Assembly: GCA_964017185.1 (NCBI GenBank)
Contig: OZ024875.1
Span: 65,405,043-65,469,042 of the forward strand
Direction of reading: 5' to 3'
DNA length: 64,000 bases
DNA from: Rugalucina vietnamica
Taxonomy: Eukaryota; Mollusca; Bivalvia; Lucinida; Lucinidae
Made by a program: the position numbers and the translations under genes
Notes under the pieces: generated by a model
What the model saw: the letters and a program-made list of their open reading frames with translations, nothing else
Told to the model about the DNA's origin: nothing
The model's database searches: none
Part shown: one piece after another, positions 1-64,000 of the stretch
Numbering within the stretch: position 1 is the stretch's first letter
Layout of the letters: the number at the start of each line of letters is the position of its first letter

Positions 1-474
1 TGGTACAAAACTGCTTTGGAGCATCGCGGCCAACTTCACCAGGTTAAATTTCAGAAACTGAGAAAACCGATGAAAGAACTCACTGCAAAACTTCAAAATT
101 ATGTCGGTCGCTCTGAGAGGAGGGACGAGTCTATTTCGTTTGACTTTGACGAGTCTGGCACACACTATTCATGTGAAGCCGCGAAAACCAAAGACTTTCT
201 AAAGAATATGCTTGATTTATACATCGAAATGCATCAAATTGCGGAGCATGTAGCAGTGTACGAAGAAACAACCAAGCCAGGCAGAGACATAATCCTCCAC
301 GTGAAACATGTAACTAATCGAATGACAGCTCTGTCTGTGTTTATTTATGACTTGTTACAAAATGGGGCTAGTTTTGATCCCAAACATGTGTTAACAAGAC
401 TAAAAGATATTCGATTTCATGCACGAAAATGTATAACTAGAATTGTAAAATGTATCAGTCGAATAGAATCTTAA
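1..474 (+). CDS. 3' part of an unrecognised helical protein (partial, runs off the left edge)
   Basis: The reading frame is open from base 1 (WYKTALEHRG...) to a TAA at 472-474, so the true start or an upstream splice site lies outside the window. A TTG at 16 is not a credible start. The roughly 157 visible residues are rich in K, R, E, H and L and look almost entirely alpha-helical, with three or four amphipathic segments (for example residues around TKDFLKNMLDLYIEMHQIAE and the basic C-terminal helix ending CISRIES). There are three Cys, two of them in the last helix (KCITRIVKCIS), and no transmembrane segment. Codon use is ordinary, without the stops and frameshifts of the surrounding repeats, so this is probably a real terminal exon. 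I do not recognise the family. A short helical-bundle secreted protein is one guess, resting only on composition. Confidence 0.55.
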   Translation, partial: WYKTALEHRGQLHQVKFQKLRKPMKELTAKLQNYVGRSERRDESISFDFDESGTHYSCEAAKTKDFLKNMLDLYIEMHQIAEHVAVYEETTKPGRDIILHVKHVTNRMTALSVFIYDLLQNGASFDPKHVLTRLKDIRFHARKCITRIVKCISRIES

Positions 475-515
475 ACATCAGGAAACAATGCCCATGTACT
501 TTATATTAAGCCCCG

Positions 516-517
<2 letters not shown>

Positions 518-600
<83 letters not shown>
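518..600. repeat. (AT)n microsatellite
   Basis: About 80 bases of uninterrupted AT dinucleotide directly abut the first family-1 foldback MITE and appear to have replaced its left end. Confidence 0.95.
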
Positions 601-603
<3 letters not shown>

Positions 604-605
<2 letters not shown>

Positions 606-838
606 AACTCAGGGATAGAGGGGTATACGTATTTTCTTATTTTTCCTCCAAAACATAGATTGTAGGTACTCGTTAGAACCGCCTCAACGAGGCGGTTCTA
701 ACGTGTACCAACAATCTATGCTTTGAGCTAACTATTGAAAATATATAAAAAAAACTTTCAGGTGAAAAAAGCTCAACTTTCATTTTTTTAAAGCTAAAAA
801 ATATCTGTTTATTGCATGGGCAAGTTTTCGTTATGAAA
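604..838 (+). mobile_element. Family-1 foldback MITE, copy a
   Basis: This copy shows the family landmarks: GGGGTATAC, a hairpin core around 655-720 (ACATAGATTGT ... ACAATCTATG with an AGAACCGCCTC / GAGGCGGTTCT stem), then the right end TTGCATGGGCAAGTTTTCG. The left TIR (AAAACATGTCCGTG) is missing, apparently lost into the AT microsatellite. No coding capacity. Confidence 0.8.
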
Positions 839-1341
839 TGTTGCAAATGTTGGAGCTTGAGACAAGTATTAATAATTGCGAATTGTTAATACATGCATGT
901 GTGGTTGAATGCTTCCGACAAATTAACATACATCGTCATTGTGATTTGTTGTAAAGTTAAAACATGAAAATGTTCGAGCCACATTGTAAAATAATTGAAC
1001 AGACCTGATATCTACCAATCATTACTGAGTTATCGCAGTTTATTGAATATCTACAAGTACATGTATACTTTGTACCGGTGCTTTGTAGAGAGTATGTCAT
1101 TTAATATAAAAAAATATCATTTAGAATAAACAAGAAAATTATAGCATGTTCTTAGTAACATGCTATACGGAGGGGTTCATAGTGTAACAGTGGTAGTCTT
1201 TTCAGCCATAGTTATAGTAGTTTCCATATAATGGTAGTTTGCTTCCAGTTACTAGTTCGTTTTCCATTGTAGTAGGATACCTCGTGTGTCAGTCAATTTC
1301 ATCCATGATGACCCGAAATGACCCTTTAGCCACGATGACCC

Positions 1342-1459
1342 GAATTGACCCTTACACCGGTTTGCATTCGCCATTATTGCCTTGTATTGATAATTTCTAT
1401 AATTATCAATACACCATCATTTCTTGTTAAAAGATATATTTTAATTATATCTTTTCTAG
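1342..1459 (+). repeat. 118-bp perfect direct repeat, copy 1
   Basis: Identical by eye over 118 bases to 1661-1778 (offset 319). It contains two small stem-loops, TTGATAATT...AATTATCAA and AAAGATATA...TATATCTTT. No coding potential is recognised. Confidence 0.9.
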
Positions 1460-1660
1460 GTATGTGATAGTTTATTTATTCTTCTTTGTAATCAAGTATA
1501 TTTTGCTTAGAAATCATGTTGTTAAGTTTGTGAATTTTGTACTTTTCTAAATGTTTTCATTCAATTGGCGGATTATGCATCGTTCATTTGTGTTATGTTT
1601 AGCTCACCGTGTGTAAACAACGCATAACGTAAACAATGTAGTATTTTGATAACTTGAATT

Positions 1661-1778
1661 GAATTGACCCTTACACCGGTTTGCATTCGCCATTATTGCC
1701 TTGTATTGATAATTTCTATAATTATCAATACACCATCATTTCTTGTTAAAAGATATATTTTAATTATATCTTTTCTAG
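1661..1778 (+). repeat. 118-bp perfect direct repeat, copy 2
   Basis: Second identical copy of the 1342-1459 sequence. Identity ends sharply at GAATTGACC on the left and TTTTCTAG on the right. Confidence 0.9.
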
Positions 1779-3530
1779 TATCATCCTTTGACCAGATGTA
1801 GACGTTCGCCATTAAACCACTGTTTCATTGAGATCTGGCTTTGTGGATTCTTTTCGGTCCTATAACGAGCCCGGATTAGTACGTCCCGGTTACAATAGAA
1901 ATTTGGAAGCTTAAAATAATACTAGATTGTGATAGAAGTCTACACTGACAAGAAGAGTGATTCCTTTAGTAACGTATAGTGCATTTTGATACCAAATAAA
2001 ACAGATACTGTGTTATACCGTGAATGGTTTCATCACCACGTCTGAAAACTGTTGACTTGACCTTTAAAACTTAAAACACACATATGTAAAATTCCATCAG
2101 CAAAGGGAGTTTTATTCAAAATTCAAACATATATGCTTGCTGTCTGATTGACTCAAAGTTGTTTAACCTGATTAGATTCTCTGAGTCTCCAAACAAAGAT
2201 TTGAAATATATGATGAAAGTTTGATTTTGCTAGAGCCAATCAGAATAATACTAAATATCACAGAAGCAAGCAATAATGGAAGGGCAATGTGAATCCAGTA
2301 TGGTTCGAATTTTATAAACCTGTGCTATAAATATAATTCAAATCTAAGGTTGTGTGACATAAGCCAAAACTGCTAGCACGTGACCCTAATGGTATAATCT
2401 TAAAAGTGAGGTTAAACTGAACCCCCATGAGGCTTGGTTATGTGTAGTGTGATCCAGACTTTGCCTTAGCTGTTGGTTTGTAAGTAACACTGGCAAAATA
2501 TCTCGGACATTCACCTAGATAAACTCTATTTTCCGTGACAAAAATGTGAAATAATACATGTCTGTCGACACGTTACATTTCAAGTTGACGTTTTCTGTGA
2601 ACATACTTTCAAAACTTAAAAAAAAAGCCACATAGTTGAAACAGAAAAGAAATGAATCAAAAGTTTCCGAATTCCCCAAATTTTTTCCTAAAATCTGATA
2701 TATCTTTTGTGAACTTTTGCACTACAGCAATTTAGACATTTTGTCACCACTTGAAATTACAAACGGTTGCATTTTAAGAGTTCGATCAATATCAATATAT
2801 TTTGTGTGGCGTCGTGTGACGTAGCATAAATCCGTGCTGTAAGGAATCCGGTTGCATGACGGATACATGTGTGCAGGGTGCAATAATTCTTCGGGTACGG
2901 TTTTCTTGCGTTCTAAGTAAATCACAGTATTGTTGTGTACATAAAATTATTTACATGCTACTATAGACTATGTGGTGACCCATGATTAGTTTTGTAGCTA
3001 TGGTATTATCTATGTCCGTTCCGGACAGTATCGGTTCGTTAATCCGGTAATTCGTGATACCGCATGTCAATCATCATGTACAGCGGACGTGAAAGAGAAC
3101 ACTGTATTGGAAACAACATAATTTCATATGGATCGTTTTCCGATAAAAACCGATAAATAGGTCAACGAGAGAGTTCGTCCAAATCTTATACTTTAAAAAC
3201 ATTTGAAACTAAGCATCTCTAGATAATATCATTAAACAATACATCACCAGTTTAATTTTATCATAAGCATCGTATGTACTGATCTTGATAGCGTAAAGAA
3301 CATAGATTTATTTATCGAAGTGAAAGTGACAAAAATGGCCGACAAAACAAACACTAGCCTAGTCTAGCGTCGAAGTGCATGAGGCCCAAGAAAGGGAATT
3401 CAATATCGTGTATAGAAACAGAAATGAAAATGCACCTTCATAACCCCTTAAGGAGCCTTATTACGTCAAATGATTGACAGAATACTGAAAACATATGGAG
3501 AGGTCAATACTACGGCTAATGGCTTCCCTC
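1779..3530. other. Intergenic stretch, nothing recognised
   Basis: AT-rich sequence without a convincing exon, RNA gene or repeat family shared with the rest of the window. Open frames are short and lack domain signatures. A poly-A tract follows at 3533-3569. Confidence 0.5.
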
Positions 3531-3669
3531 CAGAAAAAAAAAGAAAAAAAAAAAAAAAAAAAAAAAAAGACCTTGGTTTATTTGAGCTGTTTATTCCCCT
3601 CCCCTCTCTTTAGTTCTTTAGGTTAAGAAGGGGATAATCTAGTTTTCCCGAAATAAATAAGAATTAAAA

Positions 3670-3899
3670 GACGTGAGAAAACCGGTCTTTGGGGTTTCCG
3701 ACCAGGCCCGACACTAACCGGCCTGTAGAGCAACACAAGAAGGTTAGAACTCGAAATTTCGGCTCTAACAAGAAGAAGGGTTGCACTATCCTTGTAGCGA
3801 AAACAATGGCGCTGATCAGCTGTGCGTTACTGCACATCTGATCTGCGCCTTTGTTTTCGCACAGGCGAAAATTCGATTTTCTCATGACGCGGCTCATTG
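3670..3899 (-). mobile_element. Family-2 foldback MITE, diverged copy
   Basis: Ends in GCGGCTCATTGG at the right and carries AACCGGTCTTTGGGGTTTCC at the left. The internal palindrome is CGAAAACAATGGCGCTGATC ... GATCTGCGCCTTTGTTTTCG (about 3797-3861). It is the same family as the cluster at 17.2-18.9 kb and is more diverged. Confidence 0.75.
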
Positions 3900-3910
3900 G
3901 TTATATAAAA

Positions 3911-4157
3911 CATTACGAAAACACGCCCATGCAATATACAGATATTTTTAAAGTTGTAAAAAATGAAAATTTTCAGTAGAAAGTTTTTGATATTTTTCTT
4001 ATTTTTGCTCAAAACATAGATTGTGGGTACACGTTAGTACCCACAATCTATGCTTTGGAGCAAAAATAAGAAAAATAGGTATAACACTGCATACCCCAGT
4101 TTGGCTATATAAAAGTGGGGTTCAATTGGGGTAGACATTACACGGACATGTTTTCCT
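3911..4157 (-). mobile_element. Family-1 foldback MITE, copy b
   Basis: Reverse orientation: starts at TACGAAAACACGCCCATGCA, carries the hairpin core (ACATAGATTGTGGGTAC / GTACCCACAATCTATG, about 4013-4053) and ends at CACGGACATGTTTTCCTGAT. Both TIRs are present, but the GC-rich inner stem is shortened. Confidence 0.85.
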
Positions 4158-4202
4158 GATGCACTGGCAAGTTAAAGTTAAAAAATTCTAAGCACACTTC
4201 CT

Positions 4203-4450
4203 TGACTTTGATGGGCAGTTTTTTCAGTTTAACATCATTTTCAAGATTATTTCAGCTTATATGAGACGGGCCAATCAGTAGGCGGGACAAAAACGGGAGA
4301 ACCCCAAGAAGAAAAAGCCTGGGGCACCCGCAAACAGAAATTGGCTTGCCTCACATGTACCCCGTGTGGGCTCGAACCCACACCAGACGCAGCGGTGAGA
4401 TAGTTAAGTGCAGTTGAAATATCAGCGCTTTTAACCACTCGGCCACGGGG
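4203..4450 (-). mobile_element. tRNA-derived SINE
   Basis: Read on the minus strand, the head is tRNA-like: a box A region TGGCCGAGTGGTTAAAAGC, a box B GGTTCGAGCCC, and CCCCGTG/CACGGGG acceptor-like arms. A non-tRNA body follows to about 4203, passing AATGATGTTAAACTGAAA. The long insert between the boxes and the attached body make this a SINE and not a functional tRNA gene. The source tRNA is probably a Ser- or Leu-like type II molecule (inference). Confidence 0.75.
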
Positions 4451-4708
4451 ATGGGGTGGGGGCCGGGGGGGGGGGAGTGCTTTAAGAGGTTCATTGGTGT
4501 CTTCAATGGCTGCTAAAACTGTGAAGTTGATACATGATTATTTAAATGATCTTTTCGTGAAAGGAAGTTTTAAGATACTTCGAATGTTCAAATGTTCGCT
4601 ATTGATAAATTGATATATAGGCCACAACATGAGAAAATATACCTTCGGACATTTTTTGAATAAATAATAATAATAGTAATGATAATAATAATATAATAGT
4701 AATGAGAA

Positions 4709-4838
<130 letters not shown>

Positions 4839-4849
4839 AAAAAAAACAC

Positions 4850-5160
4850 TGTTACTTTGAAGGTATAATGTTACTGGAGCCTATTAGTCTTTATTTGACC
4901 AGACTCCCTACATGACTGAAAAATTGTTGACTGGGACGTTAAGCCTCAATATGAACAAAGACTATTCAAGTTATTTTGTGAGTTATGACCAATTTACTAT
5001 ATGAACCCTAAAGACGTCATTGTCCTGAAAAATGACGTCAAAGTTGCGTTAAACATTTCTGCATGCTAGTACAGATGCATTTGCTTAAAACTGATTAAGC
5101 GCTGGTCAGAACCCATTGTTAAGATAGCATTTCATCCTTACAGGCAATATGTCGAAATAA
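4850..5160 (+). repeat. Dispersed repeat, related in inverse orientation to 29.23-29.50 kb
   Basis: Blocks such as TGACCAATTTACTATATGAA, AAATGACGTCAAAGTTGC and GGTCAGAACC reappear reverse-complemented at 29270-29480. No coding content. Class unknown. Confidence 0.6.
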
Positions 5161-5344
5161 TTTTGTCTATTTTATGACGATGCGGTCGCTATGGTTCCGT
5201 TTAACAATTATAGATAAAAGAAAATTAAATATATATCATTATCAAAACAAGGGTTATAAAACAAATAATAACTCCAACAATTGAAAATGAACTCATTCAT
5301 TTGGTGACCATTACAATAACGGTGTTATTTCTATACAATTAAAA

Positions 5345-5400
5345 TGAACCTCGACGCGAGAAAACCGGTCTTCATGGTTTCCGACCAGGTCTGACACAAA
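5345..5400 (-). mobile_element. Family-2 MITE fragment
   Basis: One end only: GCGAGAAAACCGGTCTTCATGGTTTCCGACCAGGTCTGACACAAACC, matching the end of the 3670-3899 copy. The palindrome and opposite TIR are absent. Confidence 0.65.
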
Positions 5401-5527
5401 CCGTCCTATGAATACGTCATGAATGAAGGACAGCAACTCTTTTACTTCTTTATTACGTATAATTCCTTTGTATACTTCTTTCCCTTATACTATATACATA
5501 TAACCTGGCCTATAAGTTCAAGCGAAA

Positions 5528-5782
5528 TCATCAGGATATTATGTCCGTGCAATATACACCCCCTTACACCCCACTTTTATATAGCAAAATTGGGGTATGC
5601 AGAGGTATACCTATTTTCCTTATTTTTGTTCCAAAAATAGATTGTGGACACTCGTTAGAACGCCGAGGCGGTTCTAACGTATACCCACCATCTATGTTTT
5701 GAGCAAAAATATTAAAAATATCAAATTTTTTCTTATGAAAATTTCAATTTTTAATAAAGAAAACTTCTCTGTTTTCGTAATG
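5528..5782 (+). mobile_element. Family-1 foldback MITE, copy c
   Basis: Left end ATTATGTCCGTGCAATATAC, hairpin core around 5636-5697 (AGATTGTGGACAC ... AGAACG/CGTTCT-type stem ... CCACCATCTATG), right end TCTGTTTTCGTAATG. The core has several mismatches, so it is an older copy. Confidence 0.75.
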
Positions 5783-5927
5783 AAGAGACATTAGCAACAT
5801 AATTATGTTCAGTTAACATAGAAGGCCAATGACTTGTTTGAATTAAATATGAAAATCAAGCAAGAGGACACTAATCAGAAAAAACATTGACATCATGAAG
5901 AATATCATGATGAATAGTACCATCATG

Positions 5928-6163
5928 AAAACATGTCCGTGAAAAATATCCCCCCTTAAACCCTACTTTTATATAGAAAAACTGGGGTTTGCAGGAGTGT
6001 ACCTAATTTTCTTATTTTGATCCAAAACATAGATTGTGGGTACCCGTTAGAGCCCGAGGTGGCTCTAACGTGTACTCACAGTCAATGTATTGAGCATACG
6101 AGAAATAAATAAATAACTTCGTAAATAAGAAAAATAATCAAAATTTTCCCATTCGTAATGAGT
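5928..6163 (+). mobile_element. Family-1 foldback MITE, copy d
   Basis: Left TIR GAAAACATGTCCGTGAAAAA, core ACATAGATTGTGGGTACC...AGCCGAGGTGGCT..., right half diverged (ends near TTCGTAATGAG). Copy c lies 150 bp upstream in the same orientation. Confidence 0.7.
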
Positions 6164-6532
6164 ATATAGCTCTTTCCAAATGTCTAGCATCAACCAAAAC
6201 TAAAGGTAGACGTAGACAGAATAGAACAGAATGCATGGAGATTACAGCACAACCACCTTTGAACGGCCAGTGAAGAAATTACTGGAGAGCTTTAATAGAT
6301 TTTGGAGGCTACAAACTCTTGCTCTTGTTTCTTTTCTCTGATTTAACAACACAATTCCGTTATTAAAGCATCACAGTTTACAACACAGGTAAGCACGCCA
6401 ACCCCAAAAGATAATATCTAAATCGAGAAATATGGAACGCCAAAGCTGTCTTGTGGTAAGGAATAAAAACAATTGATTCACCATCATCATTATATCCTGC
6501 TCACATTTGATTTACTAATTATATATTGAATC

Positions 6533-6808
6533 AGGAAAACATGTCCGTGTATTGAATATCCACTCAAACCCCTCTTTTATATAGCAAAACTGGGGTATAC
6601 AGGGGTATACCTACATGTGTATTTTTGCTCCAAAACATAGATTGTGGGTACTCGTTAGAACCGCCTCGCCGAGGAGGTTCTTCCTGGTACCCACAATCTA
6701 TGCTTTGAGCAAAAATAAGAAAAATGTCAAAACATTTCTACTGAAAAATTTCATTTTTTAACAACTTTAAAAATCTCTGTATATTGCATAGGCGTGTTTT
6801 CGCAATGG
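6533..6808 (+). mobile_element. Family-1 foldback MITE, copy e
   Basis: Both TIRs are present: GGAAAACATGTCCGTG and ATTGCATAGGCGTGTTTTCG. The core hairpin runs 6636-6704 (ACATAGATTGTGGGTACTCG ... ACCCACAATCTATG). One of the better preserved copies, about 275 bp. Confidence 0.85.
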
Positions 6809-6910
6809 GTACTTGAAGTTAAGCGGCTGTCATGCTCAACTCAGTAGAAGGGCGAGGAGTGCGGCCATTTAATAAAAAAAAAAACAACAAAAAAAAACAA
6901 AACAAAAAAA

Positions 6911-7060
6911 AACTGATATCCTTTAAGAGCAGAGAGCATATCAATGAGAAAAGGGATGGGCCATACCGCGGTTTCGGCTGCTTAAGCCTCTTCAGTGCAT
7001 GTCCTTCAGTGGCACAGCAGATTTGGCAAAATGGAGCATTTGCAAGCAAGATAAGTGAGG
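6911..7060 (-). mobile_element. Retrozyme / PLE-type hammerhead unit, partial
   Basis: Minus-strand fragment of the roughly 377-bp hammerhead unit: the block around GATATCCTTTAAGAGCAG is followed by GAGAAAAGGGATGGGCCATA and a ribozyme remnant at 6958-7001. Unit sequence after the ribozyme (ATTTGGCAAAATGGAG) is present, then homology fades. Confidence 0.7.
6958..7001 (-). ncRNA. Hammerhead ribozyme remnant (type I)
   Basis: Minus strand: CUGAAGA, stem-loop II GGCU-UAAGC-AGCC, GAA, stem III ACCGCGGU, then A. The catalytic core is intact, but stem I (CAUGCA against UGGCCC) keeps only two pairs next to the core, so cleavage is probably lost. Confidence 0.65.
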
Positions 7061-7647
7061 AGCTCATTTTATTGAGCATGACACCGTGACATACAATGTA
7101 TAACACCTGAGCCTGTCACAGCATATATATTTTTGAGCGGTGTCAGTAAGAATACTTCATATAAAATAAATACTGACACTATTCTGATACCCAAATAAAC
7201 GAAGAACATATTTGATTAGGGAGAAGAAGAATGGCTGTCTAACTATTGATATACTTGGATTTTTTTCAATGTGCAGGGCAGTGCTTAGCTAAGCCCAGCC
7301 TTGGATGATTTCATTGTTGAGATAGGGTCCCAGAGCTGACAATGTATAATTGAGGTAAAGATGACTATGCTTGTTGTCTTTGTGCTATACCTGTGTTTCA
7401 CCTGAATGATTTCAAAATAGGTGAAGTGTATGGTAGACACACAAGAACATAAACATTTTGTTTCTAAAATATAACCATACTGCTACACTCAAATACATGT
7501 ATTTCTATCAAGTTAGCCAATGTCTCTATTTTTGTAAACAACTCTTTGCTTTACTGATGGTACATGACCGCAGTAGAAGGTCAATAAAGTACCATTCGAA
7601 AAAATGAAACGATTCGTAGAACCAGCTGATTTGACTTATTTTTCCTA

Positions 7648-7930
7648 CAAGGTCAGCTCGGTCAAATTAGCAGCAAATTTGCTGCATCAAAAACGGTCAA
7701 GTTAGCAGCAATTTTACTGCAGCAAAATCGGCCATGTTACACGTAGCAGCAAAAAGCAGTCAAGTTAACAGCAATTTTGCTTGCAGCGTTAGAATTAAAT
7801 TTGCAGCAGCAAAATACAGTCAAGTTAGCGGAAATTTTGCTGCAGCGAAATTGGTCAAGTAAGCAGCTATTTTGCTACAGCAAAAAACAGTCAAGTAAGC
7901 AGCAATTTCGCTTGCAGCAAACATTTTTGT
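7648..7930. repeat. Minisatellite, roughly 35-40 bp units
   Basis: About seven degenerate tandem units of the form GTCAAGTTAGCAGCAATTTTGCTGCAGCAAAA. GCAGCAAAATTGCTGC gives each unit local dyad symmetry. The words CTTGAC and GCTGCTGC recur in the neighbouring duplicated poly-T blocks at 8.4-8.9 kb. Confidence 0.85.
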
Positions 7931-8409
7931 CGCAGAATGTTTTGGCTTTAATCTAGGTGATAACACGTAAGAAAATGACATTTTTTGCCACAATCATATC
8001 TTTTCGATGTCACCTACGAAAAAAGTTCCATGTAAGTTGAAATGTTTGTCACCATTTTTTTATTATTTTATTCTTATTATTTTTTTTCTTTTTCGTCTGG
8101 CTGTGATCGCTATGTAGAAAATGATGATGAATGCTGCAACATAACTTTTCTATTCCTCATATTACCAACTTTACGGAAAATGTTGCTGATTTTTTTACAG
8201 TTTCGTCTGGCTGTGAGTGCTATAGGACGCGAATACTTATGCTGCAAACAAGAATTTTCTGTCCCACCCATAACATAGCTTAAGGACAAAAGTTTCCTGC
8301 CAACAGTAAAAGTGTCCATAGACTGGGTAATAGGTGGGATAAAAAACGTCTGTTTGTGATGACATTCATCATCTTATGGTGCTCATAGACAGACTTAAAT
8401 GAAAACGAG

Positions 8410-8531
8410 AGACCGAATTGTGCCGTAGCTCATCAGTGTAAGCTTCAAGATAGACGATGCTACTCTGGAGCCTTGTCTGTATGAACCATATTCAATAGGT
8501 GGCAAAAAGTTTCGCTACAGCTAACTTGACC

Positions 8532-8599
<68 letters not shown>

Positions 8600-8607
8600 T
8601 TTTTATT

Positions 8608-8639
<32 letters not shown>

Positions 8640-8860
8640 TTTTTTTTGCTGCTGCTGCTGCTGCAAACGACAGACCGAATTGTGCCGTAGCTCACCTTAG
8701 TCATTTGCTCATCAGTGTAAGCTTCAAGATAGACGATGCTACTCTGGAGCCTTGTCTGTATGAACCATATTTAATAGGTGGCACAGCTAACTTGACCGTT
8801 TTTTTTTTCATTATTATTATTATCATTTTTTTTGCTGCTGCTGCTGCTGCAACAGATTCA
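8410..8860. repeat. Tandem duplication with poly-T, (ATT)n and (CTG)n tracts
   Basis: Two copies of a block (about 8424-8662 and 8708-8850) share AGTGTAAGCTTCAAGATAGA, CTTGTCTGTATGAACCATAT and GCTAACTTGACCG followed by poly-T, ATT repeats and (GCT)4-5. The poly-T tract is about 63 nt in the first copy and about 9 nt in the second. Confidence 0.85.
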
Positions 8861-9329
8861 CTGCTAACTTTACTGAGCTGTCAGTAGCACTTTACAGATC
8901 CGTACTGTAGTTATTGCACTTTTTTCTGCCGCCTTCATTAGTAAATTAGTAATTTAAAGTAAGCCTGCATCATTTGATGTTTACCAGGCATTTACTAAGG
9001 GAATTTTCAATATGGTCATACATAAATACAGTCATGTAGTACAGAATATTTTTTTCTATGACAGTATGTGTTTACCCATCATTTTCAGTGCAGGAGGTTT
9101 AATTTTGACACTGATTGGTTCAACAATAACAAGTGGGTCAAAGTAACAGTCCAAGTGAGAACTACCTATTTTTAAATGTAATGATCAACTTTGTCATTGT
9201 CAATCAAAAATTGACAGGCTCCGCCCTGCACATTGAAAAAAATCAGACTATATAAAGCAACACAAACTACTATTGGTGTTGTTTTATTGCCTACAAAATA
9301 GTGTTGAATTTTATCTCAAAAGTACGATG

Positions 9330-11040
9330 ATAAATTATGTGCGGTCTATAAAAGTTAAAACTAAAGACTTAAGGGGGCTTATAACGAACTTTCTGATAAA
9401 ATAGGTACATGACACGGAATATCTTAGCTTTATCAGCATTTTGTAATTTTGAAAACTGTCGCAAGAAAATCGGTAGATTAGCCCCTGAATGACCACGCAA
9501 TGGGTCTACAACCTTGTAGATTTCGATCAAAACTATACACACCGTAAAATAATATTTTATGTCTTATACTTAAGCTTATTTATGTGCCTGTATAGCCTGG
9601 TTTGTGTCCGACCTTGTCAAAGATCAGAGAGGTATGCTTTATCGTGAAGTGGCTCATATAGGACAAGGGTCACTCTTATCTGTAGGTCGCCCAAACCACG
9701 CTGCATTTTAGACAATCTATTAGAAGGAAGAGACACTATAGGTAGGCATGTTTATTATTTCACTTTTTTGAACAAATCTAAACGCTTTAAAAAGAAGTCG
9801 CTTTATGCACATAGAATTTATATTTTCCCACATATTTGTTAATCGTAATTTGTAACGCGAATGGTGCTTCGTTTGGCATGTACAATGTACAAGTGCATGT
9901 AATTATTTCCTTTTGTTTTCACATCGAAATAAAACTTCACAAACCTTACCTTTTGATTCAAAGAAATGACACCTTTCGAAATTATTGAAGTCACGTATAT
10001 ATGCATATGATGATACAGAGATTCAAAATCGTATGTTGACAGCTATGACGGTATCTGATGCATTATCAAATGATGTTGAATAGCTCTTCAACTTTCGAAA
10101 CACTAAACCATAAAGGGAAATCCCAATAACAGTTTGGTGCTGAATATAGATGTATTACGGGTTAAACCTGCTATTTGCATGCAATTCTGTCGTGCGTTTC
10201 GTTTCGTTGCAGGGACCATTCTCGAAGAGATGGTGTGTCCAGAACATCTGTTGCTTCAATTGCAAAACCAAAGCTATAGTTTTTGGCCTCATAATGACCT
10301 CTAGCTGATCAAAATGTTCCTACTTTTTGATAGCTGTCAGATTTTGCTTTTACCCTAGTTCAAAGCTAATATTACTGCAACAAAAAGCACACGTCAGAAT
10401 ATTTTAAAGCTCTTTTTGAGATAGTTTATTTCTTTGAAATGTTAGGGAAAGGGTATAACTTATGACGAAGTCATGGACGTTTTCGAACAAAGATTTTTAA
10501 TTCCCAGCGAAATGCTTGTGGGAAAATTGACTTAGGATGAAACCTGGCGTATATTACAGAACTGGAAGTGGACGAGGCTGTTCTAGAACTCAGCACCAAC
10601 GATCTCAACAAATCACATGATATTACCAGAGACCAGACTCTGCCTAACCTTCCCAGTCAGAAAAACATGTCCGTGAAATGTATACCCCTTGAACCTCGCT
10701 TTTATAAAGAAAAACTGGGGTTTGCAGGGGTTTACCTATTTTTCTTATTTTTGCTCCAAAACATAGATTGCGGATACTCGTTAGTACCGCCTCGGCAATC
10801 TATGTTTTGAGCAAAAATAAGCAAACTATCAAAATTTTTCAGCTGAAAAATTTCAATTTTTAAAGCTAAAAAAATCATTGTTTATTGCATGGCCAAGTTT
10901 TCGAAACATGTATGTGACAGATTGCTCTACAAACTGACTTATGGACACGAATCATCTTAGACATTATATTACATGTTATACGTGAAATTTGAATAAATTG
11001 TACGAAAAGGAGTCCAGTCCTGAGGTTTTTATTTATAGCA
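9330..11040. repeat. Segmental duplication, copy 1
   Basis: Blocks in the same order recur at 11.24-13.86 kb: GATAAAATAGGTACATGAC (9396 and 11752), CTTATCTGTAGGTCGCC (9676 and 12169), GTATGTTGACAGCTATGAC (10031 and 12862), AATCATCTTAGAC (10945 and 13419). No gene content is recognised. Confidence 0.6.
10658..10905 (+). mobile_element. Family-1 foldback MITE, copy f
   Basis: Left TIR AAAAACATGTCCGTGAAATG, core with a shortened stem (10760-10805), right end TATTGCATGGCCAAGTTTTCG. Its left flank (CTGCCTAACCTTCCCAGTCA) is shared with copy g at 11421, so both derive from one insertion that was later duplicated. Confidence 0.8.
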
Positions 11041-11072
11041 TTTTTTTTTAAAGAATCACGAAGGAAGGACAC

Positions 11073-11130
11073 CAAATTATGCACCAGTCATTTGTATCCA
11101 CGGCCCCTCTGGGGCCGAGGAAAAGCGGGG
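11073..11130. mobile_element. Fragment of the TIR element found whole at 58056-58528
   Basis: Carries TGCACCAGTCATTTGTATCC followed by a GGCCCC...GGGGCC stem and AAAGCGGGGC, as at the left end of the 58-kb element. The other end is absent. Confidence 0.5.
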
Positions 11131-11420
11131 CGTTAGTAGTGTATTATGCAGATGAATTAGATGAAGCTGATGTCATGATTTTATAAGATTAGGATGATAA
11201 ACACATCCAATGATTTCATAAGATGAGCAGGCTAAGTTGATGCTATGATTTCAATTTTAATTCATACCTAAATTCTAGTGAGAAAATTGACTAAGGATGA
11301 AACCTGGCGTATATTACAGAACTAGAAGAGGACGCTGCTGTTCTAGAACTCAGCACCAAAGACCTCAACAAATCACATAATATTACCCGAAACCAGACTC
11401 TGCCTAACCTGCCCAGTCAG

Positions 11421-11535
11421 AAAAACATGTCCGTGAAATGTATACCCAATTGAACCCCGCTTTTATAAAGAAAAACTGGGGTTTGCATGGGTATTTCTTA
11501 TATTCGCTCTAAAACATAGATTGTGGGAACTCATC
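11421..11535 (+). mobile_element. Family-1 foldback MITE, copy g (3'-truncated)
   Basis: Left TIR AAAAACATGTCCGTGAAATG and the left part of the hairpin core (ACATAGATTGTGGGAACTC) are present. The right half is missing and is followed by a short retrozyme-like block (TTCTTAAAGGATCTCAGTTT). Confidence 0.75.
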
Positions 11536-11830
11536 GGCATGCTTACTGTTCTTAAAGGATCTCAGTTTTATTTTAATTTATTTGAGAGAAAAAAGGATCA
11601 GTGTCTAGCGCCTGTTGTAGACGGAAACAAATAAAGAAACAAACACAGAAAATATGTCAGTCTTGTTGTATTGCAGGAGCATCACAACTTGACGCTGATA
11701 ATTCATTTTGACCCATAAACCATAAAAGTCAAAACTTGAGAGGTTTTACTGATAAAATAGGTACATGACGAGGCATATCTAATAGTTTTATCAACATTTG
11801 AAATTAAATTAATACAACACAAGAAAGTCT

Positions 11831-11937
11831 GTATAAGTGCCTGGTTGTTAATTTGTTTTTCCCACCTTGGTTTTTGGAGTGGTAGTCTTTTTTCTGATTG
11901 CGCCTTTACCTGATCTTTGCCTACTTGTACCCTTTTT
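11831..11937 (+). mobile_element. PLE 3' tail fragment
   Basis: Last roughly 105 bases of the tail: TATAAGTGCCTGGTTGTTAA ... CCACCTTGGTTTTTGGAGTG ... CTGATTGCGCC ... CTACTTGTACCCTTTT. 5'-truncated. Confidence 0.8.
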
Positions 11938-12210
11938 CATCTGCACAGTAGACACGCTGAGCAGTCGACACATTCGCGTTGTTAACCCGCTGCGCAGGCA
12001 GTGTCTGATTAATATTATAATGTTATTATACATCTGTTCAAGACAATATCATACAGCCGGTCAGATGAAATATCAAAAATCCATCTTGTATGCATTTAGT
12101 CCAACCTGGTCATAGATCACGCTGGCATACTTTCTTGCGACAGTATCACCTATGACATGAGTGACACTTATCTGTAGGTCGCCAAAACCACGCTATACTT
12201 TAAACAGACC

Positions 12211-12490
12211 ATCAGGAAAACATGTCCGTGAAATGTATACCCCCTTAAACCCCACTTTTATATAGTAAAATTGGGGTTTACAGGGGTATGCCTGATTTTC
12301 TTAGTTTTGATCCAAAACATACATTGTGGGTACTCGTCAGAACCGCCTCGCCGAGGCGGTTCTAACGTGTGCCCACAATGTATGTTTTGAGCAAAAATAA
12401 GAAAAATATCAAAATTTTTCCAGTGAAAATTTTCATTTTTACAACCAAAACATTTTCTGTTCATTTACATGGGCGTGTTTTCGTTATTAG
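12211..12490 (+). mobile_element. Family-1 foldback MITE, copy h
   Basis: Near-complete: GGAAAACATGTCCGTG at the left, the complete core hairpin at about 12317-12388 with the AGAACCGCCTCG / CGAGGCGGTTCT stem, and TACATGGGCGTGTTTTCG at the right. About 280 bp, no ORF of its own. Confidence 0.88.
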
Positions 12491-13110
12491 AATTAGAAGG
12501 ACGGGACATTGTAGGGTGGGTTGCTATGTTTCGTACTTATTACACGCTATATGAAAACGGGCACAATTCGTTTTATTTGAGACTGTTAATTTCGATCCTT
12601 CAAGGTGCTGGTTTTGACCAATTATCAAACTTTACAGCATATGCAAGATACTCAATACATGTAAGTTGTTATATAGCTAAGTACTGTTTCTTAGTAAGTG
12701 CTCTGGTGTCCTAAACAGAGCTTCTCAGTCATGAATCTCGATTAACTAGATCCCAAACTAGATTAACTAGATCCTTTTTTGTTCAATTATAAAAAATACG
12801 CCTTTCACCACAAGTTGAGATGTAGGATAATATGCATATGATGATAGAGAGATTCAAAATTGTATGTTGACAGCTATGACAGTAGCTGATGCATTCAATT
12901 ATGTTAGGCTGATACATGTATTTGATAAACCTCCAAATACCCACCATAATATGAAATCAAACCATATTGTGGTGCGGTCCACACAAAACTTGTGTCGGTA
13001 CATATATGTTTGTTTGGTTGCAGGAATGGTCGTCAAAATTGCTGCATTCAGGAATCAGATATTTGTTCAGTCTTAGACTCCGGTATTTGTCCAGTCTTAC
13101 GCTGACACAA

Positions 13111-13364
13111 TCATTACGAAAACGTGTCCATGCAAAATACAAAGATATTTTTCACATACGAAAATTGAAAATTTCAGTGGAAACCCTTTGCTAGTTTTCT
13201 TATTTCTGCTCAAAACATAGGTTGTGGGTACACGTAAGAACCGCCTTGATGAGGCGGTTCTACCAACAACCTATGTTATGGAGCAAAAAAAAAAACAAAC
13301 CCCAATTTCACTATATAAAAGTGGGGTTCAAGGGGGTCTACTTTCACGGACATGTTTTCTTGAT
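13111..13364 (-). mobile_element. Family-1 foldback MITE, copy i
   Basis: Reverse orientation, from TACGAAAACGTGTCCATGCA to TCACGGACATGTTTTCTTGA. The core at 13215-13275 keeps AGAACCGCC / GGCGGTTCT. Confidence 0.85.
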
Positions 13365-13464
13365 GATCAAGCTCTTTTGGCGACAAAGTACTGTACGATC
13401 TTACTAAAAGTGGATAAGAATCATCTTAGACTTTAATCTACCTTGATTTATATATAGAGAGAGG

Positions 13465-13563
13465 ATCTTACACGAGTGGTCATTTCATATGAAATTTATT
13501 AAACGAGCCTTTGGCTTTGGCGAGTTTAATAAATTTCATATGAAATGACCACGAGTGTAAGAT
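13465..13563. repeat. Foldback (long inverted repeat)
   Basis: Arms of about 41 bases beginning ATCTTACACGAGTGGTCATT pair with the block ending ...AATGACCACGAGTGTAAGAT around a 17-nt loop (GAGCCTTTGGCTTTGGC). Only a small internal ACGAG/CTCGT discrepancy is seen. Confidence 0.9.
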
Positions 13564-13967
13564 TCGTTTTATCATATGACTTTTAAAATAGGATTTTATC
13601 GCCTTCGAAGTAGACATATTTTCAATGAAAATTTACATTGTTGTTACGGACGTCGTCAATGACGTTACGTATTCCCGCAAAAGTGTTATTACACGTGTGT
13701 TCATACGATTTTATGACATGACGTTTTCCACTGGAAAACAGCGACGTCATATGATAAACAAGTATTAAATGGTTCCGCATAATATAACTGAACCCTGAAT
13801 AAACTGCACAATAAAGATTCCGGTCTTGAGATTTTTATACGCATTTTACTAAAATCGAATGACTATAAAATATTATGCGTGTAACAACATTTACGACACT
13901 TGGCGATCATTAACCAGAAACACCATTGTACGACACAAACTGAAACTTATAAGGATACAACATAGTC

Positions 13968-14571
13968 TACATGCTTTTTTTTAACCTAATCACGGTTAAT
14001 TACTTTACTTCTTTCCTTGCTTGAACGCCGGTGAGTCGGGTGTCGGACTATTTGATAGCCCCGACTTATTGGTTGGAACCGGGACTTTTTGTATGTTGCT
14101 TGGTCCACCGGGGCTGAACTGGTGTTTTTCTTTTGCTCCAGATTTTCAATGTTGTTGTTTGGGATCTCCAATCGCCGGGCAACATATTGTATGTGCGAGT
14201 CATCGTTTTGGATTCATCGTGGTGTTTTTGATAGTTTATTTGTTTGTCCATACATGTAATTAATCATTGACTTGATTGGCCATGATGACCGAACAAGTAA
14301 CTAAATGTTATGAACACCTTCAGAATCTGAGGGTAAGGTAGGCAATGCGCCTGTAAAACCGGTTAAAGCCCCCATTAATTTTACATTACAACCAGCCAAT
14401 GCGACACTTCTGTTGTGGTTCTTGTCGTTGAACATTTTGATGTTAAATTAGTGTGATGCTTGCACATCTTATGTACGTTTTCATTTATTAAGTCCGGGTT
14501 AGTGAGTGGCCATCTAATAGGAAATAGCTGCTCTCTCGGTGTAAAATATGTTCCTTTTTTATTGGTACCTG
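13968..14571 (+). mobile_element. PLE 3' region, left part (split by a LINE)
   Basis: Starts at AACCTAATCACGGTTAATTA, the diverged end of the PLE ORF, and continues through CGCCGGTGAGTCGGG, the CACCTTCAGAAT...CTTCTGTTGTGGTTC inverted pair and GAGTGGCCATC to TTATTGGTACCTG. The tail resumes at 17051, so the LINE between is an insertion. Confidence 0.85.
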
Positions 14572-16392
14572 CTTGAACGATGCGCCGGTGGACCCAAATC
14601 TAAGGATTTCTGGCCTACCATCAAGCCCTTCTTATCTAAGAAGGGGAGTGATGGTGGCTCAGAAATCCTGCTCTCTGAAAATGACAAAATTATTTCAGAC
14701 CAGAAACAAGTATGTGAGGTTTTCAACAACTTTTTTGTTAATGTGGCTAAAGATATAGGTAGCTCGACAGGTAACACACATAACCTTTCAACACATCCTA
14801 GTGTTATGAAAATATCTGAAAATATTCCCAAGGACACCCCACATTTTTCCTTCAAGGAGGTTACTACAGAGGATGTCCATAAGATTGTGTCCAAGTTTGA
14901 CATTAAAAAAGCCACTGGTGTAGATGGCATTTCAACTAAACTGTTGAAATTCTGTCTTGACCCTATTTGTAGGCCTCTCAGTAGGCTGATAAACACATCC
15001 CTAACTCAAAGTAAATTTCCACCCAGACTGAAGGCTGCCCAAGTATTGCCCCTTTTTAAGAAAAATGACCCACTAAACAAAGAAAATTTTCGGCCTGTAA
15101 GTATCTTACCGATTATTTCAAAAACTTTTGAAAGAGTAATGCATGACCAACTGTCAGTGCACTTTGAAAACATTTTTGACCCCTACCTTGCAGCCTTCAG
15201 GAAGGGCTTTGGGTGCCAAACTACACTGCTGCGCCTGCTTGAGGATTGGAAGAAGGCCTTGGACAGGCATGAATTTGCTGCTGCAATCCTCATGGATCTG
15301 TCTAAGGCCTTCGACTGTCTACCTCATGATCTTTTGCTCGAAAAGCTTAGGGCTTATGGATTATCTGCCAATGCGGTGGGACTCTTGGAAAGCTATTTGT
15401 CTGACAGAAAGCAGCAGGTTAGAATAGGCTCCCATACAAGTTCCTGGGAAAACATTATGAAAGGTGTCCCTCAAGGTTCTATCTTGGGGCCCCTTTTGTT
15501 TAATGTCTTCCTAAATGACATATTTTATTTTGTCACACAAGCCAACCTCTACAATTATGCTGATGACAATACGTTGTCTTTTATTCATAAAAACCTAGAA
15601 ATTTTGAAAACAGTCTTAGAAGAACAAAGTCAAATTTTAATTGAATGGTTCACAAAGAATTTTATGAAAGCAAATCCCAACACATTTCAAGCTATTTGTG
15701 TTGGTCAAAAAGCTTATGATGGTATCAAATCATTTACTATTGATAATGTAGAGATAAAATGTGAAGATAGTGTCACTCTTCTTGGAGTAAATATAGACTT
15801 CCTTTTAAATTTTAACACTCATGTTTCTGAAATATGTAAGAAAGCCTCAAAGCAGCTTGCAGTGTTAAAAAGACTTGGTAGATTTTTAACTAAAGATGGC
15901 AAAATGACAATTTACAATTCTTTTATTGCCTCAAATTTTAATTATTGCCCTATTGTATGGCACTTTTGCAATGTTGCTAGTACTAAAAAGATGGAGAAGA
16001 TACAAGAACGGGCTCTACGGTTCATCCACAATGATTTTCAGTCATCAACTGATGCACTGCTGGCCATGTCTGGCACTTCTCCCCTTCATATCAAGAGGAT
16101 GAAGATTATGGCGTGTGAGGTGTATAAAATTGTAAATGATCTGTCACCTCAGTATATTAGAGATCTCATTAATATTAAAGTTTCTCAATATAATCTCAGG
16201 AGCGAGCATCAGGCTAGTCTACCAAAGGTAAATTCATCTCGCTATGGGCTGAAGTCATTTCGGTACGAGGCCGCCCGGATATGGAATAGCCTGCCTAATA
16301 ATATTAGGACTGCAGAGTCTTATTGCCAATTCAAAAGGCTAATCCGTACCTGGGACGGCATCAACTGTAAATGCTCTTCATGCTCAGTTTAG
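14572..16392 (+). CDS. Non-LTR retrotransposon reverse transcriptase (CR1/jockey-type LINE), 5'-truncated
   Basis: An open frame of about 606 residues (CTT GAA CGA ... to TAG at 16390-16392) encodes an uninterrupted RT. Counting from the chimeric ATG at 14548, the motifs are KKATGVDGIS (120-129), RPVSILP (182-188), LSKAFD (251-256), GVPQGSILGPLLF (307-319) and the palm motif YADD (337-340), followed by a thumb and a Cys-rich C-terminus (CKCSSCS). RT of this kind makes DNA by target-primed reverse transcription. No apurinic endonuclease domain is present, so the copy is 5'-truncated just before the RT. The ATG at 14548 lies in the PLE tail and the first eight codons are PLE sequence, so the start is artefactual. 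The intact frame suggests recent insertion. Class is judged from motif spacing and the 3' repeat; CR1, L2 or Rex-like cannot be separated here. Confidence 0.9.
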   Translation, partial: LERCAGGPKSKDFWPTIKPFLSKKGSDGGSEILLSENDKIISDQKQVCEVFNNFFVNVAKDIGSSTGNTHNLSTHPSVMKISENIPKDTPHFSFKEVTTEDVHKIVSKFDIKKATGVDGISTKLLKFCLDPICRPLSRLINTSLTQSKFPPRLKAAQVLPLFKKNDPLNKENFRPVSILPIISKTFERVMHDQLSVHFENIFDPYLAAFRKGFGCQTTLLRLLEDWKKALDRHEFAAAILMDLSKAFDCLPHDLLLEKLRAYGLSANAVGLLESYLSDRKQQVRIGSHTSSWENIMKGVPQGSILGPLLFNVFLNDIFYFVTQANLYNYADDNTLSFIHKNLEILKTVLEEQSQILIEWFTKNFMKANPNTFQAICVGQKAYDGIKSFTIDNVEIKCEDSVTLLGVNIDFLLNFNTHVSEICKKASKQLAVLKRLGRFLTKDGKMTIYNSFIASNFNYCPIVWHFCNVASTKKMEKIQERALRFIHNDFQSSTDALLAMSGTSPLHIKRMKIMACEVYKIVNDLSPQYIRDLINIKVSQYNLRSEHQASLPKVNSSRYGLKSFRYEAARIWNSLPNNIRTAESYCQFKRLIRTWDGINCKCSSCSV

Positions 16393-16500
16393 CTGTTGTT
16401 TTGTTTTATTTTTTCTTTATATTTGTTTAATTTAATTTTCAGTTTCCATTAACGTTATACTTTGTGCAAATTTGTTTATTTACCCTCTTTTATAGATGTT

Positions 16501-16541
<41 letters not shown>

Positions 16542-17050
16542 CTAACCACTCATCATGAATAGTGCTACAGTAATACATATATATGCACAGTGAAGAGGTT
16601 GTACCCTTATGAGATGTGATGGAGTTCTAATCATGGGGGATGACCACTTCTGCTCATTTGCATTGTTTTTCTGTGCGTCATGTCTTGTGGTTTAATTTCG
16701 CTTTCGCATTTCTTTCGCCCTTTCGTCACAAGGCTGTCGCATAAGTCCAACGATGCCAGGTTTGAATCCAATGAATTTTTTGCTCTATACAATATCTTGT
16801 ATATGCTTAGCTTTAACATTTGTATGTTTTTGCTTCTGTCTTAAAGTTTTATTCAATATTAGTATGAATTTAACCTATGTGTTTTAATTTTCAGAAATTG
16901 TATATGCTGTATATAACCATTCTGTGATATTTACCATATTTTACTGTTGCTTTACCTTTGTTTGTCGAAATACAAGCCCTACTGGGCTTATGTTATATAG
17001 TTCATAATATTCGACAATAAAGAAATATTCTGTTCTGTTCTGTTCTGTTC
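16393..17050 (+). mobile_element. LINE 3' UTR and (TGTTC)n tail
   Basis: Follows the LINE stop codon. It contains a poly-T run at 16505-16541 and AATAAAGAAAT near 17020, and ends in four TGTTC pentamers. A short tandem repeat at the 3' end is typical of CR1/L2-type LINEs. PLE tail sequence resumes immediately after. Confidence 0.8.
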
Positions 17051-17140
17051 TTTTGTCAATTTGTGTTTTTCAACCTCGGTTTTCGGCATTGGACTTTCGT
17101 TCTGATTGCACCATTTCCTAATCTTTACTTTCATAAAACC
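17051..17140 (+). mobile_element. PLE 3' tail, right part (after the LINE)
   Basis: GTCAATTTGTGTTTTTCAAC, CTCGGTTTTCGGCATTGG and CTGATTGCACCATTTCC correspond to the final 100 bases of the PLE tail and join to GGTACCTG at 14571. Confidence 0.8.
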
Positions 17141-17240
17141 AGTTTTTAATAGCCCTCGTCTCTTCCTCAGCCCCTTTAAGCGAGACTAGAATATTCCCAT
17201 ATATAGCAATTATCATCCGCCTGTGATCATGCTACCTCTA

Positions 17241-17481
17241 TATGAGCCGCCCCATGGGGAAACCAACAATCTGCATATGCGAAAACAAAGGCGCAGATCA
17301 GCTTCGCGGTAACCGCGAAGCTGATCAGCGCCTTTGTTTTCGCTACTCGGATAGTACAATTCCTCCTCTACTTAACTCCAAAATTTCAAGCTTCTACCTC
17401 TTTTCTGTGATTGTATAGGCCGGTTTGTGTCAGACCTGTTCGGAAACCACATTGTTGGTTTTTCCACGAGGCGGCTCATAT
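17241..17481 (+). mobile_element. Family-2 foldback MITE, copy 1
   Basis: TIRs TATGAGCCGCCCCATGGGGA and TTCCACGAGGCGGCTCATA. The 64-nt palindrome at 17280-17343 (GCGAAAACAAAGGCGC ... GCGCCTTTGTTTTCGC) has one mismatch. About 241 bp, probable TA target duplication, no ORF. Confidence 0.88.
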
Positions 17482-17526
17482 GACAAGATGTGGTTGTGAA
17501 TGTAAGAAACACCCATTATTATCAAC

Positions 17527-17773
17527 ATATGAGCCTTAGCATTAGAAAAACAACAATATGGGTTTCCAACCAGGTTTGACACAAACCGGGCTGTACAGTC
17601 ACAGAAGCAGGCTAGAAGCTTGAAATTTGGGATATAAGTAGAAGAAGAGAGATTGTACTATCCGAGAAGCGAAAACAAAGGCGCTGATCAGCTGTGCAAT
17701 TACTGCACAGCTGATCTGCGCCTTTGGTTTCGCATATGTTAATTGTTAGTTTTCTGATGCAGCGGCTCATATA
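17527..17773 (-). mobile_element. Family-2 foldback MITE, copy 2
   Basis: Opposite orientation to copy 1, 45 bp away. ATATGAGCC at the left, GCGGCTCATAT at the right, palindrome GCGAAAACAAAGGCGCTGAT ... ATCTGCGCCTTTGGTTTCGC (17669-17732). Confidence 0.85.
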
Positions 17774-18082
17774 AATGTTTCTTTGAGGTGATTAAATATT
17801 AACGAAGGGGGCGTTTCTGAGAAAAATGCAACATAGCATCACCTTTAAAGTTAATTGGATTTGTTCTGTATTAATTTGCTGTGTAGGATTGCTAGAGAAA
17901 GTCTATAAGATGTTATAATTAAGATCAAATGATCATAATTTGTCGCGCGCACTAGCCATGATCCGCCAAATCATCAACTAACGAAGTTCTAATAGAACAT
18001 ATCACTTAAGATATAGAATATCAAAAATTGAGTGTTGTTACAACTTTATGATGGTGGTTCTCAATATGATAAGTTTATTTGT

Positions 18083-18232
18083 TTGAATTGATGCTTTACG
18101 TCCCAGTCAACAGCAAAGGCCATGTCGGGACGTTGCCTCCATTTTATGGGACTTTTACCCAACATAGGGATGTCATGACATTCAATGTGTGCTTCATAAA
18201 TACAACCACCCAAGCAAACCAATACGTTTATA
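18083..18232 (-). mobile_element. SINE 3' fragment (same family as 59.23-59.47 kb)
   Basis: GCTTTACGTCCCAGTCAACA and CATGTCGGGACG match the body of the SINE at 59231-59467 (GCTTTACGTTCCAGTCAACA, CATGTCGGGATGG). The tRNA-like head is missing and a family-2 MITE begins just beyond. Confidence 0.6.
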
Positions 18233-18238
18233 TGTATT

Positions 18239-18475
18239 TGAGCCGCCTCGTGGGAAAACCAACAATGTGGTTTCCGAACAGGTCCGACACAAACGGACCT
18301 GTACAAGCACAGAAGATGACTAGAAGCTTGAAATTTTGGATTTATAAAGTAGAGGAATTGTACTATCCGTGTGGCGAAAACAAAGGCGCTGATCTGCTTC
18401 GCATTTACTGCGAAGCTGATCTGCGCCTTTGTTTTCGCCTATGCAGATAGTTGGTTTTCCCATGGGGCGGCTCAT
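18239..18475 (-). mobile_element. Family-2 foldback MITE, copy 3
   Basis: Bounded by TGAGCCGCCTCGTGGG and CCCATGGGGCGGCTCA, with the palindrome at about 18374-18438 (GCGAAAACAAAGGCGCTGAT ... ATCTGCGCCTTTGTTTTCGC). No coding content. Confidence 0.87.
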
Positions 18476-18688
18476 TTCTAAAAAAGCTTGTAAATGACAC
18501 CCTATTGTATCAGATCTAGTGTTTCTTTGAAGTGATTTTGTGTTAATGAAGATAGTGTTTCAGATACGGATGCCATATAGCATCACCTTTAATGATCACT
18601 TGAATTGTTGGTTGCAATTAAGAATAACAGTTACTGCAGGCTAAAGGAATGTCTCAGACAAGCTTATTGATATCAAATGACAATTAAT

Positions 18689-18928
18689 TTGAGCTGCCAC
18701 GTGGGAAAACTAACAATCTGCATATGCGAAAACAAAGACGCAGATCAGCTTCACGGTAACCGCGAAGCTGATCAGCGCCTTTGTTTTCGCTACTCGGATA
18801 GTACAATTCCTCTTCTACTCAAATCCAAAATTTCAGGCTTCTAGTCATCTTCTGTGCTTGTACAGGCCTGTTTGTGTCGGACCTGTTCGGAAGCCACATT
18901 GTTGGTTTCCCACGAGGCGGCTCAAATA
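18689..18928 (+). mobile_element. Family-2 foldback MITE, copy 4
   Basis: TTTGAGCTGCCACGTGGG at the left, CCCACGAGGCGGCTCAAAT at the right, palindrome at about 18726-18790 interrupted by one change (GCTTCACGG against CCGCGAAGC). Same orientation as copy 1. Confidence 0.87.
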
Positions 18929-19077
18929 AGTACGCTGTGACGCGTTAGAGCACTTGTTTGTATCTTCAACAGTTTGGGTAGTTTGAGTTATCTCCCTTTG
19001 ACTGTCAACTATTTTTTCGGGCAGAATTATTGGAGGCACATTTGTAGGTACAGTGACGGTACAGTGAAGGAGAAACC

Positions 19078-19353
19078 ATCAGGAAAACATGTCCGTGCAA
19101 TGAATACCCCCTCGAACCCATCTTTTATATAGAAAAACTTCGGTTTGCAGGGGTATACCTAATTTTCTAATTTTTGATCCAAAACATACATTGTGGGTAC
19201 TCGTTAGAACCGCCTCGGCGAGGCGGTTCTAACGTGCATCCACAATCTATGTTTTTGAGCAAAAAGTATATATCAACATTTTTCAGCTGAAAATTTTCAA
19301 ATTTTAAAGCTAAAAAACTCTATGTTTATTGCATGGGCAAGTTTTCGTAATGG
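19078..19353 (+). mobile_element. Family-1 foldback MITE, copy j
   Basis: GGAAAACATGTCCGTGCAAT at the left, core hairpin 19184-19254 with AGAACCGCCTCGG/CGAGGCGGTTCT, right end TTGCATGGGCAAGTTTTCG. It shares the 20-odd-base imperfect TIRs of the family. Confidence 0.87.
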
Positions 19354-19359
19354 GTTACA

Positions 19360-20690
19360 GTGAAGGAGAGACTAAGCAAGAGCAGAAGCGAACACCAAAC
19401 GACTTTTAGACGATGCTACATACGCTAAAGTATGGTCGCCAAGGCATACAAACGATCCTTTTTAATCTCGACGGTGCTAAATTTTAACCTCATTTTTCGC
19501 ACTGCTTTTTCTAAAGTATCCAGTCAACAAATAGACTGTTATGTCTACGTTGATAAACATTTTTTCAAAGAGAAATTCCTGAAAGCCCCACTTTGTATGA
19601 TATATATATTTTAAATCAATATAAGAGCTTGAAAAGGAAAATTCATAAATAGGGGGAAAAGTCTTAGATACTGGCACATATCAAGATAGTAATTATGGCT
19701 GTTTGAAGTAGTTTGTTGATTGTCTATAAACTTTCGATAATTGCTTTTAAGGAGGTACAATTTATTGTATTGATGTTGTTGAAATAAACCATACGTTTGA
19801 AAATATTGAAGTACTTTATATTGAATCTATCACATGGCATTTTTCAGTTCAAGTGTTTGCCAGGGAAAGGGGGCCAATCTTGAGTTTGAACATAATTTGT
19901 TTGCAAAATGGTAGAAAATGTTCGAAGACATACGCGTCTATATTAAAAGAATTAAAATCAATGTTAATGGTACATTAATTACAAAACTGTTATACTTAAA
20001 AACGCACTGCCTCCCTTTTGTGCTAGAGACTTGAAGATATAGAATAAACACACTTGAAGCGCGGCTCTGTTTATTGTAAAAGTGAAGAAATAATTCAAAA
20101 CATTTATTCAAAAATTGATATTTGAATATGCAATACGGTTGTTTCCTATTATTATAAAATGTCACTTTGTTTAGCCCGCTTTTTCTGGTTATTGAAAATG
20201 AATTAAATAACGCGTTAAGAGCTTTTCTCAGTTTTAATTGATATTTGTCACTTTCTTGCTGCTATTGAACAATACGTCTTTGTTCCATATAAGTGTTTAC
20301 TTCAAGAAGTTCGATAGCCTATTCGAAAATCACGTATTGAACCTCGATTGTGCCCGCAATATTGCTTTAGAATCATCTCAAACGTCTCAGAGGAGTATTC
20401 CCCAATCTTATGCAGCATAATATGAATCTGAAGCCATCGAACTGCGAGTTTGTAAAGGTCCGAGTTCACCTACATACACGTGGTGACAAAAGAAACTAAA
20501 GCAGTGAAAGATTTCCAGTCCTTACAAATAACTCGCACTTCGGGTTGCGTAAGACGACGAAGTAGTGGCGGCTAACACTCCTCTTGCGTACGTTGTCACT
20601 CCCGCGTAGCTTAAGGACTAACAATGGATTGCAGCCTTGCCCGATTACAACTGAACCGCCAATTACAAAAATGGCAAATACAGTGCGACC
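19360..20690. other. Intergenic stretch, nothing recognised
   Basis: AT-rich DNA with only short open frames and no shared repeat family seen. Nothing supports an exon, RNA gene or element here. Confidence 0.45.
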
Positions 20691-20692
20691 TA

Positions 20693-21392
20693 GTAGTTTT
20701 TAACCCAATCACGGTTGATAACTATGCTGCCTTCTTTAATTGCACGCCGGTGGGTCGAGCGTCAGACATTATGATGGCCCCGGCATAAAGCTATTCATTT
20801 TAGTTGGTTGGGGCCGGAGCTTCTTGTCTGTTGCTTGGCCCACCGGGGTTCAACTGGTGGTTTTCTTCTCCGGAGTTAGTAAGTTATTGGGCGCCCAGGG
20901 ATCTCCATCGTCGGCAGCTTACTCATTCGGTGAGTCCTCGTTTTCGATTCATCATGGAATTTATGATGGTTCATTGACTAGTTAGAGATTCACTACGAGG
21001 AACGAACAACTAACTAAATGTTATGAACCACTGCAGAAGCTGAGGGTGAGGTTAGGATCCTGTAAAACCGGTTTAAACACGCCAGTAATTTTATATAAGT
21101 GATCGTTCCAAGGCGATACTTCTGTTGTGGTTCTTATTGTTTTATGTCTTGGTGTTTAATTTTTTGTGCTGTTGGCGCCTTGTGTATGTTGTCATATTTT
21201 AGTTTAGTTACGGTAACTGAGTGGCCATCTATTGGGAAATAGCTGCTCATTCGGCTTATTAAATGTATTCATGGTCTTAGTACCTAATTGTTAGTTTGGT
21301 TTTTTTCCCGCCTCGGTTTTTAGAGTGGGAATCTTTTTCTGATTGCGCCTTTTCCTGATCGGTGCCTACTTGTACCTTTTTTTTATCCAGAA
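20693..21392 (+). mobile_element. PLE 3' region, 5'-truncated but with complete tail
   Basis: Begins in the end of the PLE ORF (AACCCAATCACGGTTGATAA) and runs through TGCACGCCGGTGGGTCG, a 109-nt segment bounded by GAACCACTGCAGAAG (21025) and CTTCTGTTGTGGTTC (21133), GAGTGGCCATC and GATTGCGCCTTTTCCTGATC to ACTTGTACCTTTTTT. It is one of the fullest tails and serves here as the reference for the others. Confidence 0.88.
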
Positions 21393-21464
21393 AACGTACC
21401 AAATATCTAAGAAGAAGCTATTAAACGTCCAGCCTTAAATACTAAGGACTGGAAAATGCACAAC

Positions 21465-21925
21465 CCAAATAGCGCAACCCGAATAGTATTTGAATATTTT
21501 TACTTTACTGCTTCCAAAGGATCCAGCCTTTAAAGGATCTCAGTTTTAATTTTTATTTATAGTTTATTTACTATTACTGCAGCTGGAGTTGTGCCGTGTG
21601 GCGGCTCCAAAAGGTCTCACTGTACATCATCCACAATGCAGATTATATTTTTATTTCGGTCCATTGAGATCAGTAGAGATATTCAGTGTTCAAAATGCTT
21701 ACGTTTAGCAACTTATTCTAAAACTTGTTTTAATTATTTGATCCTGGTTAGGAATCTGTCTTTGATTAAGACTTCTCGTGTTTATTCTTGAAAATGCAGC
21801 ACGATAGTCTGGCTTTCGTTGCCGGTTTAAAAAGTGCTACTGATGAGGGTCCATTACCCGAAGTTGCGCAATATAGTCCATACTATTTGAATATTTTTAC
21901 TGCTTCCAAACGATCATAACTTTAT
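21465..21925 (+). mobile_element. Retrozyme-type unit, about 1.2 copies head to tail
   Basis: The same end sequence (ATTTGAATATTTTTACT...GCTTCCAAA) occurs at about 21490 and 21886, on both sides of a unit body containing AAAGGATCTCAGTTTTAATT, TTGTGCCGTGTGGCGGC and a type-B hammerhead at 21834-21879. The repeated end implies a unit of a little under 400 bp. Confidence 0.7.
21834..21879 (+). ncRNA. Hammerhead ribozyme (type B, partly degenerate)
   Basis: CUGAUGA, stem-loop II GGGU-CCAUU-ACCC, GAA, stem III GUUGCGCAAU, then A. Core position 15.1 is G instead of A, and stem I (GUGCUA/UAGUCC) keeps about four pairs. It is probably weak or inactive but clearly homologous to 56045-56090. Confidence 0.65.
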
Positions 21926-22084
21926 ATTTTATTCTTTCTTTAATCAACTGTTTACACAGGGGATTCAAGTTGATGACAGAAGATTTATAATAGATTAAAT
22001 GAAAATGTACAAGTAGGCAACGATCAAGAAAAGTACAATCTGAAGGATAGACGAAGCTAAATTAAATATGAATTGTTACTTAGT

Positions 22085-23797
22085 GCGAGGTCCGGTTTTT
22101 GGAATGCAAAAGATACAATCTAGTCTTGTCTAAAGGTATAAAGTTTTATTCACAAAATACGAACGATTTACCTCCTAAACCCAAATAGTCCTTTAGGCAT
22201 TTGAAGCAGGATATCCAAGAATTTCATACAAAGTATGTCTTGTTTCCAGCAGACAAGACCGCAAACAATGTTGTTGTTGTTTGTAGGTCACAGAAGAGGC
22301 TTGAGTAGCCGAAACCGCGGTGTGGCCCATCCCCTTTCTCAATATGCCCCTTGCTCTTAAAGGATCTCTGTTTTATTATACTCATTATATCAACATCTTA
22401 AAACAGGAATTTGATCATACCAGGGCTTATCAGGAGACAGATAATGATGAAATGTCTGTAGTTAATGCTCAATTAAACGAATTACTTGTTAAGTTTTCTG
22501 TTTGTATCATTGAAGGCCAAGACAAACTTCCTACGATGTATTAAAAAGACCGTATAAAGCTAGATTTATTGCAAATTCTAGTTCTTGTGCTACCACTGAA
22601 CTTTCTAAATTATTAACTTCCTGTCTTACTGCTATCAAATCTCATGTCATACGATACTGTGAGACAGTGTATGAAACTTCAAATAAAAATTGGTTGTGGT
22701 CAATAAAAATTCTAGCGAGGTGCTCAGTAAACTGAAGTGTAGAGGGTTCCGTGCAGCGAGCTTGTCCACATACGATTTTTTTACTCTGTATACAACATTG
22801 CCACACAATCTGATTAAAGAAAAACTACTCAATTTGAAAGAGTGGACCTTCAAAAGAGCATTGAAAAACTATGTTTAACTTTATTTTGCCTATTATGACA
22901 GTTTTTTCACTTCCTCTGACCAAAGTCGATATACACTTTGATCATGTCAGAATGTATGCGACGCCTTCTCATATCTCCTTGATAATATTTATATTATATT
23001 CGGGACGAAGTTATACAGACAAATTGTTGGAATCCCGATGGGTACAAAATGCGCCCCTCTCGTGGCTGATTTATTTCTATACTGCTACGAAAGAGATTTC
23101 ATGGATTCTCTTATCCATGAAAATCAAGCTTATGTTATCGAGGCTTTAAATTCGACATCTAGGTACCTCGATTACATTTTGAACATTGACAATCCTTGTT
23201 TTGAAGGCATGGTGAATCAAATTTATCCACCTGAACTACAGTTGAATAAAGTCAATATCTCAGATACCGAAGCCCCCTTTTTAGATTTACATCTTTCTAT
23301 TGCAAATGGATTTGTCTTTTCCAAACTTTATGATAAACGCGATGACTTTGAGTTTGATAAAGTAAATTTTCCGTTTTTGTATGGTGACGATCCTCGCCGT
23401 GCTTCGTTTGATGTACACTTTTCGCAACTTATTAGGTTTGCTATAGTCTACACTCATGTAGCGGACTTCAACGTGCGAAATAAATGTTTAACAGCCAAAC
23501 TTCTCCAGAAGGGCTATCGGTATCATAAACTTCGAAAAACATTTTCTAAATTTTATCGCAGACACTATGAATTGATTTCCAAATTTAATGTCGGACTAAA
23601 GATGCTTTTACATGATGGCCTTTCAGAACCAGAACTTTATGGTGACTTGGTTTACAAATTTAAGAAACTTATAGGAAGGAATGATTTTTCGTTTCATTTC
23701 AGAAAAATCATTACACGTTACAGACGTATAGGGTATAACTTTAATGTTGTGCGACAGTCTGCATGCTTAGTTGTTAACCCAATCATAGTCATATCAA
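22085..23797 (+). pseudogene. PLE reverse transcriptase, degenerate copy
   Basis: Pieces of one PLE ORF in several frames. An N-terminal part includes LFPADKTANNVVVVCR at about 22240-22286, resembling the PADKG block near the start of PLE RTs. After a retrozyme insertion (22287-22370) come YYTHYINILKQEFD and VKFSVCIIEGQDKLPTMY; a small deletion removes the WLPKLH codons. RPYKARFIANSS, STYDFFTLYTTLPH and a long C-terminal frame (23038-23805) follow, with GTKCAPLVADLFLY and FLDLHLSI. The palm motif reads YLDY where the copy at 51.6-53 kb has YLDD, so a catalytic Asp is lost. The 3' end diverges at about 23797 and has no tail. Confidence 0.85.
22285..22328 (+). ncRNA. Hammerhead ribozyme remnant inside the PLE ORF
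   Basis: AGGUCA, then CAGAAGA where CUGANGA is expected, GGCU-UGAGU-AGCC, GAA, ACCGCGGU and G at the cleavage position (H expected), then UGGCCC. Two core changes should abolish cleavage. Confidence 0.7.
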
Positions 23798-24233
23798 TAG
23801 ATTAAAACAAAAAAATGTATATAATTTTAATTTTAAACATTATTTTTTTACATACCTCTATCATAAAGATAGAAAAATTCCGGTACTTTAGTGGTGGTAG
23901 ATAAATCGATCTTATACTGCTGGCTTGGTTGCTCCTACAAGATAAGAAAAGCACGCGACTAAATTCGATCGTTTCTAGCCCAAAGCAGCTGCTTGTAGCA
24001 ATAATGTTCAACAAAACTAGACTAAATTGGTGTGAAATCATTGTGTATAATCTTGATTCACGCTCGTTTTCAACGAAAACAAATCAAAACTGCATCTATT
24101 TTGACTCTGACAACGATTTATTTACATTTGACGTCATGTCCGTAATAAACACTACGTCATCAGGGTTAAAGCACGGTACCAGGTGACTTTACCGGTAAAA
24201 TGAATTTAGGCCCGATCGGGGTATGTAAGAAAA

Positions 24234-24370
24234 AGAATCCATCAGTGGTGTTCAGTGGAGAAAGGAAAATCTCAACCCTCGGTAACTCGGCGAGCCTCGT
24301 TTCCCACTGGAACGGATGGACCCTCGGGTTAATATTTTCCTATCTCCACTGACCTACCATGATGGATTCT
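24234..24370. repeat. Foldback MITE-like inverted repeat
   Basis: Arms AGAATCCATCA(G)TGGT / ACCATGATGGATTCT and GTCAGTGGAGA-type sequence AGTGGAGAAAGGAAAAT / ATTTTCCTATCTCCACT. The central part is GC-richer (CCCTCGG...CCTCGGG). No ORF. Confidence 0.8.
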
Positions 24371-24539
24371 ATTTATCTTGCACTGGCCATTCTGATTTCG
24401 ACGTTTTTGTGGCATGATTGCGTCATAAGCTAGTAAGACAGTTCATGTTGTCTATCAAAAAGTATTGCCTACTATAAAATACATTATCAGAAGACACCGC
24501 TGTTTTCCAATGGATAATGTCATGTAATAAGTGTTATCG

Positions 24540-25030
24540 TCGGGCAGCTTACTGAGTCTATTAGTCTGTTAGTCCTCGTTTTTAATTCATCTTGGTGGTT
24601 ATAATGATTTATTTGTTTGTCCATGTTGATTCATTTACTAGTTAGAGATTCGCCACGAGGACCAAACAAATAACTAAATGTTGTGAACCACAGCAGAAGA
24701 TGATAAAACCGGTTTAAGCCCCCCAGTAACTTTATATTACTGATCGTTCCAAGGCGATACTGCTGTTGTGGTTCTATTTGTTTTTTTTTGTTTCGTTTTG
24801 AAGTCGAATGTTTGAGTTGTTGGAAGCTTATTTACGTTTTCAAAGTTTCAGTTCAGTTCTGGTAACTGAGTGGCCGCCTATTGGGTAAAAGCTGCTCACT
24901 CGTCTTACGATATGTTCTATAAGTATAAGTATCTAATTGTCAATTTGGTTTTTTCCCACCTCGGTTTTTGGAATGGGAATTTCATTCTGATTGCGCCTTT
25001 TCCTGGTCGTTGCCTACTTGTACCTTTTTA
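24540..25030 (+). mobile_element. PLE 3' tail, 5'-truncated
   Basis: Starts at CGGGCAGCTTACTGAGTC and includes AACCACAGCAGAAG...CTGCTGTTGTGGTTC, GAGTGGCCGCC and GATTGCGCCTTTTCCTGGTC, ending TACTTGTACCTTTTT. About 490 bp, no ORF of its own. Confidence 0.85.
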
Positions 25031-25461
25031 TATCTTTTCTGTTCCGGCATTGTTCCACGCAGAATATGGGAGGTATCTAATTAGAAAAAGTAATACATAT
25101 ACAGTGTATATGTTGTTGCTAGCCCGAGGATTCTGCGCCGAATCGAATACACAAAATTAACTATGGTTTTAGTATTATAAAACGGTTTTGCTTATAATAG
25201 ATTAATATGCCATTTTGTACAACAAAACATGTCAAGAGCCATTATATAGATACATCACAAAACGCAAAGATTTATCTCTCAACAAGTCTTCCTAAAGCGG
25301 AAAGTCACGCCATTTTGTCCGTCATAAACAATTGAAAGAATGAATTCCTGAAGGTGTGTGGCGGATGAAACGCCGACAGCACTTAGTATCTAGCATTTTC
25401 AACTTGATAATGAAAAACGAAGTGATAATTCTTTCAACGATATAAGAAGTTTCACTTAGGG

Positions 25462-25605
25462 ATTGAAATTCAGATTTTAGCTTTCACTGGATGATGAAAA
25501 ACATTAGGCTGTTTTAATGTCCGTGAAGCCCGAAGGGCTTCTCGGAGACATTAAAACAGCTAATGTTTTTCATCACCCAGTGAAAGCTAAAATCTGAATT
25601 TCAAT
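25462..25605. repeat. Long perfect-arm foldback
   Basis: Arms of about 60 bases starting ATTGAAATTCAGATTTTAGC and ending GCTAAAATCTGAATTTCAAT, closing over a GAAGCCCGAAGGGCTTC mini-hairpin. Nearly perfect pairing implies a recent or actively homogenised element. Confidence 0.92.
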
Positions 25606-26395
25606 ACTTATATTTACATTTTATGTTATCAATCAAGTGTCAGATTTTTAATTGCGCATATCACCGTTCATTTTCATATTATTTGACATTTTTAAAAATC
25701 CCATTTAACGACGGTAATTTTGGAACAGCCAAAACTTCAAATTTTCGCGCCTAACGTCATGGCGATACGCGACCAACGTCACAACAACAAGAGTAAACAA
25801 ACAAGGTCACTGGATGGGTTTTGATGTCGCTCGGCCCATAGGCTTGACCTCTAGATCACGTGACTTAATGTTTTTCATTGGGAAATGAAGAAAATCAAGA
25901 AAGATACTTTCATCTAGGGCGATTGCAATAAAAATGTAAATATTTGTTGTTTAAAAAACATTGCAGTATTATGCCGTTATGTATATCAGCGCATTGTACA
26001 AAACAGGGGGCACATGTTTATATACTTATATAATGACACATTATTCGTTACATGTGCTCTGAAATTAGACTGTTTTAACAACTTTACTGTTTTCGGTTTG
26101 ACCAACATCCAAAGCTACATGTATCGCGGACTGACTTAAATATTCTTGCATCCATTCAACTTTGAGTTGATTACCCATTCTGCTTATGTATCCGCTTAAA
26201 TCTGGCGTACTATTTTGGAATGTAGACTCGATCCAGATGGTTTTAAAAGTCTGTCACGTTTTGTGAAACCATCTGTAGTTGGTGTGTTTAAATTATGATT
26301 AAATCGTGCTCATTTTTTCTGATATAGATTGCTTTAAGGGCTCCTATATAATATATGGCAAAGAGTTACCGACTGTGGTAGTGTAGAAGATAAAT
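25606..26395. other. Intergenic stretch, nothing recognised
   Basis: AT-rich, no convincing exon or RNA. Flanked by the foldback on the left and PLE tails on the right. Confidence 0.4.
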
Positions 26396-26399
26396 AACT

Positions 26400-26580
26400 T
26401 CTTATTGGGTAACAGCTGCTCACTCGGCTTACGATATACTTTCAAAGTATACAGCCGAGTCAAGTCACAGCAAACCTAATAAAATATTGTCAATTTATTT
26501 TTTTCCGACCTCGGTTTTTGGACTGGGAATCTCTCTCTGATTGCGCATAATCCTGTTCATTACGCACGTGTACTTTTATA
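26400..26580 (+). mobile_element. PLE tail fragment
   Basis: ACAGCTGCTCACTCGGCTTA ... CCGACCTCGGTTTTTGG ... CTGATTGCGC ... ACGTGTACTTTTA. Short and diverged. Confidence 0.7.
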
Positions 26581-26668
26581 TTTTTTATTGGTTCATGCCT
26601 GTCACGATGGCATCGTATGTTCATCCTGACCAAATACGTCAATACGCCCATAGTTTTCACAATTTTGG

Positions 26669-26858
26669 TTAAGTTCAGGTAACTGAGTGACCACCTATTA
26701 GGAAAATAGCTGCTCGTTTGGCTTACGATATGTTTTCTTGGTATAAGTACCTGATTTTTTTTATTTACTTTTAAAGTTTTTTCCCACCTCGGTTTTCGGA
26801 GGAGAATTCTCTTTCTGATTGCGCCTTTTCCTGATCGTTGCATACTTGTACCTTTTTA
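26669..26858 (+). mobile_element. PLE tail fragment
   Basis: From AAGTTCAGGTAACTGAGTGA through GCTTACGATATGTTTTCTTG to CATACTTGTACCTTTTT. Same strand as the preceding fragment. Confidence 0.75.
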
Positions 26859-27030
26859 TTAGATAACCGCGGACGACGTTATAAAAAGTTAAGTTTTGAA
26901 CCGTCTTAGTCAGTTTAAAACAGATTTCTTAACCTTCATATATATTTATGACTGTTTAAACAGATGCGTTGTTATCTATGTTTTATATTTTAACATGATT
27001 TTCCTTATTGCTTATTTATATTTGTGTATA

Positions 27031-27362
27031 TTAGAGCCACTGCAGAAGCTTGGGTTAGGTTATGGCCATGTACAATCGATTTAAGCCCGCCAGTAATTTT
27101 ATAATACTGATCGTTTAAAGGCGATACTTCTGTGGTGGTTCTTATTGTTTTATGTCCTAGTGTTGAATTTTTGTGCTGTTAGCACCTTATGCATGTTTTC
27201 AATTAGCCTATTGGGGAAAAGCTGCTCACTCGGCTTGCGATATGTTTTCTTGGTATAAGTAACTAAGTGTCATTTTAGTTTTTTCCAACTCCTCGGATTA
27301 TAGATTGTCAATTTCTTTCTGAATGCGCCATTTCCTGATCATTGCTTACTTGTACCCTTTTC
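27031..27362 (+). mobile_element. PLE 3' tail, 5'-truncated
   Basis: Starts at GAGCCACTGCAGAAG, includes CTTCTGTGGTGGTTC and TTATGTCCTAGTGTTGAA, and ends GCTTACTTGTACCCTTTT. About 330 bp. Confidence 0.8.
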
Positions 27363-27373
27363 ATATTTTTTAT

Positions 27374-27449
27374 TTAAGTTTGGGTAACTGAGTGGCCACC
27401 TACTGGGAAAATTGCTGCACATTCTGCTTACAATGTTTTCTTATTATTA
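27374..27449 (+). mobile_element. PLE tail fragment, left part (split by mariner-type element)
   Basis: AGTTTGGGTAACTGAGTGGC ... GCTTACAATGTTTTCTTAT. Its continuation GTACCTGATT lies at 28364, after a TIR element flanked by TA. Confidence 0.8.
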
Positions 27450-28361
27450 CGAGGGGGGTTCAGAAAGTTCTGTCATAGGTGTTATAACTTTGTTAATAGA
27501 CATAATAAATTGCTGTATTATACCTTGATTGAAAGGGCTACATTTCTCCTTTATAATGATGCCAAAACAATGCACGAAAAGAAATAAATACTTTGAAATA
27601 GACGCCTTGAAAGACACCAGGGGTAAACCACTGGCACCTTTTCTTAAATTTGTGAATATTATTTTAAAAAAATCGACTTCGAAAAAATATAATCCATGTA
27701 ATATATTTTTGAAACATTGATGAATATATCCTGCAAAAATCAAAATCATTCAGCTGAATTTAATTGAGTTATAGTAAAATGAAATATTGAAATTGGCTTG
27801 TTGTACATACATTAAAAATACGGTTTAAATTCAAATGACATTTATTGACATCTACACGTAGTCCAGGGAGCTTAAAATGCATTTTACCATTTAATTGTTT
27901 CATCCTTGCGTGATCTATAGTAAACTTATAAAAAAACAAACAAATATAATGGTGCAGCGGTGCCAGAAACGCTATAGGTGTACGTATTTTAATGACGTCA
28001 TATACATCGCTTTATTATAAAGTCAGCATAGCATCGATAACGGCAATTTTTGTCACATTGCTTTTCTAAATATATTATTACTTATAACTGTAAATTTGGA
28101 GAAAATTTGATCGGAAGTTATAAAGATATAACGCAAGAAACGCACACAATAATATTCACAAATTCAAGAAAACGTGCCAGTGGTTTTACCCCAGGTGTCT
28201 TTCAAGGCATGTATTTCGAAATATTTATTTCGTTCGTGCATTGTTTTGGCATCATTATAAAGGAGAAATGTAGCCCTTTCAATCAAGGTATAATACAGCA
28301 ACCTATCATGTATATTAACAAAGTTATAACACCTATGACAGAACTTTCTGAACCACCCTCG
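27450..28361. mobile_element. Mariner-type non-autonomous DNA transposon (912 bp, long TIRs)
   Basis: Starts CGAGGGGGGTTCAGAAAGTT and ends AACTTTCTGAACCACCCTCG, flanked on both sides by TA (27448-27449 and 28362-28363), the target duplication of Tc1/mariner elements. The inverted arms are about 215 bp long (through CACCTATGACAGAACTTTCT). The internal 480 bp contains no transposase; the only open frames lie within the TIRs. It sits inside a PLE tail, so it is younger than that tail. Confidence 0.88.
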
Positions 28362-28363
28362 TA

Positions 28364-28462
28364 GTACCTGATTCTTTTTTAGTTTTTTCCCCATCTCAGT
28401 TTTTTGGAGTGAGAATTTCTTTCTGATTGTGCCATTTCCTGATCATTGCCGACTTTTACTTT
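28364..28462 (+). mobile_element. PLE tail fragment, right part
   Basis: GTACCTGATTCTTTTTTAGT ... TTTTTTGGAGTGAGAATTTC ... CCATTTCCTGATC. It joins cleanly to 27449 once the mariner-type element is removed. Confidence 0.8.
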
Positions 28463-28940
28463 TTCACTCAACTATGTAAGGAGTGCAGTCAGTATCAAAC
28501 TAAGGCGTTATCTGTTATAAATTACCGCGGAAGGCGCTTTAAATTGTTAGGATGGGAACCGTCTTAATCAGTGTAAGACAGACTCAACTATGTGCAAGGA
28601 GTGTAGTAAATACCAAAAATATAGCGTTATAAATCTTAATATTTTAATACGTCGGATGTGTATAAGAAATAATTCAAGCTCACGATATTTTCTTTTCACT
28701 TCTGATCAATGTTTTTTAACGGTTAAACAAGTCTTTAGAAATTAATGTGGTATTTGACAACGATTCCCATTTATTATGTGTTAATGGAGTTTTGGACTCC
28801 AACTATTGTCTTCAAAAATTCCTATTCAAATTGAATTAGATCATAAAACAAGCATTTGCTAGATTAATTTTGCATATTTCCCATATTTTATGTCAAATCA
28901 GAATACTAAAATTACCCGTTTTTGTTCATAACGATTAACA

Positions 28941-29139
28941 TTATGAAAACATGCCCATGCAATATAAAGAGATTTTTAAAATTGTAAAAAATGAAAGTTT
29001 TCAGTTCTAACGAGTACCCACAATCTATGTTTTAGAGCAAAACTAAGAAAAGTAGGTATACCCCTGCCTACCCCAGTTTTACTATGTAAAAGTTGGGTAT
29101 AAGGGGGTATACAATACACGGACATGTTTTACTGATGAT
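28941..29139 (-). mobile_element. Family-1 foldback MITE, copy k (deleted core)
   Basis: ATGAAAACATGCCCATGCAA at the left and ACACGGACATGTTTTACTGA at the right bound about 200 bp. Only one side of the hairpin remains (TAACGAGTACCCACAATCTA), so the inner core has been deleted. Confidence 0.8.
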
Positions 29140-29229
29140 GTATCTTAAATCAGGGACGAAAGTATGTTTAATTGCTCACATAAAAGAAAAAAAGTACAAC
29201 AAGTGCATCGTCATACAAATGCACAAAAT

Positions 29230-29500
29230 AATTTCGTCAGATTGACTGTAATGGTGATATGCTTCTTACTTAACAATAGGTTCTGACCAGTGCTTAAACA
29301 GTTGTAAGCAAATATATCAAGTATTGCAGGCTATGCTAACTTGTGAAAATGCAAGAAGCAACTTTGACGTCATTTTTCAGGACAGTGACATCTAAAGGGT
29401 TCATATAGTAAATTGGTCATGACTTACAAAATAACTTGAACATTCTGGTCAAATAACGACTAACACACTCTAGAAACATTATACATTTAAACTAACATTG
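29230..29500 (-). repeat. Dispersed repeat, inverse relative of 4.85-5.16 kb
   Basis: GGTTCTGACCAGTGCTTAA, GCAACTTTGACGTCATTTTT and TTCATATAGTAAATTGGTCA are the reverse complements of blocks at 4980-5125. Confidence 0.6.
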
Positions 29501-29584
29501 TTCTTTTAATACTCAAAAAATGTCTGAAGGCACATTATCTCAGATTGTGACCCATCTTGATTTTTGCAAACAAGAAATCTTCAG

Positions 29585-30410
29585 ACAAAAAACTTTATAG
29601 GAAGGAATGATTTTTCTTTTCAGCTCAGAAAAAAAAATCAAAACATAAAACAGACGTAAAGGTTATAACTTGAATGTTATGCGACAGTTTGCATGCTTTT
29701 TTTTTAACCCAATCATGGTTGATAACTATGCTGCCTTCTTTAATAGCACACCGCTGGGTCGGGAGTCACACTCTATAATTGCCCTGACATAAAGCTATTC
29801 ATTTTAGTTGGTTGTGGCCGGAGCTTCTTGTTTGTTGCTTGGCCCACCGGGGTTCAACTTTTTTTTTGCTCCGGGTTTCAGTAAGTTATTCATCGCCCAA
29901 GGATCTCCATCGTCGGGCAGCTTACTGAATCTGTTGAGTCCACGTTTTTGATTCATAAGCCGAGGGTGGTTATCATGATTTACTCGTTTGTCCTTGCTGA
30001 TTCATTGGCTAGTAAGAGATTCACCACGAGGGCCGAACAACTAACTAATTGTTTTGAACCACTGCATAAGATGAGTTTGACGTTAGGCGCCTGTAAAACC
30101 GGTTTAACCCCCCCCCCCCCCCAGTTATTTTATATCACTGATCGTTCCAAGGCGATACTTCTGTTCTGGTTCTGAAAAATTGTGTTTTGGAGTCGAAGTT
30201 TTATGCTGTTTGAGCCTTATGTACGTTTTCTTTTTTAGTAAAGTTCGGGTAACTGAGTGGCCGCCTATTGGGGAATAGCTGCTCACTCGGCTTACGATAT
30301 GTTTTCTTGGTATAAGTACCTTGTCAATTAAGTTTTTCCCCACCCCTCTGTTTGAAGAGTGGAATTTCATTCTGATTGCGCCATTTCCTGATCATTGCAT
30401 ATTTGTACCT
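29585..30410 (+). mobile_element. PLE 3' region: end of ORF plus full tail
   Basis: Begins with the C-terminal RT codons (ACTTTATAGGAAGGAATGAT, then GTTATGCGACAGTTTGCATG), followed by AACCCAATCATGGTTGATAA, the CGCTGGGTCGGGAGTC block, GAACCACTGCATAAG, a poly-C run at 30109-30121, CTTCTGTTCTGGTTC and CATATTTGTACC. 5'-truncated within the RT. Confidence 0.85.
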
Positions 30411-30419
30411 GCTCATCTA

Positions 30420-31130
30420 CGGTACCCTTTTCCCAACAATTACCATTTGGTCTGTATTCAAAGCAGTCAGTCAGTTGTACGGTGTTGCCGTGAATTTTCC
30501 GATTGTGGAATGGCAAATAAAATGACTAAAACTTCGACGGCAATTTTCCACTTTTCTTCTTTAATACAACAAATTTTACTTAGGTCGCCCGAAGCGAAAC
30601 ATGATGGCGACCGCTCTGCATAAACTCCCTTACAACTGACGTTAAAACCACGTTAACAAACGTTACGTTCAGTACGAAACGTTCAGTTAAACAACGTCAA
30701 TTCATACTGGAAAAAACCCTCATATCCATTCGGTGTATATGATACATTAACATATTAGATCTATAGGTTGCCACTAAATAGCTGACACATGCACTGAAGA
30801 GGCCTTGCATAAACACAAGTTTTATCAATTTAAAATTGCCAAGAACTGGCGTTAGGTGGTGTGGTAATTTGTTACAGTTTGTCCACTTGCGACGAGTACA
30901 ATGCCAAAAAAATTCAAAGTTTTGCACTAATATGTACAATATGAGCTACATGTAACATTTAGAAAGACAAATTAGAATTTCAAAAAGTAGCATCTCACAA
31001 AATATAGTAATATGCACACTTTAAAAATTGGGGAACCAATATTCAGTGGGACACCCAGCATGCTATGATTTTTTTCACTGCATTTAGTTGATGAATGGTC
31101 TAGTTAGTGGTGTTAACAGAAGTATTATAT
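30420..31130. other. Unassigned stretch between PLE tails
   Basis: No repeat family of this window and no credible exon is seen. Confidence 0.4.
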
Positions 31131-31135
31131 GGCCC

Positions 31136-31620
31136 AGGGATCTCCATCGTCGGGCAGCTTACTCAATCTGTGATTCCTCGTTTTTTATTCATCGGGATGT
31201 TTATCATGATTTATTTGTTTGTTCTTGATGATTCATTGACTAGTTAGAGATTCACCACGAGGACCGAAGAACTAGCTAAATGTTATGAACCTCAGCAGAA
31301 GCTGAGGGTGAGGTTATGGTCATGTAAAATCCATTTAAGCCCCAGTTATTTATAACTGACCGTTCCAAGGCGGGACTGCTGCTGTGGTTCATATTAATCC
31401 AAGTTATTCCAATAATGAGTTTTTGTTGTATGACTTTGTGGCCACCCGAATATTATTTGGCTGTTCACGTAGCCCTCTGCATTTTATTTGTTCTGTCCAA
31501 GCTAGCACTGTGACCACCATACTACAACAGCTGCTCACCCTGCTTTGCGTTATACATGTTATACGTTGGTATCTACATTTTATCTCTTAACATGATTTCT
31601 TTATTGCTTGTTCATACTAT
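31136..31620 (+). mobile_element. PLE composite 3' tail, left part
   Basis: CAGGGATCTCCATCGTCGGG, GAACCTCAGCAGAAG...CTGCTGCTGTGGTTC, then an alternative segment (TGTGGCCACCCGAATATTAT, GTTCTGTCCAAGCTAGCACT, ACAGCTGCTCACCCTGC) also present at 43.85-44.0 and 54.9-55.0 kb. The tail resumes at 32307. Confidence 0.8.
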
Positions 31621-32306
31621 ATATACTGAACAAAAAAAAAAAAAAAGAAACGCAACAGGTCACTGAGGATTTTCGAGTTTAAGGGTAAAACGTTAATAAT
31701 TTCAGGTCTGTTGCTGTATGATTCCCATTCATGGGATATAGGGTATATCATGCAATTACTGATTTTCATTTCGATAAAAATTGAATGAGATTTTTTTGTC
31801 GTCTTAAATAATGCAAATCGGGAAAAATTTGCTATGCGCATGCGCACACCTTCAAACCTCCAAATCATCAAGAAACAATGTCAGCTGCTCCTTATTAAAA
31901 TTTATGAAAAAGAAATAAAGTTCCACGACACACAAGCTCATAATTAAAACCATCAAAATCCCTATATGTTTAATTGAAAGGGGGATAACTTCAATATAAT
32001 TCGTTTTGTTTCTTTAACTGCTGAGTGGTATATTGTGATTTTAAATGGGGATTTAAAGCGGATTTAAATCATACCATTATTTTAATGCTTGCGCATGCGC
32101 ACTGTGTGGATTACTACTTTCAGCATGCCCATGTTCGGCATCGGAGAACTCCGTAAATACTCATCAAAAAGAAAATCGGTTTCTTGCATTCGGAAGCCTG
32201 ATATCTAATGCAGAAGTAGAAAATTCAATGATTTCTGATTCTATCATAGTTTTCTCAAAATTTAGTGGAATATAATTGTTGCGTTTCTTTTTTTTGTTCA
32301 GTATAT
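31621..32306. mobile_element. TIR element of 686 bp, Tc1/mariner-like ends, non-autonomous
   Basis: Ends ATATACTGAACAAAAAA... and ...TTTTTTGTTCAGTATAT, with further pairing through GAAACGCAAC / GTTGCGTTTC. The ends are compatible with TA target duplication. No transposase; the interior has two GCGCATGCGC-like blocks (31837 and 32092). Inserted in a PLE composite tail. Confidence 0.82.
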
Positions 32307-32685
32307 GTGTGTAAATCAGAGAGACTGCAGAAGATGAGGGTGAGGTTATTGCCATGTAAAATCGATTTAAGCCCACCAGTAATTTTATATTACGGATCGT
32401 TCCAAGGCAATACTTCTGTGGTGGTTCTTTTTGTTTTATGTCTTGTCTGTTTTAAATTTATGTGTTGTTGGCGCCTTATGTATGTTTTCATATATTTTTG
32501 GTTACTTTTAGGTAACTGAGTGGCCACCTATTGGGAAAACACTGCTCATTCGGCTTACGATATGTTTTCATGGTATAAGTACCTGATTGTTAATTTAGTT
32601 TTTTTCCCACCTCGGTTTTTGGAGTGGGAATCTTTTTCTGATTACGCTTTTTCCTGATCTTTGTCTACTTGTACCTTTTTATACT
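32307..32685 (+). mobile_element. PLE composite 3' tail, right part
   Basis: GAGACTGCAGAAGATGAGGG ... CTTCTGTGGTGGTTC ... GAGTGGCCACC ... CTGATTACGC ... TCTACTTGTACCTTTT. Completes the tail begun at 31136. Confidence 0.82.
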
Positions 32686-33170
32686 AGTTTCACTTTTGGT
32701 GAAAATTGATAAACTGTAAGTAGCCGATCAGATCGTTTTGCAATTTTGAAAACGAAAAACAATTTAGCTCACTCGCATCATTTAGAACCCGCTCCTCAAA
32801 ATGATCTTAAAGACAGATAAATGCTTTTTGCTGTGACGTTTAATTAATTGCCTATTTGATTAGAGCACATAAAGCTAAAAGAGCCATATAAAAGCACATA
32901 CAGTAGCAATCTCGTCATCATTTCACCATCCTGTCACCTTTGCCTGTAACATTTCATTTACGTCCCTAATAAGTTAATGGAAATTTTATTGAAATGGTGT
33001 CTGCGATTTAATTGACTTGACTTTTAGTCAAAATGGCTTTTCTTCTGCAGTTTAATGCAAAGTACGACGTCGTGAAACAACGAATGGGACAAGTCAAGGA
33101 CACTCGAGCTTATTGAATAAAAATTAAAACTGAGATCCTTTAAGAGCAGTGAACACATTAATGAGAAAGG

Positions 33171-33215
33171 GGATGGGCCATACCGCGGTTTCGACTATTA
33201 AAGTCTCGTCAGCAA
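33171..33215 (-). ncRNA. Hammerhead ribozyme, copy 1 of array (stem I damaged)
   Basis: Core CUGACGA, GACU/AGUC, GAA, ACCGCGGU and A are intact, but a deletion of about 18 bases directly after the core (CAGCAACATGG where other units have CAGTGACCC) replaces the 5' strand of stem I with GUUG, leaving weak pairing. Confidence 0.75.
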
Positions 33216-33525
33216 CATGGACTCAAAGAGAATTACAGACATTTTGCAACTTTCAACAGGGTAGTCGATAATATTATCTAAATGGGACCAAATATGTTAA
33301 ACTGCGGTTAGAAAATGAATCTTAACCGAAAATAAATTTCTGATTTCTCAAAAAATCCGCGCTGATCTCAAAGGACCAAAAAGAAAATATAACCTGCACT
33401 ATGGATGATGTACGGGGAGACGTTTTAGGGCCGCCACACGGCACAACACCAGCTGCAATAATAGCAAATAAAAATTAAAACTGAGATCCTTTAAGAGCAG
33501 TGAACACGTTAATGAGAAAGGGGAT

Positions 33526-33569
33526 GGGCCATACCGCGGTTTCGACTATTAAAGTCTCGTCAGTGACCC
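33526..33569 (-). ncRNA. Hammerhead ribozyme, type I, full canonical core
   Basis: Minus strand: stem I GGGUCA/UGGCCC (six pairs, one G-U), CUGACGA, stem-loop II GACU-UUAAU-AGUC, GAA, stem III ACC-GC-GGU, cleavage nucleotide A. All conserved core positions are present. The very short stem III is the PLE/retrozyme form, usually thought to act as a dimer. Predicted cleavage follows the A before UGGCCC. Confidence 0.9.
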
Positions 33570-33902
33570 TTTAAATTTGGCAACATGGAGTCAAAGAGAA
33601 TTACAGAAATTTTGCAACTTTCAACAGGGTAGTCGATACAAAGACTAATATTATCTAAATGGGACCAAATATGTTAAACTGCGGTTAGAAAATGAATCTT
33701 AACCGAAAATAAATTTCTGATTTCTCAAAATATCCTCGCTGATCTCAAAGGACCAAAAAGAAAATATCAAATGCACTATGGATGATGTACGGGGAGACTT
33801 TTTAGGGCCGCCAGATGGCACAACACCAGCTGCAGTAATAGCAAATAAAAATCAAAACTGAGATCCTTTAAGAGCAATGAACACATTAATGAGAAAGGGG
33901 AT

Positions 33903-33946
33903 GGGCCATACCGCGGCTTCGACTATTAAAGTCTCGTCAGTGACCC
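33903..33946 (-). ncRNA. Hammerhead ribozyme, copy 3 of array
   Basis: Same as the canonical copy, with perfect stem I, except that core position 15.1 is G (GAAGCCGCGGU). This makes a G-U closing pair and probably lowers activity. Confidence 0.82.
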
Positions 33947-34667
33947 TTTAGATTTGGCAACATGGAGTCAAAGAGAATTCCAGAAATTTTGCAACTTTCA
34001 ACAGGGTAGTCGATACAAAGACTAATATTCCAATGGGACCAAATATGTTAAACTGCGGTTAGAAAATGAATCTTAACCGAAAATAAATCTCTGATTTCTC
34101 AAAATATCCTGCTGATCTCAAAGGACCAAAAGGAAAATATAACCTGCACTATGGATGATGTACGGGGAGACGTTTTAGGGCCGCCACACAATTATTTCCC
34201 ATAGAAATAACGAATGAGTGCCAACAAGTAATGTGGTAATATATGGTAGATAAAGGGTGGCGCGTTTGTTTTGATTGTCATCAACGACCATCGAAAAACT
34301 CTTGATGAGTGCTAAAGAATGCACGGCTTTAATCAATTTTGACTTCGCGTGTGCGTATAGTGTTTGATGTGTTCTGTTCATTATTTATTTTGACAATTTT
34401 ATACCTAGTGTAATAGATGTGTAATGGAACCAGCACAGGAAACACGTAGGTTTGTGCATGTACCTTTTTAGAAACATAGATTTTAATACTATTTCTCATT
34501 AGAGTCCAATAAATATGAAAAATGACATAAAACGTTTCAATCATTGCGGTAGGGAGGAAATATCGAAGACGCCATTTCCCCGCGAAGAGATCAGTGACGA
34601 TATCATTTAACTCCTTCTGATGTTTTATCGTGAAGCAATGTTATTTTCTTCCTATGTAACGTCACGT

Positions 34668-34703
<36 letters not shown>

Positions 34704-34706
<3 letters not shown>

Positions 34707-34771
34707 ATCCTTCAAAAGCAGTAAATGTATGAGAAAGGGGATTGGCCATACCGCGGTTTCAGTTCCTTAAA
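34704..34771 (-). mobile_element. Hammerhead unit fragment fused to a PLE tail
   Basis: After a 30-nt poly-A run come GAGATCCTTCAAAAGCAG, GAGAAAGGGGATTGGCCATA and CCGCGGTTTCAG, the 3' half of the ribozyme; CUGANGA and stem II are replaced. The PLE tail (minus strand) starts immediately after at CGATCAGGAAATGGCG. Confidence 0.7.
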
Positions 34772-35575
34772 GTAGGCTACGATCAGGAAATGGCGCAATC
34801 AGAAAAAAAAGATTCCCACTAATAAAACCGAGGTGGGAAAAAACTAAATTAGGTACTTATACCATGAAAACACATCGCAAGCCGAATGAGCAGCTATTTT
34901 CCCAATAGATGACCACTCAAATACCTAAACGTAACTAAGAATATGATAACATACATAAGGCGCCAACAGCATAAAAAATTTCAACACCAAGACAATAAAC
35001 AATAAGAACCACCACATACAAGTATAGCCTTGGGAGGATCAGTAATATAAAATTACTAGCGGGCTTAAAAAGGTACAAGTAGGCAAAGATCAGGTAAAGG
35101 CTCAATTAGAAGAACATACTCACTCCAAAAACCGGAGGTTTAAAAAAACAAACTAACAATCAGGTACTTATACCATGAACACATTTCGTAAGCCGAATGA
35201 TCAGCTATTTTCCCCATAGGTGGCCAATCAGTTACCTTAACTAAACAAAATATGAAAACATACAAAAGGCGCCAACAGCACAAAAATGCTTAACACCAAG
35301 ACATAAAACAAAAAGAACCACCACTGAAGTATCGCCTTTGAACGATCAGTAACACAAAGTTTCTGGCGGACTTAAATCGATTTAACATTGCCATAACCTC
35401 ACCATCAGCTTCTGCAGTGGTTCATAACATTGAGTTAGTTCTTCGGTCCTCGTGGTGAATCTCTAACTAGTCAATGAATCATCAAGAACAAACAAATAAA
35501 TCATGATAAACATCCTGATGAATCAAAAACCAGCACTCACAGATTGAGTTAGTTTTTGAACGTTAAGTTTTTGTC
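34772..35575 (-). mobile_element. Two PLE tails in tandem (minus strand)
   Basis: A first tail (34772-35065) and a second (35069-35575) each begin with the GGTACAAGTAGGCAAAGATC-type end and carry CGCAATTAGA/CGCAATCAG, GTGGGAAAAAAC, GAACCACCAC...GTGGTTC pairs and AATCATCAAGAACAAACAAA. The second reaches ACCAGCACTCACAGATTGAG. Head-to-tail arrangement. Confidence 0.8.
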
Positions 35576-36224
35576 TTTTAACTGATATTTATAACCTTTA
35601 ATACCAATATATATATATTCCATTTAGTCTGTGTTCTCTGCATTGTGCGACTAATGTTGGGTTTAATTTTCGTGACTGTCAATTGGCTGGTTAACTTTTG
35701 TGCTTATTTGAATTTTCACAATGAATCACCCAGTGCTGGTTTCCCAGAATCATGTAATTACGCACTGTTTGCGTATGTGTTTAGTTTTATGAATTAAGTG
35801 TTTATACAAAGAAACACATAGTTATTAAACCTTTTTCGTGCTCATCATGGTAGAACGAGACATTTTGCTGCTTATGAATACTTTCATAAGAGCATTCTAA
35901 TATATCAATTGGTTCAGGTCATTAAACCAGGCCGTTTTTTCCGTGAGCATACACACACGGAATTGGTTGCGGGTTCTACTGGGTTGAGCATGAAAAATAT
36001 CTTGTATTTTAGTTTTGACGTTTATGCCGCGATGTCAAACCTTTAATCTATATTTCCCGTAAAAGATAACGTCAGGACGTTATGAATTTGAATTTTAGTA
36101 ACGCCAAAACAATATTGCGACGTTCCTGCTGAAGAGCTGTAAAGTGAAAGCGCTACAGGACTGAAATAAATTGTTGCTGTTACTTCATTTCATTCTTTCT
36201 TCCTATCATTACCGACACAATGAC

Positions 36225-36228
36225 TTGT

Positions 36229-36303
<75 letters not shown>
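36225..36303. repeat. (TA)n microsatellite
   Basis: About 75 bases of TA repeat, interrupted by TAAATA and TATGTA, directly adjoining the SINE at 36304. Confidence 0.95.
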
Positions 36304-36304
<1 letters not shown>

Positions 36305-36414
36305 AACAAACAGAATTAGCGTACAAAAGTCGGTCGTGCCGCGACCGGGAATCGAACCACGGACCTCCTGCATTCCGGGCAGACGTGCTAACCATTACAC
36401 CACCGCGGTCTTCC
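36304..36414 (-). mobile_element. tRNA-derived SINE / tRNA-like sequence
   Basis: On the minus strand GACCGCGGTGGTGTAATGGT is a box A region and GGTTCGATTCC a box B; the acceptor arm pairs at five of seven positions. The anticodon loop would be CCGGAAT (GGA), but U33 is absent and there is no long variable arm, so a working tRNA-Ser is unlikely. A 37-bp end of the element recurs at 36669-36706. Confidence 0.65.
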
Positions 36415-36668
36415 GATTTTGTACGCCAATTTTAGCATCTATAAACCTTTGACGTCAATGACGATATTTAGCGGCCTTTCATTTACCGCCATAGGCGACC
36501 CTATCATTTTCGGTTCTTTTTATAACCTACGGACGGCGGCCATTTTTATTCTATTTGTGTTTGCTTTTTATTTTTATTTATTTTATTTATTATATTAGAT
36601 TTGTAGACGCTCTACTGCATCGGGAATAAGTATTGAAGAAACAGAGAATGCCACGATACAGGAAATTA

Positions 36669-36706
36669 TATAAACAAACAGAATTAGCGTACAAAAGTCG
36701 GTCGTG
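36669..36706 (-). repeat. 37-bp direct repeat of the SINE end
   Basis: TATAAACAAACAGAATTAGC followed by GTACAAAAGTCGGTCGTG, identical to 36301-36338 and again followed by a short TATATA run. Confidence 0.85.
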
Positions 36707-37070
36707 TATATATATCTGAAGACGTTGTTTTGAAACATACTGCTTATTTTGAATAATCTTTAAAAATTAAATAAATATTCTAACACACCTCGCCTATATA
36801 GCCAATGGTAAAAAACGTGTTATATTGTGCAACAATTTCACTGGGCGAATAAGCGTGACGTTACTTTGCGGCATTTGTGACGTCAGCTATCCCACAAAGC
36901 AGCGTTAGACGGTGAAACGTCGTTTTAGCGCACAACAAACGTAATCAGTGTGTGTAAATACCAGCATTACAGTCAAATATTTGGCGGGATATCTGCAATG
37001 CAATGGCGGAAAGCTGAACGATATCGACGGTTTCAGCAACATTTATTCCGTTTATTGTGTGTTAGAATCG

Positions 37071-37240
37071 AAATAGATCAGCTCAAGTGCGTGAATTGTT
37101 CAGTAATAATTCACTGTTTGTCGGTCAGTTGTAAGAAGATAAATCACTCGCGCTACGCGCTCGTGATTTGATCTTCTTTACAACTGACCGACAAACAGTG
37201 AATTATTACTCAACAATTCACTGCTAGAGCTGATCTATTT
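37071..37240. repeat. Foldback with about 75-base arms
   Basis: AAATAGATCAGCTC ... GTGAATTGTT ... CACTGTTTGTCGGTCAGTTG pairs with CAACTGACCGACAAACAGTG ... AACAATTCAC ... GAGCTGATCTATTT. The centre is a GCGCTACGCGC mini-palindrome. Confidence 0.9.
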
Positions 37241-37244
37241 CTTA

Positions 37245-38630
37245 AGTTAACAGAATGTTGTAGCTAGTACGTTGCAGGGAAGCCCTGTACAATGGAACAG
37301 TAGATTCATTACCGTTCTGATAGAACTGTTCCTGAAAATAGAAGATACATTTTTAGCCTTCTATTGAACATCAAATGTGATGTTAAAATTACACCACATC
37401 TTATAATGATATTTGCATATTGATTTCAAAGGTGCATTAGCTAGGACAGTTAATTCCCCAGTAAGTTATAATACCGGTCATTATTAAAAAGCAATCAACG
37501 CTAAGGTGACTTCAAGAGACGATAACTGAACCTTAATTGCTTCCGTGGAACTATCAGCAATGCTTTGTAAAAGTTGCTTTGAGAAATAAGACCTTTTGGC
37601 GTTCGCATCATTTAAATGTTAACCGTAAGCAGCCTATAATATAGTTAATTACAGTAGTTCAACGTAACAGCAACATTTTACTTTCCATAATTAAAATTGT
37701 CCTTAACATTCACTTATCATATTGGCTTTGAAATGCTGATTTTATTATCGCCACATCAATTATTTAACTTATTTTCATCACCCTTTTAAGACGCGCTTAG
37801 CCAATCTGTTTCTTCGAGGGAAAAGAGAGACTGCAAAACGTCCTTTTATTGAGGAAAATGGAACCATTTAGCATCATCGTTGATGAGAACGCGAGTTAAA
37901 TTGATCTCTTCTATGTGTCATTATTGAACTAATCTACATCAAAGTGGTGACGTTATTACTTTCGCCTCACACAATAAGGGATTGGGGTAAGATTACAATG
38001 TTTACACCCCATACGGCCTGGTAATTCTAATGTCATACATGTAAAAATACAGGTAACTTTACTATTTGTCAAAACGTTTAAACCCCCTTTAATGAGGAAA
38101 GGTATACTCAACATATCAATAATTATCTTAAAGCATCTTCTAGCTAAGCGGCTTTTAAGCACAGCTGTTATTTTCAGATAAAAACGTAATTAACTCATAT
38201 ACATGGTAGTTTGGCGTCCTGTTTATGGGGCATAGGAAAACGATACAACCCAGGCCATTCTGTTTACCTATGTCCCATACAAAGAAGCCAGGCTTAAATG
38301 AGTCAACTTTTTCACACTTTGGAACGGTACGAATTATTGGTTCTAACAGTCTGGAGGAGTCCTTTTTGGAAAAGAATTAAAAAAAGTGTCGAAAAGTACT
38401 TTTTCAAACCAGTAACCTTATCGTTTGTTACTCGATGTCTAACTAACTGCCGATTTTGAAGCCGTAAACGCCATGATTGTTTCTGCTGGAACCATGACAT
38501 CAAATAGGGACGATTGTGTCGACATTTTTATCCCCTAAGAATAGTTCTTACCAGATATTATTGCCTCCTTTTTGATAAATAAATATCCTAAACTTATGGC
38601 AAAGTGTATATTTAGAGTTAAGATGACGGA
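37245..38630. other. 3' flank of the lectin gene, little recognised
   Basis: Contains one block (37920-37975, TTCGCCTCACACAATAAGGG) related to inverted blocks at 62.08-62.48 and 63.77-63.86 kb. Otherwise no exon or RNA gene is seen. Confidence 0.4.
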
Positions 38631-38631
38631 A

Positions 38632-38846
38632 TTAAAGTTCTTTTTCACAAATGAATTTGCTTTTGTAACTACAGGGACGGTCATTCCATCCACCAGATCC
38701 ATGGTTAGTTTCTAGGCAATGCTCTTCACTGTTATTGTCCGGTTGTCCACCACTCCAGAAAGTAAGCCCTCCAATACGCTGCATTTTGGTGACCCAGATC
38801 CAATTCCCTTTAGAGATAGCGTCTGTTCCATCAATCCAATGCACCC
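38632..38846 (-). CDS. C-type lectin, exon 4 (C-terminal half of the CRD)
   Basis: 215 bases: two that finish a Gly codon, then 70 codons and TAA. The encoded segment reads VHWIDGTD ... GNWIWVTKMQ ... FWSGGQPDNN ... EEHCLE ... GGWNDRPCSYKSKFICEKEL, i.e. the second half of a C-type lectin-like domain. QPD and WND are the calcium and sugar site motifs; QPD usually indicates galactose-type specificity. Three of the six CRD cysteines lie here. The acceptor is TTTAAG followed by GGGTGC, which agrees with the phase of exon 3. The protein ends four residues after the last CRD cysteine, so the lectin has no tail or membrane anchor. No clear poly-A signal was found downstream. Confidence 0.9.
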
Positions 38847-39076
38847 CTTAAACATTTTAAACAACACATCTTACAGGTTCTAATTCTTTTTTATTTATAA
38901 TGAGTCTTTGCCAGAGGTCATGCGCTTTGCATTTACGTGGGATTACAATAATTTATTTTAACCACTCAGTCTGCATTTCAATATGAAATGTAATAAAAAA
39001 GTACAAGCACATTACAAATTCACTTTTCAATTTCGCTAAATCAGGCACAATGGTTTGACATTTTGTAAAAACTCAC

Positions 39077-39161
39077 CCTCGTACTCCTTTGCACCTTCGG
39101 TTATAAAATCATTTTCCATTGCACTACTGATGTCTGCCAGATGTGCTCCAACTGCTTTGCA
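39077..39161 (-). CDS. C-type lectin, exon 3
   Basis: 85 bases between an acceptor CTAGTTTCAG and a donor GTGAGT on the minus strand. It encodes CKAVGAHLADISSAMENDFI and then TEGAKEYEG (the last codon is split one plus two with exon 4). This is the helix-alpha-2 region of the CRD: the C-x(3)-GAHLA-x-I motif is diagnostic. Phase 0 at its start matches the complete codon ending exon 2. The short size explains why a plain ORF search misses it. Confidence 0.88.
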
Positions 39162-39456
39162 CTGAAACTAGAGTCATTCCAATGAGTTTAATTCGCTTCG
39201 GAATATTTTGATACGGTACATTTAGCTTAAAATTCTACAGCTAGTGTATACTACCGTTATGAATGCCCTACATGTACTGTAGTTATAATATATAGATCAC
39301 AACACAGTGTGAGCAAAACAACGTGTATTCGCTTCACTATTGTAACACAAGTATTCTTTCCTGATCATTGCCTAATTGAACCTTTTCACAGACGTGTTGA
39401 CGTTTGTGTTAAATATATAGCTCGTTTTCGACCTCGAACGCATCAAAAGATCTACG

Positions 39457-40055
39457 AAGGTACAAGTAGGCAAAGATCAGGAAAAGGCGCAATCAGAAAA
39501 AAGATTCCCATTCCAAAACCCGAGGTGGGAAAAGAACTTAACTAACAAACAGGTACTTATACCATGAAAACATTTCGTAAGCCGAATGAGCAGCTATTTC
39601 CCCATAGGTGGCCAATCAGTTACCTTAACTTAACAAAAATATGAAAACATACATAAGGCGCCAACAGCACAAAAATTTAAACACCAAGACATAAAACAAA
39701 AAGAACCACCACAGAAGCACCGACTCGGAACGACCAGCAACATAGCGACCTTACATGACCATAACATAACCCGCAGCTTCTGCAGTGGTTCACATTCTAA
39801 CAAGTCAATGAATCATCAATAACAAACAAATAAATCATGATAAACACGCGGACGAATCAAAAACCGGGACTCACAGATTCAGTAAGCTGCCCGACGATGG
39901 AGATCCCCGGCCCCCGAAAACTTACTAACTCCGGAGCAAAAGAAAAACATCAGCTGGACCCCGGCGGGTCAAGCAACTAACAATAAGCTCCGGCCTCAAC
40001 CAACCAAAATATATAGCTTTAAGTCGGGGCTATCAAAGAGTACGAGTCCATTTAG
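39457..40055 (-). mobile_element. PLE 3' tail (minus strand), within lectin intron 2
   Basis: GGTACAAGTAGGCAAAGATC, CGAGGTGGGAAAAGAAC, GAACCACCACAGAAG...CTTCTGCAGTGGTTC and the GCAAAAGAAAAACATCAGCT...TAAGTCGGGGC block, 5'-truncated at about 40055. It lies between lectin exons 3 and 2 in the same orientation as the gene. Confidence 0.85.
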
Positions 40056-40169
40056 TATCACGTGTAAAGGATATTCAGATCGTAGCAGTGAATTAATCAC
40101 TGCTAGAAATGATATTTTCTTAACTAAAATTAGCAATCTTTCTCGAGATAGAATCCCCGAAATCCCTGA

Positions 40170-40290
40170 GCAAATTCTAACGTGCAGCCACAACTAATGT
40201 TATGTGCAACAATATTAGAAATATCTTATTTATCAATTTTTAAAGCTTATAGAAATGAGTATACCGCATGGGTAGGTTTTCGTAATATTT
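40170..40290 (+). mobile_element. Family-1 foldback MITE, right half only
   Basis: TTCTAACGTGCAGCCACAAC, AATTTTTAAAGCTTATAGAA and GCATGGGTAGGTTTTCGTAA are the right side of family 1. Left half and core hairpin are missing. Confidence 0.6.
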
Positions 40291-40320
40291 ACAATATTTG
40301 TTATGAAAATGCAGCTGTAA

Positions 40321-40440
40321 CCATGTGTAGCTAGATTTTGACCTCAGACGCTTCGAAAGATCGACGGGTTCATGAAGTATGCCACTTCATGGACTCGTCG
40401 ATCTTTCGAAGCGTCTGAGGTCAAATCTAGCTACACATGG
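40321..40440. repeat. Foldback with about 55-base near-perfect arms
   Basis: CCATGTGTAGCTAGATTTTG ... AGACGCTTCGAAAGATCGAC pairs with GTCGATCTTTCGAAGCGTCT ... CTAGCTACACATGG. The loop is about 25 nt with CATGAAGT/ACTTCATG also pairing. One extra T is the only interruption noticed. Confidence 0.92.
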
Positions 40441-41149
40441 TTTGAAAGGTAAATCACAACGAAACGTCTCTAGTTTTTCGTCGCACAGTCAGTATGTGTA
40501 CTGTTTTGACGTCAGATGAAAAGCAGGAAATCACGAGTGTCCACCTTTGCACTGAAGAAATTCCGCCAAGCTTGTCAGTGTACCGTAAATGCTAACATAT
40601 GTTTGATAAGTTTTGTTAACGCGTTGAAATGACGTTACACCTTATAACGTCAAGGTAACGTGATTTTGGGATAGCTGACGTCATAATTTTATCACAATAA
40701 CGTGAAAGTGGCACACAATAACGTCACAGTATTCCGCCATGTAATATATCACTCGATATATGACTGCACTTGTACTTTTTAAGGATGTTCGCTGCCAATG
40801 AAAAAGTGTCCAATTTTTTTCTATTCGCTCTTTTTTTCTATTTCAAATATAAAATAAAACATATAAATAAAAACAAATAAACATAGGGTAGTGTGCATTT
40901 TTTTTCAAGCTACATGCCTGTGAATGAGACCCCTAAACACCTTATTTGAAAATTAGAAAACAAATAAATATATAATCAATTCTTTCACATTCCTGGACAA
41001 ACAATACACTACGAATGCTTTCAGCAGTCATTTTGTCTAAGTAACGTTGAATATTTTGGACCTAAAAGAAACATAAATTTTCATCTTGAAGTGGATGAGA
41101 TTTTTTTTTCGACTCATTTCACAATCCTACCCTCTAACTTGAAAAGTCG

Positions 41150-41277
41150 GCTTACGATATGTTTTCTAAGTATAACTACCTAATTGTCAATTTAGGCTTT
41201 CCCACCTTGGTTTTTGGAGTGGGAATTTCTTTCTTATTGCCTCTTTTCCTGATCACTGCCCACTTTTACTTTTTTCA
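41150..41277 (+). mobile_element. PLE tail fragment
   Basis: CGGCTTACGATATGTTTTCT, TTTTTGGAGTGGGAATTTCT and CCTGATCACTGCCCACTTTT. Last roughly 125 bases of the tail. Confidence 0.75.
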
Positions 41278-41653
41278 TGGCCATAACGACACCCTTAGCT
41301 TCTACAGTGGCCCACACTATTTAGTTACATCTGTAGTTGTTCGGACCTAGAGGACACTATTCTATTGATGCTCAATTTAACTCTTGTCCTATTGGCATAT
41401 TGAACACTGTTCATGTACATATATCATCGAAGATGAGTACCACGTTTTCGTTGTGTATATAGCATACTATATAACATAAAAGAATCTGGGTAAGATATCG
41501 ATCACTGAATATACCATACTGGGTCTAACAGCAAGCTTTTTAAACAAACATTTACATTAGGAACCTCTCTGTTGACTATTATAGACTTATGGTAAGCATT
41601 ATATATTATAAACAATTGTGCAGTTATGTTTCTTACAGTAAAATAAAGTTTAA

Positions 41654-42317
41654 GGTCAGGGTGTTGTAAATCGTCGTTATGCAGCGTTACGTGTGACGTT
41701 GCTCTGTGACGCAAGCGAAACGAGAATCGACGCTCTTTTGTCGCGCCTTTTTGAACCGGGGAAAGCTGTAGCTATTACATCATTTAGAACGAATTTTACA
41801 TTTTTCTCCATTAAAGACAAAGACAAATTTTCATTAAAATACAGAAATGAGAATTTCTGCGGTAAAAGGCATTTATTGTAATTCTTGCGTCATCCGCACA
41901 TTGAAAGGCAACGCGTGTTCGCGCCAATGCGCTGCGTAAAGTCGCGGAAAATACCGTAAACGCACTACCATTCATAGCAAAACCTAAAATAGCACAAAAA
42001 CGAGCCCGGTTGTCAAGGACTTTTTTTTCAAGCAACCTGTTCAAAACTGATTCACGCAGATACATGTACTATCATTTTATTTAAAAAAAATATCGTGGAA
42101 TTTAGGAGAAAAATATGTTTATGTGCGAAATTCCACATCTATTTCCCTTTTCCCCGTTGACTTCAATTGCAAAAATGATGTGTTTTGATTGCCTGAAGCT
42201 CAAAAACTAATCCGGTAGTCAAGGAATATTTTTGCATTTTCCGATGGGGGAGCATTTAATACATCGATATGCAAAAATAAGAAAATTTCATCGTGGCGTT
42301 TTTACAACACCCTGACC
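41654..42317. mobile_element. piggyBac-type non-autonomous element, TTAA duplication
   Basis: GGTCAGGGTGTTGTAAA at the left and TTTACAACACCCTGACC at the right (18-base perfect TIRs) are flanked on both sides by TTAA (41650-41653 and 42318-42321), the signature of piggyBac insertion. 664 bp, no transposase frame. The right TTAA ends 16 bp from lectin exon 2, just inside intron 2 past the donor site. Confidence 0.88.
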
Positions 42318-42337
42318 TTAACGCAATGGCCACTTAC

Positions 42338-42435
42338 AGCTGCGTCCTGCCATGATAGCAACTCTTGACCGAAATAATAACAGCTGTCCCCGTACCTCTG
42401 CCAATCACCATTCGGACACCTACTATTTTCCTGCG
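42338..42435 (-). CDS. C-type lectin, exon 2 (N-terminal CRD)
   Basis: 98 bases on the minus strand, bounded by the acceptor TATGCATTTCAG and the donor GTAAGT. The first two bases complete a codon (Ala) begun by exon 1; then QENSRCPNGDWQRYGDSCYY and FGQELLSWQDAA. CP-x(2)-W-x(5)-SCYYF and W-x(2)-A are the first strand and helix of a long-form C-type lectin domain with its N-terminal disulphide. The exon ends on a complete codon, matching phase 0 of exon 3. A piggyBac-type insertion lies 16 bp downstream of the donor base. Confidence 0.88.
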
Positions 42436-42606
42436 CTGAAATGCATATACAAATCATTCTGATATACTTGAGACGTCTAATTGAATAACGTCAAAAATTA
42501 TGACAGTATATTCTGAAGTATGTAGTCGGAAAACCAACGTTATGAGCAACGTCATTTGTGATTGTTAACAACGTGGTGATACGTCGAAAGTGACGCTCGC
42601 GTTTCG

Positions 42607-42905
42607 TGAAAATAAAAATTAACTGAGATCCTCTAAGAGCAGTGAGCACATTAATGAGAAAGGGGATGTGCCATACCGCGGTTTCGACTACTGAAGTCCC
42701 GTCAGTGACCCATTAGATTTGGCAACATGCAGCCAAAGAGAATTACTGAAATTTTGCAATTTTCAACAGGGTAGTCGATACAAAGACTAGTTTTATCTAA
42801 TGGGACAAAATCTATTAAACATTGGTTAGAAAATGAACCTTAACCGTTAATAGATCTCTGAGTTCTCAGAATATCTACGTTGATCTCAAAGGACCAAAAC
42901 GAAAC
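42607..42905 (-). mobile_element. Hammerhead unit (retrozyme-like), single, in lectin intron 1
   Basis: GAGATCCTCTAAGAGCAGTG, a ribozyme at 42668-42711, CAAAGAGAATTACTGAAATT, TTCAACAGGGTAGTCGATAC and CTCAAAGGACCAAAACG appear in the same order as in the 33-kb array. One incomplete unit, about 170 bp from lectin exon 2. Confidence 0.82.
42668..42711 (-). ncRNA. Hammerhead ribozyme, mutated core
   Basis: Minus strand GGGUCA, CUGACGG (the final A of CUGANGA is G), GACU-UCAGU-AGUC, GAA, ACCGCGGU, A, UGGCAC. One stem I mismatch plus the A9 change; likely inactive. Confidence 0.78.
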
Positions 42906-43249
42906 GGCTTACATTTTCGATGCTTGTAATTAAAAAAATACATTAGAATGGGGATAACAATAATCAATATTTTTCCTTTAGGGCGGCTGACGTGTCGCCT
43001 TAAAGCAAAATATTTGACTGTATATCTGACAATATACTGCCACAAATGAAAAAAAAAGTATATAATAATAATGCTGTTATCCCCTAATTTGCTTTATGCT
43101 CTGCTGACGCGTCTCCGTAAAACATAATTTCTTACCATATACCCGTCTACATACCGCCCAAAATGAAAATACAGTTGAATGCAGTTATCCCCCAATTTTA
43201 ATTATTGCTTAATCCAAAATATTTCCATTTTAGCAAAAAACAAAATCGG

Positions 43250-44570
43250 TATTATACACTGTATAATGAACTGTCTTCTAGCTATGGAAGTCGAAAGCTG
43301 GGTGGGGTTTCCAATTTTTCAATTTTATCAAAACAGTCATTTTTCAGCATATTTTGAAAGCATGAAGAAAAACATTGAGGTAAATTTAAGAGGCCTCACA
43401 TAGTTGTCATGAAAGATCATTGTCAGCATGGCCAGTTAATGTAAAATCTTTGTGGGCACTTCATAAACAAAAAATTCAGAGACATCTTAAACCACCTACT
43501 AGGACGAGACCCCATAAAATTGTGTTTTTATAATATCGAGATTAAAGAATGAGGCTATCCAAATATTTTTGACGTAACACTGAATGAGAATTTGAAACTG
43601 TTATATGATGATATATAGCATCTAAAGATACTTATAAAGCAATGATTGATTGCATTTAAAGTGTTTTATAGCAATGTAGAAGTACCACACCCACTGGTTA
43701 CCATTGTAACACTTAGAATAAACCTTCATGGTCGCATCTTAAATAGCAATGGAAAATAGTCTGCATTGCTGGTAACTTCATACAATATATCAAACATCAT
43801 TACTGTTGTGGTTCACACTTATCAAAGTTATCACGATTACCAGTTTTATGTTGCATGGCTTTGTGGCCACCCGATTATAATTTGGCTGTTCACTTAGCCC
43901 TCTGCATTTTACTTGTTCTGTCCAAGCTAGCACTGTGACCACCTAATACCTTCAATAGCTGCTCACCCTGCTTTCCGTTATTCATGTTAAACGTTGGTAT
44001 CTATGTTTAGTATTTTTTTAATATGTTTTTTCTTATTTCTTGTATATCACTGAACCACTGCGGAAGCTGAGGGTGAGGTAATGGCCATGTAAAATCGGTT
44101 TAAGCCCGCCAGTGACTTTGTGTTACTGATCGTTCCAAGTCGATACTTCTGTGGTGGTTCTTTTTGTTTTATGTCTTGGTGTTTAAAATATATATATATA
44201 TATATATATTTTTTTGTGTGTGCTGTTGGCGCTATGTATGTTTTCATATTTTTAGTTAAGTTAAGGTAACTGAGTGGCCACCTATTGGGAAAATAGCTGC
44301 TCATTCGGTTTACGATATGTTTCATGGTATAAGTACCTAATTGTTAGTTTGGTTTTTTCCCACCTCGGTTTTTGGAGTGGGAATCTTTTTCTGATTGCGC
44401 CTTTTCCTGATCTTTGCCTACTTGTACCTTTTTGTTTGATTATTTTTATCTTGTAAATCATTAGCAAAATGTTAAAATACTCATAAATATGCTTTACTGT
44501 CCAAGGTACTCAATGACAGGATAAGCTTACCACACCCACTTACCTAAATAATATTAAGAGCAATTCTCTG
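43250..44570 (+). repeat. Long dispersed repeat, inverted relative of 50.2-53.1 kb
   Basis: Reverse-complement blocks are shared with 50230-50969 and 53006-53110: GTATAATGAACTGTCTTCTA, CAGCATATTTTG, AATTTAAGAGGCCTCACAT, TCATACAATATATCAAACAT, TTATCTTGTAAATCATTAGC. Each partner is interrupted by its own PLE insertion. It contains recurring GGGTGGGGT and GTTACCAT/GTAAC words. Confidence 0.75.
43801..44433 (+). mobile_element. PLE composite tail inserted in the long repeat
   Basis: Starts at ACTGTTGTGGTTC, passes the alternative segment (TGTGGCCACCCGATTATAAT, GTTCTGTCCAAGCTAGCACT), then GAACCACTGCGGAAGCTGAG ... CTTCTGTGGTGGTTC and ends CTACTTGTACCTTTT. The flanks CAAACATCATT and TGTTTGATTATTTTTATC join as one sequence at 50360-50385 (minus), giving a precise empty site. 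Confidence 0.87.
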
Positions 44571-45234
44571 TAACCACTTAAATTTTTACGTAGGCCTGGG
44601 CACATATAGTCACCGATTTTGTCGAAACTTTCCTATCTTGGCCATTTGAACACAGAACTTATTTATCAACACTTATTTGGTCCAATTTTATACTCGTTGT
44701 CATGGAAACGGCAAATGAATATTTTGGCAAAAAAGTGTGTCCGAAAATCACCTAAAATTGGGTATTTTCCAGCTGAAACTAGTACTTTAAACAAATTCAG
44801 ATCCAACTTATGGTCCCTATTTATGAGTATATAACACATTTTTGTTAGAAATACAAAAACACAAAAATTGATTTGGTAAACCTCTGATTTTATCGTGGCT
44901 CTGCAAAGTGGGTGGGGTTTCGAAGATTTGAAAAATGTGATTTTTAAGCATTTTCAGGGACAATTCTCATAGTGAGTGCGGTCGGTTGCAGATATACGCA
45001 CATATTTACGATATACAACAATGTTTTGTTAACCAAATTCTGAAAAGACATGTTTGGGAAGTTAGGTCTGAATATGCGTAACCATAGCAACAATGAGGGT
45101 ACTGTCGCAAAATGCAAATTTTTGAGGGTTTGTCCATTTGGTCTCATAGAATTCTACTGTGAGGACAAAATTGACTGTAAATTATGTGATATGTTGCAAA
45201 GGAAACTACTCGTTAGAAAATTTTGCATTTAATC

Positions 45235-46430
45235 TTCAGTGACCTTCTAAAGTTCAAGGTCAAGATCACAGAAGAGAGAAAAATTGCACAAAATTGGCCT
45301 TTTCCCATGTTTAAGTTGCTTTTGGCATAATTAAGGCTCAAATTTCTTACTTTATTTATGTATATCACCACAAAGTCTTTCATGCTGAGATATTTTTGTC
45401 CACCATATGACTGAGGTGTTGCAAAGTCCGATATCATTCAGATGATCCACCTGCTGACCTTAAATAACCTTTAAGGGTCTAGGTCAAGGTCAAACATGCA
45501 ATTGGCATTCTCTTACCAGTATTTTGTTATTTTGCCCAGAGTTTGGTGCAAAATTGCTTTTATAATGTTTTAAAAGCTTGAGATATGTTGTATATAAAAC
45601 AACGGTTAACAAAATATGACACTGAATCTGCAGGTCAAGGTCACATGTTAAAGAAAAATGACACAAAAAAGGCTTTTTTGCTCATGTTAAAGTTGATTTG
45701 GCCATAATTTAGACTCAAATTTCTTTCTTTATTGAATATTTATGCATATCACCACAAAGTCTTTCACGCTGAGATATTTTTGTCCACCAGGTGACTTCAA
45801 GGTCACGGTCAAGGTCACCAAAAGTTTAATTTCTAAGGGGTTAAAATGGAGTTTTTGTTGAAGGAGCAAACAAATTAAAGTATTAATTTTAATCATATTA
45901 TGCATTTTGCATTTTTATATGTGTTGCAAAGTCTGATATCATTCAGACGATCCACCTGCTGACCTTAAATAACCTTTTAAGGGACCAGGTCAAGGTCAAA
46001 TTAAAGCCATTTTCTTACCAGTATTTTATTATTTTTCCCAGAGTTTGGTGCAAAATTGCTGAAATATTCGTTTTAAAAGCTTGATATATGTTGTATATAA
46101 AACAACGGTTAACAAAATATGGCACTGAATCTGCAGTGACCTTTGGAAAGTCAAGGTCAAGGTCACATGTTAAAGAAAAATGACACAAAAAAGACTTTTT
46201 TGCTCATGTTTAAGTTGATTTTGCCATAATTTAGACTCAAATTTCTTACTTTTTTGAATATTAATGCATATCACCACAAAGTCTTTCACGCTGAGATATT
46301 TTTGTCCACCAGGTGACTTCAAGGTCACGGTCAGGGTGACCAAACGTTTCATTCCTTAGGGGTTAAAATGGAGTGTTTGTTGAAGGTGTGGCGAACAAAG
46401 AGAGTAAACAAAATTTTAAGATAAATTCCC
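45235..46430. repeat. Degenerate tandem repeat (about 525 bp unit) rich in AGGTCA half-sites
   Basis: Blocks recur with about 525-530 bp spacing: ACCACAAAGTCTTTCA(C/T)GC (45365, 45752, 46275), GCAAAGTC(C/T)GATATCATTCA (45421, 45925), GTTGTATATAAAACAACGGT (45588, 46091). TCAAGGTCA-type words occur repeatedly (about 45253, 45484, 45633, 45795, 45985, 46150, 46318). Non-coding; lies in lectin intron 1. Confidence 0.8.
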
Positions 46431-46529
46431 ATATATACTATTCATCGCCACATAGAAAATATAAATAAAAGTTATTATACATGCAAGTTATTATCCAATA
46501 TTCTGCCTCGGTTTCAACAATAATTGTCA

Positions 46530-46885
46530 AAAACAAGGACTCACAAATTGAGTAAGCTGCCCGACGATGGAGATCCCTGGGCGCCGATTAACCTACTAAC
46601 TCCGGAGCAAAAGAAAAACACCAGTTGAACCCCGGTGGGCCAAGCAACAGACAAGAAGCTCCGGCCCCAACCAACTAAAATGAATAGCTTTAAGTCGGGG
46701 CAATCATAGAGTCTGACGCCCGATCCACCGGCGTGCAATTAAAGAAGGCAGCATAGTTATCAACCATGATTGGGTTAAAACTAAGCATGCAGACTGTCGC
46801 ATTACATTCAAGTTATAACCTAAACGTCTGTAACGTGTTATGATTTTTCTGAACTAAAAAGAAAAATAATTAATTCCTATAAGTT
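46530..46885 (-). mobile_element. PLE internal fragment (no 3' terminus)
   Basis: Minus-strand segment from the C-terminal RT codons (around GTTATAACCTAAACGTCTGT) through TTGCACGCCGGTGGATCGG to GAGTCCTTGTTTTTG. Unlike the usual truncation pattern it lacks the tail end (GTACAAG...). It interrupts the AGGTCA-rich repeat. Confidence 0.8.
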
Positions 46886-46899
46886 TATTTTGCAATAAT

Positions 46900-47335
46900 T
46901 GATCCTTGACATTCTTGTTATCATGAATGATAATACATGTTTACACAGTCTTTCAATCTGTGATAATTTTGTCCACCAGGTGACTTCAAAGTAAAGGTCA
47001 AGGTATCCAAAACTTTGAATTTTAGGGGGTAAAATGGAGTTTTTGTGTAAATTGTAAACATATTAAATTATTAATTTCAATCATATTATGTTTTTTTCAT
47101 TTATATATGTGTCGCAAAGTTCGATATCATTCAGACAATACACCTGTTGACCTAAAGTTACCTTTAAATGGTAAAGGTGAAGGTCAAAGATGTAAGAAAA
47201 ATGGCTGAAATCGGCATTTTCTTACCAGTATTTTGTTATTTTCCTCTCATTTCGGTGCAAAACTGTTTTAATGTTTGTTTTTAAAGTTTGGAACATAATG
47301 TATATGACACAGTGGTTTTAAACCTTATGTTAGTT
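46900..47335. repeat. Continuation of the AGGTCA-rich repeat
   Basis: GTCCACCAGGTGACTTCAAA, AAAGGTCAAGGTATCC, GATATCATTCAGACAATACA and CTTACCAGTATTTTGTTATT match the units at 45.2-46.4 kb. More diverged than those. Confidence 0.75.
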
Positions 47336-47349
47336 AACATATTTTTATT

Positions 47350-47505
47350 TAAATTTCAGTAACTGAGTGTCCACCTGTTGGGAAATAGCTGCTCACTCGG
47401 CTTACGATGTGTTTTCTGGTGCCTGGTTGTCAGTTTAGTTTTTTCCCACCTTGGTTTCTTTCTGATTGCACCTTTTCCTGATCGTTGTCTATTTGTGCCT
47501 TTCTG
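47350..47505 (+). mobile_element. PLE tail fragment with internal deletion
   Basis: CAGTAACTGAGTGTCCACCT, GCTCACTCGGCTTACGATGT, CCCACCTTGGTTTCTTTCTG (GGAGTGGGAAT deleted) and TGTCTATTTGTGCC. Confidence 0.75.
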
Positions 47506-47877
47506 TAAAATTTGGCTTTCACCAGCAAAGCAGTTTGAGAAAAGGAGATCTTTAAGAACAGTGAATGGAAAAAGCATACATGCCATCATGCAATACACAA
47601 ACTGTTTGAGCGCAGATCTGGCAAAAGGTGTCTTAGGGCATTCAAGACATATCATGCTATAGAAATTTAAAACCATCTAAATTTGAAATATTTGGCATTA
47701 CATGTTCTGATATTTATTTCACACAGCTTTAATATTGTAACACAATCCAAGACACATACTTTTCTTATGGTCAAACGTTATTTGTACCATGTATGTTGCC
47801 ATGGCAACCATTGCGCCATAAGGACTACCCTCATTTTATAAACCGGGTACGCCCTTTGTATTGCATGTTTTATCAGT

Positions 47878-48174
47878 AACTTTGTGTTACTGATCGTTCC
47901 AAGTCGATACTTCTGTGGTGGTTCTTTTTGTTTTATGTCTTGGTGTATAAATTTTTTTGTGCTGTTGGCGCCTTATGTATGTTTTCATATTTTTAGTTAA
48001 GTTAAGGTAACTGAGTGGCCACCTATTGGGAAAATAGCTGCTCATTCGGCTTACAGTGTGTTTCATGGTTTGGGTGCCTGATTGTTAGTTTGGTTTTTTC
48101 CCACCTCGGTTTTTGGAGTGGGAATCTTTTTCTGATTGCGCCTTTTCCTGATCTTTGCCTACTTGTACCTTTTT
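47878..48174 (+). mobile_element. PLE 3' tail, 5'-truncated
   Basis: GTTACTGATCGTTCCAAGTC, CTTCTGTGGTGGTTC, TGTTGGCGCCTTATGTATG, GAGTGGCCACC, TTTTTGGAGTGGGAATC, GCCTACTTGTACCTTTTT. It closely resembles the tail at 44.1-44.4 kb. Confidence 0.85.
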
Positions 48175-48185
48175 ATCAAACAGTA

Positions 48186-50200
48186 TGTGAATTCCTGCCA
48201 ATTGCATAGTCTGTGCAGTAGTATAAATGTAAAACTTCAAGAAACACATAGAATCTCGATGATTTTAGTCTTACTGTCTTTTAATTATAGTGATTCAAAG
48301 ATGTTAACGTCATCAACAATCAAACGTCATCAACAGTTTTATAACGTCATGTTTACATTGCGTCAACTGCACACCTTGCAACGTTCATATCTTTGCTATC
48401 TGTAAAGACAATCTCTTCAAATTTTCAGGAAATACTCAGAGAAACTTGGTCTTTCATATGTAATTAATATCTTAATTTTGATTTTTTTGCCATAAGACCC
48501 CTTTCATTAGATCTTGGCCCACATATAAGCTCATATTGAGAGCCCAAATGGTCTACAAAGCTTAAAAAATGCACAATTTTGTCTGCAAGGGCATAAACAA
48601 CTTATCCATCATTAAAATCAGTTTGCTGCAATTTACCAGAAGTGCACAAACTATTTGAATAAAAATGGTACAAAAATGGTACTTTACGTACAAATGTACT
48701 AAGAATCAGTTCTTATGTAACTTGATTGTTCATATGCAGACACCATACAAAATGAAGATTTGTCATGAAAATATCTCTTCTTCCGTTACTCCTCTGGCTG
48801 ATCCGAAAAATGAGTAGTGAAAGAAATGTGCACTAAATTGAATGACCTGGTAATCTGCATTTGAGAGGCGGCTGTCCAGGATCAGTGTGACCAAGTTAAC
48901 TGACTATCCTAACATTACCTACGCCATTAACGATGGATATAAATCATTGGTTCAAGCAAACAATGCGACAGTACAATTAAATTGCAGGTAATAACTGTTG
49001 TAAAAACAATATGAGCTGATATTAAATAGGTACTGTAGAGTGTCTGGTCCATGCTTGAGAGGTACTAGATTCAATACCAGACCATGGCATACTATAGTGA
49101 TAGTAATCCCCTCGTTCTAACATAATACACACTATATCATATTGTTATAGACTAGATATATTTCTTTAGTCAGCTTTATGTGCGAATATAACCAAGATAG
49201 TATTTGTTTTATGTAAGAAAAAGTAAATAGAGTAGTTTTGAATGTCATGTTACATGTAGCTCATCTGTTGCTAAGGAATGTATGTTTTCGAGTTACCATG
49301 GCATCAGATATTCATCAGATGCAAATCTTTCTTGATTTGAACCACAATTTTTAATGTCGGTATGCTTACACATTTGATCATATACACCCAAAAAACAGCT
49401 GTAATAGTCGTAAAACTCTACATTTTCTTGAATTGAAGTAAATGGGTGGGGTAATTGTACCTATGCTTCGAGCACTTTAGAAAGTAAAGCTAATTTTCTG
49501 GGTATTTTACATGCTTCTAATCATTTACATTTTAGATTTTATTGATCATTATTAAGCTGATTTTAGTTTAGATATAGGTATCAATATAGAAAAGTATGGA
49601 GCGCCGCAGGTCAAATCTCAGTATTATGAGAACATTATTTTATGGGATCTTGCTTTAGCGCTTACATTCAATTGTCCTTGAAAACTTTGTTTATGAAGTG
49701 CCCAATATTTTTTTCACATTTGCTTTAGATGACAATGTTCTTTCATGGGGAGTGTATAAGGCCTCTCAAATTTGTGTACAATTTTTTCTTATGTTCTCAA
49801 GAATTGCCAAAAATTACATTTTTGAAAAATGGGAAAACTCTACCCGGCTTCCAGCTACCATAGTAACAAGACAGTACATTATACTGACATGTTAAAGAAA
49901 CTTGGTGGGGTACTTTAACCCCAGTTGCTAACATTAAAACACACTACACCATGCTGTTAAAGCCAAAATATATTTTGTTACTTGTTTAAATGCACACATA
50001 CATGTATATCTAAATGTTTATACAAGAAAGGTAATTGCGATTTGTTTAGCATAATGTTACTAGACAGTCATCTGTTGCTAAGGAGTGTGTGTTTTGTGTT
50101 ACCATGACAACATATACTTTGCATTATACAGATGCAAAATTTTCTTGGTTTGAGCCAAGAATAGCTGATTTCTGTATACAAACACTTTTGCTTATGACAC
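48186..50200. other. Degenerate repeat-like DNA in lectin intron 1
   Basis: No exon is seen. Words shared between 49.25-49.46 and 50.07-50.29 kb (CATCTGTTGCTAAGGA, GTTACCATG, CAGATGCAAA, GGGTGGGGTAA) suggest an old tandem repeat of about 800 bp related to the 43- and 50-kb long repeats. Confidence 0.55.
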
Positions 50201-50229
50201 ATAAAATATCACCTGGCTTTGGCACAAAC

Positions 50230-50969
50230 AAAACTTAACTCGACATTCTTTTAATGTTAATTAAGTGGGTGGGGTAAGATCTTCCTGTCATTGATTATCT
50301 TAGACATTAAAAATTATTTATGAGTATTTTAACATTTTGCTAATGATTTACAAGATAAAAATAACCAAACAAATGATGTTTGATATATTGTATGAAGTTA
50401 CCAGCAATGCAGTCTATTGTTCATTGCTATTTAAGATGTGACCATGTATGTTTGTTCTAAGTGTTACCATGGTTACCATTGTTTTAGTGGTGAACAATTA
50501 ATTGGTGTTGCACTAAGTATACAAAATGTCTCTTGACTATAGCATTTTATCACATTCTACATGTAATCATTTCTGTTTCAGGTTGAACATGTATCAGTTT
50601 CCATGTTAATTTAAGTGGATGGAGTACTTCTACATTGTCATTAAACACTTTAAATGCAAATAATCATTGCTTTATAAGTATTTTAGATGCTATATATCAT
50701 TATATAACTGTTTAAAAGTCTCATTCAGTGTTCAGTCAAAATATTTGGATAGCCTCATTCTTTTATATTGATTTTATAAAAACACAATTTTATGGGTTCT
50801 CGTCCTAGTAGGTGGTTTTAGATGTCTCTGAATTTTTTGTTTATGAAGTGCCCACTAAGACTTTACATAAACTGGGCATGCTGACAATGATCTTTTATGA
50901 CAACAATGTGAGGCCTCTTAAATTTACCTCAATTCTTTTCTTCATGTTCTCAAAATATGCTGAAGAAGG
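50230..50969 (-). repeat. Long dispersed repeat, left part, holding a PLE
   Basis: Reverse complement of 43345-43800 plus 44434-44560 with no insertion at 50369, so it is the empty-site allele for the 43801-44433 PLE. Its continuation is at 53006, beyond a PLE. Confidence 0.75.
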
Positions 50970-51583
50970 TACAAGTAGGCAAAGATCAGGAAAAGGCGCA
51001 ATCAGAAAAAGATTCCCACTCCAAAAACCGAGGTGGGAAAAAACCAAACTAACAATCAGGTACTTATACCATGAAACATATCGTAAGCCGAATGAGCAGC
51101 TATTTTCCCAATAGGTGGCCACTCAGTTACCTTAACTTAACTAAAAATATGAAAACATACATAAGGCGCCAACAGCACAAAAAATTTTAAACACCAAGAC
51201 ATAAAACAAAAAGAACCACTACAGAAGTATCGACTTGGAACGATCAGTAACACAAAGTTACTGGCGGGCTTAAACCGGTTTTACAGGTACCTAACCTCAC
51301 CCTCAGCTTCTGCAGTGGTTCACAACATTTAGTTAGTTCTTCGGTCCTCGTGGTGAATCTCTAACTAGTCAATGAATCATCAAGAACAAACAAAAAAATC
51401 ATGATAAACATCCTGATGAATCAAAAACCAGGACTCACAGATTGAGTAAGCTGCCCGACGATGGAGATCCCTGGGCGCCGAATAACCTACTAACTCCGGA
51501 GCAAAAGAAAAACACCAGTTGGACCCCGGTGGGCCAAGCAACAGACAAGAAGCTCCGGCCCCAACCAACTAAAATGAATAGCT
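50970..51583 (-). mobile_element. PLE 3' tail of the 51.6-53.0 kb copy
   Basis: Reading on the minus strand from the ORF: TTGGTCCCC-type GGGTCCAACTGGTG block, CAGCTTACTCAATCTGTGAG, GAACCACTGCAGAAGCTGAG ... CTTCTGTAGTGGTTC, GTAACTGAGTGGCCACC, CTGATTGCGCCTTTTCCTGA and CTACTTGTACCTT at 50970. Complete 3' end attached to an RT. Confidence 0.9.
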
Positions 51584-53005
51584 TTAAGTCGGGGCCATCA
51601 TAGAGTCTGACGCCCGACCCACCGGCGTGCAAATAAAGAAGGCAGCATAGTTATCAACCATGATTGGGTTAAAAACTAAGCATGCAGACTGTCGCATAAC
51701 ATTCAAGTTATAACCTATACGTCTGTAACGTGATATGATTTTTTCCGAACTGAAGAGAAAAATCATTTATTCCTTTAAGTTTCTTTAATTTGTAAACCAA
51801 GTCACCATAAAATTCAGGTTCCGAAAGGCCCTCACTTAAAAGTGTCTTTAACCCAACATTATATTTGGAAATCAATTCATAGTGTCTACGATAAAATTTA
51901 GAAAAGGTTTTTCGAAGTTTATGATACCGATAGCCCTGTTGGAGAAGTTTTGCCGTTAAACATTTATTTCGAGCGTTGAAGTCTGTAACATGATTGCAGA
52001 CTCTAGCAAACCTAATAAGTTGCGAAATGTATACACCATAAGAAGCACGACGAGGAACGTCACCATCCAAAAAAGGAAAATTTACTATATCAAAATCAAA
52101 GTCATCGCGCTTATCATAAATTTTAGAAGAAACAAATCCATTTGCAACAGAAAGATGTAGATCTAAAAAGGGGGCTTCGGTATCTGAGATATTAGCTTTG
52201 TTCAACTGAAGTTCAGGTGGATAAATTTGATTGACCATACCTTCAAAATAAGGATTGTCAATGTTCAAAAGGTCATCGAGGTACCTAGATGTGGAATTAA
52301 AAGCCTCGATAACATCAGCTTGATTATCATGGTTAAGAGAATCCATGAAATCTCTTTCGTAGCAGTATAAAAATAAATCAGCTACGAGAGGTGCGCAATT
52401 TGTACCCATCGGAATTCCAACAATTTGTCTGTATAACTTGGTCCCAAATCTAATATAAATATTATCAAGGAGATAGGATAAGGCGTCGCACACATTCTGA
52501 CATGACCAAAGGGTATACCGACTTTGGTCAGAGGAAGTGAAAAAAGCCTTTCTGTCATTACATGCCAAATAAAGTGAACCATAGTTTTTTAATGCCCTTT
52601 TGAAGGTCCACTCTATCAAATCCAGAAGTTTTTCTTTAATTAGATTATGTGGTAATGTTGTATACAGAGTAGAAAAATCATATGTGGACAAGCTTGTCGC
52701 ACGGAACCCTCTACACTTCAATTTACTGAGCACCTCACCAGAATTTTTTATTGACCAAAACCAATTTTTATTTGAAGTTTCATACACTGTCTCACAGTAT
52801 CTTATAACATGAGATTTGATAGCAGTAAGACAAGAAGTTAATAATTTAGAAAGTTCAGTGGTAGTACAAGAGCTAGAATTTGCAATAAATCTAGCTTTGT
52901 ATGGTCTTTTGTGAAGCTTAGGTAACCAATACATCGTAGGAAGTTTGTCTTGGCCTTCATTGACACAAACAGAAAACTTAACAGGTAAATCGTTTAAGTG
53001 GGAAT
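51584..53005 (-). pseudogene. Penelope-like reverse transcriptase (best copy in window; one frameshift)
   Basis: The frame from about 53003 encodes HLNDLPVKFSVCVNEGQDKL, then a 408-residue stretch to 51708. Residues counted from the MYWLPKLHK motif: TYDFSTLYTTLPH (84-96, catalytic Asp 86), GIPMGTNCAPLVADLFLY (173-190), YLDD (218-221), FLDLHLSV (about 255) and LYDKRDDFDF after it. The layout (LPKLHK at the start, GIPMGT, YLDD, FLDLHL, then an SQLIRFARVC and KLLQQGYR region) is that of Penelope-like elements. One extra A near 51745 shifts the frame; the last codons continue in 51584-51766 (MRQSACLVFNPIM ... MMAPT, stop). No GIY-YIG endonuclease follows the RT, so the element is either endonuclease-free or carries it N-terminally, upstream of the 5' truncation at about 53005. 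Confidence 0.9.
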
Positions 53006-53110
53006 GACGTTTTTGATAAAATTAAAAAATTGGAAATTTGAAACCCCACCCACCTTATGACTACCATAGCTAGAAGACAGTTCATTATACTAAGATGCTA
53101 AGTTACAGTA
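53006..53110 (-). repeat. Long dispersed repeat, right part
   Basis: Reverse complement of 43255-43345 (TTTTATCAAAA, AACCCCACCCA, TAGAAGACAGTTCATTATAC). Together with 50230-50969 it is one repeat split by the PLE. Confidence 0.75.
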
Positions 53111-53406
53111 ATTTTAAGTATGTATATCTGTACCACTGTATGCATTCAAAATTAAGATACCAAGTTAAGTGATGTCTAGGCTGTGTTTGAAAAAGTGGCA
53201 ACTTTCACTCAAAAATTGCTGTTTTGAAGCCCTAAACCTTCTATCGTGGTTACCATGGCAACCATGCATAATTGCAAAAAAAAAATAACCTTGGAAGACC
53301 TCTTTATGTGTGGTCCCTAATATATCAGTAAAGTATGAAGCAAATCCAAGACCATGCGTGCCGAGCCCCCATAAGGATTTGGCTGGTTTTACACGGATAA
53401 AGTTAC

Positions 53407-53617
53407 CTTCAGTGTTTCCTGCAAGTTTATCGATTTTCTCTGTGATCGATTCTTGACCGCTTTGAAGCTGGTGCATATCCCCTATAATCTCGTACAGAAG
53501 CTTAGTTATAACTGGACAGCTTTCCGTTTCTTCTGCGGCAATTGCGGGTACAAACTCGCATTTTATCGCAATTAATATTCCAAATAAAATTACACGAAAT
53601 CTTGCAGATGTGTCCAT
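53407..53617 (-). CDS. C-type lectin, exon 1 (signal peptide and neck)
   Basis: Minus strand: ATG at 53615-53617, 70 codons plus one base, then a donor GTAACT. The start MDTSARFRVILFGILIAI is a signal peptide (a basic residue before a hydrophobic core, likely cleaved near AIAA). Then ETESCPVITKLLYEIIGDMH and a Gln/Glu/Lys-rich stretch form a short coiled-coil-like neck with one free Cys that could link subunits. An in-frame upstream ATG (53714) exists, but the signal peptide favours the inner one. Exon 1 leaves one base that pairs with the two leading bases of exon 2 (42435), about 10.97 kb away. The four exons sum to 609 bases, 202 residues. Role (inference from family): a secreted calcium-dependent sugar-binding protein, commonly involved in innate recognition in molluscs. 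Confidence 0.82.
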
Positions 53618-53719
53618 CTTGTTAACTTTGTTAGCAACAGTACTGATTTCTGAAAGGCGAACCAACTTACATCGTATTTGTAGATAACACAATTTGGAGA
53701 ATGTAACTCGAAACATTCA

Positions 53720-54445
53720 TAACTTCCTCATCGAAGGAAACGCCCTTATCACTGTAACATTTCTATGCAATTTAGACATCGTTGAATTTCGCATAGCGGG
53801 GTAACGTTTTGTTGGTTACACGATGCATTTCCGCGTAGAATTACTTTAGGGCAAGCGCTCTAAATTGGCGATAAATAAAAACATTCATATATGCACCTGA
53901 CATTGAACTTAATTGATTGAATGAGAGAAAATGAAATTACGTTGTATTAATGAACAATCCAAAGCGGTAAATTACGAGAAATAAGGATTTCGGAAAATTG
54001 TTTTCATGATTGTGCCAGGCCCTGTACTTTTTTACGAAATGCCGAAGAAATTTCAAAATCTCAATTTCCAGGCACTGGTATGAATTTTATTTCAATTGAA
54101 AAATACGTTTCTGTTGTATTGTGACATATAATGTTTTGTGTAATTAAAAAACGTGACATGGCTCTCCTTGATGTTTTTTTCTTGCAACCCTGAGAGACTA
54201 ACAGGCCATGAGTTTTGCATGGCATGGTCTTTTAAACGCATGAATGGAAATTAGACAATGCCGTTCATCCTATCACATATTTAAGCTTTAATTGTAGGTT
54301 ATATTGCAATATTTCGGGATGTAAATTCATCCTAATGTTGACTTGAAGTCCTATTAATGATAATGGCAACGTCCCGACATGATTATAGCTTCCACTAGAG
54401 ATTCACAACGAGGACTGAACAACTAACTAAATGTTGAGATTCAGT
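53720..54445. other. Upstream flank of the lectin gene
   Basis: Probable promoter and 5' region by position. No TATA box or conserved block can be identified with confidence. A PLE tail begins at 54452. Confidence 0.35.
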
Positions 54446-54451
54446 ATAGAA

Positions 54452-55689
54452 AGGTACAAGTAGGCAAAGATCAGGAAAAGGCGCAATCAGAAAAAGATTC
54501 CCACTCCAAAAACCGAGGTGGGAAAAAACCAAACTAACAATCAGGTACTTATACCATGAAACATATCGTAAGCCGAATGAGCAGCTATTTTCCCAATAGG
54601 TGGCCACTCAGTTACCTTAACTTAACTAAAAATATGAAAACATACATAAGGCGCCAACAGCACAAAAAATTGTTTATACACCAAGACATAAAACAAAAAG
54701 AACCACCACAGAAGTATCGACTTGGAACGATCAGTAACACAAAGTTACTGGCGGGCTTAAACCGATTTTACATGGCCATAACCTCACCCTCAGCTTCCGC
54801 AGTGGTTCAGTGATATACAAGAAATAAGAAAAATCATATCAAGAAAATACTAAACATAGATACCAACGTTTAACATGAATAACGGAAAGCAGAGTGAGCA
54901 GCTATTGAAGGTATTAGGTGGTCACAGTGCTAGCTTGGACAGAACAAGTAAAATGCAGAGGGCTAAGTGAACAGCCAAATTATAATCGGGTGGCCACAAA
55001 GCCATGCAACATGAAACTCGTAATCGGAATAACTGATATCGTTAACTGATAAGTGTGAACCACTACAGTAGTACCGCCTTGGAACGGTCAGTTATAAATA
55101 ACTGGGGGGCTTAAACCGGTTTTACATGGCCATAACCTCACCCTCAGCTTCTGCGGTGGTTCATAACATTTAGTTAGCTATTCGGTCCTCGTGGTGAATC
55201 TCTAACTAGTTCATTAATCATCAAGAACAAACAAATAAATCATGATAAACATCCTGATGAATCAAAAACCAGGACTCACAGACTGAGTAAGCTGCCCGAC
55301 GATGGAGATCCCTGGGCGCCGAATAACCTACTAACTCCGGAGCAAAAGAAAAACACCAGTTGGACCCCGGTGGGCCAAGCAACAGACAAGAAGCTCCGGC
55401 CCCAACCAACTAAAATGAATAGCTTTATGTCGGGGCCATCATAGAGTCTGACGCCCGACCCACCGGCGTGCAATTAAAGAAGGCAGCATAGCTATCAACC
55501 ATGATTGGGTTAAAAACTAAGCATGCAGACTGTCGCATAACATTCAAGTTATAACCTATACGTCTGTAACGTGTTATGATTTTTCTGAACTGAAAAGAAA
55601 AATCATTAATTCCTTTAAGTTTCTTAAATTTGTAAACCAAGTCACCATAAAATTCAGGTTCCGAAAGGCCCTCACTTAAAAGCGTCTTT
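54452..55689 (-). mobile_element. PLE: end of RT plus composite 3' tail
   Basis: Minus strand from LLSEGLSEPEFYGDLVYKFK (55689 downward), through the ORF end MMAPT-stop at 55425, the TCGGGCGTC...CCGGAGCTTC block, GAACCACCGCAGAAG, the alternative segment (54880-55000, GTTCTGTCCAAGCTAGCACT on this strand), then GAACCACTGCGGAAG...CTTCTGTGGTGGTTC and the terminus CTACTTGTACCTTTC. The RT is cut at 55690 by a tandem retrozyme. Confidence 0.88.
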
Positions 55690-56044
55690 ACCCGAAATTG
55701 TACAATATGGCCCACCTTTTCACTTTTAATGCTTTTACTGATTTCAAAGGATCTAACAATTATATTTTATTTGCTATTACTGCAGCTGGTGTTGTGCCGT
55801 GTGGCGGCCCTAAAAAGTCTCCCCGTACATCATCCATAGTGCAGATTATATTTTTCTTTTGATCCTTTGGGATCAGTGAGAATATTTGGAGCATTTAAAA
55901 TTTATTGTACGCTAAGAATCATCTTCTTAGCAGTATTTTGATTATTTGCCCCTTTGGGAATAAGAGTCTTTGATTTAGACTACACTGGTGTAAATTCTTG
56001 AAATTGCAGAATTAATGTCTGGCTTTCGCAGCCGGTTTTGTAAA

Positions 56045-56090
56045 GGGTCACTGATGAAGGTTCATTACCCGAAATTGTACAATATGGCCC
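56045..56090 (+). ncRNA. Hammerhead ribozyme, type B, first tandem unit
   Basis: Stem I GGGUCA/UGGCCC, CUGAUGA, stem II A-GGU-UCAUU-ACC-C (outer A/C mismatch), GAA, stem III AUUGUACAAU (fully self-complementary, inviting dimer pairing), then the cleavage nucleotide A. All core bases are conserved. Confidence 0.87.
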
Positions 56091-56422
56091 ACCTTTTCAC
56101 TTTTAATGCTTTTACTGATTTCAAAGGATCTAACAATTATATTTTATTTGCTATTACTGCAGCTGGTGTTGTGCCGTGTGGCGGCCCTAAAAAGTCTCCC
56201 CGTACATCATCCATAGTGCAGATTATATTTTTCTTTTGATCCTTTGGGATCAGTGAGAATATTTGGAGCATTTAAAATTTATTGTACGCTAAGAATCATC
56301 TTCTTAGCAGTATTTTGATTATTTGGCCCCTTTGGGAATAAGAGTCTTTGATTTAGACTACACTGGTGTAAATTCTTGAAATTGCAGAATTAATGTCTGG
56401 CTTTCGCAGCCGGTTTTGTAAA

Positions 56423-56468
56423 GGGTCACTGATGAAGGTTCATTACCCGAAATTGTACAATATGGCCC
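56423..56468 (+). ncRNA. Hammerhead ribozyme, type B, second tandem unit
   Basis: Same sequence as 56045-56090. Cleavage at both sites would release a linear RNA of 378 nt from this array. Confidence 0.87.
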
Positions 56469-56565
56469 ACCTTTTCACTTTTAATGCTTTTACTGATTTC
56501 AAAGGATCTAACAATTATATTTTAATCAACCCAACATTATATTTGGAAAAATATAATGTGGGTGG

Positions 56566-56768
56566 GGTCATGGTAATGTTAAATCGATTAAAGTCCGCCA
56601 GTAATTTGATATAACTGATCGATCCAGGACGATACTTCTTTTGTGATTATTATTGTTTTATGTCTTGGTGATGATTTTTGTGCTGTTTGCTTTTGCGCCC
56701 TGTGTGCGTCTTCATATTTGTGTAAGGTTTGGTACATTTCCTAATCTTTGCCTTCTTGTAACCTTTTA
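56566..56768 (+). mobile_element. PLE tail fragment (+)
   Basis: GTAATGTTAAATCGATTAAA, CTTCTTTTGTGATTATTATTG, TTTGCGCCCTGTGTGCG and TTTGCCTTCTTGTAACCTTT. Diverged; directly followed by a hammerhead unit. Confidence 0.7.
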
Positions 56769-57105
56769 CATCATCCATAGTGCAAATTATATTTTCCGTT
56801 TGGTCCTTTGAGATCAGCGTGGATATTCTGAGAAATTAGAAAAATTTTTATCGGGTTAGATTCATTTTTTAACCAACGTTTAATATATATGGCCCAACTA
56901 TATATTTGGATTACACTAGTCTTTGTATCGACTACCCTGTTGAAAGATGCATAATTACAATAATTCTCTTTGGCTCCATGATGCCAAATCTAGAGGGTCA
57001 CTGAAGAGGCTTAAGAAGCCGAAACCGCGATATGGCCCATCGCCTTTCTCAATTATACGTTCACAGCTCTTAGACTGTTAGAGGATATCAGTTTTATTTT
57101 TATTT
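56769..57105 (+). mobile_element. Hammerhead unit (type A) after a PLE tail
   Basis: CATCATCCATAGTGCAAATT, TTTGGTCCTTTGAGATCAGC, TTGTATCGACTACCCTGTTG, ribozyme 56995-57038, then CAGCTCTTAGACTGTTAGAG and TTTTATTTTTATTTATTTG. One unit on the plus strand. Confidence 0.82.
56995..57038 (+). ncRNA. Hammerhead ribozyme, type A, near-intact
   Basis: GGGUCA, CUGAAGA, GGCU-UAAGA-AGCC, GAA, stem III ACCGCGAU, A, UGGCCC. Stems I and II pair perfectly. One mismatch (C-A) in stem III is the only defect. Confidence 0.85.
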
Positions 57106-58055
57106 ATTTGGAAAGTTTAGAAACAAAATAAAACGTCTCGGTAAGGGACTGAGATCGAGTAACATACCATGAAAGCTAAAAATGGTAATGAAAGTAGTAG
57201 CGAAATATAGGCTCATTCACGTAATGTGGCGAAACATTATATAAGGATGCAATCAGAGTATGGTTTAAACTTGCTTTGTTGATAATTATTCATGCAAAGA
57301 TACAATACGAAATGGGTGTCAATGAATAGTGGATTTGATTACATTTTAAACAAACGCAACATAAATTGGCGCAACATTAATCTTCCTTATCGCATCTTTT
57401 TGCCTTCAATGGCTAACATGTCCTGTTTATAGACAAAGTTGATCGGGGAGGGGGGGGGGGCGAGCGCTTATTGGTGGCCATAGAGGTGCCTGGAATCTTC
57501 ATTCAAGAATTTAAGCATTAACTTTAATCTCAATTCTGTTAAGAAATAGTCGCAATCAACGAGGTTGTAAACAACATACTGACCCTGTTGAGGCTTAAGG
57601 AAAAGAAATACAAAAGGTGTTACTCGCGACGTCAACGTTTAATACCAGTGTTGTTTTGGATAACATCGCTCATGACGTTAGCGTAATTTCAATAAAACGT
57701 CGCTAAATAAGCAAACCTCGCATAATTTACTGTAACATAGCGTCTAAATTAACTCGGCAGTCAACGACTTTTTGTATTTACTAATTCGAGATAAAATGGC
57801 GAGAAGAAACTCAGTTTTTAACCAAATTCTACGGACAAGTTTTCACAAAACTCAAGTTTATGCCTGATCATTAACGAAAATTTCCCAATTTTTCATTGCG
57901 TTACGTACACGTGGTGTAAAATCGGCTTTAAACAAACTCGGTAACCATGTTTTTATTGCAGCATGAATCGGTAAAAAAACGTTAATAGTTTTTTTAAAAA
58001 AAAATGGATATGTTTTTTCTTTTTGTGGTTCTTCACCTTAAGGAAGCAAATGCTA

Positions 58056-58528
58056 TGCACCAGTCATTTGCCTCTCCGGTCCTAGGCGCCCCCAATAGGA
58101 CTGGGTACAGCAGAACAAAGCGGGGCTAAAGTGCCAGGCTTGAACCTCTGATGAGTCCCGGCAGTTCCGGGGATGTCCCGGGGTTTTAATTTCCCGCCAA
58201 ATACACGGACACATTAATTCAAATTTAGATATTTATGGCATCTTAACATTTAATTACTTTTATTGTATTCATTTAATTTGCAAATAAGCCTAAACACTAA
58301 CATGCATACATTGACGCATGTCTCTCATGTTTCAGTTTAATCAGAACAACTCCGAGCTCTTGTTGCACATTTTTGTCAGCCTCCGGGGAGCAGGGGCTTT
58401 TAACGGGGATTTGACTATAAATCTCGCCCCGCAGTGTCGGGCTTTTAGCCGAGCTTTAAAAGTTGAAAAGTTAAAAGCCCCGCTATTTCCCGACCCTAGG
58501 GGAGCTGGCGATACAAATGACTGGTGCA
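58056..58528. mobile_element. Non-autonomous DNA transposon with 15-bp TIRs and CTA duplication
   Basis: TGCACCAGTCATTTG at the left and CAAATGACTGGTGCA at the right, flanked by CTA on both sides. The interior is unusually GC-rich for this window (CCCGGGG blocks, AAAGCGGGGC) with no transposase. A fragment occurs at 11073. The 3-bp duplication would fit PIF/Harbinger or CACTA-like elements; which one cannot be said. Confidence 0.78.
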
Positions 58529-59230
58529 CTAGCACAACGTTGATTGATCAGAAATGAAACAGTTATAAATCATGCCTGTTTAGTTGTGTCCGTAATGCCA
58601 ACTTGATTTACATAGAGTACTGAGACGAGAGGTAAACAATCAAGGATTGAATTGAAACAAAAACTCCAACACAAACAAAGATAGATAAAAAGGATAATAC
58701 AAGACAAAATGTTGTTTATGACGAAACATAAGATGAACAATGCGTGTAGCTCTTTCCATCCATGCAAGATCTAATTAAAATATTAAAACGAAGAAACAAC
58801 TCTATTCTATGGCATCAATTCCACGGACATTTTTTCTTTGACAAAGTAGGTTTGTCGCAGAAAAGTATGCTTGTGTTAATTCAATTCTGTGGCGAAGTTT
58901 CATTGTCAAATATCTGTGACAAAGGTGAGTGAGCCAAGTAAAATAAAAAATCTTTGTTGTGTGTGAACTCATTGCCAAAGTTTCTGTGACAAATAATCTT
59001 CTTCAAAGAAAAAAGAGTCTGTGGAAACGTGGCCTAAAAACCACAAATGTCTCTAGCGTTTGACATTGTCTATATAAATGTGTGTGTTAGTGTTGGGAGA
59101 TACCTTCCATAACTTTTGGTTCGGCATATATCCCCATTCAGTATAAGAAAAAAACTCATGCGCTGTTTTGCTGTCAAATATAGCCATGTCAGTGTTTTAT
59201 TCCCCATAGACTTGCCTCTTTTGTTGAATA

Positions 59231-59467
59231 AGATTTTTGTTTGCTTGGATTGAGGCTTTACGTTCCAGTCAACAATTTTTCAGTCATGTCGGGATGGAGC
59301 CATCACTACCTTGAATCTAACCAGTACTCTAATAAAAAACAAATAAAAACAGTACTCCAGAGAGTTAATGTGTCTTGCTCAAGGACACAACAAGGTGACC
59401 CGTGTGGGGATCGAACCCAAGACCTCTCGATTCAGAGTCTACCACTAGGCCACAGAGCTCTCTCGGT
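59231..59467 (-). mobile_element. tRNA-derived SINE
   Basis: Minus strand: CTCTGTGGCCTAGTGGTAGA (box A region) and GGTTCGATCCCCACACGG (box B), then GTCCTTGAGCAAGACACATT, a block typical of conserved-domain SINEs, and a body ending GTTGACTGGAACGTAAAGCC. A head-less relative is at 18083. Confidence 0.8.
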
Positions 59468-60347
59468 GAAGATAAAGTCTATTTAGTTCAGACTCTAATC
59501 AATATTATAAGTAATTGATAGTTAAACCATTGTCGTAGGCGCATTTCCAAAGTGTGAAAATGGAGTCAGTTGTATGAGCATTTAGAAATTCCCTGAGTGA
59601 TAATGTTCCAGGCAGTGACACAATGGATGGGTCCTTGGAGACAGGGGTCTTACAGAACGTTTAAAAAGGTTGCGCAAAATGCAATTTATAATCATAATGT
59701 GTCGCATTAAAATGTCAGGCTTGTGTTAATTAACGGTTTTGTTTAGACATGGCATAATTGCTGTTTTGATCTACACCTTTTCACTTTGCAATCTAAACAT
59801 TAAACGGGCAGTATTTTCTTATACATAAGGGAATAATCGCAAGTCTGATCAAAGCGCTAGAGCAGCGTAGACTTACAAAAAACGTAAGTTTGCATGAACT
59901 ATTTGATTTACACAGGGGCAATATATGCTTTCACAATGTTAACGCGCATGTAATTTGAACTCGCTATTTAACCAACTGCGTCATACGGCTTGTCCTGGCA
60001 GCCATCAATATTTTTCTTAATTTTAGAGAATACAAGGGAATAAAAGGCAAAATAACCTTTACTCTTTACGGACATGACAATCCTAATCAGTGTAACCAGT
60101 AATTCTCAACCATCCCACCCACTTCGCTATGTATAATCTTTATCATTCCTTAGTATGTTCAGCTTAACATTAAATCTTAAAAGCTACTCATTTTGCTGAC
60201 AGTTCAATACGTTTTCAAGATTGGTTCAAAATTGGCGTTATCAGTATGCCACACTTGTAATTAGGAGATTCAGGACCACAAAAGATAGTGGAATAGAGGA
60301 GAAATTTAATATGGGCGGCTTGCCTGTGCGAAGAAAAAGTGAATAAA

Positions 60348-60740
60348 AAGGTACAAGTAGGCAAAGATCAGGAAAAGGCGCAATCAGAAAAGGATTCCCA
60401 CTCCAAAAACCCGAGGTGGGAAAAAAAACAAACTAACAATCAGGTACCTATACCATGTAAACATTTCGTAAGCGGAATGAGCAGCTTTTTTCCCAATAGG
60501 TGGCCAATCAGTTACCTTAACTTAACTAGAAAACATACATAAGGCGCCAACAGCACAAATTATTAAACACCAAGACATAAAACAAAAAGAACCACTACAG
60601 AAGTATCGTCTTGGGACGATCAGTAACAAAAAGTAACTGGCGGATTAAATCGATTTTACATGGCCATTACCTCACCCTCAGCTTCTGCAGTGGTTCATAA
60701 CATTTAGTTAGTTTTTCGGTCCTCGTGGTGAATCTCTAAA
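60348..60740 (-). mobile_element. PLE 3' tail (minus strand)
   Basis: GGTACAAGTAGGCAAAGATC at the left, CCCGAGGTGGGAAAAA, GAACCACTACAGAAG...CTTCTGCAGTGGTTC, ending at CGTGGTGAATCTCTAA. About 390 bp. Confidence 0.87.
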
Positions 60741-60800
60741 TACAGTCATTATATAGAAGACTGCTGCTCGTACCAGACTAACTGTATACACATAGAAAAT

Positions 60801-60940
60801 AACTACCCCTTGACCAAAAATAAAACGATTTATCACGTGAGGATTAGTAAGCAGGTGAAAGGGTGAGCTTTCAGCGAACCCTTCCATCTGCTTACGGTCC
60901 GAGCGTGATAAATCGGTTTCTTTTGGTTACGGGGTAGTTA
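60801..60940. repeat. Foldback MITE-like inverted repeat
   Basis: AACTACCCCTTGACCAAAA / TTTTGGTTACGGGGTAGTT at the ends and CGATTTATCACG / CGTGATAAATCG inside, plus GTAAGCAG/CTGCTTAC and AAGGGT/ACCCTT. About 140 bp. Confidence 0.82.
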
Positions 60941-61650
60941 TTCACTTTATTATGCAACAAAAGCCGACAAATTTTGCGAAAAAACTCACCCGATGTGAGG
61001 AGATTTGCTTTCCGCCATTTTGTTTATTTAGTCAACAGCTCCGCAATCACTCCGCAGAAAGTCTCCTCAAAATTCACCACCATATCAGTAGATTTTGTTG
61101 ATGATTTAATTTGTTTCTTGTCCATTGTTTCATCTACGTAACGTTTTATTACAATGGCGGAGATTGACGTCACAAAAAGTGACTAAATGACGTCACTGGC
61201 GCGCTTCTTTCTGTTGCGTTAAACACAATTGCAAGGCGGTCTTTAATTAGTCAGTAGAGATGGCCTTTATTGGGTCAGTAGCTAAATAAAGCTTCTATTT
61301 ATGAAGCCCCCTTTATTAGGCCGATATGCAGGGTAATTGCATTATAAAATCTGCTATCCTCATGAGGTTACTTACATCTGAAATATATAATCGGCGTTAA
61401 TGAAAGGTTACCACCACTAATGTTTCTATATCTTAAAAGATATAAAATTGATTTCAATCTCAGTTTTAATTTTATTCAAAAAAGAGTTTCATTCATGATT
61501 TTGGATAAAGGCAAGTTGATTTATTGACAAGAAACAGTTTCACCAGCCCTGGAACAATGGTGAACGTAAGACGAACAATTTGTGATTTTTGAGAACTAGA
61601 AAGCCCTATTTTCACAAGTTGTTATGCAGTCTCATGCCTCTTTAATCCTC

Positions 61651-61750
61651 AAAAGGCGCAATCAGAAAGAAATTTCAAATCCAAAATACGAGATGGGAAA
61701 AACTAAATTGACAATTAGGTACTTATACTAAGAAAACATATCGAGTGAGC
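61651..61750 (-). mobile_element. PLE tail fragment (minus strand)
   Basis: AAAAGGCGCAATCAGAAAGA, CGAGATGGGAAAAACTAAAT, GTACTTATACTAAGAAAACA. The extreme end (GTACAAGTAGG) is missing. Confidence 0.7.
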
Positions 61751-62084
61751 ATATTTAGGCTGCAATAATTATAATTTTAAATGGAAAGAAAAGTAAAATT
61801 GAAATTATCACTCCTAGCTTCCGCGTTGGAAAAATCGCCCTTTATGGCCATGGCGTTGGCGTAACCTAAATGTGTAGGCATTATTTTGATAAAGAGCAAC
61901 ACGTCTAGTGACATTATTGGATAACTGATATTAACTGAAGCATTGTCTTCCAGTAGCAGAGCCGCCAGAAAGACATCCACACTAATGAAATAATGGAAAC
62001 GATTAGTGTCATATCCAAATATTTATATACCGTTGATTAGACGGAATAAAAATGATCACTTCGATATGTCATTATTTAAATGTC

Positions 62085-62478
62085 AAAATCAAAGTGGTGC
62101 CGGGATTTCTTCCGCCTCACACGATAAAATCTTGTTCTTTCTATTTTTATTCGGTAAAATGTCTGCTGTTTCCTGTCATTTTAGAAGGCAGTCTACGGAT
62201 ATATAATGACGTATTCCTCTTAAGACACTAAGACGCAAAACATAGAGTGAAAGTAGGACGGTTGAAGGAATCCGATACGTAGATTTAGTAACGTACCCAA
62301 GAAGGTTTCTCCTTTTTCCTTTTCATCTGACAAGCTACAGGTATAATTGAAGAAACACAAGCCTGATGGAGTTGAGACAGTATAATCCAATTTTTGATAT
62401 TTTATTGTGTGAGGCGGAATGAATAAAGTAAACCCTTTGATGTAGATGAGCTCAATAATGCTATACATTGAGGTGATC
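62085..62478. repeat. Foldback with TTCCGCCTCACAC arms
   Basis: CTTCCGCCTCACACGATAAAAT (62109) and ATTTTATTGTGTGAGGCGGAA (62398) form an inverted pair, extended by CAAAGTGGTG / ACCCTTTG. Single arms occur at 37920-37975 and 63772-63860. Confidence 0.65.
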
Positions 62479-62509
62479 GTTTTCAAATGTAGACCCATCA
62501 GCATCCAAA

Positions 62510-62817
62510 GATACAAGTGGGCAATGATCAGGAAAAGGTGCAATCAGAAAGAAATTCCGACTCCAAAAAACCGAGCTGGGAAAACTAAATTAATAATAAG
62601 GTACTTATACTTAGAAAACATATCTTAAGCCGAGTTATCAGCTATTTTCCAATAGGCGGCCACTCAGTTACCAGAACTTAAATGAAAATATGGAAACATA
62701 CATAAGGTTCAAACAGCATAAAAAGAGGATTCCAAACCATAATACAAATAGAACCACATCAGAAGCATTCCTTTGGAACGATCAGTAATATAAACTTACT
62801 GGGGGGATTAAATAAAA
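62510..62817 (-). mobile_element. PLE 3' tail (minus strand)
   Basis: GATACAAGTGGGCAATGATC, GGTGCAATCAGAAAGAAATT, GAGCTGGGAAAACTAAATT, GTAATATAAACTTACTGGGG. The next tail begins six bases on. Confidence 0.8.
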
Positions 62818-62819
62818 AA

Positions 62820-63270
62820 AAAGTACAAGTAGGCAAAGATCAGGAAAAGGCGCAATCAGAAAAAGACTCCCACTCCAAAAACCAAGGTGGGAAAAAAACA
62901 AACTAACAATCAGGTACTTATACCATGAAAACATTTCGTAAGCCGAATGAGCAGCTATTTTCCCAATAGGTGGCCACTCAGTTACCTTAACTTAACTAAA
63001 AATATGCAAACATACATAAGGCGCCAACAGCACAAAAAGAACCACCACAGAAGTATCGACTTGGAACGATCAGTAACACAAAGTTACTTGCGGGTTTAAC
63101 ATGCGATTTTACAGGCGCCTAACCTCACCCTTAACTTCTGCAGTGGTTCATAAGCTGTTGTTAGTTGTTGTGTTCTCGTGAATCTCCAACAAAATCATCA
63201 AGGACAAAAAAATAAATCATGATAACCACCATGATTAATCAAAAAAGAGGACTAACAGATTCAGTATGAA
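62820..63270 (-). mobile_element. PLE 3' tail (minus strand), tandem with the previous
   Basis: AAGTACAAGTAGGCAAAGAT, CCAAGGTGGGAAAAAAAC, GAACCACCACAGAAG...CTTCTGCAGTGGTTC, AATCATCAAGGACAAA, AGAGGACTAACAGATTCAGT. Confidence 0.85.
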
Positions 63271-63302
63271 GTGGAGTTAAGATAGTATAATCCATTTTTT
63301 TT

Positions 63303-63772
63303 TTACTCATTCTGTGAGTCCTCGTTTTTGATTCATCATAGAATTTATCATGATTTACTTGTTTGTCCATGAAGATTCATTGACTAGTTAGAGATTCACT
63401 ACGAAGACCGAACAACTAACTAAATGTTATGAACCACTGCAGAAGCTGAGTGTGAGGTTAGGATCCTGTAAAACCGGTTTAAGCCGCCAGCAATTTTATA
63501 TTACTGATCGTTCCAAAGCAATACTTCTGTTGTGGTTCTTATTGTTTTATGTCTTGGTGTGTTTTTGAACTGGTGGCGCCTTATGTATGTTATCATATTT
63601 AAGTTAAGTTTAGGTAACTGAGTGGCCACCTATTGGGAAATAGCTGCTCATTCGGCTTACTAAATGTATTCATGATCTTAGTACCTATTGTTAGTTTCCC
63701 GCCTCGGTTTTTGGAGTGGGAATCTTTTTCTGTTTGCCATTTTTCCTGATCGTTGCCTACTTGTACCTTTAT
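63303..63772 (+). mobile_element. PLE 3' tail (plus strand), tail-to-tail inverse of the previous
   Basis: ACTCATTCTGTGAGTCCTCG, GAACCACTGCAGAAGCTGAG ... CTTCTGTTGTGGTTC, GAGTGGCCACC, TTTTTGGAGTGGGAATC, GTTGCCTACTTGTACCTTT. With 62820-63270 it forms a long inverted repeat around a 32-bp spacer. Confidence 0.87.
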
Positions 63773-64000
63773 AAGATTGTATTGTGTGCGACGGCAAGAA
63801 TAAAGTCAACACTTTGATGGAGATGAGCTCAATAATGGTATACAGTGAAGTAAGTGAACGTTTTAACGTGTGGTCTCGTTAACATTTAAATAGTTATTAC
63901 GAATGACGCTAAATGACTCTATTTTCTCATTTAGAGGATCCTTTGCAGTCTTTTAATTCGCAAAGCAACACATTGACTAAGTGTGTCTTGAAAGGGTGCT

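What the first reader, a model, noticed from the sequence alone, without database searches (positions are those of the whole stretch)
33115..34187. Three-unit tandem array with type I hammerhead ribozymes (retrozyme-like)
Seen: three head-to-tail units of about 377 bp (first shortened to 351) on the minus strand, each with a hammerhead; the middle one (33526-33569) has every conserved core base, a six-pair stem I (GGGUCA/UGGCCC), a four-pair stem II and the minimal stem III typical of PLE ribozymes. Known: metazoan retrozymes are small tandem elements whose RNA is cut by such hammerheads and accumulates as circles; they are thought to be mobilised by PLE reverse transcriptases. Inferred: this locus may produce unit-length circular RNA.
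Basis: partly seen in the sequence, partly recalled or inferred. Interest (0 to 1): 0.85.

Follow-up and report, generated by a model that had tools for sequence, protein, structure and literature searches.

The report
Self-cutting ribozyme mobile element, clam genome
This is a small, protein-free mobile element, probably in a clam-like mollusc, whose RNA carries a hammerhead self-cutting ribozyme; its genomic copies look as if small RNA circles were copied into DNA for one or more laps from a fixed starting point, which bears on the open question of how such elements jump.

Summary
33116-34189 (minus strand) is a head-to-tail array of 351, 377 and 346 bp units. Units 2 and 3 carry complete type I hammerheads; unit 1's has lost one arm of stem I. 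Rfam's models miss it, but a strict descriptor, a 12-pair structure with four compensated positions, and genome relatives support the ribozyme (71 of 89 hammerheads in 40 loci intact by set criteria). It is a metazoan non-LTR retrozyme, like the 350-390 bp mussel retrozymes already in print, one of at least two 377-bp subfamilies in this 1.09-Gb genome. The useful part is how copies are built. 55 of 62 sampled A loci, and 40 of 41 B groups, end at one fixed 3' position; A's lies about 65 nt past the ribozyme cut. 5' ends vary, units within a locus are usually near-siblings (median 1.9% versus 5.6% between loci), and lengths cluster just over whole laps (14 of 37). No target-site duplication exceeds chance. 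This fits multi-lap reverse transcription of an RNA circle from an internal start. A few joints to Penelope-like (PLE) sequences suggest, but do not prove, a PLE enzyme. Self-cleavage and circular RNA are untested here.

The parts
33116..34189 (-). Retrozyme A array, three head-to-tail units (2.84 laps of 377), 5' end at 34189, 3' terminus at 33116
33116..33466 (-). unit 1 (351 bp; 26 nt missing in two places)
33467..33843 (-). unit 2 (377 bp)
33844..34189 (-). unit 3 (346 bp, 5'-truncated)
33526..33569 (-). type I hammerhead of unit 2, complete; cut between + coordinates 33532 and 33531
33903..33946 (-). type I hammerhead of unit 3, complete (G-U in stem III); cut between 33909 and 33908
33175..33218 (-). 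hammerhead of unit 1, core kept but 5' strand of stem I deleted
33532..33908 (-). predicted 377-nt monomer between the two complete cut sites
   Evidence: inference
42610..42904 (-). retrozyme A copy, 5'-truncated, same 3' terminus; hammerhead with a core change (CTGACGG)
56767..57105 (+). retrozyme A copy, 5' end abutting a PLE 3' terminus (the PLE end read by eye)
6900..6997 (-). retrozyme A copy truncated within the hammerhead
22286..22377 (+). retrozyme A copy truncated at the hammerhead, with PLE reading-frame sequence on both sides (flanks translated by eye and compared with P0001)
34688..34772 (-). retrozyme A fragment joined to a PLE 3' end that lacks its last 12 nt (34770-35069 -)
55690..56527 (+). 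retrozyme B array, 2.2 units; its two full units show 0 substitutions in 377 aligned sites and one gap column
21476..21934 (+). more diverged retrozyme B copy, about 1.2 units
50961..53021 (-). PLE-like element: reverse transcriptase frame and 3' end (the candidate helper family)

Best explanation
The array is a copy of a non-autonomous metazoan retrozyme. Inferred cycle: a host transcript through an older array is cut by the type I hammerheads (alone or as stem-III-paired dimers), the 377-nt monomers are closed into circles by a host ligase, and a reverse transcriptase starts at one fixed internal place on the circle, about 65 nt downstream of the cut junction, at an AT-rich target. It copies one or several laps until it stops, leaving arrays with a constant 3' end, a variable 5' end and no detectable target-site duplication. 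A PLE-type reverse transcriptase is the likeliest enzyme. Shown: sequence and structure of the ribozyme, fixed 3' ends, lap structure, sibling units, lack of detectable duplications, a few PLE joints. Inferred: transcription, cleavage, circularity, enzyme identity.
For: Fixed 3' terminus: 55 of 62 sampled subfamily A loci (57 of 65 before dropping three poor alignments), and 40 of 41 strand-separated B groups, the latter at a resolution of about 25 nt because they were read from a match table. Multi-lap arrays up to 5.8 units (A); one B group spans 13.8 units, with a stretch of about 360 nt inside it that has no listed match. Units within a locus differ by a median of 1.86% (66 pairs), between loci 5.57% (2936 pairs). 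Lap fraction 0.11 or less in 14 of 37 loci with the standard end; binomial p 2e-5, and 22 of 20000 under an exponential-length null. Hammerhead intact by set criteria (core, cut bases, at least 5 of 6 stem I and 3 of 4 stem II pairs, two stem III pairs) in 71 of 89 regions of 40 loci, stem III an exact palindrome in 74 of 89; 162 of 20000 random 11-column sets were at least as conserved as the core. The modelled double hammerhead is the cofold minimum at -35.1 kcal/mol. 5' ends are not enriched at the cut: 2 of 65 within 3 nt. PLE 3' terminus abutting a retrozyme 5' end on the same strand at L024 and L033, 0.18 expected, and at 34770 and 56766 in the window. L033 has PLE on both sides of nearly two laps (749 nt, from q299 round to q295). 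Reverse transcription from an internal site, with preference for ATT, is in print for another PLE (PMC11167929).
Against: No RNA data. Rfam hammerhead models do not score it. In the pair counts, the number of pairs with changes on both sides was reached by 54 of 500 shuffles and the number of pair types by 399 of 500, although paired cells and covariation score were reached by none. In isolation the monomer hammerhead fold (-8.6) is weaker than an alternative fold (-12.5). Some loci have diverged units: L046 3.2-10.1%, L043 6.5%, L033 5.7%, L019 5.3%, and in L046 two units are closer to each other than to the rest. Within loci of 1.5 laps or more alone, the lap-fraction excess is weak (5 of 21, p 0.07). 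5' ends also pile up at q190-227 (11 of 65), so sequence-specific stops occur. Seven of 62 loci have other 3' ends. PLE joints are few (2 of 65 in the independent sample). The PLE in the window shows no shared 3' tail with the retrozyme, and its family, if Naiad as recalled, is said to lack hammerheads. PMC11167929 found hammerhead cutting not needed for PLE insertion in vitro.
Confidence: 0.75

Rival explanations
1. Linear multimer model: a reverse transcriptase copies uncut read-through transcripts of existing arrays; the hammerhead is a passenger and no circle is involved.
For: PLE hammerhead cutting is not required for insertion in vitro (PMC11167929). 5' ends do not mark the cut (2 of 65). 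Sequence-specific stops near q190-227 exist. A few loci have units 5-10% apart (L046, L043, L033, L019).
Against: Units within most multi-unit loci are near-identical, also in loci of 3-6 units (L031 and L044 0-0.3%, L029 0.5-1.9%, L042 1.6-3.5%), whereas a multimeric transcript of an aged array would pass on its unit differences. Lengths just over whole laps are in excess. The ribozyme core is more conserved than most column sets.
Confidence: 0.17
2. Same circle model, but the enzyme is a LINE (for example CR1-like) rather than a PLE; retrozyme-PLE joints are nested insertions at AT-rich PLE ends.
For: A LINE-type reverse transcriptase frame lies at 14545-16392 (RVT_1, E 7.7e-28). Some retrozymes lie inside PLE copies (22286-22377; L069). 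CR1-like LINEs often lack target-site duplications (recalled).
Against: No similarity of the retrozyme tail to 16392-16900 downstream of that frame above shuffled tails (nor to the PLE 3' end). PLE termini lie at the 5' joint, same strand, in 2 loci of 65 where 0.18 were expected. L033 is PLE on both sides.
Confidence: 0.2
3. DNA-level spread: satellite amplification, reintegrated DNA circles, or a Helitron-like rolling-circle transposon.
For: Tandem arrays, one fixed end, no target-site duplication detected.
Against: Dispersed insertions on many contigs with one fixed end and a variable other end. DNA-circle reintegration would give random ends on both sides. The termini lack the Helitron TC start and CTRR-hairpin end (sequence; Helitron rules recalled). 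A conserved ribozyme core points to an RNA stage.
Confidence: 0.03

Closest known systems
Metazoan non-LTR retrozymes, especially those of the mussel Mytilus galloprovincialis (PMC7229834)
   Same: Type I hammerhead, repeat units of about 350-390 bp, low GC, no protein coding, two similar ribozyme families, co-existing PLEs; mussel ribozymes also lack most loop-loop contact bases.
   Different: Sequence could not be compared (accessions not held here). Circular RNA and cleavage are shown there, not here. The fixed internal 3' terminus, the lap statistics and the PLE joints are not described in the parts of that paper that I read (4 of 6, no supplement).
Penelope-like elements with hammerheads in pseudo-LTRs (PMC11167929; Cervera and de la Pena 2014, not held)
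   Same: Type I hammerhead followed at some distance by an internal reverse-transcription start: about 85-92 nt past the cut in the anole PLE by my reading of its numbers, about 65 nt here; AT-rich ATT at the joint; tandem copies.
   Different: No protein coded; stem III is a palindromic two-pair stem with tetraloop; unit 377 bp instead of kilobases.
Salamander and newt hammerhead satellite retrozymes (PMC7229834)
   Same: Short stem III (a palindromic tetraloop in HHR_Amex1; two pairs and a tetraloop in HHR_Amex2), dimer cleavage; 330-350 bp units.
   Different: Retrozymes of another host group, not compared in sequence; HHR_Amex1 keeps all conserved loop 1-loop 2 contacts, which I did not recognise here.
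Schistosoma W-elements with hammerheads (PMC8490949, passages only)
   Same: Tandem satellite-like units, four families with hammerhead sequences.
   Different: Described as satellite DNA; linkage to the W chromosome is recalled; how they spread is left open there.

Membership tests
metazoan non-LTR retrozyme | type I hammerhead with conserved core | tested here: met
   sequence and structure level only:
metazoan non-LTR retrozyme | short tandem repeats (150-450 bp), from dimers to multimers, dispersed | tested here: met
metazoan non-LTR retrozyme | GC below about 45-50%, no protein-coding region | tested here: met
   GC 0.36-0.39; longest ATG frame 36 aa in A and 74 aa in B
metazoan non-LTR retrozyme | loop 1-loop 2 tertiary contacts (canonical ribozymes; mostly absent in mussel) | tested here: inconclusive
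   no recognisable contact bases read by eye; no tool here tests tertiary contacts
metazoan non-LTR retrozyme | target-site duplications, when present, longer than 4 bp | tested here: inconclusive
   shared words of 6 or more at 3 of 57 loci; permuted mean 3.1
metazoan non-LTR retrozyme | self-cleavage and abundant circular RNA | not testable with these tools
   no RNA data
Rfam hammerhead families | score above gathering threshold | tested here: not met
   RF00163 hit none of the 14 control genomes either
Penelope-like element | codes telomerase-like reverse transcriptase | tested here: not met
   no ATG frame over 74 aa in the units; it may be used by a PLE but is not one
Helitron | 5' TC and 3' hairpin-CTRR termini (rule recalled) | tested here: not met
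   fixed terminus reads AATTTTTATT; read by eye

The most novel reading that the evidence does not exclude
Genomic copies of this retrozyme record rolling-circle reverse transcription in animals: a PLE reverse transcriptase starts at a fixed site on a ribozyme-made RNA circle, tends to stop just after whole laps, integrates without target-site duplication, and sometimes jumps between PLE RNA and the circle in one event (L033: PLE, nearly two whole laps, PLE).
Probability: 0.45. Interest if true: 0.7.

Novelty: new member of a known kind. Interest (0 to 1): 0.5.

Why it matters
A 2020 review (PMC7761336, section 7) says metazoan retrozymes show no conserved motif that would reveal which autonomous element moves them. 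Here the copies share one terminus, give a predicted reverse-transcription start, show lap-by-lap growth and a few PLE joints. That turns a proposed life cycle into tests that can be run on existing genomes and with one purified enzyme. I saw no description of these marks in the papers opened; the searches for them were in the held open-access library, most listed papers were not opened, and no supplement was read.

Tried and rejected
Rfam scans for hammerheads gave nothing; the motif was tested by descriptor, covariation and relatives instead. Relatives in prokaryote genome contigs and viral contigs: no match to the core pattern; a 19-mer pattern gave two and one matches, no more than chance in collections of that size by my estimate, and they were not followed. 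First idea that 22286-22377 was an end-joined PLE chimera: rejected, since PLE frame lies on both sides. First test of PLE joints by blast ends counted only one of the two window joints (34770; 452 of 20000 shifted placements did as well), because the PLE end at 56766 follows an internal deletion; that end was read by eye. A fuzzy-match version of the test missed most known PLE ends, gave zero joints, and is discarded as faulty. The window joints formed the hypothesis, so only the 2 of 65 count as a test. That every locus crosses the cut (62 of 62) is largely forced by the queries and is not used as evidence; two tail-only scraps in the window (11530-11574, 21524-21556) do not cross it. A search for target-site duplications was negative. 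No shared tail between the retrozyme and the PLE or LINE regions tested. For the PLE proteins, Pfam gave nothing above cut-off (one weak sub-threshold match on P0001) and the PDB nothing (P0014); the PLE label rests on recalled motifs. One search found 4641 relatives among 7993 scored, 120 listed, two with names; a few listed ones carry precomputed Pfam PF26215, whose meaning I did not look up. One search failed on a script error and was rerun.

Sampling limits: one search scored 40 of 4717 first-look candidates for A; the window array and 39 fetched regions cover these 40. One search scored 40 of 1485 for B, read from the match table only. One search scored 40 of 171, of which 30 were cut out. 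From these 30, four duplicates (L051, L053, L076, L077) and one bad alignment (L067) were dropped, leaving 65 loci in all, and three more poor alignments (L060, L071, L079), leaving 62. The first sample favours loci with at least one full unit. Because B ends were read from single-unit matches, stubs under about 25 nt beyond a unit go unseen.

Full report
What is there. The window (36% GC) lies in a 1.09-Gb genome of 47 contigs. 33116-34189, read on the minus strand, is a tandem array with period 377. Its three units measure 351, 377 and 346 bp and differ from each other by 3.4-4.6% in substitutions, about equally in all three pairs, while they differ by 12-18% from two other copies in the window. 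That is the pattern of units born together. Unit 1 lacks 26 aligned nt, including the 5' strand of stem I.

The ribozyme. The hammerheads of units 2 and 3 are complete. Across ten copies in the window (nine distinct), 89.8% of cells pair in a 12-pair structure, four pairs show changes on both sides, and sliding the partner by 1 to 3 columns drops pairing to 12-51%. None of 500 shuffles reached the paired fraction or covariation score, but 54 of 500 reached the number of compensated pairs and 399 of 500 the number of pair types. A model built from these copies finds them again, by construction, and one further weak place, 34743-34779 at E 1.7. In the 40 loci of the first genome sample, this array included, 71 of 89 complete hammerhead regions keep core, cut-site bases, at least 5 of 6 stem I pairs, at least 3 of 4 stem II pairs and two stem III pairs, and 74 of 89 keep stem III as an exact palindrome. 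Stem III differs in sequence between subfamilies A (ACCGCGGU), B (AUUGUACAAU) and a diverged B copy, yet remains palindromic or nearly so. A palindromic short stem III fits action as a dimer, as reported for amphibian retrozymes (PMC7229834) and, by citation in PMC7761336, for PLE hammerheads. In folding calculations the double hammerhead is the minimum-energy dimer, whereas the single hammerhead is not the minimum alone. Rfam models do not detect it.

Two subfamilies. Subfamily B at 55690-56527 and 21476-21934 is about 27-41% different from the A array over the aligned part but has nearly the same unit length. Its two full neighbouring units in the window show no substitution over 377 aligned sites, with one gap column.

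How copies end. I aligned A loci to a repeated unit so that ends were free. Of 62 loci, 55 end at the same 3' position, just after ...AATTTTTATT; 57 of 65 do before three poor alignments are dropped. Of 41 strand-separated B groups, 40 end at one place, read from the match table at about 25-nt resolution. The fixed A end lies about 65 nt past the ribozyme cut. 5' ends vary, with clusters at q341-377 (17 of 65) and q190-227 (11 of 65) and no peak at the cut (2 of 65 within 3 nt). Total lengths run from under half a lap to 5.8 laps in A; one B group spans 13.8 units, with about 360 nt inside it lacking a listed match. In the first sample, 14 of 37 loci with the standard end are 0.01-0.11 lap longer than a whole number of laps (p 2e-5; 22 of 20000 under an exponential null); for loci of 1.5 laps or more alone it is 5 of 21 (p 0.07). 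Units inside a locus differ by a median of 1.86%, between loci 5.57%; four loci are exceptions with 5-10% (L046, L043, L033, L019). Target-site duplications do not exceed permuted pairs (3 of 57 against 3.1).

Reading. A fixed start with variable stop is the mark of target-primed reverse transcription; multi-lap sibling units and stops just past whole laps point to a circular template. A linear monomer cut by the ribozyme cannot serve, because arrays of more than one lap run through the cut site. A linear multimer remains possible, at lower probability. Published work shows that a PLE enzyme starts inside its RNA at AT-rich, ATT-type sites and that the hammerhead lies upstream of that start; the same work found hammerhead cutting not needed for insertion in vitro (PMC11167929; parts 1-2 of 4 read).

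The helper. The window is crowded with a PLE-like element: one 2.06-kb query matches 33 pieces, itself included. Four retrozyme copies begin exactly or almost exactly at its 3' terminus on the same strand: 34770 (PLE lacking its last 12 nt) and 56766 (read by eye) in the window, L024 and L033 elsewhere. In the set of 65 loci, 2 were seen and 0.18 expected from the density of PLE ends further out, p about 0.014 by my Poisson estimate. L033 has PLE sequence on both sides of nearly two laps (749 nt) beginning and ending at almost the same place in the hammerhead, as if the enzyme had jumped onto a circle and off again. Others look like nested insertions (22286-22377; L069). The helper thus stays probable, not shown.

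Host. The PLE protein has close relatives in many ENA records and, at 80-83% identity, in two proteins labelled Candidatus Thiodiazotropha, symbionts of lucinid clams (recalled), which probably carry host DNA. A bivalve host is likely; the species is unknown to me.

Literature seen: PMC7229834, parts 1-4 of 6; PMC11167929, parts 1-2 of 4; PMC7761336, passages and section 7; PMC8490949, passages. Cervera and de la Pena 2014 and Lunse et al. 2017 (not held) were seen only as citations; Craig et al. 2021 on Naiad PLEs is recalled.

Verdict. A real, well-preserved member of a known kind, with genomic marks that make its proposed life cycle testable.

Noticed in passing
20763-20830 (+), 51542-51609 (-), 55383-55450 (-): Rfam SECIS_1 above gathering score at the very end of three copies of the PLE reading frame (overlapping ...SDSMMAPT-stop in two of them). 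Recalled: Naiad PLEs of clams encode selenoproteins. In-frame UGA codons upstream were not mapped.
   Followed up: partly
36124-36160 (+): A further strict-descriptor hammerhead-like hit (5-pair stem I, palindromic AGCGCU stem III), not related to the retrozymes by blast, upstream of a TA tract and a tRNA match at 36337-36409 (-); 1 descriptor hit in 300 simulated windows. A genome search for it did not complete.
   Followed up: partly
whole window, e.g. 35067-35552/34770-35069 and 62817-63266/62508-62812: PLE fragments joined end to end, a 3' terminus followed directly by a 5'-truncated copy; 22 PLE 3' ends in 64 kb.
   Followed up: partly
56528-56560: A foldback of about 14 bp, read by eye, between retrozyme B and a PLE fragment, perhaps from a template switch.
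   Followed up: no
14545-16392 (+): LINE-type reverse transcriptase frame (RVT_1) without internal stops, 615 aa.
   Followed up: no
G000:C12:32544433-32549640: B array spanning about 13.8 units, with about 360 nt inside it lacking a listed match.
   Followed up: no
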